A DNA stretch of 64,000 bases, taken from Mycolicibacterium anyangense (GTDB taxonomy: Bacteria; Actinomycetota; Actinomycetes; Mycobacteriales; Mycobacteriaceae). This document shows positions 1 to 64,000 of this stretch, piece after piece. Position 1 is the first letter of the stretch, and every line of letters starts with the position of its first letter. A program made the position numbers and the translations under genes. The stretch lies in assembly GCF_010731855.1 (NCBI RefSeq), contig NZ_AP022620.1, positions 5,332,001 to 5,396,000 on the forward strand, given 5' to 3'. Below the pieces are notes generated by a model. That model saw nothing but the letters and a program-made list of their open reading frames with translations. It had not been told where the DNA came from and searched no databases.

Positions 1-252
1 CCCGTCTCGGCCTCCAGCTCGGCGTAGAGCTGCGTGGAGTACTGCACCAGCCGGGTGCCGCTTTCGGAGGCGCGCAACTGGCCGACCAGACCCGCGGCGT
101 GCCACGTGGTGCCGCAGGACAACTGACCCTGCTCGAGCAGCACCACGTCGGCGCGGCCGAGTTTGGTCAGGTGATAGGCCACGCTCGTGCCGATCACACC
201 GCCGCCGATGATGACGATCTGGGCGCGGTCGGGCAGCTGTTGGGTCGACATG
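1..252 (-). CDS. FAD-dependent oxidoreductase, GcvT/dimethylglycine dehydrogenase type (N-terminal part)
   Basis: Only the first 84 codons lie in the window; the gene continues beyond position 1. The protein begins MSTQQLPDRAQIVIIGGGVI, a Rossmann dinucleotide-binding motif (GGGVIG), followed by a Cys-Gly-Thr-Thr-Trp-His-Ala-Ala-Gly segment. That segment is typical of the FAD domain of sarcosine/dimethylglycine dehydrogenases, where a nearby His often holds the flavin. The predicted role is oxidative demethylation of an N-methylated amine, with any folate-binding GcvT domain outside the window. The gene starts 10 nt after the stop of the choline-kinase-like gene on the same strand, so the two are probably cotranscribed. 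The exact substrate cannot be read from this fragment. Confidence 0.8.
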
Positions 253-262
253 TTTTCCTTAC

Positions 263-1183
263 TTAGTCAGCGGCTTGCGCATCGTGCAGAAGCCGGGTGA
301 AGTCCGGCCCGCGGAATTCGGCGACGGCGGAGTCATAACGTTCCATCGCCCAATCCCAGAAGTCGAATTCCAGTGTGCTCGAGGCATTCTGGATACATCC
401 CCACAGGGTCCAGCCGTACTTGCCGACAATGCCTTGCAGGCGGGCTCGGGCGGTCTTGTGGCGTAGCGGACGGCCGTAGTAGAGGGTGACCAGTTCGTCG
501 AGTTGGTCGGTGGACAGCCCGCATTCGGCCCAGATGTTGCCCAGCTCGAAACACGGGTCGTTGTTGCCCGAGTACTCGTAGTCGATCAGCCACACCCGCT
601 GGCCGTTGTCGACGAAGTTGCCCGCCAGCAGGTCGTTGTTGCACGGCACGGTGGTGTTGTCGGTGGTCTCCAGCACCCGCTGGATGTCGGTGAACGCCGC
701 GGCGAACTCGTAGTAGTCCGACGGAAGCCGGAAGCCGTTGTCCTGCACTACTTTCAGGTACGCTGGCTGGCGCTCGAACATGTTGAAGTCGTCCCGGAAG
801 CGGGGTCCGGAGTGCAGGCCCTTGACGCCGGCCGCGACCCGCTGCAGCACCCCAGGGCGTTGCATGTCGGCGTTGGTCAGGGTGACGCCGTCGAGGAAGC
901 CGACCAGCAGGATGCCGAGGTCGGGCCGGTAGTCGATGACCGGGGCGCCCACACCGGCCTGCGCGGCGGCGGTGCTGTTGTAGTACTCGTTGTCGCGGTC
1001 GATGCCCAGCAGGTTCTTGGTGTTGACGCTGCACCGTGCGACGTAGGCCCCGGCCGGGGTGGTGATCTTGACGTTGCGGTTTGTCAGCCCGCCGGATAGT
1101 TCCTCGAGTTGACGCGGTTGGCCGGCCAGGACCGGCAGCTGCTCCAGCAGCGCATCCAGTTCCGAGTCGGAGAGGAACGGCAT
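263..1183 (-). CDS. Choline/ethanolamine kinase-like phosphotransferase
   Basis: A 306-residue protein of the aminoglycoside phosphotransferase/choline kinase fold. It shows an N-terminal lobe with SGGLTN, the catalytic-loop-like CNNDLLAGNFV (the Asp and downstream Asn expected for the Brenner motif) and the metal-binding-like IDYEYSG. The APH His-x-Asp is replaced by Asn-Asn-Asp, as in choline kinases. It probably phosphorylates a small amino alcohol. It sits upstream of and in the same direction as the FAD oxidoreductase, and divergent from a HAD phosphatase. The start is ATG at 1183; a TAGTCT -10-like box lies 8 nt upstream inside the 16-bp repeat, so the message is probably leaderless. 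Substrate is inferred from fold only. Confidence 0.85.
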   Translation of the reverse strand: MPFLSDSELDALLEQLPVLAGQPRQLEELSGGLTNRNVKITTPAGAYVARCSVNTKNLLGIDRDNEYYNSTAAAQAGVGAPVIDYRPDLGILLVGFLDGVTLTNADMQRPGVLQRVAAGVKGLHSGPRFRDDFNMFERQPAYLKVVQDNGFRLPSDYYEFAAAFTDIQRVLETTDNTTVPCNNDLLAGNFVDNGQRVWLIDYEYSGNNDPCFELGNIWAECGLSTDQLDELVTLYYGRPLRHKTARARLQGIVGKYGWTLWGCIQNASSTLEFDFWDWAMERYDSAVAEFRGPDFTRLLHDAQAAD

Positions 1184-1189
1184 GCTTTA

Positions 1190-1205
1190 AAAGACTAGAC
1201 TATTG
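1190..1205 (-). promoter_or_regulatory. Copy A of 16-bp element overlapping the kinase -10 box
   Basis: AAAGACTAGACTATTG on the plus strand. Read on the minus strand it holds two overlapping TAGTCT hexamers; the second ends 8 nt before the kinase ATG. The minus-strand core GTCTAGTC differs by one base from the GTNTANAC core described for HutC-type GntR operators, and a GntR gene lies 0.8 kb away. A second identical copy is at 1263-1278. Confidence 0.6.
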
Positions 1206-1262
1206 CCATTGGATGTGCAGGACATTCGCTGATCGGAGCCGACGGCGCCCTCGCCGGGCGAT

Positions 1263-1278
1263 AAAGACTAGACTATTG
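1263..1278 (+). promoter_or_regulatory. Copy B of 16-bp element overlapping the HAD-gene -10 box
   Basis: Identical to copy A (AAAGACTAGACTATTG), 73 bp away in the same orientation. Its TAGACT (1269-1274) ends 8 nt before the GTG of the HAD gene, the same spacing as at the divergent kinase gene. Both copies therefore combine a -10 box with a quasi-palindromic candidate operator. Confidence 0.6.
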
Positions 1279-1282
1279 ACCC

Positions 1283-2023
1283 GTGTCCTCAGCTTCGGAA
1301 GACCTCCCCGCCGAGACGTTGATCGAGCACTGGTCTCGGACCGCTTGTCCCGCAGTGATCTTCGACTTCAACGGCACCCTTTCCGATGACGAGCCGATCC
1401 TGTTCCGCATCTTTGCCGAATTGTTCGACGAGCACCTTGACCGGCACCTGACCCAGGCCGACTACAACCGACACCTGCTCGGCCACAGCGATCGCGAGAT
1501 CGTCGAGAAGGCGCTGCAGATCACCGAGTCGCACGGTCATGACGTCGACGACTTGCTGGCGCAGCGCAAGGTGCGCTACCGGGAGCTGGTGGCCGACGAC
1601 AATCCGATCCAGTCCGACACCGTGCGACTGGTGCAGGCACTAGCAGACCATCGGGTGCCACTGGCCATCGTGACCGGCGCCCAGCGGGACGACGTCCACG
1701 CGGTGCTCGGCAGCAGCCCGGTGGGGGAATTGATCGAGATCGTGGTCGCCGAGGAGGACGTCGCACGAGGAAAGCCCGACCCGGAAGGTTTCCTGACCGG
1801 GGCCCGGCTCCTGGGATGTCCGCCCTCCGATGTGCTCGTCTTCGAGGATTCCGTGCCGGGTGTCCGCGGCGCGCTCGCGGCGGGCATGCAGTGTGTGGCA
1901 GTCGCTTCCGATCCCAGCCCGGAACTGCACGCGGCGGCCCCGGCTGTGGTGCCGCGGCTCTCGGCGGAGCTGATCGACCATGTGCGGCCGCAGTTACGCA
2001 ACGCCGAACTACGACGCGGGTGA
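1283..2023 (+). CDS. HAD-superfamily phosphatase (phosphoglycolate/beta-phosphoglucomutase-like)
   Basis: A 246-residue HAD hydrolase. Motif I is DFNGTL (Asp nucleophile and second Asp position replaced by Asn), motif II lies around VTGA, motif III is the Lys of GKPDPEGF, and motif IV is FEDSVPGV. The helical cap sits between motifs I and II (C1 cap), as in beta-phosphoglucomutase/phosphonatase-like enzymes. It probably removes phosphate from a small metabolite, perhaps one made by the divergent kinase. The Asn in place of the usual second Asp of DxDGT is notable, since that residue is normally the acid/base; the gene could have altered activity. Start GTG at 1283 is supported by the -10 box 8 nt upstream. 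Confidence 0.85.
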   Translation: MSSASEDLPAETLIEHWSRTACPAVIFDFNGTLSDDEPILFRIFAELFDEHLDRHLTQADYNRHLLGHSDREIVEKALQITESHGHDVDDLLAQRKVRYRELVADDNPIQSDTVRLVQALADHRVPLAIVTGAQRDDVHAVLGSSPVGELIEIVVAEEDVARGKPDPEGFLTGARLLGCPPSDVLVFEDSVPGVRGALAAGMQCVAVASDPSPELHAAAPAVVPRLSAELIDHVRPQLRNAELRRG

Positions 2024-2824
2024 CGGCTCGACCCGGCCTTCCGGTGCCCGGTCCGCCACCGACCTGACCCGGATCCGGGTGCGGTCGGAGCGGAAGTAGT
2101 CGTGGGAGAACTCCAGTGGCGTCCCGCTGCGGTCGTAGGCCGTGCGCGTCACCAACAGCAGCGGATGACCGGGCGGCACCGCCAGCAGTTCAGCCGAGGA
2201 CTCGCTGGCCGGGGCGGCCTCGATGTGCTCGTCGGCCGAGAACAACTGCGTGTCGAACAGCTCAGCCATGATCGCGTAGACCGACCCGGTGAGGTCCGCG
2301 GCCAGCAGGCCGGGGAACCGCGCCGCCGGCAGATAGGTCGCCTCCAGGAGCACCGGCGTGCCGTTGGCCGAGCGCATCCGGATGATTTCGTGCACCCGGG
2401 CGCCACGCTTGAGTGCCAGCGCCTCGCGGACCGCTGCGCTCGGCGTTCGGGTGCTGGCACTGACCACCTGCGCACCGGCCGACATGTCCAGCCGGCGCAG
2501 CTGCTCGGTGAATCCGGGCAGGCCGGTGTGGTCGAACTCCAGCCGGGGCGTCTCGACGAAGTTCCCGCCGAACCGGCCGCGGCTGCGCCGGATCAGGCCC
2601 TTGGATTCGATCGCCGCGAGCGCCTGGCGCAGCGTCATCCGGCTCACCCCGAGGGCCGCGGCGATGTCCACTTCGGCGGGCAGCTTGTCGCCCGGGGACA
2701 ACCGGCCGGAGACGATCAGCTTCTCCAGCCACACCGCGATACGGGCGTGGGCGGGCTGGTCGGAAACGCTGCCGAGATCGGGGCGTTTCCCCAGTACCGC
2801 GTCCTCCATCGACAGCACCCGCAC
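2009..2824 (-). CDS. GntR-family transcriptional regulator, HutC/FadR-like with UTRA domain
   Basis: About 271 residues. It has an N-terminal winged helix ([20 protein letters not shown], then [14 protein letters not shown]) and a C-terminal UTRA-type ligand-binding domain running through [13 protein letters not shown] and ending with [10 protein letters not shown]. Such proteins sense small effectors and usually repress nearby genes. A TAGAGT box (2832-2837) lies 7 nt before GTG at 2824, which favours this start over the ATG at 2809. It overlaps the HAD gene convergently by 15 nt and is divergent from alr. I infer that it controls the kinase/oxidoreductase/HAD genes through the duplicated element near 1.2 kb. 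Confidence 0.88.
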
Positions 2825-2831
2825 AGCGCCG

Positions 2832-2837
2832 ACTCTA
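2832..2837 (-). promoter_or_regulatory. -10 box of the GntR gene
   Basis: TAGAGT on the minus strand, 7 nt before GTG 2824; leaderless spacing. Confidence 0.5.
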
Positions 2838-2927
2838 CCGCCCGAACCGGGCCGAACCGTGAGGTCAGCGCCCGGATGGGCGGTCATCGGCCCGGTTCTG
2901 GGACAATTGTCGGCAAGTGAGGAGCCT

Positions 2928-4109
2928 ATGCACACGACTTCGTTGACCCCGTCGACGCCTTCTGCGGTCTCCCGGCCCGGCGCCGAGGCGCTCGTCGACC
3001 TGGGGGCGATCGCCCATAACGTGCGGGTTCTGCGCGAGCATGCGGGATCTGCCGAGGTCATGGCGGTCGTCAAGGCCGACGCCTACGGGCACGGGGCCCC
3101 GCAGGTGGCCCGCGCAGCGGTGGCCGCCGGTGCCGCCGAACTCGGGGTCGCCACGATCGAGGAGGCACTGACCCTGCGGGCGGCCGGGATCACCGCCCCG
3201 GTGCTGGCCTGGCTACATCCGCCCGGCACGGATTTCGCCCCGGCCCTGAGTGCCGGGGTCCAGATTGCGGTGTCGTCGCCCCGGCAGGTCGCCGAGGTGC
3301 TGACCGCGGCAGAGCGGACCGGCCGCGCCGCCGAGGTCACCGTCAAGGTCGACACCGGGCTCAACCGCAACGGCGTCAGCCTCGCCGACTACCCGGCCGT
3401 GCTGAGCGCGCTGCAACGGGCCGCCGCGGACGACGCGGTGCGGGTGCGCGGGATCATGTCTCATCTGGTTAGCGGAGACGCGCCCAACGATCCGCTCAAC
3501 GACATTCAGGCACAACGGTTTTCCGAGATGATTGCCGAGGGTCGGCGGCGCGGCGTGGACTTCGAGGTGGCCCATCTGTCGAACTCGCCGTCGGCGATGA
3601 CCCGGCCCGATCTGGGCTTCGACATGGTCCGGCCGGGGATCGCCGTCTACGGTCTGAGTCCGATCCCCGAACTCGGTGATCTGGGCCTGCGCCCGGCGAT
3701 GACGCTGAAATGCACGGTGTCGATGGTCAAGTCGGTCAAGGCTGGCGAAGGGGTGTCCTACGGGCACACCTGGATCGCCGACCAGGACACCACGTTGGCC
3801 CTGCTGCCGATCGGCTACGCCGACGGCGTCTACCGCACCCTGAGCGGCCGCATCGACGCTCTGATCAACGGCCGGTTGCGCCGCAACGTGGGGCGGATCT
3901 GCATGGATCAGCTGGTGGTGAACCTCGGACCCGGCACCCCCGACGTCGCCGAAGGGGACGAGGCGATCCTGTTCGGTTCCGGAACGTCCGGCGAACCCAC
4001 AGCGCAGGACTGGGCGGATCTTCTGGGCACCATCCACTACGAGGTGGTCACCAGCCCTCGTGGGCGGGTAGTGCGCACCTACCGGGAGGTCGACGCCGGT
4101 GGCCGCTGA
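2928..4109 (+). CDS. alr: Alanine racemase
   Basis: 393 residues. Interconverts L- and D-alanine with PLP to feed peptidoglycan synthesis and is the target of D-cycloserine. The PLP lysine is in [10 protein letters not shown] (Lys49) and the catalytic tyrosine in GVSYGHTW. A long upstream open frame exists, but ATG 2928 is chosen because it is preceded by GTGAGGAG (2917-2924) and gives the family length. The hydrolase gene begins inside its last codons (11-nt overlap), starting a tight string of overlapping genes through tsaD. Gene order alr-hydrolase-tsaE-tsaB-rimI-tsaD-groES-groEL1 matches M. tuberculosis. Confidence 0.97.
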
Positions 4110-5307
4110 CGGCAACGGGACGGCGAAGCCCCAGCGCGCCAAGGGTATCGACGAGCGCTTGGCCCGTCGTGCGGAGAAAACGGCCGAACGGTTGGCCCGC
4201 AAGGCCGACACCCCCGGGCTCGGTACCGGCCGCAAGGCCGGACTGATGGCCGGGGTGGCCGGGCTCAGCGCAGTCGGCACCGCCGCCGGGGTCTCGGCAG
4301 CGCGCGCGTTCCGGCATCGCAAGTTCATCCAGGATGCTTATGCCGGTGAGGATTTCGCCCTCCTTGATGCCGACCGCGGTTGTGTGGTCACCACGTCCGA
4401 CGGGATCCCGCTCGTCGTCCGCGAAGTCGGCCCCATCACGGCACCCCTGACGGTCGTCTTCGCCCACGGTTTTTGCCTGCGGATGGGCTCGTTCCATTTC
4501 CAGCGTGCCGCGCTGGCGCAGCGGTGGGGCGACCAGGTGCGGATGGTCTTCTACGACCAGCGCGGCCATGGCCAGTCCGCCGCCGCGCCGGTCGACACCT
4601 ACACCGTCACCCAGCTGGGCCAGGACCTGGAAACCATTCTGCAGGTGATGGTTCCGCGCGGGCCTGTAGTTCTGGTCGGCCACTCGATGGGCGGTATGAC
4701 GGTGCTCTCGCACGCCCGCCAGTTCCCCCAGCGCTATGGGTCCCGCGTGGTGGGTGCGGCGCTGATCTCCTCGGCCGCCGAGGGGCTGTCGCGGTCGCCC
4801 ATCGGTGAGATATTGCAGAACCCCGCCCTGGAGGCGGTGCGCTTCGCCGCCCGGTATGTCCCGGGTCTGGTGCACCGCACCCGTGGGGCAGCCCGCTCGG
4901 TACTGCGCCCGATCCTGCGCACCGCGTCGTTCGGCGACGACTCGATGAGCCCGAGTGTTGTCGCGTTCTCCGAGAGCATGATTCACGACACACCGATTGC
5001 CACGCTGGTGGAGTTCCTGCACGCACTCGAGGTGCACGACGAGAGCGCGGCGCTGCCGGTGCTGGCGCGCATCCCGACGATGATTGCCTGCGGCGATCAC
5101 GACGTGCTGACCCCGGTCAAGCACTCCGAAGAGATGGCCGCGGTGCTGCCCGACACCGAACTGGTGATCGTGCCAGGAGCGGGTCACCTGGTTCAGCTCG
5201 AAGATCCCGACATCATCAACGATGCGCTGGTTCGCCTCGTCGAACGCGCCACGCCGTCCAAGCTGGTCGCATTCGCCCGCCGGATGAAGGATCGCGCCCG
5301 TGGCTGA
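4099..5307 (+). CDS. Alpha/beta hydrolase, membrane-anchored
   Basis: 402 residues. An N-terminal basic segment is followed by a short hydrophobic stretch (around 45-65), which may anchor or export it. The alpha/beta hydrolase core follows, with an HGFCLR oxyanion region, the nucleophile elbow GHSMGGM, and a late Asp (CGDHDVLTP) and His (GAGHLVQLE) completing the triad. The substrate is unknown; it is likely a carboxylester or lipid. GTG 4099 overlaps alr by 11 nt, and the 3' end overlaps tsaE by 8 nt, so translation is probably coupled. M. tuberculosis carries a hydrolase between alr and tsaE as well. Confidence 0.9.
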
Positions 5308-5773
5308 CACCCGGATGGACAGCGGCACCGCCGAACTGCCGACCCCCGAGGACACCATCTCACTGGGAGTACGGCTGGGTGAGCAATTGCGCGCCGGCGA
5401 CGTGGTGGTGCTCTCCGGGCCGCTCGGGGCGGGAAAGACCGCTCTGGCCAAGGGAATCGCGATCGGCATGGACGTCGACGGCCCCGTCACCTCGCCGACG
5501 TTCGTCCTGGCCCGCGTGCACAATGCCCGGCGCCACGAGCACCCGGCGATGATCCACGTCGATATCTACCGCCTTCTCGACGACGACCGCGCCGATCTGC
5601 TGGCCGAGCTGGACTCACTGGACCTGGACACCGATCTCGAGGACGCGGTCGTCGTGGTCGAGTGGGGCGAGGGCCTGGCCGAGCGGCTCTCCGACAACCA
5701 CCTGGACATCACCCTGCAACGCCGTCCCGACAGTGAGACCCGCACCGCGACATGGCAATGGAACCGTCGATGA
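5300..5773 (+). CDS. tsaE: tRNA threonylcarbamoyladenosine ATPase TsaE
   Basis: 157 residues. P-loop ATPase that drives turnover of the TsaB-TsaD complex making t6A37 in ANN-decoding tRNAs. The Walker A motif is GPLGAGKT at residues 40-47, followed by the TSPTFVL switch region, HVDIYRL and a VVVEWGEG motif typical of the family. It starts with GTG inside the hydrolase gene and ends in an ATGA overlap with tsaB. Confidence 0.96.
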   Translation: MADTRMDSGTAELPTPEDTISLGVRLGEQLRAGDVVVLSGPLGAGKTALAKGIAIGMDVDGPVTSPTFVLARVHNARRHEHPAMIHVDIYRLLDDDRADLLAELDSLDLDTDLEDAVVVVEWGEGLAERLSDNHLDITLQRRPDSETRTATWQWNRR

Positions 5774-6414
5774 CCCGCATCCTGCTGACCCTGGACACCG
5801 CCACCCCGGCCGTCACCGCCGCGGTCGTGGCCCGCGATGACAGCGGGCAGGCCACGCTGCTGGCCCGCCGGATCACCGTCGACGCCAGGGCACATGCCGA
5901 GATGCTCACCCCGAATGCGGTATCCGCCGTCGCCGAGGCCGGCCTGACCATGGCCGACCTCGACGGCGTCGTCGTCGGATGCGGGCCGGGCCCGTTCACC
6001 GGGTTGCGGGTCGGGATGGCCACCGCGGCCGCCTACGGACACGCCCTCGGGGTGCCGGTGTACGGCGTATGCAGCCTGGACGCGATCGGTGTGCTGACCA
6101 CCGGCGAGGTGCTGGTGGTCACCGACGCCCGCCGCCGGGAGGTGTACTGGGCGCGCTATCGCGACGGTCAGCGCGTCGACGGCCCTGCCGTCGATGCTGC
6201 GGCCGACGTGCCGGTCGGCGGGGTGCAGGCCGTGGCCGGTTCACCCGAGCACGTCGGGCTGTTCGAGCTGCCCACTCTGGAGGCGGACCACCCCACCCCG
6301 GTGGGACTTGTTGCGGCCGTGGCTGACTGGTCTGCCGAGCCGGCGCCATTGGTGCCGCTGTATCTGCGTCGGCCGGACGCCAAGACGCTCGCCGAGAGAG
6401 GCGTACTGCGGTGA
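5770..6414 (+). CDS. tsaB: tRNA threonylcarbamoyladenosine protein TsaB
   Basis: 214 residues from ATG 5770, chosen because its ATGA overlaps the tsaE stop; an upstream in-frame ATG at 5752 is less likely. The actin-like ASKHA fold is shown by LTLDTATPAVTAAVV at the N terminus and GCGPGPFTGLRVGM, the typical TsaB phosphate-1 region. It forms the platform that binds TsaD and TsaE in t6A synthesis. It ends overlapping rimI (GTGA). Confidence 0.95.
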   Translation: MTRILLTLDTATPAVTAAVVARDDSGQATLLARRITVDARAHAEMLTPNAVSAVAEAGLTMADLDGVVVGCGPGPFTGLRVGMATAAAYGHALGVPVYGVCSLDAIGVLTTGEVLVVTDARRREVYWARYRDGQRVDGPAVDAAADVPVGGVQAVAGSPEHVGLFELPTLEADHPTPVGLVAAVADWSAEPAPLVPLYLRRPDAKTLAERGVLR

Positions 6415-6866
6415 ACGTCGTCTACGGTCCGCTTCAGCCCACCGATGCCGCCCGGTGTGCGGAACTGGAGATGCAGCTTTTCGAGGGTGACGACCCGTGG
6501 CCGGAGTTCTCGTTCGTCCGGGAACTGGGCGCCCGGCACAACCGCTATGTCGCGGCCAGGGCGGAGGACAAGCTCGTCGGCTATGCCGGGATCTCCCGGC
6601 TGGGCCGCACCCCGCCCTTCGAATATGAGATCCACACCATCGGAGTCGATCCCGCATACCAGGGCAAGGGCATCGGCCGGCGGATGATGAACGACCTGCT
6701 CGACGGTATCGATCCCGGCTCGGTGGTGTACCTGGAGGTCCGCACCGACAACGTACCGGCGATCACCCTGTACGAGAGCCTCGGCTTCGAGAAGATGGGT
6801 GTCCGCAAGCGCTATTACCAGGCCAGCGGAGCCGATGCCTTCACCATGCGACGGGACCCAGCATGA
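6411..6866 (+). CDS. rimI: Ribosomal-protein-alanine N-acetyltransferase
   Basis: 151-residue GNAT acetyltransferase. The acetyl-CoA-binding motif A is seen as [11 protein letters not shown] and the C-terminal IRKRYYQ-type segment (GVRKRYYQ) is shared with RimI proteins that acetylate the N terminus of S18. It starts with GTG overlapping the tsaB stop and overlaps tsaD by 4 nt (ATGA). In mycobacteria the substrate range may be broader than S18. Confidence 0.94.
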
Positions 6867-7888
6867 CAATCATCCTGGCCATCGAAAGCTCTTGTGACGA
6901 AACAGGAGTCGGCATCGCACACCTGGACGGCGATGGCGCCGTGACCCTGTTGGCCGACGAGGTGGCCTCCAGTGTCGACGAGCACGCCCGCTATGGCGGG
7001 GTGGTGCCCGAGATCGCCTCGCGCGCGCATCTGGAAGCTCTGGGGCCCACCATGCGCCGGGCGCTGGCCGCCGCCGCGATCGACAAGCCCGACATCGTCG
7101 CGGCCACCATCGGCCCCGGCCTGGCCGGCGCGCTGTTGGTGGGCGTGGCCGCCGCCAAGGCCTATGCGGCGGCCTGGGGTGTGCCCTTCTACGCCGTCAA
7201 CCACCTCGGCGGGCACCTGGCCGCCGACGTCTACGACCACGGGCCGTTGCCCGAGAGCGTGGGCCTGCTGGTCTCTGGTGGGCACACTCACCTGCTGCAT
7301 GTGCGCTCGCTCGGTGAGCCGATCATCGAGCTCGGCAGCACCGTCGACGACGCGGCAGGCGAGGCCTACGACAAGGTGGCCCGACTGCTGGGCCTGGGCT
7401 ATCCGGGCGGCAAGGTGCTCGACGACCTGGCCCGCACCGGGAACCGGGAGGCGATTGTCTTCCCCCGGGGCATGACCGGCCCCCGCGACGAGCGTTTCGC
7501 GTTCAGCTTCTCCGGCCTCAAGACCGCAGTCGCGCGCTACGTGGAGAGCCATCCCGATTACGACGCCGCCGACGTGGCCGCGGGCTTCCAGGAGGCTGTC
7601 GCCGACGTGCTCACCGCCAAGGCCGTGCGCGCCGCGACCGAGCTCGGGGTGTCCGCGCTGTTGATCGCCGGCGGCGTGGCGGCCAACTCCCGGCTGCGTG
7701 AGCTCGCCGAAGAGCGTTGTGCTGCAGCCGGTTTGACATTACGCATCCCGAGGCCGCGGTTGTGTACCGACAATGGGGCCATGATCGCCTCCTTCGCCGC
7801 CCATCTGATTGCCGCGGGCGCATCGCCGTCTGCCCTCGACGCTCGCAGTGACCCGGGTCTGCCGGTGATCGCGGGGCAGGTGGGATGA
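6863..7888 (+). CDS. tsaD: tRNA threonylcarbamoyladenosine transferase TsaD
   Basis: 341 residues. Catalytic subunit that transfers the threonylcarbamoyl group to A37. Metal-binding His114 and His118 are in [17 protein letters not shown] at the N terminus and SGGHTHL are family signatures. With tsaE and tsaB it gives three of the four t6A proteins in one overlapping operon (TsaC is elsewhere). It overlaps the following NTF2-like gene by ATGA. Confidence 0.97.
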
Positions 7889-8337
7889 GCGCGGCCGACA
7901 AGCTCGAGATCACCGAACTGCTCTACCGCTACGCCGAACTGATCGACTCCGGCGACTTCGACGGCGTCGGCACTCTGCTGGCCCGGGCCAGCTTCGGTGG
8001 GCCCAACACCCCGAGTGTGTCGGGGGCCGACAACATCGCCGGGCTGTTCGGGATGACCACCCGCCGGTTCGCCGACACGGGTACACCCAAGACCCGCCAC
8101 CTCGTCCTCAACGCCATCGTAGACCTCGACGGTGACACCGCCACGTCGCGCTCGACATTCCTGGTAATGCAGGCCACCGACACGGTGCGGTTCCAGCCGA
8201 TCGTGGCTGGCCGCTACTACGACCGCTTCGCCCGTGACGGCAACGGCTGGTACTTCACCGAACGCAAGGCCGACGTCGAGATGGTCGGGGACGTGTCGGA
8301 CCATCTGCTGATCGACCCGCACGCGTTCGATCGGTGA
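7885..8337 (+). CDS. SnoaL/NTF2-like domain protein
   Basis: 150 residues with the alpha+beta barrel pattern of SnoaL-like proteins: an N-terminal helix [20 protein letters not shown], a central [13 protein letters not shown] strand ([12 protein letters not shown]) and a terminal YFTERKADV strand. These bind or modify small molecules or serve as non-catalytic folds; no function can be assigned. It is translationally coupled to tsaD (ATGA) and ends 289 bp before groES. Confidence 0.8.
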
Positions 8338-8455
8338 TGCACTATGACCTGTTCAATGTGCTGGTCATCGCCTTCTCCGGGGATATCCGGGTGGCCCGCC
8401 AACGGTCAGCGAGCGCGGGCGGCTAAGCCGTCGGCGAATCTGCAAAGGGTCACCC

Positions 8456-8484
8456 TTGAGTGCTAGCACTCGCATGTATAGAGT
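8456..8484 (+). promoter_or_regulatory. groESL promoter
   Basis: TTGAGT (8456-8461), a 17-nt spacer and TAGAGT (8479-8484) form a housekeeping-type promoter. It overlaps the CIRCE element, and its start site would give a groES leader of roughly 135 nt. Confidence 0.65.
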
Positions 8485-8489
8485 GCTAG
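8463..8489 (+). promoter_or_regulatory. CIRCE element (HrcA operator)
   Basis: CTAGCACTC, 9 nt, GAGTGCTAG: a perfect inverted repeat matching the CIRCE consensus bound by HrcA. It covers the -10 box of groES, so HrcA binding would block transcription until heat stress. Confidence 0.92.
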
Positions 8490-8626
8490 GTGGCACGCGG
8501 CCAACCCCCTGCGCCGGCACCCGCGACGACGACGCGAAGGCTTGGACGTATGCCGAACACCTGGTTAAACCGACAGGTCCGGGGAAAAGCCCCGGGCCCG
8601 CACCCCTAACAGTGGAGGACTCCATC

Positions 8627-8926
8627 GTGGCCGTGAACATCAAGCCACTCGAGGACAAGATCCTCGTACAGGCCAATGAGGCCGAGACGACCACCGCATC
8701 GGGTCTGGTCATCCCGGACACCGCCAAGGAGAAGCCGCAGGAAGGCACCGTCGTCGCCGTCGGCCCCGGCCGCTGGGACGAGGATGGCGAGAAGCGTATT
8801 CCGCTGGATGTCGCCGAGGGCGACACCGTCATCTACAGCAAGTACGGCGGCACCGAGATCAAGTACAACGGCGAGGAGTACTTGATCCTGTCGGCCCGCG
8901 ACGTGCTGGCGGTCGTCAACAAGTAG
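8627..8926 (+). CDS. groES: Co-chaperonin GroES
   Basis: 99 residues, beginning [15 protein letters not shown], with the mobile loop around [19 protein letters not shown] and the conserved [11 protein letters not shown]. It caps GroEL. GTG 8627 is preceded by GTGGAGG (8612-8618); an in-frame extension upstream runs through the promoter and is not coding. First gene of the CIRCE-controlled groES-groEL1 pair. Confidence 0.97.
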
Positions 8927-10630
<1,704 letters not shown>

Positions 10631-10646
10631 GTAGCGCAGCCTCGAC

Positions 10647-10696
10647 TGTGGGGCTTATGTACGCGATCTGCTCGATCTGCGTACATAAGCCCCACA
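10647..10696. terminator. 18-bp perfect inverted repeat after groEL1
   Basis: Arms at 10647-10664 and 10679-10696 pair perfectly over 18 bp around a 14-nt loop. It lies 17 nt after the groEL1 stop, so it may end the operon, but there is no T run, and the exceptional symmetry may instead mark a repeat element. Confidence 0.55.
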
Positions 10697-10740
10697 CTCG
10701 TCTCTAGACCCTCCTCGCCCCTGGCCTTCCGCGAGCCGCG

Positions 10741-10799
10741 AGTGTGCGGTTCGTCCGCGACTCGCCGCTTGGCGCAGCGCGTATGGCGATGCACGCTCG
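10741..10799. repeat. Short dispersed repeat, copy 1
   Basis: About 59 bp beginning AGTGTGCGGTT and ending GCACGCTCG, with near-inverted ends. A second copy (55 bp) lies at 11324-11378. The shared core is CCGCGACTCGCCGC followed by CGCAGCGCGTATGGCGATG. It resembles a REP-like palindromic element. Confidence 0.7.
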
Positions 10800-10919
10800 C
10801 CTCGCAGATCTGTCGCATCATCGTTGCTAGCTCCGCGTCAGATGGGCGTTGAAGATCTTTGCGGAAGCCAGCAATATGGCCGTATTGTCATACAACATTG
10901 GCAATGACAGGGGCAACAC

Positions 10920-11273
10920 GTGCTGCGCATCTTCACCGTCTCGGTCGTCATCGGCAGCGCCGGGATCTTCGGCTTGGCCGTACCGCCATACGCGGCGGCC
11001 GCCAAATGCCAATCCGGCTACTATTGGTCCAGCTATCACCAGGTCTGCGTCGAAAGGCCAGATACCAACTCCCAGAACGCAACCGCGCTGTGTAACGACG
11101 GGCTTTACAGTCATAGCCTGACGCCCGGGGCTGACGAGAACTGTCATGGGCACGGCGGAGTCGCGCAGTATTGCCCGTGTGGCACTGCGTCAGGTCAGGC
11201 GATGTCGCCGTTCGATGTGACCTTGGTCGAACCGTACTCGGCAAGGGATGCCAAGGCTGTCGTAGCGGGCTGA
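10920..11273 (+). CDS. Small secreted protein, DUF3761-like
   Basis: 117 residues. An N-terminal signal peptide (hydrophobic stretch to about residue 27, AAAA cleavage region) is followed by a CQSGYYWSSYHQVCV segment and a domain with ALCNDGLYSHS and CHGHGGVAQYC, which resembles the DUF3761 family of exported proteins. Five or more cysteines suggest disulfides. GTG 10920 is the likely start. The gene lies between the two copies of the short repeat. Confidence 0.65.
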   Translation: MLRIFTVSVVIGSAGIFGLAVPPYAAAAKCQSGYYWSSYHQVCVERPDTNSQNATALCNDGLYSHSLTPGADENCHGHGGVAQYCPCGTASGQAMSPFDVTLVEPYSARDAKAVVAG

Positions 11274-11323
11274 TCTGTCAGCCACCCGCGAACCGCGGCC
11301 ACCCCCGCCTCGCTCCTTCAGCC

Positions 11324-11378
11324 AGTGTGCGGTTTCATCCGCGACTCGCCGCGCAGCGCGTATGGCGATGCACACTCG
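11324..11378. repeat. Short dispersed repeat, copy 2
   Basis: 55-bp near-copy of 10741-10799, lacking a TTGG insert in the middle. The two copies flank the DUF3761-like gene, 583 bp apart in the same orientation. Confidence 0.7.
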
Positions 11379-11470
11379 GCGCCGTCAATTTCCGGCTTCT
11401 GGTCTGAAAACTCCCAGAATCCAATATCGTCATATTGTCCAGTCGGTCCTGTGTATGACGAGGAGCTGTT

Positions 11471-11677
11471 GTGAATCGAGTTGTCGGGCTAGTTGTTGCG
11501 TTCGCGATCGGCGCCATGGCGATCGGTGTCGCTGCGCCGGCCAATGCCGACCCCACTAGGCCGTTCAAGAACTGCACGCAAGCCAAGGCGGCCGGCTACT
11601 GCGACATCACCTCCGACAGCCCGCTCTACACCCCGAGTCAGGACCGCGACAGCGACGGCTACGCCTGCGAGTGCTGA
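11471..11677 (+). CDS. Secreted excalibur-domain protein
   Basis: 68 residues. A signal peptide (to about ANA, residue 26) is followed by an excalibur-type calcium-binding-like motif: FKNCTQAKAAGYCDI and the EF-hand-like DRDSDGYACEC ending. This small extracellular domain usually accompanies surface nucleases and peptidases; here it stands alone. GAGGAG lies just before GTG 11471. It is followed closely by the nuclease-like gene. Confidence 0.85.
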   Translation: MNRVVGLVVAFAIGAMAIGVAAPANADPTRPFKNCTQAKAAGYCDITSDSPLYTPSQDRDSDGYACEC

Positions 11678-11702
11678 CGGCCGGTCAAGGGATGGAGGGC
11701 CA

Positions 11703-12887
11703 ATGTCGTTTTCAGATGGGGTAGTCAGTCTCGCGAAGAAGATTCGCGACACACGGTCGGTCATTGAGACCGAGGAAGCTACGAAGACGGCATTCATCAT
11801 GCCGTTCATCTCGAACGTGTTGGGTTACGACGTGTTCGACCCGTCCGAGGTCGTGCCGGAGTTCACGGCTGATGTTGGTGTGAAGCGCGGCGAGAAGGTC
11901 GACTACGCCATCATGAAAGACGGCAAGGTCCAGATTCTTATGGAGTGCAAGAAGATCGGCGACGTGCTCGATCTGCGCTATGCGTCCCAGTTGTTCCGCT
12001 ACTTCGCGGTGACTGAGGCCCGTATCGCCATCCTGACCAACGGTCAGGAGTACCAGGTGTTTACCGATGCGGACATGCCCAACCGCATGGACGAGAAGCC
12101 GTTCCTCGTTTTCGATCTGCTCGACATCGACCGGACATTGCTCCCGGAGCTGCAAAAGCTCTCGAAGGAGTCGTTCGATCTCGAGTCTGTCGTGAGCGCC
12201 GCTGAGGCGCTGAAGTTTGTCAGCGGCATCCGGCGAATCATCGCCGCTGAAGTCAAAGAGCCTTCCGACGAGTGGATCCGATTCTTCGTCTCGCGGCTCT
12301 ACGAAGGCCGAACCACTCAGCGGATCATCGACCAGTTCCGTCCTCTCGTCACCAAGGCGCTCAACCAGTACATCGGCGACCAGGTGAATACACGTCTCAA
12401 GACAGCCCTCGGTGATGACGCTTCGGACAATGTGTCGGCCGCTGCGCCGGTCGAGGCACAGCCTTCTCTGTCGACCGGCAATGCAGACGCTGGCGTGGGG
12501 GTCGGCGATACCACTGTGCAGAACGGGGTTGGCGTAGACCTGGCTGTGGTGACGACCGAAGAAGAGATCGAGGGCTTCAACATCGTTCGCGCTATTGCGT
12601 GCTCCGAGGTTGCGCCGGAGCGCGTCTACCACCGCGACGGCAAGGTGTACTTCGCGATTCTGCTGGACAACAACAACCGCAAGCCGATCATCCGGCTACA
12701 TCTCAACAGCAAGACGAAGAAGTTCGTCACCACGTTTGAGGCAGGCAAAGACGGCACCCGCCGGGACATCGAGTCGGTGGTCGACATCTATACGGTTGCC
12801 GCCGATCACATTCGCCAGACGATCCGGCAATACGAGACCGGCGGCGCTTTGGCCGAAGCGCCGGTTAGCCCCCTCGCGGAGAGCTAA
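11703..12887 (+). CDS. Orphan HSDR_N-like restriction endonuclease domain protein
   Basis: 394 residues from ATG 11703, preceded by GGATGGAGGG. The N-terminal 200 residues look like the type I restriction R-subunit N-terminal nuclease domain: Asp67 in EKVDYAIM, then Glu81 and Lys83 in LMECKK form a PD-(D/E)xK core. There is no helicase domain, no methylase or specificity gene nearby. A low-complexity linker (about 245-285) leads to a conserved-looking C-terminal domain with RVYHRDGKVYFAILLDN. It could be a stand-alone DNase, a defence remnant or a non-restriction nuclease. Base composition appears lower in GC than the neighbours, consistent with transfer. Confidence 0.75.
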   Translation: MSFSDGVVSLAKKIRDTRSVIETEEATKTAFIMPFISNVLGYDVFDPSEVVPEFTADVGVKRGEKVDYAIMKDGKVQILMECKKIGDVLDLRYASQLFRYFAVTEARIAILTNGQEYQVFTDADMPNRMDEKPFLVFDLLDIDRTLLPELQKLSKESFDLESVVSAAEALKFVSGIRRIIAAEVKEPSDEWIRFFVSRLYEGRTTQRIIDQFRPLVTKALNQYIGDQVNTRLKTALGDDASDNVSAAAPVEAQPSLSTGNADAGVGVGDTTVQNGVGVDLAVVTTEEEIEGFNIVRAIACSEVAPERVYHRDGKVYFAILLDNNNRKPIIRLHLNSKTKKFVTTFEAGKDGTRRDIESVVDIYTVAADHIRQTIRQYETGGALAEAPVSPLAES

Positions 12888-13048
12888 CCCGCACGTCTCG
12901 TGCATAGCGGCGCTTTACTCAACGCAATCGGCCTAGTCCTCTTAGTACTCGGGATCTCGGGTGTGACCAGAACGATTGGCGGGTGCGCATCGGGGCAGTG
13001 CCGAGTGCTGACTCGCTGAACGACGCTCGAACGCGCACGCCACGGCAG

Positions 13049-13054
13049 TAAGCT
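13049..13054 (+). promoter_or_regulatory. -10 box of exported peptidase-like gene
   Basis: TAAGCT, 7 nt before GTG 13062; leaderless spacing. Confidence 0.45.
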
Positions 13055-13061
13055 GCTCGCC

Positions 13062-13715
13062 GTGGCGAAGGTCTTGGGTGGCAACGCGGGCCGCTGGCTG
13101 GCGGCCGGGCTGTCCGTCGTCGTGTCCGCCGCGATGTTCTACGCCCAGGGCCACGAGAGTGCACCGCCCCCCGCCCCGGCCGCATCGCCGACGTCGACGG
13201 CGGCCGCGCCGTCGACCATGGCCAGCCCCGCCGAGGCCGAATTGCTTGCCGCCAGCGCGCCCGTCGCCGATGCTGCGAACTTTCAGTTCGCCTTGCCGCC
13301 CGGCGATGTCGACGAACATGGCATGCAGATCCACACCATCTGGGTGGCCCGCGCGATCAGCGTGATGTTCCTCGAGATCAAGACCATGTACGGCTACCGC
13401 CAGGATCCGTTGAAGTGGCATCCCAATGGTCTGGCCGTGGACGTCATGATCCCGAACTATCACTCCCAAGAGGGCATCGCGTTGGGCAACCAGATCGCCG
13501 GCTACGCCCTGGCCAATGCCAAACGATGGGGCGTGCTGCACGTCATCTGGCGGCAGGGCTTCTACCCGGGAATCGGTGCGCCGAGCTGGACCGCCGACTA
13601 CGGCAACGAGACGGCCAACCACTACGACCACGTCCACATCGCCACCGACGGCGGCGGGTATCCGACCGGTCGCGAGACCTACTTCATGGGTTCCCTGCAG
13701 ACGGCCCCGGCGTAA
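13062..13715 (+). CDS. Exported protein with LAS/M15-like peptidase fold
   Basis: 217 residues. An N-terminal signal or anchor helix (about 10-29) and a Pro/Ala/Ser/Thr-rich spacer precede a domain with HPNGLAVDVM (His-x6-Asp) and NHYDHVHIA. The two motifs match the zinc-ligand pattern of LAS metallopeptidases (D-Ala-D-Ala carboxypeptidase/VanY relatives and ARB-07466-like proteins). It may act on peptidoglycan in the periplasm. The start GTG 13062 is supported by a leaderless -10 box. Confidence 0.75.
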   Translation: MAKVLGGNAGRWLAAGLSVVVSAAMFYAQGHESAPPPAPAASPTSTAAAPSTMASPAEAELLAASAPVADAANFQFALPPGDVDEHGMQIHTIWVARAISVMFLEIKTMYGYRQDPLKWHPNGLAVDVMIPNYHSQEGIALGNQIAGYALANAKRWGVLHVIWRQGFYPGIGAPSWTADYGNETANHYDHVHIATDGGGYPTGRETYFMGSLQTAPA

Positions 13716-13731
13716 CCGGCGCCAAACGCGC

Positions 13732-13986
13732 TTACAGCGTGTTCCGCAGATAGTCCCAGAGCTGTTTGCGGCCGTTCTGGTCCTTGGTCAGATGGTGCAG
13801 ATGGCTCAGCTGTGCCTCGTCGGTGTCCGCGTTGGGATCGACCTTGCCGGGTGCGGTCTTGCTGGGCACTGGCCGGGGATGACGGCCGCTGCCGGGGGCG
13901 GCCCCGGCAACGCCGACGCCAAGGCCGACGACCATCGCCGCGCTCACCGCGCACGCAGCCAGGCCAACCGCTACCGAACGTGCCAT
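13732..13986 (-). CDS. Small exported protein of unknown function
   Basis: 84 residues. A clear signal peptide (residues 1-30, ending GVAGAAP) precedes a short mature part ending HHLTKDQNGRKQLWDYLRNTL-like. I do not recognise a family. ATG 13986 is chosen because GAAGGAG lies 8 nt upstream. It is convergent with the peptidase-like gene. Confidence 0.7.
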   Translation of the reverse strand: MARSVAVGLAACAVSAAMVVGLGVGVAGAAPGSGRHPRPVPSKTAPGKVDPNADTDEAQLSHLHHLTKDQNGRKQLWDYLRNTL

Positions 13987-14078
13987 GGCCAATGCTCCTT
14001 CTCGGGACCGATCGGGAGAATTCTAACGCCCGCGTCAGTCCTGCCGTCAGTTCCACCGAGACTGCAGTGCGCTCGCGC

Positions 14079-14084
14079 TAGATT
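14079..14084 (+). promoter_or_regulatory. -10 box of enoyl-CoA hydratase gene
   Basis: TAGATT, 6 nt before ATG 14091. Confidence 0.45.
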
Positions 14085-14090
14085 TGCTAG

Positions 14091-14873
14091 ATGACTGACG
14101 ACCCTCTCGTTCGCCACCACCGCGACGATCGAGGCGTGGTCACCCTGACCCTGAATCGGCCGCAGTCGTTCAACGCGCTGTCGGAGGCGATGCTCGCCGC
14201 GCTCACCGAGGCGCTAGATACGCTCGTCGCCGACGAGTCGGTGCGCGCCGTCGTTGTGGCCGGCGCGGGTAAAGCCTTCTGCGCCGGCCACGACCTCAAA
14301 GAAATGCGCGCCGAGCCGTCGCTGGACTATTACCAGCAGCTCTTCGCGCATTGCACCGCCGTCATGCTCGCAATTCAACGGCTGTCCGTGCCGGTGATCG
14401 CGCGCGTGCACGGCATCGCCACCGCAGCCGGCTGTCAGCTGGTCGCGATGTGCGACCTGGCTGTTGCCAGCCGTGATGCGCGGTTCGCCGTCAGCGGCAT
14501 CAACGTCGGACTGTTCTGCTCGACTCCCGGAGTTGCCTTGTCCCGCAACATCCCTCGCAAGGCCGCCTTCGAGATGTTGGTCACCGGTGACTTCGTCGAT
14601 GCTGAGCACGCCCGGGAATTGGGCTTGGTCAACCGGGTGGCCGATCCGGACTCCCTCGACGACGAGGTCGACGCGCTGCTCTCACACATCGTGGCCAAGC
14701 CCCGCGCCGCCCTCGCGGTGGGAAAGGCGTTGTTCTACCGGCAGATCGAGACCGGTATCTCCGCCGCCTATGACGACGCCGGCGCGACGATGGCTGCCAA
14801 CATGATGGATCCGTGCGCGCTGGAAGGTGTGCAGGCCTTCATTGAGAAGCGCCCACCCACGTGGGGGCGCTGA
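14091..14873 (+). CDS. Enoyl-CoA hydratase/isomerase family protein
   Basis: 260-residue crotonase. The oxyanion-hole sequence is GKAFCAGHDLKEM, and a second conserved loop reads IATAAGCQLVAMCDLAVA. It probably hydrates or isomerises an acyl-CoA. The residue usually acting as catalytic acid in the second loop is not obvious (FCSTPGVALSRN instead of a Glu-rich loop), so the activity may differ from classical ECH. The SDR gene follows after 16 nt. Confidence 0.88.
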   Translation: MTDDPLVRHHRDDRGVVTLTLNRPQSFNALSEAMLAALTEALDTLVADESVRAVVVAGAGKAFCAGHDLKEMRAEPSLDYYQQLFAHCTAVMLAIQRLSVPVIARVHGIATAAGCQLVAMCDLAVASRDARFAVSGINVGLFCSTPGVALSRNIPRKAAFEMLVTGDFVDAEHARELGLVNRVADPDSLDDEVDALLSHIVAKPRAALAVGKALFYRQIETGISAAYDDAGATMAANMMDPCALEGVQAFIEKRPPTWGR

Positions 14874-14877
14874 CCGT

Positions 14878-14883
14878 TATTCT
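14878..14883 (+). promoter_or_regulatory. -10 box of SDR gene
   Basis: TATTCT, 6 nt before GTG 14890, in the gap after the hydratase stop. Confidence 0.4.
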
Positions 14884-14889
14884 CGCCGC

Positions 14890-15780
14890 GTGACTTCGGA
14901 ATGGTCGGTACACCGCCTCGGTGACCTCAGCGGCATGCGCATCATCGTGACGGGTGCAACCAACGGTGTCGGACTGGCCACGGCACGCGCCCTGGTTCGG
15001 GCCGGTGCGCACGTCATCCTGGCGGTACGCAACCTCGAGTTGGGGGCCCAGCGCGCCGCCGAGATCGGCGGGCAGACCGAGGTCGTCAAACTCGACCTGG
15101 CCGATCAGGCCTCGGTGCGGGCGTTCCCTGGCCTGTTCGACGGGGACGTCGACATCCTCATCAACAACGCCGGGGTGGTCACCACCACCCGCAGCGAGAC
15201 CGTTGACGGGTTCGAGACGATGCTCGGCACCAACTTCCTCGGCCCGTTCGCGCTGACCAATCTGCTCTTCGAGCGGGTGCGCAAGCAGATCATCAACGTC
15301 GGATCCGACGGCCACAAGCAGGGGACGTTCGCGTTCGACGACCCGCATCTGCGCACGCACAAGTGGTCCTCGTTCCCTGCGTACGCGCGCTCGAAGCTTG
15401 CCGTGATGCTGTGGGGGCTCGAACTCGACCGGCGGCTGCGGGTGGCGGGCTCACCCGTCATCAGTCACCTGACGCACCCGGGTTGGGTGGCGTCCAACCT
15501 GTCGAATGTGTCCGACAAGAAGGTGATGGCGGCCTTCCACACCGTCGTGCAGTCGGCCGCAAACCGGCTGGGCAACGACATCGACGCCGGCGCTGCGACA
15601 ACGCTCTACTGCATTGCCGAGCCGATCCCGCCCGGCAGCTACGTCGGTATCGACAGCAGGCTCGGCCTCAAGGGCGGCCCGACGTTGGCCGGGCGCTCCG
15701 CCGGTGCCTGCAGCTACGACGATGCCCGCAGACTCTGGGCGTTCGCCGAAAAGGAAACGGAGACAACGCTTCCGGTCTGA
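14890..15780 (+). CDS. Short-chain dehydrogenase/reductase
   Basis: 296 residues. The cofactor motif is TGATNGVGLA, the NNAG motif follows at about residue 93, and the active-site tyrosine/lysine are in YARSK. The sequence resembles the retinol dehydrogenase/protochlorophyllide-reductase-like group of SDRs that reduce long-chain or lipid carbonyls. GTG 14890 is chosen from the -10 spacing and because the upstream extension overlaps the hydratase. It ends just before a strong terminator. Confidence 0.88.
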   Translation: MTSEWSVHRLGDLSGMRIIVTGATNGVGLATARALVRAGAHVILAVRNLELGAQRAAEIGGQTEVVKLDLADQASVRAFPGLFDGDVDILINNAGVVTTTRSETVDGFETMLGTNFLGPFALTNLLFERVRKQIINVGSDGHKQGTFAFDDPHLRTHKWSSFPAYARSKLAVMLWGLELDRRLRVAGSPVISHLTHPGWVASNLSNVSDKKVMAAFHTVVQSAANRLGNDIDAGAATTLYCIAEPIPPGSYVGIDSRLGLKGGPTLAGRSAGACSYDDARRLWAFAEKETETTLPV

Positions 15781-15782
15781 CG

Positions 15783-15818
15783 ACAAGAGGCCCATCCCGT
15801 CTGGGATGGGCCTCTTGT
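15783..15818. terminator. Bidirectional terminator between SDR gene and whiB3
   Basis: A perfect 16-bp stem (15783-15798 with 15803-15818), loop GTCT, followed by GTTGTTTG on the plus side. It lies between the convergent SDR gene and whiB3. Confidence 0.85.
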
Positions 15819-15832
15819 GTTGTTTGCTGTGA

Positions 15833-16123
15833 TTAGGCGGTGCGGCGGATACCGCGCTTGAGCAACAGCTCGCGCTCCGACTCGCTCAGGCCGCCCCAGA
15901 TACCGTAGGGCTCACCAACGGCCAGTGCATGTGAGCGGCAGTGGGCGATCACGGGGCAGCGGCGGCACATCTCCTTGGCGCGCATCTCGCGCTGCGCACG
16001 GGCCCGGCCGCGCTCACCGTCGGGGTGGAAGAACATCGATGAATCGACTCCCCGGCAAAGGCCTTGCATCTGCCAATCCCAGATGTCGGCGTTCGGGCCG
16101 GGTAGCTGCTGCGGCTGTGGCAT
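15833..16123 (-). CDS. whiB3: Redox-sensing regulator WhiB3
   Basis: 96 residues. Cys23, Cys53, Cys56 and Cys62 are the [4Fe-4S] ligands; GIWGG at 74-78 is the family turn, followed by a basic tail KRGIRR. The sequence and its place beside groEL1 and sigD match WhiB3, which senses NO/O2 and redox state and controls lipid synthesis through SigA. ATG 16123 is preceded on the minus strand by GAGAGGGG. Confidence 0.94.
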   Translation of the reverse strand: MPQPQQLPGPNADIWDWQMQGLCRGVDSSMFFHPDGERGRARAQREMRAKEMCRRCPVIAHCRSHALAVGEPYGIWGGLSESERELLLKRGIRRTA

Positions 16124-16488
16124 TGGAAAACCCCTCTCCCCGCGCATCTTTCGAACGCGTGAGTTGTGGAACCGATCTGAGCCTGTCGCCGATGACTACT
16201 CGTGCCCACAAAATTAGGGGTGGCTTGCAAACGGAGTCAATAGTCGCGCGATGTGCTCAATCACATAACCGCAGCTTGAGAATTTACATCACGTTCATCA
16301 TTGCGACCCACCGTCACCGGCTGAAGTGCTAACTCGCGCAGGGTCGTTGTGACACTTCCGTGATTTACCCAGGATGGGCTGCGCGCGATTTCCTAGCAAT
16401 CTATAGGTAGTTGACATGCGCGTAACACGGGGACCACAAACTGTTAACTGACGTCTTTGTTGGTTCGGATTGATACCGTCGGCCCGAG
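16124..16488. other. Intergenic region between whiB3 and TPR-like gene
   Basis: About 365 bp without a gene, lower in GC than its surroundings. It holds the divergent promoters: a whiB3 promoter on the minus strand (see 16211-16240) and, on the plus side, a TACCGT box at 16474-16479 ahead of ATG 16489. I see no credible ORF or RNA. Confidence 0.6.
16211..16240 (-). promoter_or_regulatory. Candidate whiB3 promoter
   Basis: On the minus strand TTGACT (16240-16235), an 18-nt spacer and TAATTT (16216-16211) form a good SigA-type promoter, giving a whiB3 leader of about 80 nt. Confidence 0.55.
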
Positions 16489-17304
16489 ATGACTTCCACC
16501 ACGTTAACGGCCGCGGCGTTCGGCTGCGATCCGGAACGCTGGCCGCTTCCCACCGCACAATCCCCGGAGGATCTGTGGTTGCGTGCCGTCGCCGCCGGCG
16601 GGCAGGGCCGCTACAGCAGTGCACGCGCCGACCTCGACGCGGTGCTGCGCACCACGGCGACCGGACCGCTGGCCGCGCTGGCGCTCAGCACCCACGCCTC
16701 CTTCCTTCGCCAACTCGGCGGCCACCGCCTTGCCCGCGGCTGGGACGGGCGCGCGCTCGCACTGGCCGCCGTGGCCGGCGACAGCCCGCGCGCACAGGAG
16801 GCCCGCATCGACGCTCTGATCGGGCTGGCCGCCGACGCCCTCGGCGTGGGCCGGCTTGCTCTCTCCCATGCCGTTCTGGACCGCGCCGCCGCGGAGCTCG
16901 CCAACACCGATGCGCCGCCGCCGCGGCTCGCGATCCGGCTGGAGTGGGTGCGCGCGGAACTGGCGATGGCGGGTGGGCAGGGGGACACCGCGCTGCGGCA
17001 CGCTGAGCGCGGTGTTGAACTCGCCGAGTCAACCGGGCCCGCGCTGGTCCGCCATCGCATCAAGAGCGACGTCGTTCTCGCGGCAGCGCTGTGCAGTGCC
17101 GGGTTGCCGGAGCGCTCCCGAACGGTCGCCGATGCAGCGCTGGCCGACACGCTGACCCATGGCCTGATCCCGTTGCGATGGGCGCTGGCGTGTCTGCTTT
17201 TCGATATCGGAAGTACAACGCTTACGTCACAGCACGTCTCGGTGATCCGGGACGAATGTGCCGCCGTCATCACGCGGCGCGGCGGTCTGTGGAGCCCCGG
17301 CTAA
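16489..17304 (+). CDS. TPR-like helical protein (Rv3415c-type)
   Basis: 271 residues, almost entirely helical with repeated Ala/Leu-rich pairs reminiscent of tetratricopeptide repeats (segments around LALSTHASFLRQLGGH, LALAAVAGDSPRAQE, and LRHAERGVELAE). No signal peptide or catalytic motif. In M. tuberculosis a similar gene precedes sigD, so it may assist the SigD system, but function is unknown. Confidence 0.78.
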   Translation: MTSTTLTAAAFGCDPERWPLPTAQSPEDLWLRAVAAGGQGRYSSARADLDAVLRTTATGPLAALALSTHASFLRQLGGHRLARGWDGRALALAAVAGDSPRAQEARIDALIGLAADALGVGRLALSHAVLDRAAAELANTDAPPPRLAIRLEWVRAELAMAGGQGDTALRHAERGVELAESTGPALVRHRIKSDVVLAAALCSAGLPERSRTVADAALADTLTHGLIPLRWALACLLFDIGSTTLTSQHVSVIRDECAAVITRRGGLWSPG

Positions 17305-17391
17305 CGCCCGATCGCCAGGCTGGGCCGATATTGTCTAGCTCAATGGCTGCCAGGTAGAGCCCGCTTCGTAACGTTGGAGATATCGCCGTCG

Positions 17392-17973
17392 ATGACAATT
17401 CCAGGAGATCGTCTCGACGCCGCCGTTGCTGAGGCTGTGGCCGGTAGCCGGGATGCGCTCCGGGAAGTGGTAGAGACCATTCGCCCCATCGTGGTCCGGT
17501 ACATCCGGGCTCGTCTGGGGACCACGGAGCGAGTGGGCCTCTCAGCCGATGACGTCGCACAGGAGGTTTGCTTGGCCGCCATTCAGGCGCTGCCGCGCTA
17601 CCAGGATCAGGGTCGCCCCTTCCTGGCCTTCGTGTACGGCATCGCTGCCCACAAGGTCGCCGACGCTCACCGCGCCGCGGCCCGTAACCGGTCCGACCCC
17701 ACCGATGTGGTGCCGGAGCGGTACTCGCTGGAAGCGGGTCCCGAGCAAATGGCGGTCCAGGCCGATACCTCGGAGCGGATGAACAGGCTCCTGCAGATCC
17801 TGCCCGACAAACAGCGCGAGATCCTGATCCTGCGCATCGTGGTGGGACTGTCCGCCGAGGAGACCGCCGACGCCGTCGGCAGCACCCCCGGTGCGGTGCG
17901 GGTCGCCCAGCACCGGGCGCTGGCCAAGCTGAAGTCCGAGATCACCGCGGCAGGCGGTGGCGACTATGCCTGA
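17392..17973 (+). CDS. sigD: ECF RNA polymerase sigma factor SigD
   Basis: 193 residues from ATG 17392; an in-frame TTG at 17374 adds six residues and cannot be excluded because similar residues precede the M. tuberculosis start. Region 2 includes ADDVAQEVCLA and FLAFVYGIAAHKVADAHR, and region 4 includes ILPDKQREILILRIVVGLSAEETADAVGSTPGAVR. SigD acts in the stationary-phase/starvation response. It overlaps rsdA by 8 nt, a usual sigma/anti-sigma coupling. Confidence 0.95.
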   Translation: MTIPGDRLDAAVAEAVAGSRDALREVVETIRPIVVRYIRARLGTTERVGLSADDVAQEVCLAAIQALPRYQDQGRPFLAFVYGIAAHKVADAHRAAARNRSDPTDVVPERYSLEAGPEQMAVQADTSERMNRLLQILPDKQREILILRIVVGLSAEETADAVGSTPGAVRVAQHRALAKLKSEITAAGGGDYA

Positions 17974-19291
17974 TTTCGGTCGTAACTCCCGCAACGACGA
18001 TCCGTCGCTGGATGCCATCGTGCGCAGCGACCAGTTCATCGATGCCCTGGCCAACGGCTACCAGCCGGCTGCCCAGGACCGGGCCGACGCCATGCTGGCG
18101 TCGCTGTTGGGCGAATGGCGCGATGAGACGCGCTGGCCGCCTGCGACTGGTCTGATCACCGAGCGGGACGCCGTGACCGCGCTCAACGCCGGCATCGTCG
18201 AGAAGCGCAACCAGCGCGGCTCCGGCCCGGGGCGCAGCTGGCGCGGCTTGAGCATCGTGGGCGCGGCGGCGGCCGGGGTGCTGGCGATCGGCGGCTTTGG
18301 TGCTGTCGTCTACGGCGCCGGTCCTGGTGATGCGCTGTATGGGCTGCACACCATGCTGTTCGGCGAGCCCAAGAATGTCCGCGAGGACCAGGTCGCCCTC
18401 GCCTCCGCCGCAGAGCAGCTCAAACAGGTTCAGCAGCTGGTCGAGCAGGGCGACTGGCCGGCCGCCCAGGCCAAATTGGTCGAGGTCAACAACCAGGTGG
18501 CCGGGGTCGCAGATGCGCCGCAGAAGCAGCAGGTTCTCGAGCAGTGGAACGAGTTGGCAGCCAAGGTCGTGCAGAAGGATCCGGCGGCCACCGTTCCGCC
18601 GGGTATCACCTTCACCGTGCCGCCCTCGGCAACCGAGCTGGTGCCCGCGGTCGTGACGCCATCGGAAGGGCCGGGAGTGCCACCGACCAGCGTGCCGGGT
18701 CTGCCGCCCATCACCATCTCGACCACGCCGGGCGAGCCCAGCGCGGTCGGTGGTCCGGGCCCGTCGGAGACGTCGTCGAGCACCGAGACCACGTCGCCCG
18801 CGCCGCAGAGCACGTCGACCACGGTCGCTCCCACGACCACGTCTACGACGACAGCTCCGACCACGACGGCCGTCCCCACGACGACGGCACCGTCGACCAG
18901 TTCGTCGGCACCGACCACGTCCGCGTCATCGACCACTTCGTCATCGCCGACCACGTCGGCGACGACCAGCGCACCGGCGACCAGCGCTGGGACCACGCCG
19001 ACGAGCACCACCGCGACGACCACGACGAAGGCCGCGCCGACCACCACGACGACCACGACAACCGGAGCGGCTGCGGCCGCGCAGTCGCCGGCTTCGACCG
19101 CCGCCACCACGACATCGGTACTGGTCGAGCAGTCGGCGACCACGGCCGCCTCGACAGTGTCGGCACCGCCTGCGGCGTCGACACCCAGTGCGATCGCGAC
19201 GGTGCCCTCGACGGCGGTTCAGGCTCCCAAGAGCCAACCGCAAATCGTGATTACCACCACTGTGGTGCCACTGCCGCTGCCCGCGGGGTAG
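17966..19291 (+). CDS. rsdA: Anti-sigma-D factor RsdA with long Thr-rich extracytoplasmic tail
   Basis: 441 residues. The N-terminal cytosolic SigD-binding segment (about 1-90) starts MPDFGRNSRNDDPSLDAIVR, one transmembrane helix spans about 95-116, then an exported domain, and finally a Thr/Ser/Ala/Pro-rich tail (about 245-430) dominated by TT, TTT and STT runs. RsdA sequesters SigD at the membrane until regulated proteolysis. The tail makes this protein much longer than the roughly 300-residue M. tuberculosis homologue I recall, and it looks like an O-mannosylated cell-wall stalk. ATG 17966 is chosen over GTG 17957. Confidence 0.88.
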   Translation: MPDFGRNSRNDDPSLDAIVRSDQFIDALANGYQPAAQDRADAMLASLLGEWRDETRWPPATGLITERDAVTALNAGIVEKRNQRGSGPGRSWRGLSIVGAAAAGVLAIGGFGAVVYGAGPGDALYGLHTMLFGEPKNVREDQVALASAAEQLKQVQQLVEQGDWPAAQAKLVEVNNQVAGVADAPQKQQVLEQWNELAAKVVQKDPAATVPPGITFTVPPSATELVPAVVTPSEGPGVPPTSVPGLPPITISTTPGEPSAVGGPGPSETSSSTETTSPAPQSTSTTVAPTTTSTTTAPTTTAVPTTTAPSTSSSAPTTSASSTTSSSPTTSATTSAPATSAGTTPTSTTATTTTKAAPTTTTTTTTGAAAAAQSPASTAATTTSVLVEQSATTAASTVSAPPAASTPSAIATVPSTAVQAPKSQPQIVITTTVVPLPLPAG

Positions 19292-19334
19292 CGGCGCCGG
19301 TTAACCGGCACCGGCAGATCAGACTCCGCTGGAC

Positions 19335-19739
19335 TCAGCGGAAGCCGTCGTAGTCCGAGGTCGCCTCGTTCAGGGACGCGTCGGCGTAGCCCCGGCAGTA
19401 GTCCCACGTGACGTACGCGTCCGGTTCGGGATCGTAGGCCGGCTCGTGCGGGCGGACGGTGCCGTCGACGAGAAGCTGAAGTAGGTTGGCGCGCAACATG
19501 TCCCAGTCGTGGTAGTGGTCCTGCTGGCATTCGTCGCAGCAGACCACCAGTCCGCGGATGCCCTTGTGGGCGAGCAGGGCCTCATACACCGCCAGGTCGG
19601 CCAGATCAGCTTCCACCGCAGCACGTTCCTGGGGGTCCAGGGGCTGGCCGGGCTCCAGTGCATCGAGCGCCGCCGAGGGATCGCACGGGTCGTCGGCGAA
19701 CGGATCTGGCGGCAGGCCTGGTGGAAGGTGGTCGCGCAC
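19335..19739 (-). CDS. DUF5319 protein (Rv3412-type)
   Basis: 134 residues, acidic, no signal peptide. The conserved centre VVCCDECQQDHYHDWDMLR holds a CC-x2-C cluster and His residues that could bind a metal, and it ends with TWDYCRGYADAS. The family is nearly restricted to actinobacteria and has no assigned function. It is found between rsdA and guaB2 in mycobacteria. GTG 19739 has TAGTGT 6 nt upstream. Confidence 0.85.
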   Translation of the reverse strand: MRDHLPPGLPPDPFADDPCDPSAALDALEPGQPLDPQERAAVEADLADLAVYEALLAHKGIRGLVVCCDECQQDHYHDWDMLRANLLQLLVDGTVRPHEPAYDPEPDAYVTWDYCRGYADASLNEATSDYDGFR

Positions 19740-19745
19740 GCCTCC

Positions 19746-19751
19746 ACACTA
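19746..19751 (-). promoter_or_regulatory. -10 box of DUF5319 gene
   Basis: TAGTGT on the minus strand, 6 nt before GTG 19739; leaderless. Confidence 0.45.
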
Positions 19752-19752
19752 G

Positions 19753-21417
<1,665 letters not shown>

Positions 21418-21428
21418 GGGTTCCTCGA

Positions 21429-22565
21429 ATGCGTGACATGGTGGAAATCGGCATGGGCAGGACCGCCCGCCGCACGTACGAACTCGACGACATCAACATC
21501 GTGCCGTCCCGTCGTACTCGCTCGTCGCAGGACGTGTCCACGGCCTGGCAACTCGACGCCTACCGGTTCGAGATCCCCGTCGTCGCCCACCCGACCGACG
21601 CGCTGGTGTCCCCGGAGTTCGCCATCGAACTGGGCCGTCTTGGTGGTCTCGGGGTGCTCAACGGTGAAGGTTTGATCGGCCGGCACGCCGACGTGGAAGC
21701 CAAGATCGCCGAGGTGATCGAGGCGGCCGCCAAGGAGCCCGAGCCCTCGACCTCGATCCGGATGTTGCAGCAATTGCACGCAGCGCCCCTGGATCCCGAG
21801 CTGCTCGGTGCGGCGGTGGCCCGCATCCGGGAGGCCGGGGTGACCACGGCGGTACGGGTGAGCCCCCAGAACGCTCAGTTACTCACCCCGACGCTGGTGG
21901 CCGCCGGTATCGATCTGCTGGTCATCCAGGGCACCATCATCTCCGCCGAACGGGTGGCGAACGACGGTGAGCCGCTGAACCTCAAGACGTTCATCTCCGA
22001 GCTCGACGTGCCGGTGGTCGCCGGTGGGGTGCTGGATCACCGCACCGCGCTGCACCTGATGAGAACCGGAGCAGCCGGGGTGATCGTCGGCTACGGGTCC
22101 ACCTCCGGGGCCACCACCAGCGACGAGGTGCTGGGTATCAGCGTTCCGATGGCGACCGCGATCGCCGACGCGGCCGCGGCCCGCCGCGAGTACCTCGACG
22201 AGACCGGTGGTCGCTACGTGCACGTACTGGCCGACGGCGACATTCATACCTCCGGCGACCTGGCCAAGGCCATCGCCTGCGGCGCCGACGCGGTGGTGCT
22301 GGGAACCCCGCTGTCGGCGTCGGCTGAGGCGCTCGGTGACGGCTGGTTCTGGCCGTCGGCCGCTGCGCATCCGTCGCTGCCGCGCGGCGCGCTGCTGCAG
22401 GTGGCAGTCGGGGAGCGGCCGTCGCTGGACCGGGTGCTCAACGGGCCGTCCGATGACCCGTTCGGCTCGCTGAACCTCGTCGGCGGGTTGCGTCGCTCGA
22501 TGGCCAAGGCCGGGTATTGCGATCTCAAGGAGTTCCAGAAGGTCGGCCTCACGGTCGGAAGCTAA
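21429..22565 (+). CDS. guaB3: IMP dehydrogenase family protein GuaB3
   Basis: 378 residues of the GuaB3 group. It keeps the TIM-barrel start YELDDINIVPSRRTRSS, but lacks CBS domains and the usual catalytic-Cys loop of IMPDH. Biochemical role in mycobacteria is unsettled; related proteins bind XMP or may reduce nucleotides. It probably shares a transcript with guaB2. Confidence 0.93.
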   Translation: MRDMVEIGMGRTARRTYELDDINIVPSRRTRSSQDVSTAWQLDAYRFEIPVVAHPTDALVSPEFAIELGRLGGLGVLNGEGLIGRHADVEAKIAEVIEAAAKEPEPSTSIRMLQQLHAAPLDPELLGAAVARIREAGVTTAVRVSPQNAQLLTPTLVAAGIDLLVIQGTIISAERVANDGEPLNLKTFISELDVPVVAGGVLDHRTALHLMRTGAAGVIVGYGSTSGATTSDEVLGISVPMATAIADAAAARREYLDETGGRYVHVLADGDIHTSGDLAKAIACGADAVVLGTPLSASAEALGDGWFWPSAAAHPSLPRGALLQVAVGERPSLDRVLNGPSDDPFGSLNLVGGLRRSMAKAGYCDLKEFQKVGLTVGS

Positions 22566-22809
22566 TTCCGGTCGCCTCGCCACAGCAGTGGTGAAAACGT
22601 GAGTTCGACTGGTTTGGTCGATTATGGCCTCTCGGGGCCCGATGCACAGCTATCGAGATGGTATAACGGTTTAACGAAATGGCGTCCGGCTGACGGCCGG
22701 AGGGGCGTTCGCCGCCCATGGCGTTTCGGCCTATTCGATGCGCCAGTTGACGATCAGTGCATGCGTGGATGAGGTGCCTTGTGTCTACCCCGTTGGTTCT
22801 GAGCGCCCT

Positions 22810-24327
22810 ATGAGCATCGCTCTGTTGTTGGACATGGCGCAGGGTGGCAGCTTGGCCGACCCTGACCTCACCGCAATCGTGTCAGGAGAGCTGCGGCTGT
22901 CGGTGGCCGAGCTCAGCGCGCTGGCCGACGGCGGTGCAGGCGTGGTGGCGGTATCCGGTGCCGAGCACGTCGCGTACGTCGGCACCGGCGGCGCGATGTT
23001 GCCCCTGTTGCTGTTCGCCTCGGCTCGTGCGGCGGTTCCGTTCACCCCCCTCAATTACCGGCTCTCCGCAGAGAACCTGCGGACGTTGATCGGTAGGCTG
23101 CCGGAACCCTTGGTGGTTGTCGACGATGAATACCGCGACGCGGTCGGGGACTGCGGTCGGCAGGTCATCACTTCGGCTGAGTTTCTCAACGCCGCCCGAA
23201 CCGGTGATCCGCTGGCCGACGCGGCTGGGCCGGATCCTGACGCCGTGGCGGTGGTTTTGTTCACCTCCGGTACTACGTCAGCACCGAAAGCTGTTGAGCT
23301 GTCACACAATAACTTGACCAGCTACATCATGGGGACGGTCGACTTCGACTCCGCCGAGCCTGGTGACGCCTCACTGATCTGTGTTCCGCCGTACCACATC
23401 GCCGGGGTGTCGGCGGCGTTGTCGAATCTGTACGCCGGGCGCAGGATGGTCTACCTGACCGCATTCGACGCCGGTGAATGGGTGCGCCTGGTCGACGGCG
23501 AGAGCGTCACGTCTGCGACCGTTGTCCCCACGATGCTCGATCGCATCGTCACGGAGCTTGAAGCGGCGTCCAGTACGCTTCCGACGTTGCGTTCACTGGC
23601 CTATGGTGGCTCGAAAGTCGCATTGCCCCTGGTACGTAAGGCGCTGAGGCTGCTGCCCGATGTCGGCTTCGTCAACGCCTACGGGCTGACCGAGACCAGT
23701 TCGACGATCGCGGTGCTGACGCCAGATGACCACCGGGTGGCGTTTTCTTCCGAACACCCAGATGTGGTGCGGCGGTTGGGCTCGGTGGGTCGTCCGGTGC
23801 CCACGATCGAGGTTCAGATCCGCGGCGAGGACGGCACGGTCCTCGGTCCGAACGAGACTGGTGAGCTGTTTGTCCGCGGTGAGCAGGTTTCCGGCCGGTA
23901 CACCGGGATCGGCTCGGTCCTCGACGACGAGGGCTGGTTCCCGACGAAGGACGTCGCATACCTCGACGCGGATGGCTATCTCTTCATCGGCGGTCGATCC
24001 GACGACACCATCATCCGCGGTGGCGAGAACATCGCGCCTGCGGAGATCGAGGATGTGCTTGTCGAGCACCCGGATGTCCACGAGTGCGCCGTGGTCGGTG
24101 TCGAGGATCCCTCATGGGGGCAGATCATCGTCGCCGTCGTGGTTCCCGCGGCCGGGTCGACGCCTGACGTCGAGGCCGTGCGCGAGTTCGTCCGCTCCCA
24201 GCTGCGAGGATCGCGGACCCCCGATCGCGTCGTGTTCCGAGAGGAGCTGCCCGCCAACGCCACCGGCAAGGTGCTGCGGCGTGACCTCGTGCGCGAGCTC
24301 AACGAATCTGTAAAGGAGCCAGTGTGA
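22810..24327 (+). CDS. Acyl-CoA synthetase / AMP-dependent ligase
   Basis: 505 residues of the ANL superfamily. The P-loop is FTSGTTSAPKAVELSH, the A5 motif is YGLTETSS, the hinge region is GWFPTKDVAYLDADGYLFIGGRSDDTIIRGGENI-like (8-box), and the catalytic lysine is in ATGKVLRR near the C terminus. It probably activates a fatty, branched or side-chain acid as an acyl-CoA. ATG 22810 fits the family start; an upstream extension to 22738 is unsupported. The 3' end overlaps the 100-aa gene by 4 nt (GTGA). Confidence 0.9.
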   Translation: MSIALLLDMAQGGSLADPDLTAIVSGELRLSVAELSALADGGAGVVAVSGAEHVAYVGTGGAMLPLLLFASARAAVPFTPLNYRLSAENLRTLIGRLPEPLVVVDDEYRDAVGDCGRQVITSAEFLNAARTGDPLADAAGPDPDAVAVVLFTSGTTSAPKAVELSHNNLTSYIMGTVDFDSAEPGDASLICVPPYHIAGVSAALSNLYAGRRMVYLTAFDAGEWVRLVDGESVTSATVVPTMLDRIVTELEAASSTLPTLRSLAYGGSKVALPLVRKALRLLPDVGFVNAYGLTETSSTIAVLTPDDHRVAFSSEHPDVVRRLGSVGRPVPTIEVQIRGEDGTVLGPNETGELFVRGEQVSGRYTGIGSVLDDEGWFPTKDVAYLDADGYLFIGGRSDDTIIRGGENIAPAEIEDVLVEHPDVHECAVVGVEDPSWGQIIVAVVVPAAGSTPDVEAVREFVRSQLRGSRTPDRVVFREELPANATGKVLRRDLVRELNESVKEPV

Positions 24328-24626
24328 TCAAGAACGGCAGTCGCCTGCAGAGCCAGGTGTGCGATACCCAGGTCATTGTGGTGCGCAGCACCGAGGCGCT
24401 CGACGACCTCCGAATCGGTGGCGCCCCGGCGGTTCCGATCGGCTCGCAGAAGAGTGGCGACGTCGTCCTGGACGATGCGTTTGCGGCCGGCGCGCTGATG
24501 GGCAAGCGCTACGTGCATACCGACGGCGCCGAGCTGCTGGTCACCAAGGCTGGAAAGGGTTCGCTCAGCGTGGGCACGACGCTGCTGGAACTCAAGGAAG
24601 CGAAGCCGCTTCCCGCCAGCGACTGA
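24324..24626 (+). CDS. Conserved 100-aa protein coupled to an acyl-CoA ligase
   Basis: 100 residues starting with GTG inside the ligase stop. It has one cysteine near the N terminus and a conserved-looking block GKRYVHTDGAELLVTKAGKG followed by the terminal AKPLPASD. I recall similar short proteins beside acyl-CoA synthetase or steroid/lipid genes in actinobacteria, without known function. No signal peptide or membrane helix. Tight coupling suggests it works with the ligase, perhaps as a partner or substrate carrier. Confidence 0.75.
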   Translation: MIKNGSRLQSQVCDTQVIVVRSTEALDDLRIGGAPAVPIGSQKSGDVVLDDAFAAGALMGKRYVHTDGAELLVTKAGKGSLSVGTTLLELKEAKPLPASD

Positions 24627-24725
24627 TCAGTGGGGCAGCAGGTGACTGCCTAGGGTTGTTGCGGCGCTGCACTTCTCGACGAACGATTGCGTGTAGAGCT
24701 TGCCGGCCTCGGTTCGGGTCGATGG

Positions 24726-25136
24726 TTAGCGAACCGCCGGATCGGCGGTCAGGCCCTCCAGCGTTGCTCGTTCGGCTTCGGTCCATGGGCGGGAGCGCTG
24801 CTCGGCCGGATCGAGCACGACCTGCACCGTGCGCACCGTCGCGCACTCGCGCCCGGTGTCGGTCGCGATGGTGTTCAGCGTGGTGAACGACGTTCGACCA
24901 ATCGATTCCACTCGCGAGGTCACCGCCAGGACGTCGGTCACCAGAACGGAGCTGTGGTAGTCGATGGAGTTGTGCACGACCACGATGTGCTTCGACGCCT
25001 CCGGGAGCGCGGCGTGCAGAAAACGTGCCCGGGCCTCTTCTGCATAGACCAGGAACACGTTGTTGTTGACGTGGCCAACTGGATCCAGATCGGTCCAGCG
25101 GGGCTCGATCCGAAGGGGCGGGGGCGGCGCTATCAC
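24726..25136 (-). CDS. Hot-dog fold acyl-CoA thioesterase
   Basis: 136 residues of the 4-hydroxybenzoyl-CoA thioesterase type. The active-site region TDLDPVGHVNNNVFLVYAEEAR holds the Asp-x3-His-x-Asn pattern. It probably hydrolyses acyl-CoA made in the neighbouring cluster. GTG 25136 has TAGATT 7 nt upstream, so the transcript is likely leaderless. Opposite strand to the ligase and CoA-transferase genes. Confidence 0.88.
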   Translation of the reverse strand: MIAPPPPLRIEPRWTDLDPVGHVNNNVFLVYAEEARARFLHAALPEASKHIVVVHNSIDYHSSVLVTDVLAVTSRVESIGRTSFTTLNTIATDTGRECATVRTVQVVLDPAEQRSRPWTEAERATLEGLTADPAVR

Positions 25137-25143
25137 GGCTAAT

Positions 25144-25149
25144 AATCTA
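25144..25149 (-). promoter_or_regulatory. -10 box of thioesterase gene
   Basis: TAGATT on the minus strand, 7 nt before GTG 25136. Confidence 0.45.
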
Positions 25150-25230
25150 CCGCAATAGATCGGGACTGGATGCGGGCCGATGCGGTGGAAATCCTGTTTC
25201 GGGTGCCCTCCACGAAGTGTGACCCTTTTG

Positions 25231-25253
25231 ATTAGGCAGACTATTATGCTAAT
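25231..25253 (+). promoter_or_regulatory. Candidate promoter/operator before CoA-transferase genes
   Basis: ATTAGGCA and TGCTAAT form an imperfect inverted repeat around GACTATTA. A TATTAT -10 box (25242-25247) lies inside it. Its position fits a repressor site controlling the 25.3-27.6 kb pair. Confidence 0.4.
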
Positions 25254-25300
25254 TCTGTGCTACAGAAGAAGATGGTGATCCGGTCGCGGCGGGCGGACTC

Positions 25301-26386
25301 ATGACCGGCCCGTTGACCGGACTGCGCGTGGTCGAACTGGCTGGGATCGGTCCCGGGCCGCATGCCGCGATGGTCCTCGGCGACCTCGGTGCCGACGTTG
25401 TGCGCGTCGAGCGTCCGGGTGGAGAGCCGATGCCCGCGAATGACCTCACGCTACGCAGTCGGCGCATCGTCGTCGTCGATCTGAAGAGCGACGAGGGCCG
25501 CGAGGTGGTGCTGCAACTCGTTGCCAGAGCCGACGTTCTGATCGAGGGGTATCGACCGGGCGTCACCGAGCGACTCGGATTGGGCCCCGAAGACTGCGCC
25601 AAGGTCAACGAGCGACTGGTCTACGCCCGGATGACGGGGTGGGGACAGGACGGTCCCCGTGCCCAGCAGGCCGGGCACGATATCAACTACATCTCCGTCA
25701 ACGGCATCCTGCATGCCATCGGTCGCGCGGGGGAAAAGCCGGTGCCGCCCTTGAATCTCGTGGGCGACTTCGGTGGCGGGTCAATGTTCCTGCTGGTCGG
25801 GATCTTCGCGGCATTGTGGGAACGTCAGACTTCGGGCAGGGGACAGGTGGTCGACGCCGCCATGGTCGACGGGTCGTCGGTGCTGGCGCAGATGATGTGG
25901 AGCATGCGAAGCCTGGGTGTGTGGAATGACGCCCGGGGCGTGAACCTGCTCGACGGTGGAGCGCCGTATTACGACACCTATGAGACGGCCGATGGCAAGC
26001 ATGTTGCGGTCGGCGCGATCGAGCCGCAGTTCTACGCTCAACTGGTGGCTGGTCTGGGCCTGGACTCGGCGGGTCTGCCCGCCCAGAATGACGTAGCGCG
26101 CTGGGGGGAGCTGCGGGCCACGTTCGCTGAGGCCTTTGCTGCCAAGGATCGTGATCACTGGGCCAACGTCTTCGACGGCACCGACGCGTGCGTGACTCCG
26201 GTGTTGAGCTTCGGTGAGGCAGAAACCGAAGCGCATCTCGTCGCGCGCCAGACATTGTTCGGGCAGGCCGCGAATCTGCAGCCGATGCCTGCGCCCCGGT
26301 TTTCCCGCAGCGACCCCGGCGCGCCGACCGCTCCTGGCCTCGAAAAGGCCGAAGCGGCAACTGTTCTGCGGGAATGGGATCGGTAG
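25301..26386 (+). CDS. CaiB/BaiF CoA-transferase family protein (alpha-methylacyl-CoA racemase-like)
   Basis: 361 residues, family III. It begins [22 protein letters not shown] and carries the [11 protein letters not shown] stretch typical of alpha-methylacyl-CoA racemases; YFETADGK-like [20 protein letters not shown] occurs at about 226-246. It probably epimerises 2-methylacyl-CoA thioesters or transfers CoA. A second, more distant family member follows after 19 nt. Confidence 0.88.
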
Positions 26387-26405
26387 TACCAGCGAAAGGG
26401 ATTCA

Positions 26406-27605
26406 GTGCCCAACTTGCTTGATGGTGTGCGGGTTGTCGAATCTGCGGTCTTGCTCAACGGTGACACCGTGGGCATGCTGCTCGGCGATCTTGGCGCCGA
26501 CGTCATCAAGGTCGAGTCGCCACCCGTCGGTGACTACCTGCGCTACTTTCTCGGACAGATCGTCCCGGGCGTCAGTGTTCCGCACGCTCAGGTCAACCGA
26601 AACAAGCGCTCGGTGTTGCTGAATCTCAGCGATGACTCCGACCGGGAGACGTTTTGGCGACTGATCGACACCGCCGACATCTTCGTGGACGGGAACCGTC
26701 CCGGTGTATGCGAGAAGTTGGGAGTGGGACCGGACGCGATGCGGGCCCGCAAGCCGAGCCTGGTCTATGTGCAGCACACCGGTTTTGGAGCCGTCGGCCC
26801 TTACGCGAACATTCCGACCCACGGGATGCTGATGAATGCGTTGGTGGGTGCCCACGCGGTGCGGCGCGGTGAAGACGGCCTGCTCGAGAGGGGATCCTTC
26901 GAACAGGACGGTGCCAATATGGGCGGGGAGGCCACCAGTGTTGGTGCTCTGCACGCCGCGCTCCATGCTGTGGCGGCGCTGTATCGGGCCAGGCAGACCG
27001 GCTTGGGCGCCTACATCGACGTCGCTGGGTCAGACGCAACCGCGATGACGGCGTGGATCGCATTGGCGTTGCAGCGCAACGATCATCGCATCACCGACCG
27101 ATCTGGAATGGCCACCAGATCCGATGGTGAGATGAAGGGGTCGCGATACCAGTTCTATGAAACCGCCGACGGCAGGATTGCGCTGTTCGGCTGTATCGAG
27201 CAACGGTTCTGGGACAAATGGGCGGCGGCGGCGGGGCGCGAGGACCTGGTCGGGCGGCAGGCGGACACGTCCAACGGCTCGGTCGACTGGGGCGACGACG
27301 TCGAACGCCACCTGGTTGCCGAAGTGATTGCCACCAAGACGTTGGACGAGTGGTTGGCTCTGGCCGCCGAGCACGGCTTCGCACTCGGTGCAGCCCATCA
27401 GAGCATCGAGGAGGTCGCCGCTGATCCGCATATCGCTGGCCGCAATGTCTTCGTAGAGGGTGAGCACCCGGTGGCCGGCCCGATCTCCTACGTCGGTTCG
27501 GCCGCGATCGTCGACGGCGAACCCTTCGTGGTGCGCCGCCATGCTCCCGCGCCGGGTGAGCACACCGAAGAGGTGCTTGCCGAGCTGGCCGGCGACCGGG
27601 GCTGA
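26406..27605 (+). CDS. CaiB/BaiF CoA-transferase family protein (second copy)
   Basis: 399 residues. It begins PNLLDGVRVVESAVLLNGDT and shares GDLGADVIKVESP with its neighbour, then LNLSDDSDRETFWRLIDTAD. It looks like a true CoA transferase rather than a racemase. GTG 26406, preceded by GAAAGGG, is chosen over a longer frame that overlaps the previous gene. Substrate unknown. Confidence 0.86.
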   Translation: MPNLLDGVRVVESAVLLNGDTVGMLLGDLGADVIKVESPPVGDYLRYFLGQIVPGVSVPHAQVNRNKRSVLLNLSDDSDRETFWRLIDTADIFVDGNRPGVCEKLGVGPDAMRARKPSLVYVQHTGFGAVGPYANIPTHGMLMNALVGAHAVRRGEDGLLERGSFEQDGANMGGEATSVGALHAALHAVAALYRARQTGLGAYIDVAGSDATAMTAWIALALQRNDHRITDRSGMATRSDGEMKGSRYQFYETADGRIALFGCIEQRFWDKWAAAAGREDLVGRQADTSNGSVDWGDDVERHLVAEVIATKTLDEWLALAAEHGFALGAAHQSIEEVAADPHIAGRNVFVEGEHPVAGPISYVGSAAIVDGEPFVVRRHAPAPGEHTEEVLAELAGDRG

Positions 27606-27686
27606 ACGCTCGACCGAAGTGACGAAGGCGGGACGTTAGGCGTCCCTCTCTAGCTTGTTACCCGTCAGTAAGTTCATACTGGACCG

Positions 27687-29423
27687 ATGGAACCGGATTT
27701 CGACGTTCTCATCATCGGTTCGGGCTTCGGCGGCAGCGTCAGTGCGCTGCGGCTGACCGAGAAGGGCTACCAGGTCGGCGTGCTGGAAGCGGGCCGGCGG
27801 TTCGCTGACCACGAGTTCGCCAAGACGTCCTGGCGGCTCCGTGAGTTCCTGTGGGCACCCCGGCTGGGCTGCTACGGCATCCAGCGCATCCACCTGCTGC
27901 GCAACGTGATGATCCTGGCCGGAGCCGGTGTCGGCGGTGGATCGCTGAACTACGCCAACACCCTCTACATCCCGCCGGACCCGTTCTTCAACGATCCGCA
28001 GTGGAAGACCATCACCGACTGGCGCGCCGAACTCATGCCGCACTACGACCAGGCCCAGCGGATGCTCGGCGTGGTCAAGAACCCGACCTTCACCGACGCC
28101 GACCGCATCATGAAGGAAGTGGCCGACGACATGGGCGTCGGCGATACTTTCACGCCCACCCCGGTCGGGGTGTTCTTTGGCCCGAACGGGGAGAAGACCC
28201 CGGGCAAGACGGTGCCCGACCCGTACTTCGGTGGTGTCGGCCCGGCCCGCACCGGCTGCATCGAGTGCGGCGAGTGCATGACCGGGTGCCGACACGGCGC
28301 CAAGAACACCCTGGTCAAGAACTACCTGGGACTCGCCGAAAAAGCTGGGGCGCAAGTCTTTCCGATGACCACCGTCACCGGGTTCGAGCAGCGGGCCGAC
28401 GGCATCTGGGAGATCCACACCGTGCGTACCGGCCGGTGGGCCCGCAAGCACGCCCGCACGTTCACCGCCGGGCAGCTGATCCTGGCAGCCGGTACCTGGG
28501 GCACCCAGAACCTGCTGTTCAAGATGCGCGACGGCGGCAAGCTGCCGAAGCTGTCGGACAAACTCGGCGTCCTGACCCGCACCAACTCGGAGTCCATCGT
28601 CGGCGCCGGGCGGCTGGAGGCCCGCCCCGACCTGGACCTCACCCACGGCGTGGCCATCACGTCGTCGATCCACCCGAGCCCGGACACCCACGTCGAGCCC
28701 TGCCGCTACGGCAAGGGCTCCAACGCCATGGGCCTGTTGCAGACGCTGATGACCGACGGCCCAGGGCCGCAGGGCACCGACGTGCCGCGTTGGAAGCAGC
28801 TGTTCCTCAACGCCGGTGAAGACCCGCGCGCCATGCTGCGGATGCTCTCGCCGCGACGCTGGAGCGAGCGCACCATGATCTCGCTGGTGATGCAGCACCT
28901 GGACAACTCCATCACCACCTACACCAAGCGCGGGGTGCTCGGCCTGCGCCGGATCACCAGCAAGCAGGGGCACGGCGAGCCGAACCCGACGTGGATCCCG
29001 GTCGGCAACGAGGTCACCCGGCGCATCGCCGAGAAGATCGACGGCGTGGCCGGCGGCACCTGGGGCGAGCTGTTCAACATCCCGCTCACTGCGCACTTCC
29101 TCGGCGGCGCCGCGATCGGCGACAGCGCCGAGCATGGCGTGATCGACCCCTACCAGCGGGTCTACGGCTATCCGACGCTGCACATCATGGACGGCGCGGC
29201 CATCTCGGCCAACCTCGGCGTCAACCCGTCACTGTCCATCACCGCCCAGGCCGAGCGCGCCACCTCGTTGTGGCCCAACCACGGCGAGGACGATCTACGG
29301 CCCGTCCAGGGACAGGCCTACCGGCGGCTGGAGCCGATCGCCCCGAAGAATCCGGTGGTCCCGGTCGACGCCCCGGGCGGCCTGCGTCACCTGCCGATCA
29401 CGCCGGTCAACTCGGCGGGCTGA
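27687..29423 (+). CDS. choD: Cholesterol oxidase-like GMC oxidoreductase ChoD
   Basis: 578 residues. FAD-binding IIGSGFGGSVSALRL at the N terminus, the GAGVGGGSLNYANTLY flavin-site loop, and GMC C-terminal motif near GVIDPYQRVYGYPTLHIMDGAAISANLGVNPS. It matches mycobacterial ChoD in length and position next to guaA. Mycobacterial ChoD is needed for virulence but is probably not the main cholesterol-degrading enzyme. A CATACT box lies 6 nt before ATG 27687. Confidence 0.9.
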   Translation: MEPDFDVLIIGSGFGGSVSALRLTEKGYQVGVLEAGRRFADHEFAKTSWRLREFLWAPRLGCYGIQRIHLLRNVMILAGAGVGGGSLNYANTLYIPPDPFFNDPQWKTITDWRAELMPHYDQAQRMLGVVKNPTFTDADRIMKEVADDMGVGDTFTPTPVGVFFGPNGEKTPGKTVPDPYFGGVGPARTGCIECGECMTGCRHGAKNTLVKNYLGLAEKAGAQVFPMTTVTGFEQRADGIWEIHTVRTGRWARKHARTFTAGQLILAAGTWGTQNLLFKMRDGGKLPKLSDKLGVLTRTNSESIVGAGRLEARPDLDLTHGVAITSSIHPSPDTHVEPCRYGKGSNAMGLLQTLMTDGPGPQGTDVPRWKQLFLNAGEDPRAMLRMLSPRRWSERTMISLVMQHLDNSITTYTKRGVLGLRRITSKQGHGEPNPTWIPVGNEVTRRIAEKIDGVAGGTWGELFNIPLTAHFLGGAAIGDSAEHGVIDPYQRVYGYPTLHIMDGAAISANLGVNPSLSITAQAERATSLWPNHGEDDLRPVQGQAYRRLEPIAPKNPVVPVDAPGGLRHLPITPVNSAG

Positions 29424-29443
29424 GCGCTCGGGGACCGCACCAC

Positions 29444-29449
29444 TAGACT
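29444..29449 (+). promoter_or_regulatory. -10 box of guaA
   Basis: TAGACT, 6 nt before GTG 29456; the guaA message is predicted to be leaderless. Confidence 0.55.
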
Positions 29450-29455
29450 GAGCGG

Positions 29456-31033
<1,578 letters not shown>

Positions 31034-31037
31034 CTCG

Positions 31038-31922
31038 TTAAGTCCTTGAGGCAGCGGCGATTTCGGTGATGGCCGCGTCCAGGATCCTGTCGAATTCGTC
31101 GTCGCTCTGCTGGGCGGTCAGACCCTCGGTGAGTGCGCGCGAGAAGCTGGCGATCACGCCGTGGTTGCGGGAGAGCCGCTCACAAGCCTCGGCGCGGGTG
31201 TAGCCACCGGAGAGTGCGAGCACCCGCATCACCTTCGGATGGTCGACCAGATCGCGGTAGCGGTCGTCGGTGTCAGGCAGCGTGAGCTTGAGCATCACCT
31301 GCTGATCGTCCCCGAGGCCACCGAGGTGATCGAGGATCGCGGTCGTGAGCTGGTCCTCGGCGGCGGCCTTGGCGGGGGAGTGGATGTCGACCTCGGGTTC
31401 GATGATCGGCACCAGACCGGCGGCCAGGATCTGGCCGGCGACCTCGAACTGCTGGTCGACGACGGCGTCCAGACCGGCGCCGGGACGTGTGATGACCGAG
31501 CGCATCTTGGTGCCGAAGATGCCGTTGTCCACGGCGCGGGCCAGCAGATCGTCCAGACCGCCGATGGGCTTCATCAGCTGTGCGCCGTTCTCCTCGGCGG
31601 CCAGTCCTTTGTCGACCTTGAGGATCGGCACCACCTTCTTGACGTTCCACAGATAGTCGGCGGTGGGTCGTCCCTCGATATCGCGGTCCATGGTCATCTC
31701 GAACAGGATCGCGGCCAGGATGCGGTCGCCGTCGAAGCTGGGGCTGGTGATGATCCGGGTGCGCATCTGGTGCACGAGGTCGAACATCTCCTCGTCCCCG
31801 GAGTAGGCGTCCTCGGGGATGCCGTAGAGCTTGAGTGCCTTGGGGGTGCTGCCGCCACTCTGGTCCAGCGCTGCGACGAAGCCGCTGCCGTGTGCGATCT
31901 TGTCGGCCTGTTCGGTGTTCAT
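31038..31922 (-). CDS. Fructose-bisphosphate aldolase, class I
   Basis: 294 residues of the bacterial class I (Schiff-base) aldolase family. It shows [19 protein letters not shown], the region [10 protein letters not shown] and [10 protein letters not shown], typical of this family. It cleaves fructose-1,6-bisphosphate in glycolysis/gluconeogenesis, complementing the class II enzyme usual in mycobacteria. ATG 31922 is chosen because GGGAAGGGGAT precedes it; a longer frame to 32054 overlaps the SOS-box region. Confidence 0.93.
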
Positions 31923-32056
31923 CTGATCCCCTTCCCCTGCGGGGCTCGACGTTGGGCTGCCCGCTGATTGCATGGTGCCAGCACCGGAGGCCGCGCCGCC
32001 GTCAGGGGTCGGTGGATCGCTTGACGCTGTCGGTGGGTGGGTGTTTACTCGCACTA

Positions 32057-32072
32057 TCGAACATACTTTCGA
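32057..32072 (+). promoter_or_regulatory. LexA/SOS box of imuA'-imuB
   Basis: TCGAACATACTTTCGA matches the mycobacterial LexA consensus TCGAAC-N4-GTTCGA at 11 of 12 positions. It lies 35 bp before imuA'. Confidence 0.85.
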
Positions 32073-32107
32073 GCATAGTGAACACCGATCCCAGCTGGAG
32101 GTGGGCG

Positions 32108-32794
32108 ATGACGGCGGCGCTTGCCCGGGAGAAAGACCCGTATAAGCGTGCTGAGCAGCTACAACAGCTCCGCAAACAGATGGCGGCGGTGTCCGGGAAA
32201 GTGGGCGTCAGCCGACGGGGCGCCGAACCCGACGATCAGGTCATCCCGACGTCGGAAAGTTTGCTGCCGATCCCTGAATCGCTGGCTGGCCTGCTCCCTG
32301 GCGGGTTGCCGCGTGGGGCGGTGGCGGTGGTCTCCGGGGCCCGGTCGCTACCGGTGAGCATGGCCGCCGCGGTGAGCGCCGGCGGCGGCCATGTGGCCGT
32401 GGTCGGGGTGCCGGATTTCGGTCTGCTCGCCGCTGCGGAGATGGGGGCGGATCTGAGCCGGATCGCGGTGGTCCCCGATCCGGGTACCGATCCGGTCGAG
32501 GTGGCCGCGGTGCTGATGGACGGGATGGACCTGGTGGTGCTTGGCCTGGCCGGCGCGACGGTGAGCGCAACCCGCGCACGGGCCGTGGTGGCCCGGGCCC
32601 GCCAGAGGGGTTGCGCCCTGGTGGTCACCCGGGGGGACTGGCAGGGTGCCTCGATCCGGCTGGACGCCCGGGTGCGCGGCTATGAGGTGACCGCTGGGCG
32701 CAGCGGTGTGCCGGTGGCGGGGTGCGGGCGGATCAGCCGGGTGCGATTGTCCGTGCGGGCCGGTGGTCGGTCGGTCCGGTCGAGGACGGGCTGA
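32108..32794 (+). CDS. imuA': Mutasome protein ImuA'
   Basis: 228 residues. RecA-fold-related accessory protein of the mycobacterial mutasome, with [28 protein letters not shown] N-terminal segment (residues 49-72) and [12 protein letters not shown] in place of a strict Walker A. It works with ImuB and DnaE2 in error-prone translesion synthesis. ATG 32108 follows TGGAGG. imuB overlaps its end region (stop at 32794, imuB GTG at 32796). Confidence 0.9.
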
Positions 32795-32795
32795 T

Positions 32796-34364
32796 GTGAC
32801 CGCCCGGGTTCTGGCGATCTGGTGCATGGACTGGCCGGCGGTGGCCGCTGCGGTGGCCGTGGGCCTGGAGGCCACCGCGCCGGTGGCCGTCACCCTGGCC
32901 AACCGGGTGATTGCGTGTTCATCGGCGGCCCGCGCAGCCGGGGTGCGTCGCGGATTGCGGCGGCGCGAATCGCAGGCGCGCTGCCCGCAGTTGTATGTGG
33001 TGGCCGCCGACCCGGCCCGCGACGCACGTTTCTTCGAGGGTGTGACGGCCGCGGTCGACGAGGTGGTGCCCCGTGCTGAGGTGTTGCGGCCCGGCCTGCT
33101 GGTGCTGGCCGTGCGGGGTGCGGCCCGCTACTTCGGCTCCGAGCAGGATGCCGCCGAGCGTCTGGTCGACGCCGTTGCCGCAGCCGGTGCCGAATGCCAG
33201 GTCGGTATTGCCGACCAGTTGGGCACTGCGGTCTTCGCGGCCAAAGCCGGCCGGGTGATCGAGCCCGGCCAGGATGCGGCGTTCCTCTCGACGTTGTCCA
33301 TCCGGCAGCTCGCCGCTGAACCGAGCCTGTCCGGTCCCGGCCGTGATGAGCTCGCGGACTTGTTGTGGCGCATGGGCATTCGTACGTTCGGTCAGTTCGC
33401 CGAATTCTCCCGTAGCGATGTGGCCTCCCGATTCGATGCCGACGCAGTGGCTGCTCATCGACTGGCCCGCGGGGAGCCGGTGCGCGGGCCGTCGGGCCGT
33501 GCGGTGCCTGCCGAACTCGATGCCGTGCTCACCTGCGACCCGCCCATCGACCGGGTGGACGCCGCCGCCTTCGCCGGGCGCGCGCTGGCCGCCGCGCTGC
33601 ATCGCAGCCTGGAGTCGGCCGGTGTCGGGTGTACCCGGCTGGCCATTCACGCTGTCACCGCCAAAGGCGGGGAACTGACCCGGGTGTGGCGGTGTGCCGA
33701 ACCGCTGACCGAGGATGCCACCGCCGACCGGGTGCGCTGGCAGCTCGACGGCTGGCTCAATCAGCGCCGCGCGCAGGACCGCCCCAACGCCCCGGTGACG
33801 CTGCTGCGGCTGCAGCCGGTGGAAGTCGTGTCCGCCGAGGCGCTTCAGCTTCCGCTCTGGGGCGGGGTGGGGGAGGAGGACCGGTTGCGGGCCCGCCGCG
33901 CGCTGGTCCGGGTGCAGGGCCTGCTGGGTCAGGAGGCTGTCCAGCTGCCGATGCTGTCCGGCGGCCGCGGCCCCGCCGAGCGGATCACCCTGACTCCGCT
34001 CGGTGACGAACAGGTGCCCAGAGCCGACCCGAACCGGCCGTGGCCCGGCCGGCTGCCCGACCCGGCTCCCACGGTGCTCCTCGATGATCCGGTGGAACTG
34101 CTTGATGCCCAGGGTAATCCGGTCAAGGTCACTGCGCGGGGGATGTTCACCGCCGAACCGGCACACCTGGACGGCCAGTACCCGGGCGAGTTGAGGTGGT
34201 GGGCCGGGCCGTGGCCGGTGGACGAACGGTGGTGGGATCAAGCAGAGCCGTCCCGCGCCGGTCGGACGGCGCGGGCCCAGGTGCTGGTGGGGGAGGAGCC
34301 GGGCACCGCGCTGCTGCTGTGTTACCGGCAGCGCCGGTGGTACCTGGAAGGGGTTTACGAATGA
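32796..34364 (+). CDS. imuB: Y-family polymerase-like mutasome protein ImuB
   Basis: 522 residues. Begins MTARVLAIWCMDWPAVAAAV, a Y-family polymerase palm start with the catalytic Asp/Glu residues degraded, as known for ImuB. The beta-clamp-binding motif ALQLPLWG lies at about residue 350, followed by the C-terminal region that binds DnaE2/ImuA'. It bridges DnaE2 to the clamp. GTG 32796 begins just past the imuA' stop. Its last 10 nt overlap the convergent nucleoside hydrolase gene. Confidence 0.93.
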   Translation: MTARVLAIWCMDWPAVAAAVAVGLEATAPVAVTLANRVIACSSAARAAGVRRGLRRRESQARCPQLYVVAADPARDARFFEGVTAAVDEVVPRAEVLRPGLLVLAVRGAARYFGSEQDAAERLVDAVAAAGAECQVGIADQLGTAVFAAKAGRVIEPGQDAAFLSTLSIRQLAAEPSLSGPGRDELADLLWRMGIRTFGQFAEFSRSDVASRFDADAVAAHRLARGEPVRGPSGRAVPAELDAVLTCDPPIDRVDAAAFAGRALAAALHRSLESAGVGCTRLAIHAVTAKGGELTRVWRCAEPLTEDATADRVRWQLDGWLNQRRAQDRPNAPVTLLRLQPVEVVSAEALQLPLWGGVGEEDRLRARRALVRVQGLLGQEAVQLPMLSGGRGPAERITLTPLGDEQVPRADPNRPWPGRLPDPAPTVLLDDPVELLDAQGNPVKVTARGMFTAEPAHLDGQYPGELRWWAGPWPVDERWWDQAEPSRAGRTARAQVLVGEEPGTALLLCYRQRRWYLEGVYE

Positions 34365-35428
34365 CCCAGCGCCCGGGCGAAGGGTCCCACCCGTTCGATG
34401 TAGAGGTCGAAGAACGCCGCCGGGTCCACCTCGACACCGATGTGCGCGTTGGGTTCCCGGCCCCAATGCCGGCTCCAGTCGGCGATCGTCATCGCCCGCG
34501 TCAGCGTGCCGGTCAGTTCCACGTCGACGGTCGCGGCCCGGGTCCCGATGATGCCAGGGTCCAGTGCCACCGCCGCTGCCAGCGGGTCGTGCAGGTGAGC
34601 CAGAAAGCCCTCGCCCTGGTCGAAGTGGAACTCGAAGTAGAAGCGCATCGCATCTTCGAGCGCGCGGATCAGTGGGTTGTCGGCCACCGACCGGGTGCCC
34701 CTCGAGTCGAGCACGCTCATCGTCACCGACGCCGACTCCGCCGCTCCGGCCAGCCGGCTCAGAATCGCCGGGGTCAGTGCGATGTTCTCGGTGAGGTTCA
34801 GGCCGCATACGATCGGAAGTTGATGCGGTTCAATCGCATTCGACTCCACAGCCCGCCCCCACGCGGCGAACACCTCGGCAGCGGCCTCCGGGTCGACGCT
34901 GATGTTCCACTCCGCCACCGGCGTGGTGTTACCGCGGTAGTCGAACGAACCGCCCATGATCACCAACCGCCGCAGCAGCGACGGCAGGTGTGGTTCGGCA
35001 CGAACGGCCAGTGCCAGATTGGTCAGCGGGCCGGTCACCAGACCGATCAGCTCACCGGGGCGGCCGTGCGCGGCCCGCACCCAGGCTTCGGCGGAGTCAT
35101 ACGACGTGAGTTCACGGCTGTGCGTGGGGAGTTCGGCGTACCCGAGGCCCCCGGGTCCGTGCGTGTCCTCTGCGGTGCGCATGGTGTCCGCCAGTGGCTC
35201 GCCGGCTCCCCGCGAGACCGGAATGTCACCGGCCCGGCACAGTTCGAGCAGCCCGAGGTTGTTGCGGCAGACCTGGTCGACATCGACGTTGCCACCGGTG
35301 GAGGCGATACCGACCAGGTCGGCATCGGGACTGGCGAGCAGGTAGACCAGTGCCATCGCATCATCGACACCGGTGTCCACATCGGCGAACACAGGCAGCC
35401 GTGCTGTCGTGTTCCGGGCCGTCGTCAC
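34355..35428 (-). CDS. iunH: Inosine-uridine preferring nucleoside hydrolase
   Basis: 357 residues. The calcium-binding DVDTGVDDAMAL motif is at residues 15-26, with HxxD-type DPEAAAEVF and a C-terminal VEVDPAAFFDLYIER. It hydrolyses ribonucleosides to base and ribose in salvage. It follows the thioesterase gene by 16 nt and overlaps imuB convergently, as in M. tuberculosis. Confidence 0.93.
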   Translation of the reverse strand: MTTARNTTARLPVFADVDTGVDDAMALVYLLASPDADLVGIASTGGNVDVDQVCRNNLGLLELCRAGDIPVSRGAGEPLADTMRTAEDTHGPGGLGYAELPTHSRELTSYDSAEAWVRAAHGRPGELIGLVTGPLTNLALAVRAEPHLPSLLRRLVIMGGSFDYRGNTTPVAEWNISVDPEAAAEVFAAWGRAVESNAIEPHQLPIVCGLNLTENIALTPAILSRLAGAAESASVTMSVLDSRGTRSVADNPLIRALEDAMRFYFEFHFDQGEGFLAHLHDPLAAAVALDPGIIGTRAATVDVELTGTLTRAMTIADWSRHWGREPNAHIGVEVDPAAFFDLYIERVGPFARALGHS

Positions 35429-35444
35429 GGCGGTAACGTTACCG

Positions 35445-35846
35445 TCAGCCGGCCGCGGCCACCTCGTCGCGGAACCAGTCCGGCCACTCCCGCTTCTCGA
35501 ACGTCGTCGCGTCGACGCAGACGTGGATCATCGTCGCCTCGGCCACCACATCGGTTCCGCGCCGGATCGCGTAGGTGCTGCGCAGCGAGGTGCGACCCGG
35601 CTGATCGAGGGCGACCTCGACCACCAGCTCCTCGTCGAACCCGGCGGGCAATCGGAACTGCAGCTCGGCGGCGGCGACCACCACGTCGATACCGCGATCC
35701 ACCAGAACCTGGATACCTCCGACCACACCGCGCAGCGCCTCGGTGTGGGCCATGTCGATCCAGGTCAGGTAGTGACCGTTGAACACCCGGCCCTGCATGT
35801 CACACTCCACGTAGCGCACCCGCAACGGCATGCTGAATCTGGCCAC
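35445..35846 (-). CDS. YbgC/FcbC-type thioesterase
   Basis: 133 residues of the hot-dog family. RVRYVECDMQGRVFNGHYLTW carries the Asp-x-x-Gly-x-x-x-x-x-His/Tyr pattern of the 4HBT active site. It probably hydrolyses small acyl-CoA or acyl-ACP. Cotranscribed with iunH. The GTG start lies 5 nt after a TAGGAT box that is part of a short tandem duplication. Confidence 0.85.
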   Translation of the reverse strand: MARFSMPLRVRYVECDMQGRVFNGHYLTWIDMAHTEALRGVVGGIQVLVDRGIDVVVAAAELQFRLPAGFDEELVVEVALDQPGRTSLRSTYAIRRGTDVVAEATMIHVCVDATTFEKREWPDWFRDEVAAAG

Positions 35847-35875
35847 GCCGAATCCTAGAACGCCGAAATCCTAGA
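35845..35875. repeat. Tandem 15/16-bp duplication at thioesterase start and lpqD stop
   Basis: ACGCCGAATCCTAGA (35845-35859) is followed at once by ACGCCGAAATCCTAGA (35860-35875). On the minus strand each unit has TAGGAT; one lies just before the thioesterase GTG, and the other contains the lpqD stop codon. Confidence 0.65.
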
Positions 35876-36578
35876 AGTCGGTGATGCCGTCCCAATCGAC
35901 CAGCGTCCACCCGATGTAGGGGTTACCGGTGATCACCACTCGGCCGGTGTTGGGCAGCGGGTGGTCGGTGGCCAGGCTGTCCTTGGCGTTGCGCACGTTC
36001 AGCAGCGTCCACAACATGATCGAGGCGGCGCTGGAGAACGCGACCGGCTTGGTGTCACCGCTGTCGTAGATGCGCTGCACCGCCGAGGTGAACTTACCGT
36101 TGAACTCCGTGCCGCTCACCGATCCCGGAATGGAGAAGTTGGTGAAGCCGCGCATCCAGTCCATCGGCGCCACCAGGTAGGTCGCGGCCGCCTTGTCCAT
36201 GTTGTCGCCGTTGAACCAGCCCGCGGAGATCTCGTTGAGCCCGGGCAACACGTTGACCGGTTTGCCCAACGCCTTGGACATCGGGTCGGCGGTCTGTTGG
36301 GTCCGGACCATCTCTGAGGCGTAGATGCCGTCGTAGTCATTGCCCTTGAGCCGGTTGGCCACCGCAATCGCCTGCTGCTGGCCGGCCGGTGTCAGCGACG
36401 GGCCGGGCACCAAGGTGTCGATGATCCCGTCCTTATTGGCCTGGGACTCCCCATGCCGGATGAATGTCAGTGTGATCGTGCGTTCCTTGGGACCTGACGA
36501 GCCGCAGCCCGCGACGAGAACAGCCGCCAGCAGTGCGGCAAGAACCGCGACAAGAGTTCGCACACCCGAGCGTTGCAT
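35871..36578 (-). CDS. lpqD: Lipoprotein of the histidine phosphatase (phosphoglycerate mutase) family
   Basis: 235 residues. A lipoprotein signal peptide with lipobox LVAGC (Cys25) precedes a phosphoglycerate-mutase-like domain. The first catalytic histidine is present in RHGES (His42), with SEMVRTQQT and the acidic Glu116 region. The second catalytic histidine, expected in a VSHG-like motif at about residue 183, is replaced: the sequence there reads VAFSSAASIM. It is anchored in the outer leaflet of the plasma membrane. M. tuberculosis has lpqD at the same place. Activity is uncertain. Confidence 0.88.
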   Translation of the reverse strand: MQRSGVRTLVAVLAALLAAVLVAGCGSSGPKERTITLTFIRHGESQANKDGIIDTLVPGPSLTPAGQQQAIAVANRLKGNDYDGIYASEMVRTQQTADPMSKALGKPVNVLPGLNEISAGWFNGDNMDKAAATYLVAPMDWMRGFTNFSIPGSVSGTEFNGKFTSAVQRIYDSGDTKPVAFSSAASIMLWTLLNVRNAKDSLATDHPLPNTGRVVITGNPYIGWTLVDWDGITDF

Positions 36579-36620
36579 GCCAACAGCCTGCCCTGTCTGA
36601 GGCCCCGGTGTGTGAGATTT

Positions 36621-36651
36621 TCGGTAGTGCGACCATTTCTCGGTAGTACGA
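36621..36651. repeat. Direct repeat before htdY
   Basis: TCGGTAGTGCGA (36621-36632) and TCGGTAGTACGA (36640-36651), 19 bp apart, lie in the lpqD-htdY divergent region; a candidate binding site. Confidence 0.5.
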
Positions 36652-36685
36652 AGACTGAGTCCATCACCAACCCAGGAGTGGCGCT

Positions 36686-37555
36686 ATGGCCCTTGACCCC
36701 ACGGCAATCGGAGCAGTGACCGAACCTCAAATCTTCGAGTGGACCGAACGCGACACCCTGCTCTACGCCGTCGGCGTGGGCGCCGGTGTCGACGATCTGG
36801 CCTACACGACCGAGAACAGTCACGACATCCCCCAACAGGTGCTGCCTACCTTCGCCGTGATCTGCTGCCCCGGCTTTTCCGCGGTGGGCAAGGTGGGAAC
36901 CTTCGACTTCGGCAAGTTGCTGCACGGTTCGCAGGAGATCCGGCTGCACAAGCCGCTGCCACCTGCTGGCTCGTTGTCGGTGGTCGGTGAGGTGATCGAC
37001 GTCCAGGACAAGGGTGAAGGCAAGAACGGCATCGTCATGTTGCGGGACATCGGATCTGACCCGGTCACCGGTGAAGTCGTCGTCGAGACGACGGCGACCG
37101 CGGTGATCCGCGGGGCCGGCGGGTTCGGGGGTGAGCCCGGTCAGCGCCCGCCCGCCCCGGAGTTCCCCGACCGCGACCCCGACGTCCGGGTCGTGATGCC
37201 AACCCGGGTCGACCAGGCCCTGATCTACCGGCTTTCCGGTGACCGCAACCCGCTGCACAGCGATCCCTGGTTCGCCCGCGAGCTGGCCGGCTTCCCGACG
37301 CCGATCCTGCACGGGCTGTGCACCTACGGCTTCGCCGGACGTGCCCTGCTGGGCGAACTTGCCGGCAACGACTCCTCGAAGCTGACGGCGGTCGCCGCAC
37401 GGTTCTCCTCCCCGGTGTTCCCCGGGGAAACGCTGACGACGTCTATCTGGCGCACCGAGGCGGGCAAGGCCGTTTACCGCACCGAGGCCGCTGGGCCGGA
37501 CGGCTCCAACAGCCGAGTGGTCCTCGACGACGGAGCCGCCGAGTACCTCGACTGA
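36686..37555 (+). CDS. htdY: Double-hotdog (R)-specific enoyl-CoA hydratase HtdY
   Basis: 289 residues, MaoC/hydratase-2 type. The N-terminal hot-dog lacks catalysis, and the C-terminal one has the hydratase 2 motif YRLSGDRNPLHSDPWFAREL with catalytic Asp and His, then FPTPILHGLCTYG. It hydrates trans-2-enoyl-CoA to (R)-3-hydroxyacyl-CoA, a step in fatty-acid or steroid metabolism. AGGAG precedes ATG 36686. Divergent from lpqD. Confidence 0.93.
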   Translation: MALDPTAIGAVTEPQIFEWTERDTLLYAVGVGAGVDDLAYTTENSHDIPQQVLPTFAVICCPGFSAVGKVGTFDFGKLLHGSQEIRLHKPLPPAGSLSVVGEVIDVQDKGEGKNGIVMLRDIGSDPVTGEVVVETTATAVIRGAGGFGGEPGQRPPAPEFPDRDPDVRVVMPTRVDQALIYRLSGDRNPLHSDPWFARELAGFPTPILHGLCTYGFAGRALLGELAGNDSSKLTAVAARFSSPVFPGETLTTSIWRTEAGKAVYRTEAAGPDGSNSRVVLDDGAAEYLD

Positions 37556-37575
37556 GCGCGGCGCCGGCAGTACCG

Positions 37576-38310
37576 CTAGCCGACCGCGCCGCCGACCAGG
37601 TGGCCGATCCCGAAGGTGATCGCCATGGCCAGTGCGCCGCCGATCACCACCCGTTGGATCGCGCGGCCGGCGTCGGCGCCGCCGAGGCGGGCGCTGAGCC
37701 AGCCGGTGACTGCCAGCGCGATGAGCACCGCGGCGAAGGTGATCGGAATCCGAGTCGACGGCGGCGGCAGCAGGATGGCCAGCATCGGCAGGATCGCCCC
37801 GACGGTGAACGCAATGGCCGACGAGATCGCGGCCTGCCACGGATTGGTCAGCTCCTCGGGGTCGATGCCGAGTTCGATGTCGATGTGCGCGGCGAACGCG
37901 TCGTGGTCGGTGAGTTCCTCGGCCACCGTGCGGGCGGTGGCCGGTGTGAGGCCTTTGGCTTCGTAGAGTGCGGCCAGTTCATCGAGTTCGGCGGCGGGCT
38001 GAGTGTCCAGCTCCCGGCGCTCCTTCTGCAGCAGCGCCTTCTCGGTGTCGCGCTGGGTGCTCACGGACACGTACTCGCCCAGGGCCATCGACAGCGCGCC
38101 GGCAGCCAGGCCGGCGATGCCCGCGGTGAAGATCGGATCGCGGTCGGTGGTGGCGGCCGCGACGCCGACGACGATGCCGGCCACCGACACGATCCCGTCG
38201 TTGGCACCGAGCACGCCGGCCCGCAGCCAGTTCAGCTTGCTGCCGATCGCGCCGTGATGCGGCTCAGCCGGATGTAGTTGGGGCTCTGGCGTGTCCGGTG
38301 TCTCGCTCAC
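37576..38310 (-). CDS. VIT1/CCC1-family (iron/manganese) transporter
   Basis: 244 residues. GAIGSKLNWLRAGVLGANDG is the conserved N-terminal signature, followed by helix pair VAGIVVGVAAATTD, an acidic cytosolic domain (about 80-150) with YVSVSTQRDTEKALLQKE, and C-terminal membrane helices. It probably exports or stores divalent iron/manganese. GTG 38310 overlaps the DUF899 stop (GTGA), so the genes are coupled. Confidence 0.9.
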   Translation of the reverse strand: MSETPDTPEPQLHPAEPHHGAIGSKLNWLRAGVLGANDGIVSVAGIVVGVAAATTDRDPIFTAGIAGLAAGALSMALGEYVSVSTQRDTEKALLQKERRELDTQPAAELDELAALYEAKGLTPATARTVAEELTDHDAFAAHIDIELGIDPEELTNPWQAAISSAIAFTVGAILPMLAILLPPPSTRIPITFAAVLIALAVTGWLSARLGGADAGRAIQRVVIGGALAMAITFGIGHLVGGAVG

Positions 38311-39002
38311 GGGGAAAGCGTAGGTCCTTGGCCGTACGCCCGCGCGATGTCGGGCGAGTCGGCCCAACCGGAATATGTGGGGCGTTGCGGCCAGCCATCG
38401 GGGGAGTCCTGCCATTCTTCCTGGCGGCCCCAGGGAAGTACGTCGATGAGACCGAAAGAGTGGCTGAGCTGTTCGGTGCCACGGCCATTGGTGTGCCATG
38501 TCCGGTACACCCGATCCGCACTGTCACGTAAGAAGACGTTCACCGCGAAACCGCCACCGGGGCCGGCGTCGACGTCGGTGCCGAACGAACTCTGGGCCGA
38601 GGAGTACCAGTCCATCTGGTTGCCGACCCTCGCCTTGTAGGCCATGGCTTCCTCGATCGGCCCGTTGGTGACGATCACGAAGCGGGCGTCGTAGTTGGCC
38701 AGGAACTCCAGTCGGGTGAACTGTGAGGTGAACCCCGTGCAGCCCGGGCACTGCCATTGCGCGCCGTCGCTCCACATGTGGTGGTAGACGATCAACTGGG
38801 AGTGGCCGTCGAATACCTCGGCCAGCCTGATCGGTCCGTCCGGCCCGATCAGGGTGTAGTCGGGCAGTTCCACCATCGGCAGCCTGCGCCGTTGGGCGGC
38901 GATGGCGTCGAGTTCACGGGTCGCGGCCTTCTCCCGGGCGCGCAGGTCATCGAGCGCGGCGCGCCAGGTCTGTTGGTCGACCACGGGTGGCAGGGCGGAC
39001 AT
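38307..39002 (-). CDS. DUF899 thioredoxin-like protein
   Basis: 231 residues. It has the thioredoxin-like segment WQCPGCTGFTSQF (CxxC) and the domain signature DWYSSAQSSFGTDVDAG. The family is widespread in actinobacteria and proteobacteria, probably redox-active, but without a proven substrate. It overlaps the VIT1-like transporter gene by 4 nt. Confidence 0.87.
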   Translation of the reverse strand: MSALPPVVDQQTWRAALDDLRAREKAATRELDAIAAQRRRLPMVELPDYTLIGPDGPIRLAEVFDGHSQLIVYHHMWSDGAQWQCPGCTGFTSQFTRLEFLANYDARFVIVTNGPIEEAMAYKARVGNQMDWYSSAQSSFGTDVDAGPGGGFAVNVFLRDSADRVYRTWHTNGRGTEQLSHSFGLIDVLPWGRQEEWQDSPDGWPQRPTYSGWADSPDIARAYGQGPTLSP

Positions 39003-39071
39003 AGCGGCTCCTCACTGTCGGGTGTCAGAAGTGTTGACCACCTCGGTATTGACCGCCGTGCTCGCCAAAAA

Positions 39072-41270
39072 TCATCGCGGGGCAAGCCCGGACAGCGATG
39101 GGGGCAGCGGACGCTGATGTAGGACACCCAGGCGCTGGGTGGCACGGGTGAGCGCGACGTAGAGTTCGGCGGCGCCGCGCGGCCCGTCGGCCAGGATGAG
39201 GTCGGGCTCCACCACCAGCACCGCGTCGAACTCCAGGCCCTTGGTCTCCGACGGCGCGACCGCACCCGGCACGCCCGGTGGTCCGATCACGACGCTGGTG
39301 CCCTCGCGGTCGGCCTCGGCCGCGACGAATTCGTCAATGGCAGAAGCCATCTCCTGTTCGCTCACCTGCCGGGACCAGGGGGCAACGCCGCACGCACGCA
39401 CCGACTCCGGTGGGCGGACATCGGGGGCGAACTCGGCGAGCACCGCGGCCGCCACCGCCATGATCTCGGCGGGCGTGCGGTAGTTCACCGACAGCGACCG
39501 GTAGATCCAGCGGTCGGGTACATAGGGTTCCAGCATCTGCGCCCATGATGTCGCGCCCGCCATGGACCGTCGTTGGGCGAGGTCGCCGACGACGGTGAAC
39601 GACCGGCTCGGGCAGCGCCGCATCAGCACCCGCCAGTCCATCTCCGAGAGCTCCTGGGCTTCGTCGACCACCACATGCCGGTAGGTCCAATCCCGGTCGG
39701 CGGCGGCGCGTTCGGCAAGATCGCGGTAGTCGCGCTCGGTGAAGCGTTCGGCGAGGCCCTCGGCGTCGATCAGATCCTGCGCCAGCAGGTGGTCTTCGTC
39801 GTCCATGAGATCCTCGTGGGCGACCATGTTCTCCAAAACGCCTCTGGCGTAGTCGGTTTCTTCCCGGAGTGCCTGTGCGGCGGCGTCGTCGGCCGCCTTG
39901 TCACGGCCCAGCAGATCGACCAATTCGTCGAGCAACGGCACATCCGAGGTTGTCCAGGCGTCGCCGACTTCCCGATGCAACGCCGGGTCGGCACCGGCGG
40001 CGCGCAACCGCTCGGGCGAGCTGTACAGCTCGGCCAACAGCTCGTGCGGCTCGAGGACCGGCCAGAGTTGATCGAGGGCCGACAGGAACCGCTCATTGTC
40101 TTCGAGGTCGGCGAGCAGGTCCGCCCTGACCTTCTCCCAGGCGTCCTTGTTCTCGCGGGTCAGCCAGCCGCGGCCGATCCGGGCGACCCCGCGCTCGGTC
40201 AGGACGTAGGTGACGATGTCGCGGAACACCGCACGAGCGGCGTTGTGGGGCAGTCCGCTTGCGCGGGCCTCGTCGATCGCCCACCCGGCGGTGTCAGCGG
40301 CGATCTGCATCGTCACATCACCCAGTGGGATCTCCAATGGTTGCTCGGGCACGCGTTGGCGGTCGGCGATCGCCGCCGCGAGGACGTCCAGCATCGCGCG
40401 AGAACCCTTGATGCGAGCGACATCTGGGGCGTCCTCGGCGGTGACGTGCAGACCGGGCAGGAGATCGCCGACCGTCATGAACACCACCTCGGATTCGCCG
40501 AGGGAGGGCAGCACCCGGCTGATGTGGTTCATGAACGCGTGGTTGGGGCCGACGACCAGCACCCCGTGCCGTTCGATCCGCTCCCGCTGGGTGTAGAGCA
40601 GGTACGCAACGCGATGCAGTGCCACCACCGTCTTGCCGGTGCCGGGTCCGCCCTCGATCACCAGCACCCCCGGGTGCTCGAGGCGGATGATCTCGTCCTG
40701 TTCGGACTGGATGGTCGCTACGATGTCGCGCATGCCCTCACCGCGGGGCGCGTTGACCGCGTACAGCAGTGCGGCGTCGCTGCTCAACGGACTGTCGTCA
40801 CCCGCATCAGGGTCGGGCCTGCCGAAGACTTCGTCGGTGAAATCGAGCAGCCGGCGTCCCAGGGAGTGGAACTGGCGCCGCCGGCGCATGCCCTCGGGGC
40901 TGGCGGCGGTGGCGATGTAGAAGGCGCGGGCGGCCGGGGCGCGCCAGTCCAGCAGCAGTGTCTCGTGATCGTTGTCCTCGTCGAAGATCCCGATCCGGCC
41001 GACGTAGAGCCGCTCACCGTTCACCGCGTCCAGCCGCCCGAAGCACAATCCGTGGTCGGCGACGTCCAGCCGGGCGGCCAACCGGGCCAGCGCCCGCACC
41101 TCGGCGTCGCGGGCCACCAGCGTCCCGCCGTCCTGAACGTCGATCGGGCCGCCGAGTGCGGCGCGGTACTGGGCCCTAACCCGTCTGCGCTTGCCGTCCA
41201 GTCGGTCGTAGAGGTCCGTCAGGTAATCCTGCTCGGACTCCAGTTCACGATCGTGTGCCTGCGACGTCAT
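39072..41270 (-). CDS. helR: RNA-polymerase-associated helicase-like protein HelR/HelD
   Basis: 732 residues of the HelD-type superfamily 1 NTPases. A charged N-terminal coil (residues 5-40), an insertion region, Walker A GGPGTGKT at 207-214, Walker B VVVDEAQELS, and later motifs GDLAQRRS and VALTRATQ define it. HelD displaces RNA polymerase from DNA; the HelR subgroup frees polymerase stalled by rifamycins and confers resistance. The exact RAE upstream supports HelR. ATG 41270 is chosen; an in-frame ATG at 41279 is possible. Divergent from dnaE2. Confidence 0.85.
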   Translation of the reverse strand: MTSQAHDRELESEQDYLTDLYDRLDGKRRRVRAQYRAALGGPIDVQDGGTLVARDAEVRALARLAARLDVADHGLCFGRLDAVNGERLYVGRIGIFDEDNDHETLLLDWRAPAARAFYIATAASPEGMRRRRQFHSLGRRLLDFTDEVFGRPDPDAGDDSPLSSDAALLYAVNAPRGEGMRDIVATIQSEQDEIIRLEHPGVLVIEGGPGTGKTVVALHRVAYLLYTQRERIERHGVLVVGPNHAFMNHISRVLPSLGESEVVFMTVGDLLPGLHVTAEDAPDVARIKGSRAMLDVLAAAIADRQRVPEQPLEIPLGDVTMQIAADTAGWAIDEARASGLPHNAARAVFRDIVTYVLTERGVARIGRGWLTRENKDAWEKVRADLLADLEDNERFLSALDQLWPVLEPHELLAELYSSPERLRAAGADPALHREVGDAWTTSDVPLLDELVDLLGRDKAADDAAAQALREETDYARGVLENMVAHEDLMDDEDHLLAQDLIDAEGLAERFTERDYRDLAERAAADRDWTYRHVVVDEAQELSEMDWRVLMRRCPSRSFTVVGDLAQRRSMAGATSWAQMLEPYVPDRWIYRSLSVNYRTPAEIMAVAAAVLAEFAPDVRPPESVRACGVAPWSRQVSEQEMASAIDEFVAAEADREGTSVVIGPPGVPGAVAPSETKGLEFDAVLVVEPDLILADGPRGAAELYVALTRATQRLGVLHQRPLPPSLSGLAPR

Positions 41271-41316
41271 ACCCCTCATTTCCACGGTTGTGTCAGGCGA
41301 GTGTGCGGGACGACCC

Positions 41317-41335
41317 GGGCCTTGCCGCAAGCCCC
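41317..41335 (-). promoter_or_regulatory. Rifamycin-associated element (RAE) upstream of helR
   Basis: On the minus strand GGGGCTTGCGGCAAGGCCC, a 19-bp inverted-repeat-containing sequence that matches the RAE consensus as I remember it for rifamycin-inducible genes of actinomycetes. It lies 46 bp before the helR start. Confidence 0.85.
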
Positions 41336-41392
41336 CTGGTCGGCTATAGGTTGAAGTGGGAAGTCGATGGGGGAATTCCCCGAGCCTGGCCT

Positions 41393-41408
41393 TAGAACAT
41401 ATGTTCGA
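41393..41408 (+). promoter_or_regulatory. LexA/SOS box of dnaE2
   Basis: TAGAACATATGTTCGA matches TCGAAC-N4-GTTCGA at 11 of 12 positions and directly precedes the -10 box of dnaE2. Confidence 0.85.
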
Positions 41409-41409
41409 T

Positions 41410-41415
41410 TAAGCT
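41410..41415 (+). promoter_or_regulatory. -10 box of dnaE2
   Basis: TAAGCT, 7 nt before GTG 41423; the transcript is likely leaderless and LexA would cover the promoter. Confidence 0.5.
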
Positions 41416-41422
41416 GGCGTGC

Positions 41423-44400
41423 GTGGGGTGGCACAACGGCCCGCCCAGCTGGGGCGAGATGGAGCGGGTGCTCAACAGCAAGCCGCGCCGCAGTGGGATG
41501 TCGCTGGGGGAGCCACACGCCGACGGCGGGGACAGCCCGGCCTGGTCTCGCAAGCGCCAACCCTACGAACCGGCCGTCGAACCCCCGCTGCGCTCCCGCG
41601 TTCCCTATGCCGAACTGCATACACATTCGGCCTACAGCTTTCTGGACGGGGCCAGTACCCCGGAAGAACTCGTCGAAGAGGCGGTGCGGCTGGATCTGCG
41701 GGCCATCGCGCTCACCGACCATGACGGCCTCTACGGGGTGGTGCGCTTCGCCGAGGCCGCCAAGGAACTCGACATGCGCACCGTCTTCGGCGCCGAACTG
41801 TCATTGAGTAACACCCCCCGCACCGAGGATCCCGATCCGCCCGGTCCGCATCTGCTGGTGCTGGCCCGTGGACCCGAGGGGTACCGCCGGCTGTCGCGGG
41901 AGATCGCCCGCGCGCATCTGGCCGGTGGAGAGAAGGGCAGGCCGCGCTACGACTACGACGCATTGGCCGAAGCCTCCGGCGGACACTGGCACATCCTGAC
42001 CGGATGCCGCAAAGGCCATGTCCGACAAGCATTCTCGACGGGTGGTCCCGAGGCGGCCGAGCGGGCCCTCGCCGACCTGGTCGACCGGTTCGGTGCGCAG
42101 CGGGTCAGTGTCGAGCTCACCCATCACGGCGACCCGCTCGACGACGAACGCAACGCGGCGCTGGCGGCGCTGGCGCCCCGGTTCGGCCTGTCGGTGGTCG
42201 CCACCACCGCCGCACACGTCGCCGAACCGAGCCGCGGCAGGCTGGCCATGGCGATGGGCGCGATCCGGGCCCGCCAGTCGCTCGACGAGGCGGCCGGCTG
42301 GCTGGCCCCGCTGGGCGGAGCGCACCTGCGCGCCGGTGACGAGATGGCCCGGCTGTTCTTCGAGTATCCCGAAGTTGTCACCGCTGCAGCCGATCTCGGC
42401 GAGCAGTGTGCGTTCGAGCTGGCGCTGATCGCCCCGCAGCTGCCACCGTTCGACGTGCCGTCCGGCGAAACCGAGGACAGCTGGCTGCGTGAGCTCACCA
42501 TGCTCGGCGCCGCCCGACGCTACGGTCCGCGATCGGCCGCGCCCGAGGCGTACGCGCAGATCGAGCGGGAACTCGCCGTCATCGCGCAGTTGAAGTTCCC
42601 CGGCTATTTCCTGGTGGTGCACGACATCACCCAGTTCTGCCGGCGCAACAACATCCTGTGCCAGGGCCGTGGATCGGCGGCCAACTCCGCGGTCTGTTAC
42701 TCCCTCGGCGTCACCGCCGTCGACCCGGTGGCCAACGGCCTGCTCTTCGAACGGTTCCTGTCCCCGGCCCGCGACGGCCCACCCGATATCGACATCGACA
42801 TCGAATCGGACCTGCGCGAGAAGGCAATCCAGTACGTCTACGAGCGCTACGGCCGCGACTACGCCGCCCAGGTGGCCAACGTGATCACCTACCGCGGCCG
42901 CAGTGCCGTGCGGGACATGGCCCGGGCACTCGGGTTCTCGCAAGGTCAGCAGGATGCCTGGAGTAAGCAGATCAGCCGGTGGAACGGGCTGGCCGACTCG
43001 CCCGATGTCGAGGACATCCCCGAACCGGTGATCGATCTGGCGCTGCAGATCAAGAACTTGCCCCGGCACATGGGCATCCACTCCGGTGGCATGGTGATCT
43101 GCGACCGGCCGATCGCCGACGTATGCCCGGTGGAATGGGCGCGGATGGAGAATCGCAGTGTGCTTCAGTGGGACAAAGACGACTGCGCGGCAATCGGTTT
43201 GGTGAAGTTCGACCTGCTGGGTCTGGGTATGCTCTCGGCGCTGCACTACTGCATCGACTTGGTCGCCGAACACAAGGGAATCGAGGTCGACCTGGCCCGC
43301 CTGGACCTGTCGGATGCGCGCGTCTACCAGATGCTGCAGAAGGCCGATTCTGTCGGGGTTTTCCAGGTGGAGTCCCGTGCTCAGATGGCAACCCTGCCGC
43401 GGTTGAAGCCCCGGGTGTTCTACGACCTGGTGGTCGAGGTCGCGCTGATCCGCCCCGGCCCGATCCAGGGCGGCTCGGTGCACCCGTACATCAAGCGGCG
43501 CAACGGTCTGGAACCGGTGGTCTACGACCATCCGGCGATGGAACCGGCGCTGCGAAAGACGTTGGGGGTACCACTGTTCCAAGAGCAGCTGATGCAACTG
43601 GCGGTGGACTGTGCGGGCTTTTCGGCTGCCGAGGCCGACCAGTTGCGCAGAGCCATGGGCTCCAAACGGTCCACCGAGAAGATGCGCCGGCTACGGGACC
43701 GGTTCTACGCCGGGATGGCGCAGCGGCACGGCATTACCGGGGAAGTGGCCGACCGGATCTACGAGAAGCTGGAGGCGTTCGCCAATTTCGGCTTCCCGGA
43801 AAGTCATTCGCTCAGCTTCGCCTCGCTGGTGTACTACTCGTCCTGGTTCAAGCTCTACCATCCGGCCGCGTTCTGCGCGGCGTTGCTGCGCGCGCAGCCG
43901 ATGGGCTTCTACTCCCCGCAGTCACTGGTCGCCGACGCCCGTCGCCACGGTGTCACCGTGCACGGCCCGTGCGTCAACGCCAGCCTGGCGTACGCCACGC
44001 TGGAGAACCAGGGGTTGGAGGTACGGCTGGGACTGGGGGCGGTGCGTCATATTGGTGATGACCTGGCCCAGCGCATCGTCGACGAACGGCAGGCTAATGG
44101 CCCGTATGCGTCGCTGCTGGATATGACTGGGCGCGTGACGCTTTCGGTGCCGCAGGCCGAGGCGCTGGCCACCGCGGGGGCGCTGGGCTGCTTTGCGATC
44201 ACCCGGCGTGAAGCACTGTGGGCGGCCGGCGCGGCGGCCACCCAGCGGCCAGACCGGCTGCCCGGGGTAGGGACCTCGTCGCACGTGCCGGCGCTTCCCG
44301 GGATGACGGAGGTGGAACTGGCCGCCGCCGATGTCTGGGCCACCGGGGTCTCTCCGGACAGTTACCCCACTCAGTTCCTGCGCGAGGACCTCGACGCACT

Positions 44401-44716
44401 GGGCGTCATCACCGCTGACCGGCTGCTCGGCATCCCCGACGGCAGCCGGGTGCTGATCGCCGGGGCGGTGACCCACCGGCAGCGCCCGGCCACCGCCCAA
44501 GGGGTGACGTTCATGAACATCGAGGACGAGACCGGCATGGTCAACGTGCTGTGCACACCCGGAGTGTGGAGCCGGCACCGCAAGCTCGCCCAGACCGCGT
44601 CGGCCCTGCTGATTCGTGGTCAGGTGCAGAACGCCACCGGGGCGGTGACGGTGATCGCCGAGCGGATGGGCCGTATCAGCATGACGGTGAGCTCGCGGTC
44701 GAGGGACTTCCGGTGA
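41423..44716 (+). CDS. dnaE2: Error-prone DNA polymerase DnaE2
   Basis: 1097 residues, C-family polymerase. An N-terminal PHP domain (residues about 55-250, starting AELHTHSAYSFLDG), palm with the catalytic PDIDIDIESD, and a C-terminal OB domain. DnaE2 with ImuA' and ImuB makes damage-induced mutations, including those giving rifampicin resistance. Start GTG 41423 (MGWHNGPPSW) fits the leaderless -10 box. LexA box directly upstream. Confidence 0.97.
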   Translation: MGWHNGPPSWGEMERVLNSKPRRSGMSLGEPHADGGDSPAWSRKRQPYEPAVEPPLRSRVPYAELHTHSAYSFLDGASTPEELVEEAVRLDLRAIALTDHDGLYGVVRFAEAAKELDMRTVFGAELSLSNTPRTEDPDPPGPHLLVLARGPEGYRRLSREIARAHLAGGEKGRPRYDYDALAEASGGHWHILTGCRKGHVRQAFSTGGPEAAERALADLVDRFGAQRVSVELTHHGDPLDDERNAALAALAPRFGLSVVATTAAHVAEPSRGRLAMAMGAIRARQSLDEAAGWLAPLGGAHLRAGDEMARLFFEYPEVVTAAADLGEQCAFELALIAPQLPPFDVPSGETEDSWLRELTMLGAARRYGPRSAAPEAYAQIERELAVIAQLKFPGYFLVVHDITQFCRRNNILCQGRGSAANSAVCYSLGVTAVDPVANGLLFERFLSPARDGPPDIDIDIESDLREKAIQYVYERYGRDYAAQVANVITYRGRSAVRDMARALGFSQGQQDAWSKQISRWNGLADSPDVEDIPEPVIDLALQIKNLPRHMGIHSGGMVICDRPIADVCPVEWARMENRSVLQWDKDDCAAIGLVKFDLLGLGMLSALHYCIDLVAEHKGIEVDLARLDLSDARVYQMLQKADSVGVFQVESRAQMATLPRLKPRVFYDLVVEVALIRPGPIQGGSVHPYIKRRNGLEPVVYDHPAMEPALRKTLGVPLFQEQLMQLAVDCAGFSAAEADQLRRAMGSKRSTEKMRRLRDRFYAGMAQRHGITGEVADRIYEKLEAFANFGFPESHSLSFASLVYYSSWFKLYHPAAFCAALLRAQPMGFYSPQSLVADARRHGVTVHGPCVNASLAYATLENQGLEVRLGLGAVRHIGDDLAQRIVDERQANGPYASLLDMTGRVTLSVPQAEALATAGALGCFAITRREALWAAGAAATQRPDRLPGVGTSSHVPALPGMTEVELAAADVWATGVSPDSYPTQFLREDLDALGVITADRLLGIPDGSRVLIAGAVTHRQRPATAQGVTFMNIEDETGMVNVLCTPGVWSRHRKLAQTASALLIRGQVQNATGAVTVIAERMGRISMTVSSRSRDFR

Positions 44717-44799
44717 AAGCCGCCGGCGCGAGGGTGCGTGTCTGTACACCGACACGCCGGCTGGGGTGGCATTTCGCGCACGCTCGCCGAGGATGAGCG

Positions 44800-45210
44800 C
44801 TAGGCCGTCGGGGTGGTCCACACCTTGTCGACGCTGATCCTGAGCCGCAGGTTGTAGCCGCCCATCGCCTCGGTCAGCCCGAATTGGTCGGCGGCTTCCC
44901 GGTATTTCGCCCAGTACGGTTCGTCATCGCGGGGATCGGCGTCCTCGGAATCCACCACGGCGGTACCGCCCACCACGACGATGCCCCCACCATTGCCGTC
45001 GGAGTCCAGATTCAGGCTGACAAGCGGGTGAGCCCGGATATGGCGCACCTTGGCTGCCGTCGGCTCGCTGTAGACGATCACGTCGGTGCCGTCGAAGTAG
45101 AACCAGACCAGCCTGGGCACCGGCTGGCCCGATTTGGCTACCGTGGTCAGCCAGCCGTAGTGGTCGGAGGTCAGTCGATCGGAAACCTCGTGACTCAGCT
45201 CAAGTGCCAT
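44800..45210 (-). CDS. F420/FMN-dependent split-barrel oxidoreductase (Rv3369-type)
   Basis: 136 residues of the flavin/deazaflavin oxidoreductase-B/pyridoxamine oxidase-like fold, with GWLTTVAKSGQPVPRLVWFYFDG-type start (residues 19-41) and KVRHIRAHPLVSLNLD. It likely binds F420 or FMN. It pairs divergently with the nitroreductase gene over only 23 bp. ATG 45210 has a TACATT box 7 nt upstream. Confidence 0.85.
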   Translation of the reverse strand: MALELSHEVSDRLTSDHYGWLTTVAKSGQPVPRLVWFYFDGTDVIVYSEPTAAKVRHIRAHPLVSLNLDSDGNGGGIVVVGGTAVVDSEDADPRDDEPYWAKYREAADQFGLTEAMGGYNLRLRISVDKVWTTPTA

Positions 45211-45217
45211 GCACCCG

Positions 45218-45227
45218 AATGTAGTCT
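45218..45227. promoter_or_regulatory. Two overlapping divergent -10 boxes
   Basis: TACATT on the minus strand (45223-45218) and TAGTCT on the plus strand (45222-45227) share the TA at 45222-45223. Each lies 6-7 nt before a divergent start codon, so both transcripts are predicted to be leaderless. Confidence 0.6.
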
Positions 45228-45233
45228 CCAGAG

Positions 45234-45875
45234 ATGACCCTTGACCTGACCGCCGATGAACTCCTGACCTCCACCCGATCGGTGCGCAAGCGGCTCGACT
45301 TCGACAAGCCGGTGCCCCGCGAGGTCCTCATCGAGTGTCTGGATCTGGCGTTGCAGGCGCCCACCGGATCCAACACGCAGGGCTGGCAATGGGTCTTCGT
45401 CGAAGATCCCGCCAAGAAGACGGCGATCGCCGACATCTACCGGGCCACCGCCACCCCCTATCTGGATCTGCCCAGCCCGGTCCGCGGCGATATCCGCGAC
45501 GAGCAGCAGGGTGCGGTCCGCAGTTCGGCGGCGTACCTCAACGAGAACCTCGAGAAGGCGCCGGTTTTCTTGATCCCATGCCTGGAAGGCCGCCCCGAGG
45601 GTGCCGACGCCGGCATGCAGGCCTCGTTCTGGGGTTCGCTGCTGCCCGCGGTGTGGAGCTTCATGCTGGCGCTGCGCTCACGCGGTCTGGGCACCGCATG
45701 GACCACGCTGCACCTGATCGGGGAGGGCGAGAAGAAGACCGCCGACCTGCTCGGAATTCCCTATGAGCACTACACCCAGGGTGGGCTGTTCCCGATCGCC
45801 TACACCAAGGGCACCGACTTCAAACCGGCCAAGCGGCTGCCCGCCGAGCAGTTGACCCACTGGGACACCTGGTAA
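45234..45875 (+). CDS. Nitroreductase family protein (Rv3368c-type)
   Basis: 213 residues. FMN-binding TRSVRKRLDFDKPVPREVL and the catalytic-pocket APTGSNTQGWQWVFVED are typical, with GLGTAWTTLHL later. It probably reduces nitro or quinone compounds with NADPH. ATG 45234 is leaderless from TAGTCT. Confidence 0.92.
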   Translation: MTLDLTADELLTSTRSVRKRLDFDKPVPREVLIECLDLALQAPTGSNTQGWQWVFVEDPAKKTAIADIYRATATPYLDLPSPVRGDIRDEQQGAVRSSAAYLNENLEKAPVFLIPCLEGRPEGADAGMQASFWGSLLPAVWSFMLALRSRGLGTAWTTLHLIGEGEKKTADLLGIPYEHYTQGGLFPIAYTKGTDFKPAKRLPAEQLTHWDTW

Positions 45876-45887
45876 GCGCTGTTCTAG

Positions 45888-45941
45888 TTCCCGGGTCGCT
45901 GCGCTCCTGCCCGCCGGGTCAACTTCCCGGGTCGCTGCGCT
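45888..45941. repeat. 18-bp direct repeat between nitroreductase gene and trmL
   Basis: TTCCCGGGTCGCTGCGCT occurs at 45888-45905 and 45924-45941, with 36-bp spacing. It may be part of a convergent transcription end. Confidence 0.6.
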
Positions 45942-46405
45942 TACACGCCTCCGCGGAAGCCGTGCTGCCGCCACGCCTCATAGGCGGCCACGGCCGCCGC
46001 GTTCGACAGATTCAATGACCGCCGGCCCGCCAGCATCGGGATCCGCACCTGCGCGCTGATATGCGGATCGGCCAGCGTCGCCTCGTCGAGCCCGGTCGGC
46101 TCCGGCCCGAACAGCAGCACATCGCCGGGTCGGTAGGCGATGTCGGTGAACGACCGGCTGGCGTGGGCGCTGAAGGCGAACACCCGGGCCTCGCCGACGG
46201 CCGACCACGCCGCCTCCAGTCCGGGGTGCACGGTTACCGACGCCAGATCGTGGTAGTCCAACCCGGCCCGGCGCAGCTTCGGCTCGGACAGATCGAAACC
46301 GAGCGGTTCCACCAGATGCAGTTCGCATCCGGTGGCCGCGACCATCCGGATCGCGTTGCCGGTATTCGGTGCGATACGCGGCTGGTAAAACATCACCCGG
46401 AACAT
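45941..46405 (-). CDS. trmL: tRNA (cytidine/uridine-34 2'-O)-methyltransferase TrmL
   Basis: 154-residue SPOUT methyltransferase. It has FYQPRIAPNTGNAIRMVA, LFGPEPTGLD and SLNLSNAAAVAAYEA, the trefoil-knot SAM pocket. It methylates the wobble base of tRNA-Leu in other bacteria. Convergent with the nitroreductase gene. Confidence 0.93.
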   Translation of the reverse strand: MFRVMFYQPRIAPNTGNAIRMVAATGCELHLVEPLGFDLSEPKLRRAGLDYHDLASVTVHPGLEAAWSAVGEARVFAFSAHASRSFTDIAYRPGDVLLFGPEPTGLDEATLADPHISAQVRIPMLAGRRSLNLSNAAAVAAYEAWRQHGFRGGV

Positions 46406-46661
46406 CCGACGATGATCTCAGTTGTGCCGCAGCGCAATTTGCTCGCCACCCCGAATAGCGTCGCCGCCGCTTGGATACAACCTCTCTGTTCAGTAACGAC
46501 TATGGAGAAGCTGGGCCAACGCTGTCATACTCGACGAATTGCCAGGCGTAATTCGCTGTCTCGTTGGCATGCCACGGGTAAGCGATGACCAGGAAAGTCC
46601 GAATGAAGCAGCCGAGAACACTCAATAGTTGTGCGGCGGTCGTCAGCCCGGCCGTCGTGCG

Positions 46662-49322
46662 ATGACCATGTTCACCACCCCGGACGGGGTGGGACAGGTG
46701 CCGTCGTCTCCTGATCAGTCACCGGCCACCCCGGTCAAGCGGCCGTCGCGGTGGTCGCTGCGCAACTGGCCGGTGCGCGCCAAGGTGTTTGCGATCGTCG
46801 CCGTTCCCCTGGCATTGGCACTGGCCTTCGGCGGGGCCCGGGTGTATTCCGGGCTGACCGAGGCGCGCGAGCTCCAGGTGGCCGCCGACCGCGTCCAGCT
46901 GATCCCGTCGATCGAGAACTACCTGGCCGCCCTGGAGGGGGCGCTGCTGGCCTACTCCTCGGGTGGTGACACGGCGACGGCCAGCAACTCCTTCGACAAC
47001 GCCAGGGCCGCGCTGCAGAAGAAGCTCAACGACACCGATGTGGCCACCGACGTGCGGACCGGCGTCACCAACATCCTGTCCGGTGGCCAGAAGCTCCTCG
47101 GCGCGGTGTCCTCCAATACCATCGGCTTGCGCGAGCGCATCACCACCTACGCGCCGATCCTGCTGACCGCCGAGGATGCCATCAACGGCTCGGTTCGCCT
47201 CGACGACGAGAAACTGCGGGCGCAGACCCAGGGCCTGAGCCGGGCCGTCGGCGCCCGCGGGCAGATGTTCATGCAGCAGCTCCTCGTCGAGCAGGGCGGT
47301 GATCTGCCTGAGGCCGAGCTGCGCAACTCGATGATCACACTGGCCGGCACCGAACCGTCGACCCTGTTCGACATGAGCCAGGTACTCGGCGTCGGATCAC
47401 CCGACGTCAAAGTGCTGCAGGGCGAGATGGTGCGCCGGATGAACGTCATGTCCAATCCCGACGCGGTGCTGGTCGGCAACCTCGATCTGCGCCAGTCCCT
47501 GCAGGCCACCGCCAAGATTGCCGGCGAGGTGATCAGCAGCACCACCGGGCAGGTCGTCACCTCGGTCCGGGCGCTCGCCGATGACCGGCGTAGCACCGCG
47601 ATCCGCGACGGTCTGCTGATCCTGGCGGCGTTCGTGATCGCCCTCGTCGTCGTGTACCTGGTGGCGCGGTCGTTGATCCGCCCGCTGCGCACACTGCGCG
47701 ACGGCGCCCTGAAGGTTGCTCACACCGATCTCGAGCAGGAGATCGCCCGAGTCCGCGCGGGTGACGAACGCGAGCCCGAGCCACTGCCGGTGTACACCAC
47801 CGAGGAGATCGGCCAGGTCGCCCACGCCGTCGACGAATTGCACACCCAGGCCCTGCTGTTGGCCGGCGACGAGGCCCGGCTGCGCATCCTGGTCAACGAC
47901 ATGTTCGAGACGATGTCGCGGCGCAACCGGTCCCTGGTCGACCAGCAGCTGGCGCTGATCGACCGGCTCGAGCGCAACGAGAAGGATCCCGAACGGCTGG
48001 AGAGCCTGTTCCGGCTCGACCACCTCGCCACCCGGATGCGCCGCATCGGGGCCAACCTGCTGGTGCTCGCCGGCGCCCAGGTGTCCCGCGACCAGCGCAC
48101 CTCGCTGCCGTTGGCCAGCGCGCTCAACGGCGCCGTCTCCGAGGTCGAGGACTACAAGCGGGTGGAGATCGGCTCGGTGCCGGATTCCGCACTGGTGGGC
48201 CGCGTCTCCGGCGACGCGGTGCACATGCTTGCCGAGCTGATCGACAATGCCCTGCGCTACTCGCCACCGATCTCCCCGGTGCGGGTCACCGCGGTGCACA
48301 CCAGCAACGCCGGCGTGCTCATCGAGGTGCACGACGACGGAATCGGCATGACCGACGCCGACCTGCGGATCGCCAACATGCGACTGCATGCCGGCGGTGA
48401 GGTGAGCCCCGACAACACCCGCCATATGGGGCTTTTCGTGGTCGGCCGCCTGGCCCACATGCACGGCATGGTGGTCCGGCTGCGCAACACCGTCGCCGGC
48501 CAGCCGTCCTCGGGTACCACCGCCGAGCTGTACCTGCCGCCCGAACTGCTCGAGCACTCGTCGCCGATCGGGCCCGACGCCCGGCCGTTCGGGCCGGGAG
48601 CGGCGTCGCAGACCCAGGACGACGATGCTCAGGCCGCGCGTTTCGCCGCTCCCTCGCTCAACGAGCAGCCCGCCGTCGGGCCGTCCGGTCTGCCGCAGCG
48701 TTCGCCCGGCTCCAGCGGGATCACCGCGGCGCCCGCACCGCCGCCGGAACCCGAGCCCGAGCCCGAGCCGTCGCGGTGGTTCGCCGATGCCGAGGGCACC
48801 GACGAAGCCCCTGTCCCCGAACATGACCAGCCCACCAACACGTCCGCGTTCTTCACCTCGCGCGAACGCGCGGGCAAGGATCTCGAGGAGGCGCCTGTCG
48901 ACATCGCCGGCCTCGATGTGCTGGCCGCCGACCTGGCCGCCCCGGAGGCCGAGGACACCGATACCGACTTCATCTATCAGAAGATGCTCTCGGAGTTCCT
49001 GGTCGACCCGAAGACAGTGGCGGTACCCCAGGACTGGAAGTCGGTGTGGGACAACGGCTGGGCCACCGCGGGCGAGGTGGGCAACGTGCCGGTGCGGGCG
49101 CACACCGAGCACGGTCTGCCGGTACGCGAGCCCGGGGCGCGGCTGGTTCCCGGAGCGGCCGAACCCGTTCCGGTGCCGGTCAACCGCCCGCCCGCCGCGC
49201 CGGAGCTTCCCCGTCGCGATCCCGACGCCGTCCGCGCGTCGTTCAGCAACCACTTCGGCGGTGTACGGGCCGCCCGAGCCAACTCCCAGACTGGTACCGA
49301 GAACGGACGAGAGCAGGAATGA
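46662..49322 (+). CDS. mfpE: Conservon sensor histidine kinase (MfpE-type)
   Basis: 886 residues. TM1 at about 37-57, an extracytoplasmic helical sensor domain to about 315, TM2 (about 317-339), then HAMP, a kinase-like helix with [12 protein letters not shown], the ATP-binding [11 protein letters not shown] and a G-box GIGMTDADL, and a long Pro/Glu-rich tail with PEPEPEPEP. It heads a five-gene conservon (kinase, roadblock, DUF742, GTPase, pentapeptide protein). ATG 46662 is the likely start. It ends overlapping the roadblock gene by ATGA. Confidence 0.87.
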
Positions 49323-49732
49323 CCTATCCGCCACGCGCGCAGAACAACTCGCTGGACTGGCTGGTGTCCAACTTCGCCCGCGAAGTACCAGGGGTGTCGC
49401 ACGCCGTATTGGTCTCGGTGGACGGTCTGTTGATCGCCGCCAGCGAGCAACTGCCCCGGGAACGGGCCGAGCAGCTGGCCGCCGTCACATCCGGCCTGGC
49501 CAGCCTGGCCGCCGGTGCCGCGCAGCTGTTCGAAGGTGGCCAGGTGCTGCAGTCGGTGGTCGAGATGGCCGGCGGTTACCTGCTGGTGATGCGGGTCGGC
49601 GACGGCTCACAGCTGGCCACATTGGCCGCACCGAACTGTGATATCGGCCAAATCGGCTACGAGATGGCAGTTTTGGTCGAGCGGGTGGGCAACGTCGTCT
49701 CCTCGTCGCGTCGAGCCCCGCAGCCCTCGTGA
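49319..49732 (+). CDS. Roadblock/LC7 domain protein of the conservon
   Basis: 137 residues, LC7/roadblock fold: [33 protein letters not shown] and [17 protein letters not shown] segments (about 8-40 and 83-95). These proteins act as GTPase-activating or scaffold partners for the small GTPase two genes on. Coupled to the kinase by ATGA. Confidence 0.9.
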
Positions 49733-49738
49733 CCCACG

Positions 49739-50107
49739 ATGGACCAGCGGCCGTCACCCGAGGATGAGGCGAACATCGTTCGCCCGTACGCGTTGACGTC
49801 CGGCCGCACCGATACCACCGTCGAACTGCCGTTGGAGGCTCCCATCGAGGCGTTGCGCTCGGCGGCGATGCCCCATTGGCCAGCCGGTGACGTTCGCGGC
49901 CGGATCTGTCACCTGTGCACCGAGCGCCCGTCGGTCGCCGAGATCTCGGCCACGTTGGGATTGCCGCTCGGTGTCGCGCGGGTCCTCGTCGGTGACTTGG
50001 TCACGTCGGGATATCTTCGGGTACACACGACATTGACCGACCGCTCTTCGGTAGACGAGCGCCGTGAACTCATAGGGAGGACCCTGCGTGGCCTACGAGC
50101 CCTCTGA
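49739..50107 (+). CDS. DUF742 protein of the conservon
   Basis: 122 residues. It starts RPYALTSGRTDTT and has a helix-turn-helix-like VAEISATLGLPLGVARVLVGDL segment, as in the CvnC proteins of Streptomyces. It overlaps the GTPase gene by 20 nt. Confidence 0.9.
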   Translation: MDQRPSPEDEANIVRPYALTSGRTDTTVELPLEAPIEALRSAAMPHWPAGDVRGRICHLCTERPSVAEISATLGLPLGVARVLVGDLVTSGYLRVHTTLTDRSSVDERRELIGRTLRGLRAL

Positions 50108-50663
50108 GGGGCGCAGCTCCGCCTCGACGAAGATCGTCATCGCGGGTGGGTTCGGTGCCGGAAAGACCACGTTCGTCGGTGCGGTCTCGGAGATCATGCC
50201 GCTGCGCACCGAAGCCATGGTGACCGACGCCTCCGCCGCCGTCGACGTGTTGGAAGCGACACCGGAGAAGTCGACGACGACGGTGGCGATGGATTTCGGC
50301 CGGATCACCCTCGACAGCGACCTGGTGCTCTACCTGTTCGGTACGCCGGGGCAGCGCCGATTCTGGTTCATGTGGGACGACCTGGTGCACGGCGCCATCG
50401 GGGCCATCATCCTGGTCGACGTCCGCCGGCTGCAGGACAGCTTCCCGGCGGTCGACTTCTTCGAGCACCGCAAGCTGCCATTCCTCATCGCAGTCAACGA
50501 ATTCGACGGTGCACCAAGATATCCCACCGACGAGATTCGCAAAGCTCTGACACTGCCGGCCAGCACGCCGGTGATCAGCGTGGACGCCAGGGATCGTAAA
50601 TCGGCCACCGACGCGCTGATCGCGGTGAGCGAGTACGCCCTGGCCAGCCTGAGCTCCAGCTAG
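50088..50663 (+). CDS. mfpB: Conservon GTPase (MfpB-type)
   Basis: 191 residues. The P-loop is GGFGAGKTTFVGA, with switch-like TVAMDFGRI, DTPG-like FGTPGQ, and NEFDG for guanine recognition. It is the small GTPase that, in M. smegmatis, works with MfpA on gyrase. Start GTG 50088 lies inside the DUF742 gene. Confidence 0.93.
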   Translation: MAYEPSEGRSSASTKIVIAGGFGAGKTTFVGAVSEIMPLRTEAMVTDASAAVDVLEATPEKSTTTVAMDFGRITLDSDLVLYLFGTPGQRRFWFMWDDLVHGAIGAIILVDVRRLQDSFPAVDFFEHRKLPFLIAVNEFDGAPRYPTDEIRKALTLPASTPVISVDARDRKSATDALIAVSEYALASLSSS

Positions 50664-50671
50664 GCGCAACG

Positions 50672-51223
50672 ATGCCGCACTGGGTCGACCAGGAGTTCGT
50701 CGGCCACGACTTCCGTGATGAGGACCTCTCGGGTCTGCAGACCGAACGTGTGGTGTTCACCGAATGTGAGTTCGGCGGAGCCAATCTGGCTGAGTCGACG
50801 CATTTGGGTTCGGCATTCCGCAACTGCCGGTTTCTGCGGACCACCCTGTGGCACAGCACATTCCGAAACTGCAGCATGCTGGGTTCCTCCTTCGAGGACT
50901 GTCGGCTGCGTCCCGCGGTGTTCGACGAGGTGGACTTCACGCTGGCCGTGCTCGGCGGCGCGGACCTGCGTGGGGTGGACCTGTCGGGCAGCCGGCTGCG
51001 CGAGGCCAGTTTGGTCCAGGCCGACCTGCGTAAGGCGGTGCTGCGCGGGGCGGACCTCACCGGGGCCCGGACCAACGGGCTTCGACTGGAGCAGGCCGAT
51101 CTGCGCAGCGCCCGCGTTGACGCCTCACTGTGGACCACCGCGGCCTGCCGCGGTGCGAAGATCGATGTGCCGCAGGCGTTGGCGTTCGCGGTCGCTCACG
51201 GCCTCGACGTCACCGGCGAGTGA
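50672..51223 (+). CDS. mfpA: Pentapeptide-repeat gyrase-protecting protein MfpA
   Basis: 183 residues, the same length as M. tuberculosis MfpA. Repeated A(D/N)LxX pentapeptides (GANLAE, GADLRGVDLSG, ADLRKAVLRGADLTGA) build a right-handed beta-helix that mimics DNA and binds gyrase, giving low-level fluoroquinolone protection. It is the last gene of the conservon and is convergent with the MPT63-like gene. Confidence 0.95.
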   Translation: MPHWVDQEFVGHDFRDEDLSGLQTERVVFTECEFGGANLAESTHLGSAFRNCRFLRTTLWHSTFRNCSMLGSSFEDCRLRPAVFDEVDFTLAVLGGADLRGVDLSGSRLREASLVQADLRKAVLRGADLTGARTNGLRLEQADLRSARVDASLWTTAACRGAKIDVPQALAFAVAHGLDVTGE

Positions 51224-51230
51224 GAATCGG

Positions 51231-51698
51231 CTACTTCCAGAACAGCAGGTCGGCGACGCCGTTGTTGTAGACGACTTGAGTCGGGGCGGGGCCGGTCACG
51301 TCGAAGTACAGCTTGCCGGTCGACTTCGCGCCCTGGGGCAGCGTGGCGCCGCTGATGCCGGCCGGGGTGGCTGCCTGCCACAGCACCGGGTAGTTGGTGC
51401 CATTGGCCGAGCGGGCGTTGAAGTCGGGGATGATCGGCGTCACGGTGCCCTTGGCTGCGCGCACCGCGGCGGTGGCCTCCCACAGCCTGCCGGCCAGCGG
51501 GTAGCCGGGGATGGTGTCGGTGCTGGGCTTGAGATCGCTGATCTTCCACACCGTGATCACCGCGCCGCCGTCGTCGACCAGGTGATTCCACCCGCCGAAG
51601 GTGTCGGTGTTGGGATCGGTCGGGGCGGCGGTGGCCACCGGGGCGAGCACCATCGCGAGTCCCACAGCTGCGGCGGCAATCGCCGTCTTCATCGTCAT
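51231..51698 (-). CDS. MPT63/MPB63-type secreted antigen (DUF1942)
   Basis: 155 residues. A signal peptide (to about ATAA, residue 24) precedes a beta-sandwich domain with WKISDLKPSTDTIPGYPLAG, VTPIIPDFNARSANGTNY and STGKLYFDVTGPAPT, which match the MPT63 immunogenic protein family. Function unknown. ATG 51698 has TAGTCT 7 nt upstream (51706-51711). Confidence 0.92.
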   Translation of the reverse strand: MTMKTAIAAAAVGLAMVLAPVATAAPTDPNTDTFGGWNHLVDDGGAVITVWKISDLKPSTDTIPGYPLAGRLWEATAAVRAAKGTVTPIIPDFNARSANGTNYPVLWQAATPAGISGATLPQGAKSTGKLYFDVTGPAPTQVVYNNGVADLLFWK

Positions 51699-51705
51699 GC
51701 GCGGC

Positions 51706-51711
51706 AGACTA
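51706..51711 (-). promoter_or_regulatory. -10 box of MPT63-like gene
   Basis: TAGTCT on the minus strand, 7 nt before ATG 51698. Confidence 0.5.
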
Positions 51712-51821
51712 GAGACATTCGATGAACAGGAGTCAACGGCCAGCTTGCGGGTGCGTTGATTCAGAACCCAGGCAGAGGTCCACTCGCACTTTCTCTGCGC
51801 CACGTCTGACTCAACCAACGG

Positions 51822-54404
51822 CTAGGCGGACTTCAGCCGGATCTTCCACCGCACGAACGTCAGATAGCCCACGCATAGTGCGCCCAGCATCGCCATGTCG
51901 AACCACCAGGCACCCGCGGTGTGCTCCCAGTGCCGGTCCTTCGGGGTCAGCGGTCCGGGCACCAGCTTGATCAGGTCGACGGTCGAGGCCGACGCCGCGA
52001 AGCCCCAGCGGGCTGGTGTGAACCAGGACAGCTGGTCGAGCACCAGTCGGCCGGTCACCGGAATCATGCCGCCGGAGAACACCAATTGGCTCATCACCGC
52101 GACCACCAGCAGCGGCATGATCTGCTCGTTGGACTTGGCCATCGCCGACAGCGCCAGGCCCACCATCGCGGCGGTCACCGTCGTCGCGCCCATCACCACG
52201 AACAGCTCCAGCGTCGGGTTGAGGAACGTCAGCGAGCCCTGGGTCGGCGATCCCTTGCCGGCGATGGTGATGGCCGTGACGATCGTGGACTGCACGATCG
52301 CGAACACCGCATAGATGCACACTTTCGCCAGCAGGTACGCCGTCGTCGAGAGACCCACGGCTTGTTCCCGGCGGAAGATGGCGCGTTCACCGATCAGATC
52401 GCGCACCGTCAGCGCGGTGCCCATGAAAATCGCACCGACGTTGAGCAGCACCAGGATCTGACCGGGTTCGTTGGGCGCATCGCCCATCGGATTGGGCACC
52501 CCGAAGCCGACGGTGCCGGGCACCGACAGCGACAGCACGCCCATGATGAACGGCAGCACCGCCAGGAATGCGAAGTAGCCCCGGTCGGAGATGATCAGCC
52601 GCAACTGCCGCCGCGCGATCGTCGAGAACTGGCGCAGCAGGCTGGTGTGCGTCGGCTCGCCGATGTCGGAGGGCCGCTCCGCCGGTGGTGGCGGGGGAGT
52701 CGGCCCGGTCTGCTGCAGGTAGCGCTGGTAGGCCGCGTCCGGATCGCCCGCCACGCTGCTGAAGATGTCGGCCCAGTTGGTGGTGCCCATCGCCGGGCCG
52801 ATCTGGCTGGGCGTCCCGCAGAACGCGGTCTTGCCGCCCGGCGCGAGCAGCAGCACCTGGTCGCACACGTCGAGGTAGGTCAGCGAGTGGGTGACCACCA
52901 GCACCACACGACCGGCGTCGGCCAACTGGCGCAGCATCGTCATGACCTGGCGGTCCAGCGCGGGGTCGAGACCCGAGGTGGGTTCGTCGAGGATCAGCAG
53001 CGACGGGCCGGTCAGCAGTTCCAGTGCGACCGAGGCGCGCTTGCGCTGGCCACCGGACAGCTTGTCCACCCGGGTCTCGGCGTGCTTGGTCATCTCCAGC
53101 TCGGCCAGCACCTGCGCCACCACCTGCTGGCGGTCCTCCTTGGTGGTGTCCGGGGGCAGCCGCAGTTCGGCGGCGTACATCAGTGCCTGGTTGACCGTCA
53201 GCTGGCCGTGCACCACATCGTCCTGTGGCACCATCCCGATCCGGGAGCGCAGCGAGGCGTACTCGGCGTGGATGTTATGACCCTCGAAAGTGACTGTGCC
53301 ACTTGTCGGATGGGTGTAGCCGGCGACCAATCGCGCGAACGTGGATTTACCAGCGCCCGAGGGGCCGATCACCGCGGTCAGTGTGCCGGGGCGCGCGGTG
53401 AGCGAGATGTTGTCGAGCAGCGTCTTGTTGTTCTCGATCGTCCACGTCACGCCGCGTACGTCGAGGCCGCCGGTGGCGGTGGCGGCCTCGGTCTCGGTGC
53501 GGCGCACCAGGGTGCCGCCGGCGAACACCAGGTCGATGTTGCCGATCGTGACGGTGTCGCCCTCGTTCAGCAGCGCGGTGTCGACGCGGGTGCCGTTGAC
53601 GAACGTGCCGTTGATGCTGCGGTTGTCGACGATCTCCGTCCCGCCCGGGGTCGGGATCAGCGTGGCGTGATGGCGCGAGGCCAGCACGTCGGGGATGACG
53701 ATGTCGTTGTCGGTCGCCCGGCCGATCTTGACGCCGCCCGGCGGCACATCACCGGGTGCCCCGGGGCGCAGGATCTTGAGCATCGAGGTCGCGATGTTCG
53801 ACGATCCGGCCGGCTTGCCGGCGGCCGGGCGCATCTGCGTCGGTGCCGCGGCCGGCGGCGCCACAGGAGCCGACGCGGTGGGCGGCCGGGACGGATACGC
53901 CGGCTGCATTGGCTGCCCGCTGGTCGGGTACGACGGCGGCTGCTGGTAGGTCGGTGTGGGGCGCGACTGCGGTGGCGGCCAGGCATTGGCGGTCGACGGA
54001 CCCTGAGTGGGGTTGGCCGGCCACGACGACGGCGCCGACGGCGGAGCGGACAGCCGCACCGACGATGTCTGCGGCGGGCGGCCCACCGACCCCTGGTGCC
54101 TGCCGACCCCGAAGCGGATCGCCGGTCCGTCCGGGTTGCCGACGTTGACGCTCATCCCGTCGGCGATCTCGACCGACGGGATGCGCCGGCCGTTGACGAA
54201 CATCCCGTTGAGCGAGCCGTTGTCGATCGCCAGCCAGCGCCCGTTGTCGAACCGCAGCACAAGGTGGGCACGGGAGATCAGCGGGTGGGCGATCCGGACG
54301 TCGGCACGGAGGTCGCGGCCAACCACGACGTCGTGCCCTGCGGCGAAAGTGCGCTCCGACCCGTCGTACTGAACGGTCAGCGCGGGTGCGGCTGGTCGAC
54401 TCAT
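51822..54404 (-). CDS. FHA-domain ABC exporter (Rv1747-like)
   Basis: 860 residues. Two FHA domains (about 20-85 with GRDLRADVRIAHPLISRAH, and about 220-285 with GRATDNDIVIPDVLASRHHA) flank a Pro-rich linker; they bind phospho-threonines made by PknF-type kinases. The ATPase follows with GPSGAGKST and LSGGQRKRASVALELL, then five to six membrane helices at the C terminus. It resembles Rv1747, which exports cell-wall lipids. ATG 54404 is chosen over upstream GTG/TTG codons. Confidence 0.93.
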   Translation of the reverse strand: MSRPAAPALTVQYDGSERTFAAGHDVVVGRDLRADVRIAHPLISRAHLVLRFDNGRWLAIDNGSLNGMFVNGRRIPSVEIADGMSVNVGNPDGPAIRFGVGRHQGSVGRPPQTSSVRLSAPPSAPSSWPANPTQGPSTANAWPPPQSRPTPTYQQPPSYPTSGQPMQPAYPSRPPTASAPVAPPAAAPTQMRPAAGKPAGSSNIATSMLKILRPGAPGDVPPGGVKIGRATDNDIVIPDVLASRHHATLIPTPGGTEIVDNRSINGTFVNGTRVDTALLNEGDTVTIGNIDLVFAGGTLVRRTETEAATATGGLDVRGVTWTIENNKTLLDNISLTARPGTLTAVIGPSGAGKSTFARLVAGYTHPTSGTVTFEGHNIHAEYASLRSRIGMVPQDDVVHGQLTVNQALMYAAELRLPPDTTKEDRQQVVAQVLAELEMTKHAETRVDKLSGGQRKRASVALELLTGPSLLILDEPTSGLDPALDRQVMTMLRQLADAGRVVLVVTHSLTYLDVCDQVLLLAPGGKTAFCGTPSQIGPAMGTTNWADIFSSVAGDPDAAYQRYLQQTGPTPPPPPAERPSDIGEPTHTSLLRQFSTIARRQLRLIISDRGYFAFLAVLPFIMGVLSLSVPGTVGFGVPNPMGDAPNEPGQILVLLNVGAIFMGTALTVRDLIGERAIFRREQAVGLSTTAYLLAKVCIYAVFAIVQSTIVTAITIAGKGSPTQGSLTFLNPTLELFVVMGATTVTAAMVGLALSAMAKSNEQIMPLLVVAVMSQLVFSGGMIPVTGRLVLDQLSWFTPARWGFAASASTVDLIKLVPGPLTPKDRHWEHTAGAWWFDMAMLGALCVGYLTFVRWKIRLKSA

Positions 54405-54412
54405 CGCCACCA

Positions 54413-54418
54413 ACTGTA
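54413..54418 (-). promoter_or_regulatory. -10 box of FHA-ABC gene
   Basis: TACAGT on the minus strand, 8 nt before ATG 54404. Confidence 0.4.
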
Positions 54419-54441
54419 TCGGTAGCGCGGCTTCCCGCCCG

Positions 54442-55641
54442 TCAGGCGGGAGCGCCCGTTTCGACGCAGATGGTCCGCGAGTAGATGGTCGGCATGCACT
54501 TGTTGCAGTGGGTACACAGCGACTTCACGGTGTGCGCGTCGCCATCGGCCTTGATCCGGTTGAGCAGGTCCGGTTCGGCCAGCAGAGCGCGGCCCATCGC
54601 GACAAACTCGAAGCCGTCGGCCATCGCCCGGTCCATGGCCTCGCGGTTGGTGATCCCGCCGAGCAAGATCAGCGGCAGGGTGAGTTCCTTGCGGAACAGC
54701 AGTGCGTCACGCAGCAGGTAGGTGTCCTCGTAGGGGTACTCCCGCATGAATTTCGTGCCGGTCATCCGCATGCCCCAGTTCAGCGGCCACTTCTGGGCGG
54801 CGGCGAACTCCTTGACCGGGGCGTCGCCGCGGAACAGGTACATCGGGTTGAGCAGTGAGCTGCCTGCGGTCAGCTCGATGGCGTCCAGACCGCCGTCGTC
54901 CTGCAGCCACTTCGCGGTCTGCAGCGATTCCTCGATCCGGATGCCGCCGCGCACCCCGTCGGCCATGTTCAGCTTGGCGGTCACCGCGATCGGCGCCGGA
55001 CCCAGCCGCTCGACCTCGCGGCGCACGGCCATCACGATCGAGCGGGCCACCCTGGCGCGGTTCTCCAGCGAGCCGCCGTACTCGTCGGACCGGCGGTTGA
55101 TCATCGGCGAGAGGAACGAGCTGGCCAGATAGTTGTGACCGAGGTGGATCTCGACCGCGTCGAAGCCGGAGTCGATCGCGTACCGCGCGGCCGCGGCGTG
55201 CGCGGCGATCACCTCGGCGATGTCGTCACGGCTGGCGTGCTTGGCGAACTTCATCGACAGCGGGTTGAAGAAGCGCACCGGCGCCAGGGCGGGCGCCTTG
55301 TTGGAGCGCGCGTTGGCCACCGGCCCGGCGTGGCCGATCTGTGCGCTGATGGCGGCGCCCTCGGCGTGCACGGCGTCGGCGAGCCGGCGCAGGCCGGGCA
55401 CGGCCTGCGGGCGCATCCAGATCTGCCCGCCGTTGGTCCGGCCACCCTGGCTCACCGCGGTGTAGGCCACCGTCGTCATGCCGACACCACCGGCGGCGAT
55501 GGCCCGGTGGAAAGAGATCAGATCGTCGGAGACGACGTCGTCGGGCGTGCGGGCCTCGAACGTGGCCGACTTGAGGATGCGGTTGCGCAGCGTGACAGGG
55601 CCGAGCACCGCCGGGCTGAACACATCTGGCGCACTGTCCAT
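54442..55641 (-). CDS. NADH:flavin oxidoreductase, old yellow enzyme-like
   Basis: 399 residues. The FMN barrel starts [20 protein letters not shown], the substrate-binding [25 protein letters not shown] is at about 160-185, and a C-terminal CTHCNKCMP cluster resembles the iron-sulfur-type 2,4-dienoyl-CoA/trimethylamine dehydrogenase group. It may reduce unsaturated carbonyls. It is divergent from folD. Confidence 0.88.
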
Positions 55642-55711
55642 CACCGCAGCTCAACACGGGCGCAGTGGTGCTGTCAACGCTGCCTACTCGCTCAATGGAA
55701 CAATGTGGTCC

Positions 55712-56560
55712 GTGGTCGCTATCACCTTGGACGGCAAGCTCACCCGCGACGAGATCTTCGTCGATCTGACCGAACGGGTGGCGGCGCTGACCGCCGCCGG
55801 GCGCACCCCGGGACTGGGCACCGTCCTGGTCGGTGACGACCCGGGCTCGCACGCCTACGTGCGCGGCAAGCATGCCGACTGCGCCAAGGTCGGCATCACC
55901 TCGATCCGGCGTGATTTGCCCGCCGACGTCAGTCAGGCCCAGCTCGAGGACACCCTCGACGAACTCAATGCCAACCCGGACTGCACCGGCTACATCGTGC
56001 AATTGCCGCTGCCGCGCCACCTCGATGAGAACGCTGCGCTGGAACGCATCGACCCGGCCAAGGACGCCGACGGTCTGCACCCGATCAGCCTGGGCCGGCT
56101 GGTGCTGGGCAAGGACGCCCCGCTGCCGTGCACTCCGCGTGGCATCGTGCACCTGCTGCGCCGTTACGACGTGCCGATCGCCGGCGCGCACGTGGTGGTG
56201 ATCGGCCGCGGTGTCACCGTGGGCCGCCCGCTGGGCCTGCTGCTGACCCGCCGCACCGAGAACGCCACCGTGACGTTGTGCCACACCGGAACTCGTGATC
56301 TGCCGGCACTGACCCGGCAGGCCGACATCATCGTGGCCGCGGTCGGTGTGCCGCACATGCTGACCGCCGACATGGTGCGGCCCGGTGCGGCGGTGGTCGA
56401 TGTCGGGGTGAGCCGGGTCGACGGCAAGCTCACCGGCGACGTCCACCCCGACGTGTGGGACGTCGCCGGACACATCTCACCGAACCCGGGCGGGGTGGGC
56501 CCACTGACCCGGGCCTTCCTGTTGACCAACGTCGTCGAGGCTGCCGAAGGGGCCCAGTGA
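55712..56560 (+). CDS. folD: Bifunctional methylenetetrahydrofolate dehydrogenase/cyclohydrolase
   Basis: 282 residues. The active-site [14 protein letters not shown], the QLPLPRH loop, DGLHP and the nucleotide motif [16 protein letters not shown] are all present. It interconverts one-carbon tetrahydrofolates. GTG 55712 (MVAITLDGK) matches the length of the M. tuberculosis enzyme. The DUF3017 gene overlaps by GTGA. Confidence 0.95.
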
Positions 56561-56886
56561 CGACTCGGGCCAAGCGCCGATTGCCGACTCGTGACGAGGC
56601 GGTGGCGTTCACCCGCCGCGTCGTGCGCTCGCAGTGGCCGATCCTGAGCGTGTTCGCGGTGTTCCTGCTGGCATTCGTGCTGGTGGCGGCGGGCTTCTGG
56701 CGCCGCGGGTCGCTGTTGATCGGGATTGCGGTCGGGGTGGCGGCCGCACTGCGACTGGTGCTCTCCGAGGACCGCGCCGGCCTCCTGGCGGTGCGGTCGC
56801 GCAGTTTGGACTTCGCCACCATGACCACGTTGAGCGTGATCATGATCTATGTGGCGTCGACCATCGACCCGTTGGGCACGTCCTAA
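56557..56886 (+). CDS. DUF3017 membrane protein (Rv3355c-type)
   Basis: 109 residues with three predicted membrane helices (about 27-48, 51-70, 84-105) and a basic N terminus. The family is restricted to actinobacteria and follows folD in mycobacteria. Function unknown. GTG 56557 overlaps the folD stop. Confidence 0.88.
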
Positions 56887-56900
56887 CCCGCCCACAAAAC

Positions 56901-56923
56901 TTGCCTAGCGGGCAATCTTGCCC
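56901..56923. promoter_or_regulatory. Candidate TetR operator
   Basis: TTGCCTAGCGGGCAATCTTGCCC holds alternating half-sites: TTGCC-N5-GGCAA (56901-56915) overlapping GGGCAA-TC-TTGCCC (56910-56923). It lies just before the -10 box of the TetR gene. Confidence 0.6.
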
Positions 56924-56940
56924 GGTGTGCAACTTCTCGG

Positions 56941-56946
56941 TACGGT
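56941..56946 (+). promoter_or_regulatory. -10 box of TetR gene
   Basis: TACGGT, 6 nt before ATG 56953; leaderless. Confidence 0.45.
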
Positions 56947-56952
56947 GGTGTC

Positions 56953-57570
56953 ATGACCGCACCGCAGGGCTTGCGCGAGCGCAAAAAGGCCGACACCCGC
57001 AGGTCTCTCAGTGACGCTGCGCTGCATCTGGCTTTCGAGCGCGGAATCGACAACGTCACCCGGGAGGCCATCGCGGAGCGGGCCGGGGTATCGCTGCGCA
57101 CCTTCAACAACTACTTCGCAGGCAAGTACGAGGCCATCGCCTACCGACAGCTGGAGCGAATGCGGCGCAGCCTGAACACCTTTCGCGAATGGCCTGCCGG
57201 TGATCCGCTGTGGACGGCGATCACCGAATCGGTACTCGAGCCGCTGCTGACCGAGATGGGGGAGGACTTCGCGCCGACCCGCCAGCAGCTGGACCGGCTC
57301 GTCGAGCTCAACATGGCGATCGAGGTGCGTAATGCATTGGCCAACAACCTGATGACCGAATGGATCGCGGCAATCGCCGAACGCACCGGCACCGACCCGG
57401 AGCGCGATATCTATCCCCGACTGGTGGCCGCCAGCATCCGCGCCGTCGCCGAAGCCGCCATGGACACCTATATCGCCGCCGATCCGCCTGTCCCGATCGT
57501 CGGTCTGATGCGCCGTGGATTTGCCGATGTCACAGCTGGTTTGCCCGAACCGAAGCGGAGGTCGTCATGA
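56953..57570 (+). CDS. TetR-family repressor
   Basis: 205 residues. The N-terminal HTH reads ERGIDNVTREAIAERAGVSLRTFNNYFAGKYEAI, and a helical ligand-binding domain follows. It is translationally coupled (ATGA) to a flavin monooxygenase, so it probably regulates that gene and itself through the palindrome upstream. Inducer unknown. Confidence 0.92.
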   Translation: MTAPQGLRERKKADTRRSLSDAALHLAFERGIDNVTREAIAERAGVSLRTFNNYFAGKYEAIAYRQLERMRRSLNTFREWPAGDPLWTAITESVLEPLLTEMGEDFAPTRQQLDRLVELNMAIEVRNALANNLMTEWIAAIAERTGTDPERDIYPRLVAASIRAVAEAAMDTYIAADPPVPIVGLMRRGFADVTAGLPEPKRRSS

Positions 57571-59078
57571 CCGAGAAGCGCGAGGTCGTCATCGCCGGAG
57601 CAGGTCCCAACGGCCTGATGCTGGCCTGTGAACTGGCCCTGGCCGGGATCATGCCGGTGGTCCTCGATGCCCTGCCCGGGGCCTCTCCCGAACCCAAGGC
57701 CAATGGCCTTGTCGGGCAGGTGGTTCGGATGCTCGACATGCGCGGTCTGTACTCCGGGTTCACCGGCCAGGACCGGCCGCAGCCGTTACCCGGCTGGATG
57801 TTCTCGGGGATGCAGTTGAGCTATCCGGACCCCGCCGCCAGTCCGATGTACGCCATGATGATGCCGCAGCCCCAGCTGGTGCGACTGTTGGAGAAGCGTG
57901 CCCGTGAGCTTGGCGTGGATCTGCGCTGGGGTCACGAACTCGCCGAGCTGCAGCCCGGCGACGATGGCGTAGCCCTGAGTATCGCGACCGCCGACGGTGT
58001 TTACCGGATGACCGCCGGCTATCTCGTCGGCGCGGACGGTGGTCGCAGTATGGTCCGCAAGAGTGTGGGCATCGGCTTTCCCGGAACCACGTCGGAGACC
58101 GTCGGGCGGTTGGCCCAGGTGGAGGTGCCCGATGAGTTCCGCGCGCCCGATGGCGGGTTGAATATCCCAGGAGTGGGACATATCCCGTTCGGGCACAACA
58201 GGTTCGACAACGGGATGGTGCTCGCCGGTAGCTTCCAGCCGGGCGTGCTGCTGGTCGGCACTCGGGAGGACGGCCGCGCCGACGAGCAGGGCCCGCTGAC
58301 GATCGCGGAACTGCGGGCCAGCCTGCAACGGATCCTGGGTGTCGACGTACCCCTGCAGGAGCCGAGCGGCCCGGGCCCGCATGCCAAGCGACGTATCGAC
58401 GGCCAGAACACCAGGCAGGCGGACCATTACCGGGCCGGGCGCGTCCTGCTGCTCGGCGACGCTGCCCACGTGCATTCGGCGATGGGCGGTCCGGGATTGA
58501 ACCTCGGTCTGCAGGATGCGGTCAACCTCGGCTGGAAACTGGCTGCCGAGGTCAACGGATGGGCGCCTGCGGGTCTGCTCGACAGCTACGAGACCGAACG
58601 CCACCCGGTGGGTCAGCGCGTCATAATGCACTCCATGGCCCAGAGCGCGCTGATGGCCCCAGGCTCCGAAGTCGCCCAATTGCGAATGCTTTTCGAAGAG
58701 CTGCTCGCCCTACCCGGCGTCAGCGAGCACGTGGGCCGCCTGCTAGCCGGGTCGGACGTCCGCTACGACGTCGGTGACGACCATCCGCTCTCCGGCTACC
58801 TGGTGCCGGATCTGACGCTCGACGACGGCCGGCGGGTGGCGGATCTGTTGCACGATGCGCGTCCCGTTCTGATCGACGCAAGTGGGGGAGCGGTCGCGGC
58901 TTCGGCGCAGGGATGGGCCGATCGGGTCACCATCGTCACCGCACCATTGGTCGACGGACCGGTGGGCATACTGGTCCGGCCGGACGGCTATGTCGCTTGG
59001 GCTGCAGAGGAATTCGCGCCGAGCGGCGCGCGGGCTCTGCGTGCTGCTCTTGGCCGCTGGTTCGGCGCCGCAGCCTGA
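57567..59078 (+). CDS. FAD-dependent aromatic-type monooxygenase
   Basis: 503 residues of the PheA/TfdB family. FAD motif VIAGAGPNGLMLACEL, DG motif GADGGRSMVRKS, GD motif LLGDAAHVHSAMGGPGLNLGLQDAVNL and a C-terminal thioredoxin-like domain (about 400-500). It hydroxylates an aromatic or polyketide-like substrate. Rifampicin monooxygenases belong to the same family, but no specific evidence links this gene to rifamycins. ATG 57567 overlaps the TetR stop. Confidence 0.88.
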   Translation: MTEKREVVIAGAGPNGLMLACELALAGIMPVVLDALPGASPEPKANGLVGQVVRMLDMRGLYSGFTGQDRPQPLPGWMFSGMQLSYPDPAASPMYAMMMPQPQLVRLLEKRARELGVDLRWGHELAELQPGDDGVALSIATADGVYRMTAGYLVGADGGRSMVRKSVGIGFPGTTSETVGRLAQVEVPDEFRAPDGGLNIPGVGHIPFGHNRFDNGMVLAGSFQPGVLLVGTREDGRADEQGPLTIAELRASLQRILGVDVPLQEPSGPGPHAKRRIDGQNTRQADHYRAGRVLLLGDAAHVHSAMGGPGLNLGLQDAVNLGWKLAAEVNGWAPAGLLDSYETERHPVGQRVIMHSMAQSALMAPGSEVAQLRMLFEELLALPGVSEHVGRLLAGSDVRYDVGDDHPLSGYLVPDLTLDDGRRVADLLHDARPVLIDASGGAVAASAQGWADRVTIVTAPLVDGPVGILVRPDGYVAWAAEEFAPSGARALRAALGRWFGAAA

Positions 59079-59082
59079 GTTC

Positions 59083-60255
59083 TCACCGAGCATCTGTGCG
59101 GCGGGCCTTTTCCCGATACATCGCCTGGTCGACTCGGGCAACGAGGTCTGCCACGTTTCGGTCGGTGTCGGCGTAGGTCGCCAGCCCGATGCTGACGCTG
59201 ACATCACAGGGACTCAACCCCTGGGCGCCGAGGGTGCTGATGCGCTGGCGAATTCGGTCAGCGGTGTCGCGGGCCCGAGCGCCGTCGGAATCGACGATGC
59301 CGACGCAGAATTCGTCGCCGCCGAGCCGGCCGACAAAGTCGCTGTCCCGGACTTCCCGGCGCAGCACCTCACCGATGGTGACCAACAGGTCGTCGCCAGC
59401 GAGATGGCCGAAGGTGTCGTTGACGACCTTGAAATCGTTGACGTCGATCAGCAGCAAGCTCAGCTGGACGTGGCTGCTGCGGGCCCGAGCGGCTTCGGCC
59501 TCCAGTGCCTCGGTGAATCCGCGTCTGTTCAACAGCGACGTCAGCGGGTCTGTGCTGGCCAATAGCGCGAGTTGGCGCTGGAGCGATTTGAGCTGGGTGA
59601 TGTCGTGGGACGTGCTCAGAATCGTCGGAATCGTTCCGTCTGCGGCATATTCAGGCACAACTCGACAGAGGAAGTGCTTTGGACCCTGCTCCGTCTCGAA
59701 CTCGAACTCCAGCTCGGCTGGCTCGCCTGTCTCGAAGACCCTGCTGTGCAACGACTTCCACACTTCGACGAGGTGATCTGGCATGCCAAGTTCAGCATTT
59801 GTCTTGCCGAAGAACGCTTGGGGGTCTATCCCGACGATTCTCTGCATGGCGCGGTTGACGAACAGGTGCCGGTGATCGCGGTCAAAGCGGGCAACGATAT
59901 CGGGCAATTGCTGCACGATCGCGTAGAAGGAGTCGTTGTGGCGCTGGTGATCCTCGGTCGCGTGCAAGATCCCGAGACATTCTCCGGACGGGTGGCCGAG
60001 CGGCTGAAGGACGCAGTGCAGATTCGGCGCGCCGGCGATGTGCATGACCACCGGGCCAGCGTCTCGTCGAGGCCACTCAGAGGCCACCTGTGCCAGCAGG
60101 TCAATTTCTGTCAGTGCCTCGTCGCCCGGCATGAGTGCGTCGGTGAACTCCGGCGTCGCGGCCACGAGAACCACCCGATCGCCGTCGTGACGGCAGAGAA
60201 ACGCTGGAACCTTGGCGACGCTGAGCCAGTCGAGCCATTGGTTTGCAGCCCTCAC
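59083..60255 (-). CDS. PAS-GGDEF diguanylate cyclase with intact I-site
   Basis: 390 residues. An N-terminal unknown sensor region (1-105), a PAS domain (about 108-225), then GGDEF (GGDEF at 312-316) preceded by the product-inhibition site RDSD at 303-306. It should make c-di-GMP and be feedback-inhibited. GTG 60255 is chosen because TAGAGT (60263-60268) lies 7 nt upstream. A paralogue lies immediately upstream. Confidence 0.9.
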   Translation of the reverse strand: MRAANQWLDWLSVAKVPAFLCRHDGDRVVLVAATPEFTDALMPGDEALTEIDLLAQVASEWPRRDAGPVVMHIAGAPNLHCVLQPLGHPSGECLGILHATEDHQRHNDSFYAIVQQLPDIVARFDRDHRHLFVNRAMQRIVGIDPQAFFGKTNAELGMPDHLVEVWKSLHSRVFETGEPAELEFEFETEQGPKHFLCRVVPEYAADGTIPTILSTSHDITQLKSLQRQLALLASTDPLTSLLNRRGFTEALEAEAARARSSHVQLSLLLIDVNDFKVVNDTFGHLAGDDLLVTIGEVLRREVRDSDFVGRLGGDEFCVGIVDSDGARARDTADRIRQRISTLGAQGLSPCDVSVSIGLATYADTDRNVADLVARVDQAMYREKARRTDAR

Positions 60256-60262
60256 CTGCACG

Positions 60263-60268
60263 ACTCTA
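60263..60268 (-). promoter_or_regulatory. -10 box embedded in upstream cyclase stop codon
   Basis: TAGAGT on the minus strand; its first three bases are the TAG stop of the upstream cyclase gene. Confidence 0.5.
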
Positions 60269-61444
60269 ACTTGCCCGTGGGCCGATGCCCCCCGACTTCA
60301 CCTCGTACATCAAGATGTCGACGCGGCTCAGTAGATCCACAGCGGTGGCGTCGCGCGCGTCGGCTTCGGCTACCCCGACGCTGACGCTCACCCCGATCGG
60401 CTGGCCGTCAGCGTGAGTGATGCTGTTGACGCGTTGGCCGATCCGCGCGGCGACGTCTCGGGCCGCCGCAGCGTCTGTGTCGATCAGGGCGACACAGAAT
60501 TCATCACCGCCGAGCCGAGCGCAGGCATGTGCCGAGCCCGTCTCCTCGGTGAGGATCCTGGCCATCGCTTTCAGCACCCGATCACCGGCGAGGTGGCCGA
60601 ACCGGTCGTTGATGTCCTTGAAGTTGTTGAGATCCAGCATCAGCAGGCTAAGGAGGCCCTCGCCGCGCTGCACGCGCTCCAACTCGGCGCCGAGGCGGGC
60701 GGTGAAACTGCGCCGATTCAGCAGCGCCGTCAGCGGATCCGTGCGCGAGAGTAAGTCGAGCTGTTGTTCGAGCTTCTTGACCTCGCTGATGTCACGAACC
60801 ACCGACAGCACGGTACGTACCCGGCCCTCGTGATCGAACTCGGGTGTCGCGCGACCCAGATAATGGCGCAGACCAGTCGTCCCGTTGTAGCTGAATTCGA
60901 GTTCGACCGGTTCTGCGGTGTCGAACACCTGTTGATAGGCCCTCTGGAACGCGGTGCCGAGTTCCTCCGAGGTGCCGACTTCACCGTGGGTCTTGCCATG
61001 GCGGGTCGCACGGGGGACTGCGGTGAGGGTGGCCATCGGTGGATTGGCATATTGGCAGCGGTAGTCGCGGTCGAACCGGGTGACGACATCGGGCAGGTTC
61101 TCCACCATGGTGAAGAAAGCATCGTCCGGCGCTTGCCACTCGTCGGGCAGTCGCAGGATCGCCAGGTGATCTCCGTGCGCGTCGACGGCCTGGAGGACGC
61201 ACTGCCAGACCGGAGCCCGGGATGCACTGATGGTGAAGGGGCCGCCCTCAGCTCGTACTGACCACCGGTCCGCCAGCCTGTCGAGTAAGGCCTTCTCATC
61301 GATCTCGCGGCTCAATCGCTGCATGATTGCCATGAAGGCTGGTGTGCGACAGGTGATATCGAGACCATCGTCGGTGTGTCGGCAACGGAAAGCTGGTACT
61401 CCTGCAGCGCCCAGGACTTCCAGCCATTGCTCCGCCGACAACAC
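60266..61444 (-). CDS. PAS-GGDEF diguanylate cyclase lacking the I-site
   Basis: 392 residues with the same layout as its neighbour, including GGDEF at exactly 312-316, but positions 303-306 read GSAH instead of RxxD, so product inhibition should be lost. The N-terminal 100 residues and PAS domain are paralogous to those of the next gene. GTG 61444 begins 2 nt after the methyltransferase stop, so it belongs to the metX transcript. Confidence 0.9.
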   Translation of the reverse strand: MLSAEQWLEVLGAAGVPAFRCRHTDDGLDITCRTPAFMAIMQRLSREIDEKALLDRLADRWSVRAEGGPFTISASRAPVWQCVLQAVDAHGDHLAILRLPDEWQAPDDAFFTMVENLPDVVTRFDRDYRCQYANPPMATLTAVPRATRHGKTHGEVGTSEELGTAFQRAYQQVFDTAEPVELEFSYNGTTGLRHYLGRATPEFDHEGRVRTVLSVVRDISEVKKLEQQLDLLSRTDPLTALLNRRSFTARLGAELERVQRGEGLLSLLMLDLNNFKDINDRFGHLAGDRVLKAMARILTEETGSAHACARLGGDEFCVALIDTDAAAARDVAARIGQRVNSITHADGQPIGVSVSVGVAEADARDATAVDLLSRVDILMYEVKSGGIGPRAS

Positions 61445-61446
61445 GG

Positions 61447-62181
61447 CTACCCGGCCAGGGTGGCTCGGATACACACCGTGATGTAGGGCAGCGCCAGACC
61501 GGTGGCACTCACCAAAGCTGGATGAGTCGCCAACAGGGTGCGCACCTGATCCAGGGTACGGGTGCGCACCTCCGCCGGAGAGGTGATGCAGTAGCTGCGC
61601 GAGGCCACCAGGTCGATCAGCGCCTGTGGCGTCAGGTAACTCGTCCACTCCACCTGGTGGTGCTCGACGTCGGTGAAGGGCGCAGGCAACCGGGTGGTCT
61701 GGTGAAACTGGGCGTCCTCGTGGCCGATGATGCGGCCCAGGTTCTTGACCCAGCCCGAGCGTTCGTCGCGCACATTCCAGACCAGACCCAGCCGACCGCC
61801 CGGCCGTAGCACCCGCGCCACCTCGGCCGCCGCCTGCTCGCGATCGAACCAGTGCCAGGCCTGTGCCACCAACACCGCGTCAACGCTGTTGTCCGGCAAC
61901 GGAATCTGCTCGGCCGTGCCCAGCAGTGCCGGGGTATCGGGGAGTGCCGAGCTGAGCAGCTCGAGCATCTCGGCGATCGGGTCGACGGCGATCACGTGCA
62001 GGCCGCGCTCGACGAGCCGGGTGGTCAGCTTGCCGGTGCCGGCCCCGAGGTCCAGGACGTCATGCGCGTCCGGTGGCAGCAACCAGTCGATGGCCTCCGG
62101 TGGGTACGACGGACGGCCCCGTTCGTACGCGGCGGCCTCGGACCCGAATGACAGTGAACGTTGGCGCCGTGACTCGGTCAC
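61447..62181 (-). CDS. SAM-dependent methyltransferase (Rv3342-type)
   Basis: 244 residues, class I. SAM motif [12 protein letters not shown], an acidic VDPIAEM, and a post-I motif [10 protein letters not shown]. Substrate unknown, perhaps a small molecule or quinone-like lipid. GTG 62181 overlaps metX by 4 nt (GTGA). Confidence 0.9.
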
Positions 62182-63317
62182 CGCCGGCGTCCCCCGGACC
62201 CGTCGGCGATGTCCAGTGTCCGGCGGACCAATTCACCGACCGCTTCGGTCTCGACCAGGAAGCCGTCGTGACCGTAGATCGACTCGACCACATTGAGCCC
62301 GTCGCAGCCGGGCAGCAGGTCGGCCAGCTCCTGTTGTAGCCGCAGCGGATACAGGCGATCGGAGGTGATCCCGCCGACGACGACGGGCACCGGGCACGAC
62401 TTCAGTGCGGCGGTGACGCCGCCTCGGCCCCGTCCGACGTCGTGGGTGGACAGCGCGTCACTGAGCGCCACGTAGCTGCCGGCGTCGAACCTCTCGACCA
62501 GCTTGGCGCCCTGGTACTCCAGGTAGCTCTGCACCGCGTAGCGGCCACCGGTCAGCGGATCTTCGCCGCCCTGCGCGTCGTTGCCGAACCGGGTGTCCAG
62601 TTCCACCTCGCCGCGGTAGGTCAGATGGGCGAATCGGCGGGCCAGCTGCAAACCGGACCGCGGGGAGCGGTCTGTGCCGTGGTAGTCCCCGCCCTGCCAG
62701 TCGGGGTCGGAGGTGATGGCTGCGATCTGGGTGCTCTGCGTGCCGATCTGGTCGGCCGTGGCTCGGGCTCCGACGGCGAGCACCAAGCCGGCGCGCACCC
62801 GTTCGGGGTAACCGATCAGCCATTCCAGCGCCCGCGCGCCGCCCATCGAGCCGCCGACGACAGCGGCGACCTCGGTGATTCCCAGTGCGGCCAGCGCGGC
62901 GACATCGGCGGCCACTTGATCACGCACGGTGATCACCGGGAAACGAGACCCCCACGGCTTGCCGTCCCGAGCCAGCGAGCTCGGCCCGGTCGAACCGCGG
63001 CAGCCACCCAGCACGTTGGTCGCGATCGCACACCAGCGGTTGGTGTCGATCGGGGCGCCCGGCCCGGCCACGCCGTCCCACCAGCCTGGCGTCGGGTGAC
63101 CCGGCCCGGCGGGGCCGGTGAGATGGGAATCGCCGGTCAGCGCGTGCAGCGCCACCACGACGTTGTCCCGGTTGGGGGAGAGGTCGCCCCAGCGCTGGAC
63201 CGCGATCGAGACATCGTCGATCACCTCGCCGCTTTCCAGGGTCAGCGGGCCGATGTCGACGATGCTGATCTCGCCCTCGGCGGGCAGTGTCACGGTTCGC
63301 TCATCCGAGATGGTCAC
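62178..63317 (-). CDS. metX: Homoserine O-acetyltransferase
   Basis: 379 residues, alpha/beta hydrolase fold. Acetylates homoserine for methionine synthesis; a validated essential target in mycobacteria. Nucleophile Ser in [12 protein letters not shown], conserved LTGDSH and [14 protein letters not shown], and C-terminal triad residues in SDRLYP and YGHDGFL. GTG 63317 is preceded by GAGGGAG. It follows the sulfhydrylase gene by 11 nt. Confidence 0.96.
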
Positions 63318-63328
63318 GTCGGGCTCCC

Positions 63329-64000
<672 letters not shown>

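Follow-up and report, generated by a model that had tools for sequence, protein, structure and literature searches.

In mycobacteria, dnaE2, which belongs with the imuA′-imuB mutasome, is controlled by LexA. The closest described relatives of the helR gene studied here are helR/helD of Mycobacterium abscessus (MAB_3189c) and M. smegmatis (MSMEG_2174), which encode class II HelD proteins controlled by a 19-bp rifamycin-associated element (RAE) and, as here, have the −35 element of a downstream promoter inside the RAE (excerpts of PMC8655204 and PMC10719064). According to the same excerpts, rifampicin induces helD in these relatives, and the induction was lost when half of the RAE was deleted (PMC8655204, PMC10719064). 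The M. smegmatis gene has two forward promoters, the first (P1) with its start roughly 20 bp upstream of the RAE and the second (P2) having a −35 element that overlaps it; how the RAE senses rifamycin is described there as an open question (excerpt of PMC10719064), and an unknown factor has been suspected (excerpt of PMC12802891). A related arrangement is the rifampicin alarm of Bacillus subtilis helD/pps, in which a HelD gene and a rifampicin-modifying enzyme are each controlled by a pair of promoters of opposed direction (excerpt of PMC12802891).

In the window, by which we mean the whole stretch of 64,000 nucleotides analyzed, helR (39072–41270, minus strand, 732 aa) encodes a class II HelD, an RNA polymerase recycling motor. 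The protein scored above the cut-offs of the NCBIfam models motor_HelR_2 (NF041258; 1334.3 bits, cut-off 1100) and HelD_MYCSM (NF041465; 1313.2 bits, cut-off 1051) and below that of motor_HelR (NF041254; 478.8 bits, cut-off 750). Its alignment with M. smegmatis HelD (6yxu) covered residues 3–730 at 1135 bits, with the Walker A sequence ggpgtgktvv conserved. The neighboring gene dnaE2 (41423–44716, plus strand, 1097 aa) encodes an error-prone polymerase that passed the corresponding NCBIfam model (NF004225; 1594 bits, cut-off 939) and contained PHP, DNA_pol3_alpha, finger, HHH_6, and OB domains. The ATG of helR at 41270 and the GTG of dnaE2 at 41423 are separated by 152 bp (41271–41422), and the claim of an earlier note on this DNA that this gap holds both an RAE and a LexA box was borne out, the RAE being exact and the LexA box having one mismatch; the distance between the two elements, given there as 58 bp, was measured as 57 bp. 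A DUF899 protein (PF05988) is encoded at 38307–39002 on the minus strand. The gene at 32706–34364 on the plus strand encodes a Y-family polymerase homologue with weak matches to the DNA polymerase IV family, below the cut-offs, and is by its position a candidate ImuB. A LexA-like box with one mismatch, TCGAACATACTTTCGA, was located upstream of this imuB-like gene at 32057–32072, 35 bp before a likely imuA′-imuB pair at about 32108–34364. At 7 kb from dnaE2, the imuB-like gene probably supplies the mutasome's other half, and if the imuA′-imuB identity is true, the whole mutasome including dnaE2 would lie within about 13 kb. A search with Rfam at gathering thresholds gave 0 matches, and a search for tRNAs also gave 0.

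The 19-bp RAE, an exact match to GGGGCTTGCGGCAAGGCCC, is located at 41317–41335 on the minus strand. When up to three mismatches were allowed, GGGGCTTGCGGCAAGGCCC gave two matches, both of them this same site, read once on each strand; shuffled sequences gave a mean of 0.10 matches, and two matches were reached in 1 of 100 shuffles. Throughout the 5.7-Mb genome, GGGGCTTGCNNCAAGNCCC occurred exactly at two places, the RAE of the window and a site before the gene of an FAD monooxygenase (L001). All remaining listed places had three mismatches, and because the reversed control was commoner there (82/78, versus 19/20 for the pattern), only exact copies were regarded as meaningful. The L001 protein scored 430.6 bits against the rifampin monooxygenase model (cut-off 800) and, being below the cut-off, is classed as Rox-like only. 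The LexA box, TAGAACATATGTTCGA (41393–41408), differs from TCGAACNNNNGTTCGA by one mismatch. The latter pattern, at up to one mismatch, gave 60 sites in the genome versus 10 for the reversed control, so that the motif alone is modest evidence; its position before dnaE2, however, is conserved. A −10 box of the TANNNT type, TAAGCT (41410–41415, plus strand), starts one base beyond the LexA box and leaves 7 bases to the GTG, which is leaderless spacing, in agreement with the earlier description of a LexA box abutting a leaderless −10. A similar TANNNT was seen by eye beside the box in relatives. The dnaE2 transcript is expected to start at or next to the GTG.

An RAE was present in 283 of the 395 genomes of the genus, and the first 150 RAEs listed among those of the 283 genomes were used for a census. 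By tblastn, the genes downstream of these 150 RAEs were arr (61), rox (41), helR (38), rgt (7), and rox2 (3); an Arr representative passed its model (200 bits, cut-off 130), while an Rgt representative scored below the cut-off (432.9 bits versus 800) and none of the Rox-like proteins tested reached theirs. A gapless alignment of the 150 sequences on the core showed conservation far past the 19 bp, and the RAE formed the center of a dyad-symmetric element of approximately 75 bp. In the window, the RAE contains the hexamers TTGCGG (minus strand, 41330–41325) and TTGCCG (plus strand, 41322–41327), which can be read as back-to-back −35 elements of two divergent promoters. On the gene side, a −10-like box, CACACT (41300–41305, minus strand), faces helR and fits the published P2. 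On the left, a back-facing −10-like box of the TANNNT type, TAGGTT (41347–41352, plus strand), faces dnaE2 at 19 bp from TTGCCG and would complete a putative promoter. A TTGC(G/C)G hexamer of the palindrome lies at a distance of 19 bp from each box, and the two boxes are equidistant from the dyad. The gene-side box (A at position 2 and T at position 6) was found at +26 to +31 in 150/150 of the listed RAEs, and the back TANNNT was found in one register in 148/150, the exceptions being L160 and L185, as compared with a mean of 0.1% in other registers. Position 1 was T in 149/150 back boxes and C in 146/150 gene-side boxes.

The two arms were also found outside the genus. Among the named helR RAEs, both arms were present in 22/22 non-mycobacterial cases, and the back arm and the gene-side arm were present in 22/23 and 23/23 mycobacterial cases, respectively. 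An RAE occurred in 138 of 295 genomes of the class, and in a sample of 30 RAE loci from seven other families both arms were present in 28/28 scorable loci (L314 and L317, with too little flank, were left out), the orientation having been taken from an identified gene in 24 and from the arms themselves in 4, for which the count is circular. The back arm accompanied tandem neighbors in 89/90 cases and divergent neighbors in 59/60, as called by a rough criterion of open reading frames and GC3 that misjudged L234. Because the arm was equally frequent beside both, its role lies in the cassette itself, and transcription of a divergent neighbor would be a by-product of the back arm and not its purpose.

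The strand of the left arm calls for caution, since A-N3-T reads identically on either strand, which also permits a forward reading of the arm as CANNNT; the A2/T6 test cannot separate the strands, and the three-letter TANNNT test is no proof of strand either. The backward reading is favored by the T at position 1, by the equal 19-bp spacing, and by the footprint: conservation above 0.7 bit ends at −29, about the start point of a backward transcript, and among the 150 listed RAEs no position exceeded 0.7 bit where a forward −35 upstream of the left arm would lie. We infer that the left arm of the RAE is a back-facing promoter. A sigma-70 scan of the region gave 0 promoters (0.1 in shuffles) under a rule of 16–18 bp for the spacer, which excludes 19. 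The M. smegmatis locus was not found among the 20 genomes tried, where the best identity was 76%. In open-licence PMC full texts, we found neither a second RAE arm nor an RAE-LexA or helR-dnaE2 juxtaposition, and we make no claim of absence from print.

For the relatives of HelR, the best 80 of 515 loci were used, and a tree of 81 rows was rooted at the midpoint. The window's clade comprised 14 loci (L020–L033) with HelR 83–93% identical, and dnaE2 was divergent from helR in 13 of them, the remaining one (L024) stopping at a contig end. The helR/dnaE2 group formed a single clade with an SH-aLRT value of 100 (15 rows, one ending at a contig end). In a quick DnaE2 tree of the first 480 residues, which held several near-identical rows and one very short, misplaced row (the truncated L023), one fork with a support of 92 united 20 rows that have helR with one row that stops at a contig end. 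Some of the loci are duplicates: L009 is the contig of L020, L254 is the contig of L023, and L265 has the same sequence as L021 here. The intergenic region was readable in the window and 13 named relatives. All 14 had the LexA box, that of L027 carrying a single mismatch in its GAAC-GTTC core, and the RAE core was found in 5/14 (the window, L020, L021, L023, and L027) and missing in 9/14, where helR and the LexA box stay. Hence the earlier expectation of a conserved pair with both elements held for the pair and the LexA box and failed for the RAE core, and because the core survives in only 5/14, helR/dnaE2 is not a fixed two-signal unit. By eye, L022 (M. rhodesiae DSM 44223) resembles L021 minus about 81 bp, the whole RAE cassette being removed, and L033 and L278 retain apparent decayed remnants of the cassette. 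We infer that an ancestral RAE cassette was repeatedly lost while helR and the LexA box were kept. Some genes of the HelR group without an RAE, including that of M. phlei, have been described (excerpt of PMC8655204).

Other features of these regions were also observed. In most of L021–L033, L276, and L278, the stretch from the LexA box to helR contains a variable element like GACGARGATGG, which was absent from the window, L020, and L028 among the intergenic regions compared. The dnaE2 frame was interrupted near codon 80 in L023, L234, and L292 (M. litorale F4 and its copy), by mutation or sequencing error, and the helR homologue of M. neoaurum ATCC 25795 (L088) has one internal stop. Between helR and DUF899, four loci (L022, L024, L028, and L031) have one or more related-looking open reading frames of roughly 260–350 aa, in tandem in L022, L024, and L031, which suggests repeated gene insertion.

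The surroundings of dnaE2 were examined in the best-scoring 30 loci from 59 genomes, all of which (59/59) had a match; being the best-scoring ones, these loci, which include the window itself (L273), are biased to close relatives. A LexA box was found by pattern in 28/30 (none in L281 and L299), with GAAC 26–28 bp before the start except in L292 (57 bp, start uncertain). The divergent neighbor of dnaE2 was helR in 6, DUF899 in 2, a PGM-like gene in 1, and a contig end in 1; the remaining loci had no neighbor from the query set within 400 bp. Judged from this distribution, the LexA box is a property of dnaE2, present with or without helR. The LexA box was considered as a feature of the helR/dnaE2 pair and rejected as such, as it goes with dnaE2 and with a radical SAM gene described below. 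In two dnaE2 loci without helR (L288 and L291), DUF899 is directly against dnaE2, and therefore helR occupies a slot between DUF899 and dnaE2. A Rox-like gene occupies the same slot in L248, between dnaE2 and DUF899; in L247, a Rox-like gene beside dnaE2 is followed by other genes.

The genus was scanned for the RAE core together with GAACNNNNGTTC at three gap ranges, with reversed patterns as controls. Gaps of 48–78 bp gave matches in 18/396 genomes (reversed control 1), gaps of 79–109 bp in 18/395 genomes at 20 places (reversed control 0), and gaps of 110–140 bp in 3/395 genomes (reversed control 1). After the flanks were read, 31 of the 41 places, in 29 genomes, were judged true. These were helR/dnaE2 (5), Rox-like/dnaE2 (5), helR with a radical SAM gene of the Rv2578c family (17), rgt-helR with a radical SAM gene (2), helR with a DUF222-like gene (1; L270, resting on a 34% match), and L014 (1), whose partner is off the contig. 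Four places (L013, L015, L250, and L271) were set aside as chance and two (L251 and L262) because the box fell on or within the start of the helR coding sequence. Another four (L255, L259, L260, and L261) were also set aside; they have a Rox-like gene, an RAE, and a shared upstream palindrome, CTGAAC-N4-GTTCAG, that is not LexA-like. One radical SAM protein tested passed NF038135 (512.9 bits, cut-off 430), and a LexA box preceded the radical SAM gene in 34/34 loci examined, some of which share a genome. The M. tuberculosis gene Rv2578c is SOS-controlled, and no paper on this control was found in open-licence PMC full texts. The Rox-like/dnaE2 pairs carry their own RAE, and in the DnaE2 tree six Rox-like rows were placed outside the helR fork, in more than one place. 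Two genomes, G290 and G295, have two RAE-LexA pairs each. In both (L264 and L268), an Rgt-like glycosyltransferase gene lies between the RAE and helR, divergent from the LexA-boxed radical SAM gene, and this rgt-helR arrangement is an apparent two-gene rifamycin operon; both genomes also carry Rox-like/dnaE2. In L101, L122, and L180, an Rgt-like gene with an RAE is divergent from a DUF222 (13E12-like) gene, and a LexA box with up to one mismatch lies about 150–180 bp upstream of the RAE. No exact GAACNNNNGTTC was found within 400 bp upstream among the named non-mycobacterial helR loci.

Among the 150 listed RAEs, a LexA box (up to one mismatch, within 260 bp) was found at 12, namely at helR (8), rgt (3), and rox2 (1), and at 0/61 of arr and 0/41 of rox. 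When the RAEs were clustered by upstream sequence with blastn, which may over-split, a LexA box was found in 4/91 contexts. The probability of this number was 0.0001, 0.04, or 0.26 at baselines of 0.27%, 1.4%, and 2.85%, respectively, the first derived from the genome count of LexA sites and the other two being rough promoter-level estimates. Because the values span this range, the enrichment of RAE-LexA pairing over chance is suggestive only. The recurrence of dnaE2 among 90 contexts had a chance probability of about 0.01–0.02 under a rough model (one gene in 5,500 to 11,000, given one dnaE2 case).

Taken together, we give slightly better than even odds (a probability of about 0.55) to the following account: helR was inserted beside dnaE2, the RAE and LexA signals are separate, and the RAE is a two-faced cassette with the LexA box in the path of its back half. 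Under this account, helR with its RAE promoter cassette would have entered the slot separating DUF899 from dnaE2 in a common ancestor of one mycobacterial clade; rifamycin would switch on helR via the RAE, and DNA damage would switch on dnaE2 via LexA, as two separate signals. Each strand of the RAE palindrome would contribute a −35-like hexamer, served by a −10-like box that lies toward helR in one case and faces back in the other. The back half in the window would point at dnaE2, and its transcript, with a predicted start near 41359, would cross the LexA box before entering dnaE2. The box is 34–49 nt past the predicted start, where LexA, when bound, could be a roadblock; dnaE2 may in this way come under a degree of rifamycin control. 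A further proposal appears doubtful: that the RAE, more than a 19-bp operator, provides the common −35 core for a dyad-symmetric, two-faced promoter whose back face makes dnaE2 respond to rifamycin, and that this face and the LexA roadblock form an AND gate of drug and damage for full dnaE2 expression. Several points weigh against the main account: no evident ribosome-binding site would precede the GTG in a back transcript, the left arm has its forward CANNNT reading, and the sigma-70 scan, with a spacer rule that excludes 19, gave no promoter. When the two helD promoters of B. subtilis were moved 17 bp closer together, so that a clash was expected, rifampicin induction was abolished (excerpt of PMC12802891), and therefore overlapping promoters need not sense the drug by polymerase clash. 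In M. smegmatis, dnaE2 was raised by ciprofloxacin, mitomycin C, and a four-drug combination, whereas rifampicin alone left the DNA-repair genes studied unchanged except for a peroxiredoxin (excerpt of PMC11578590). The latter observation also argues against the account; one would expect it of a dnaE2 without an RAE, if that of M. smegmatis is such.

A less likely account is that the two genes are mere neighbors, a helR with a standard RAE beside dnaE2 with independent promoters, the left arm being a forward promoter element or a piece of the operator of some rifamycin-sensing protein, with no effect on dnaE2. The loss of the RAE core in 9/14 regions where helR stays, the LexA box that dnaE2 keeps without helR, and the 4/91 contexts, which are within chance at the promoter-level baselines (P of 0.04–0.26), all agree with this, as do the forward P1 and the possible RAE-binding activator described for the relatives (excerpt of PMC10719064). 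It fits poorly with the Rox-like/dnaE2 pairs, which have their own RAE and lie elsewhere in the DnaE2 tree than helR/dnaE2, and with the lack of a conserved −35 upstream of the left arm. The earlier note had read the juxtaposition as a joint tolerance-plus-mutagenesis unit, in which selection keeps a rifamycin-induced protector beside a mutator for survival and resistance mutation. The elements are genuine, the pair is kept, and two kinds of RAE gene, helR and Rox-like, partner dnaE2 (chance P of about 0.01–0.02 in the rough model), with G290 and G295 holding two RAE-LexA pairs each; yet the LexA box is independent of helR, arr was never LexA-paired (0/61 listed), and the recurrent loss of the RAE (9/14) counts against such a unit because selection for it would not predict this loss. 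Moreover, first-line drugs did not significantly increase the mutation rate of M. smegmatis, even where the combination raised dnaE2 (excerpt of PMC11578590), and we regard the selected unit as improbable. An even more remote idea, proposed because the distance between helR and dnaE2 is short after RAE loss, is that helR in such relatives falls under the SOS promoter region of dnaE2. In the named relatives without an RAE, the genes are 53–148 bp apart (185 bp in L278) and the retained LexA box is 38–133 bp before helR; however, no helR promoter was identified in them, and the idea concerns relatives only, as the window keeps its RAE.

Returning to the two-faced cassette, the conserved symmetric second arm offers a concrete anatomy for rifamycin sensing by the RAE. 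Should the back arm prove to be a promoter, transcription from RAE cassettes would also run toward their upstream neighbor, which in this lineage is the polymerase linked to damage-induced mutagenesis.

Beyond the features shared with MAB_3189c and MSMEG_2174, the locus in the window has helR divergent from dnaE2 with its LexA box. The B. subtilis helD/pps promoters are convergent and spaced and have no RAE (excerpt of PMC12802891), whereas the conserved arms here, as we read them, would face apart and share the RAE as a common −35 region. The 17 pairs of helR with an Rv2578c-type radical SAM gene among the 31 true pairs have the RAE and LexA box back to back in the same way, except that the partner is not a polymerase. 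Compared with the usual LexA-controlled dnaE2 of mycobacteria, the window has the same error-prone polymerase, LexA box, and leaderless-type −10, and differs in having a rifamycin gene in the divergent slot.
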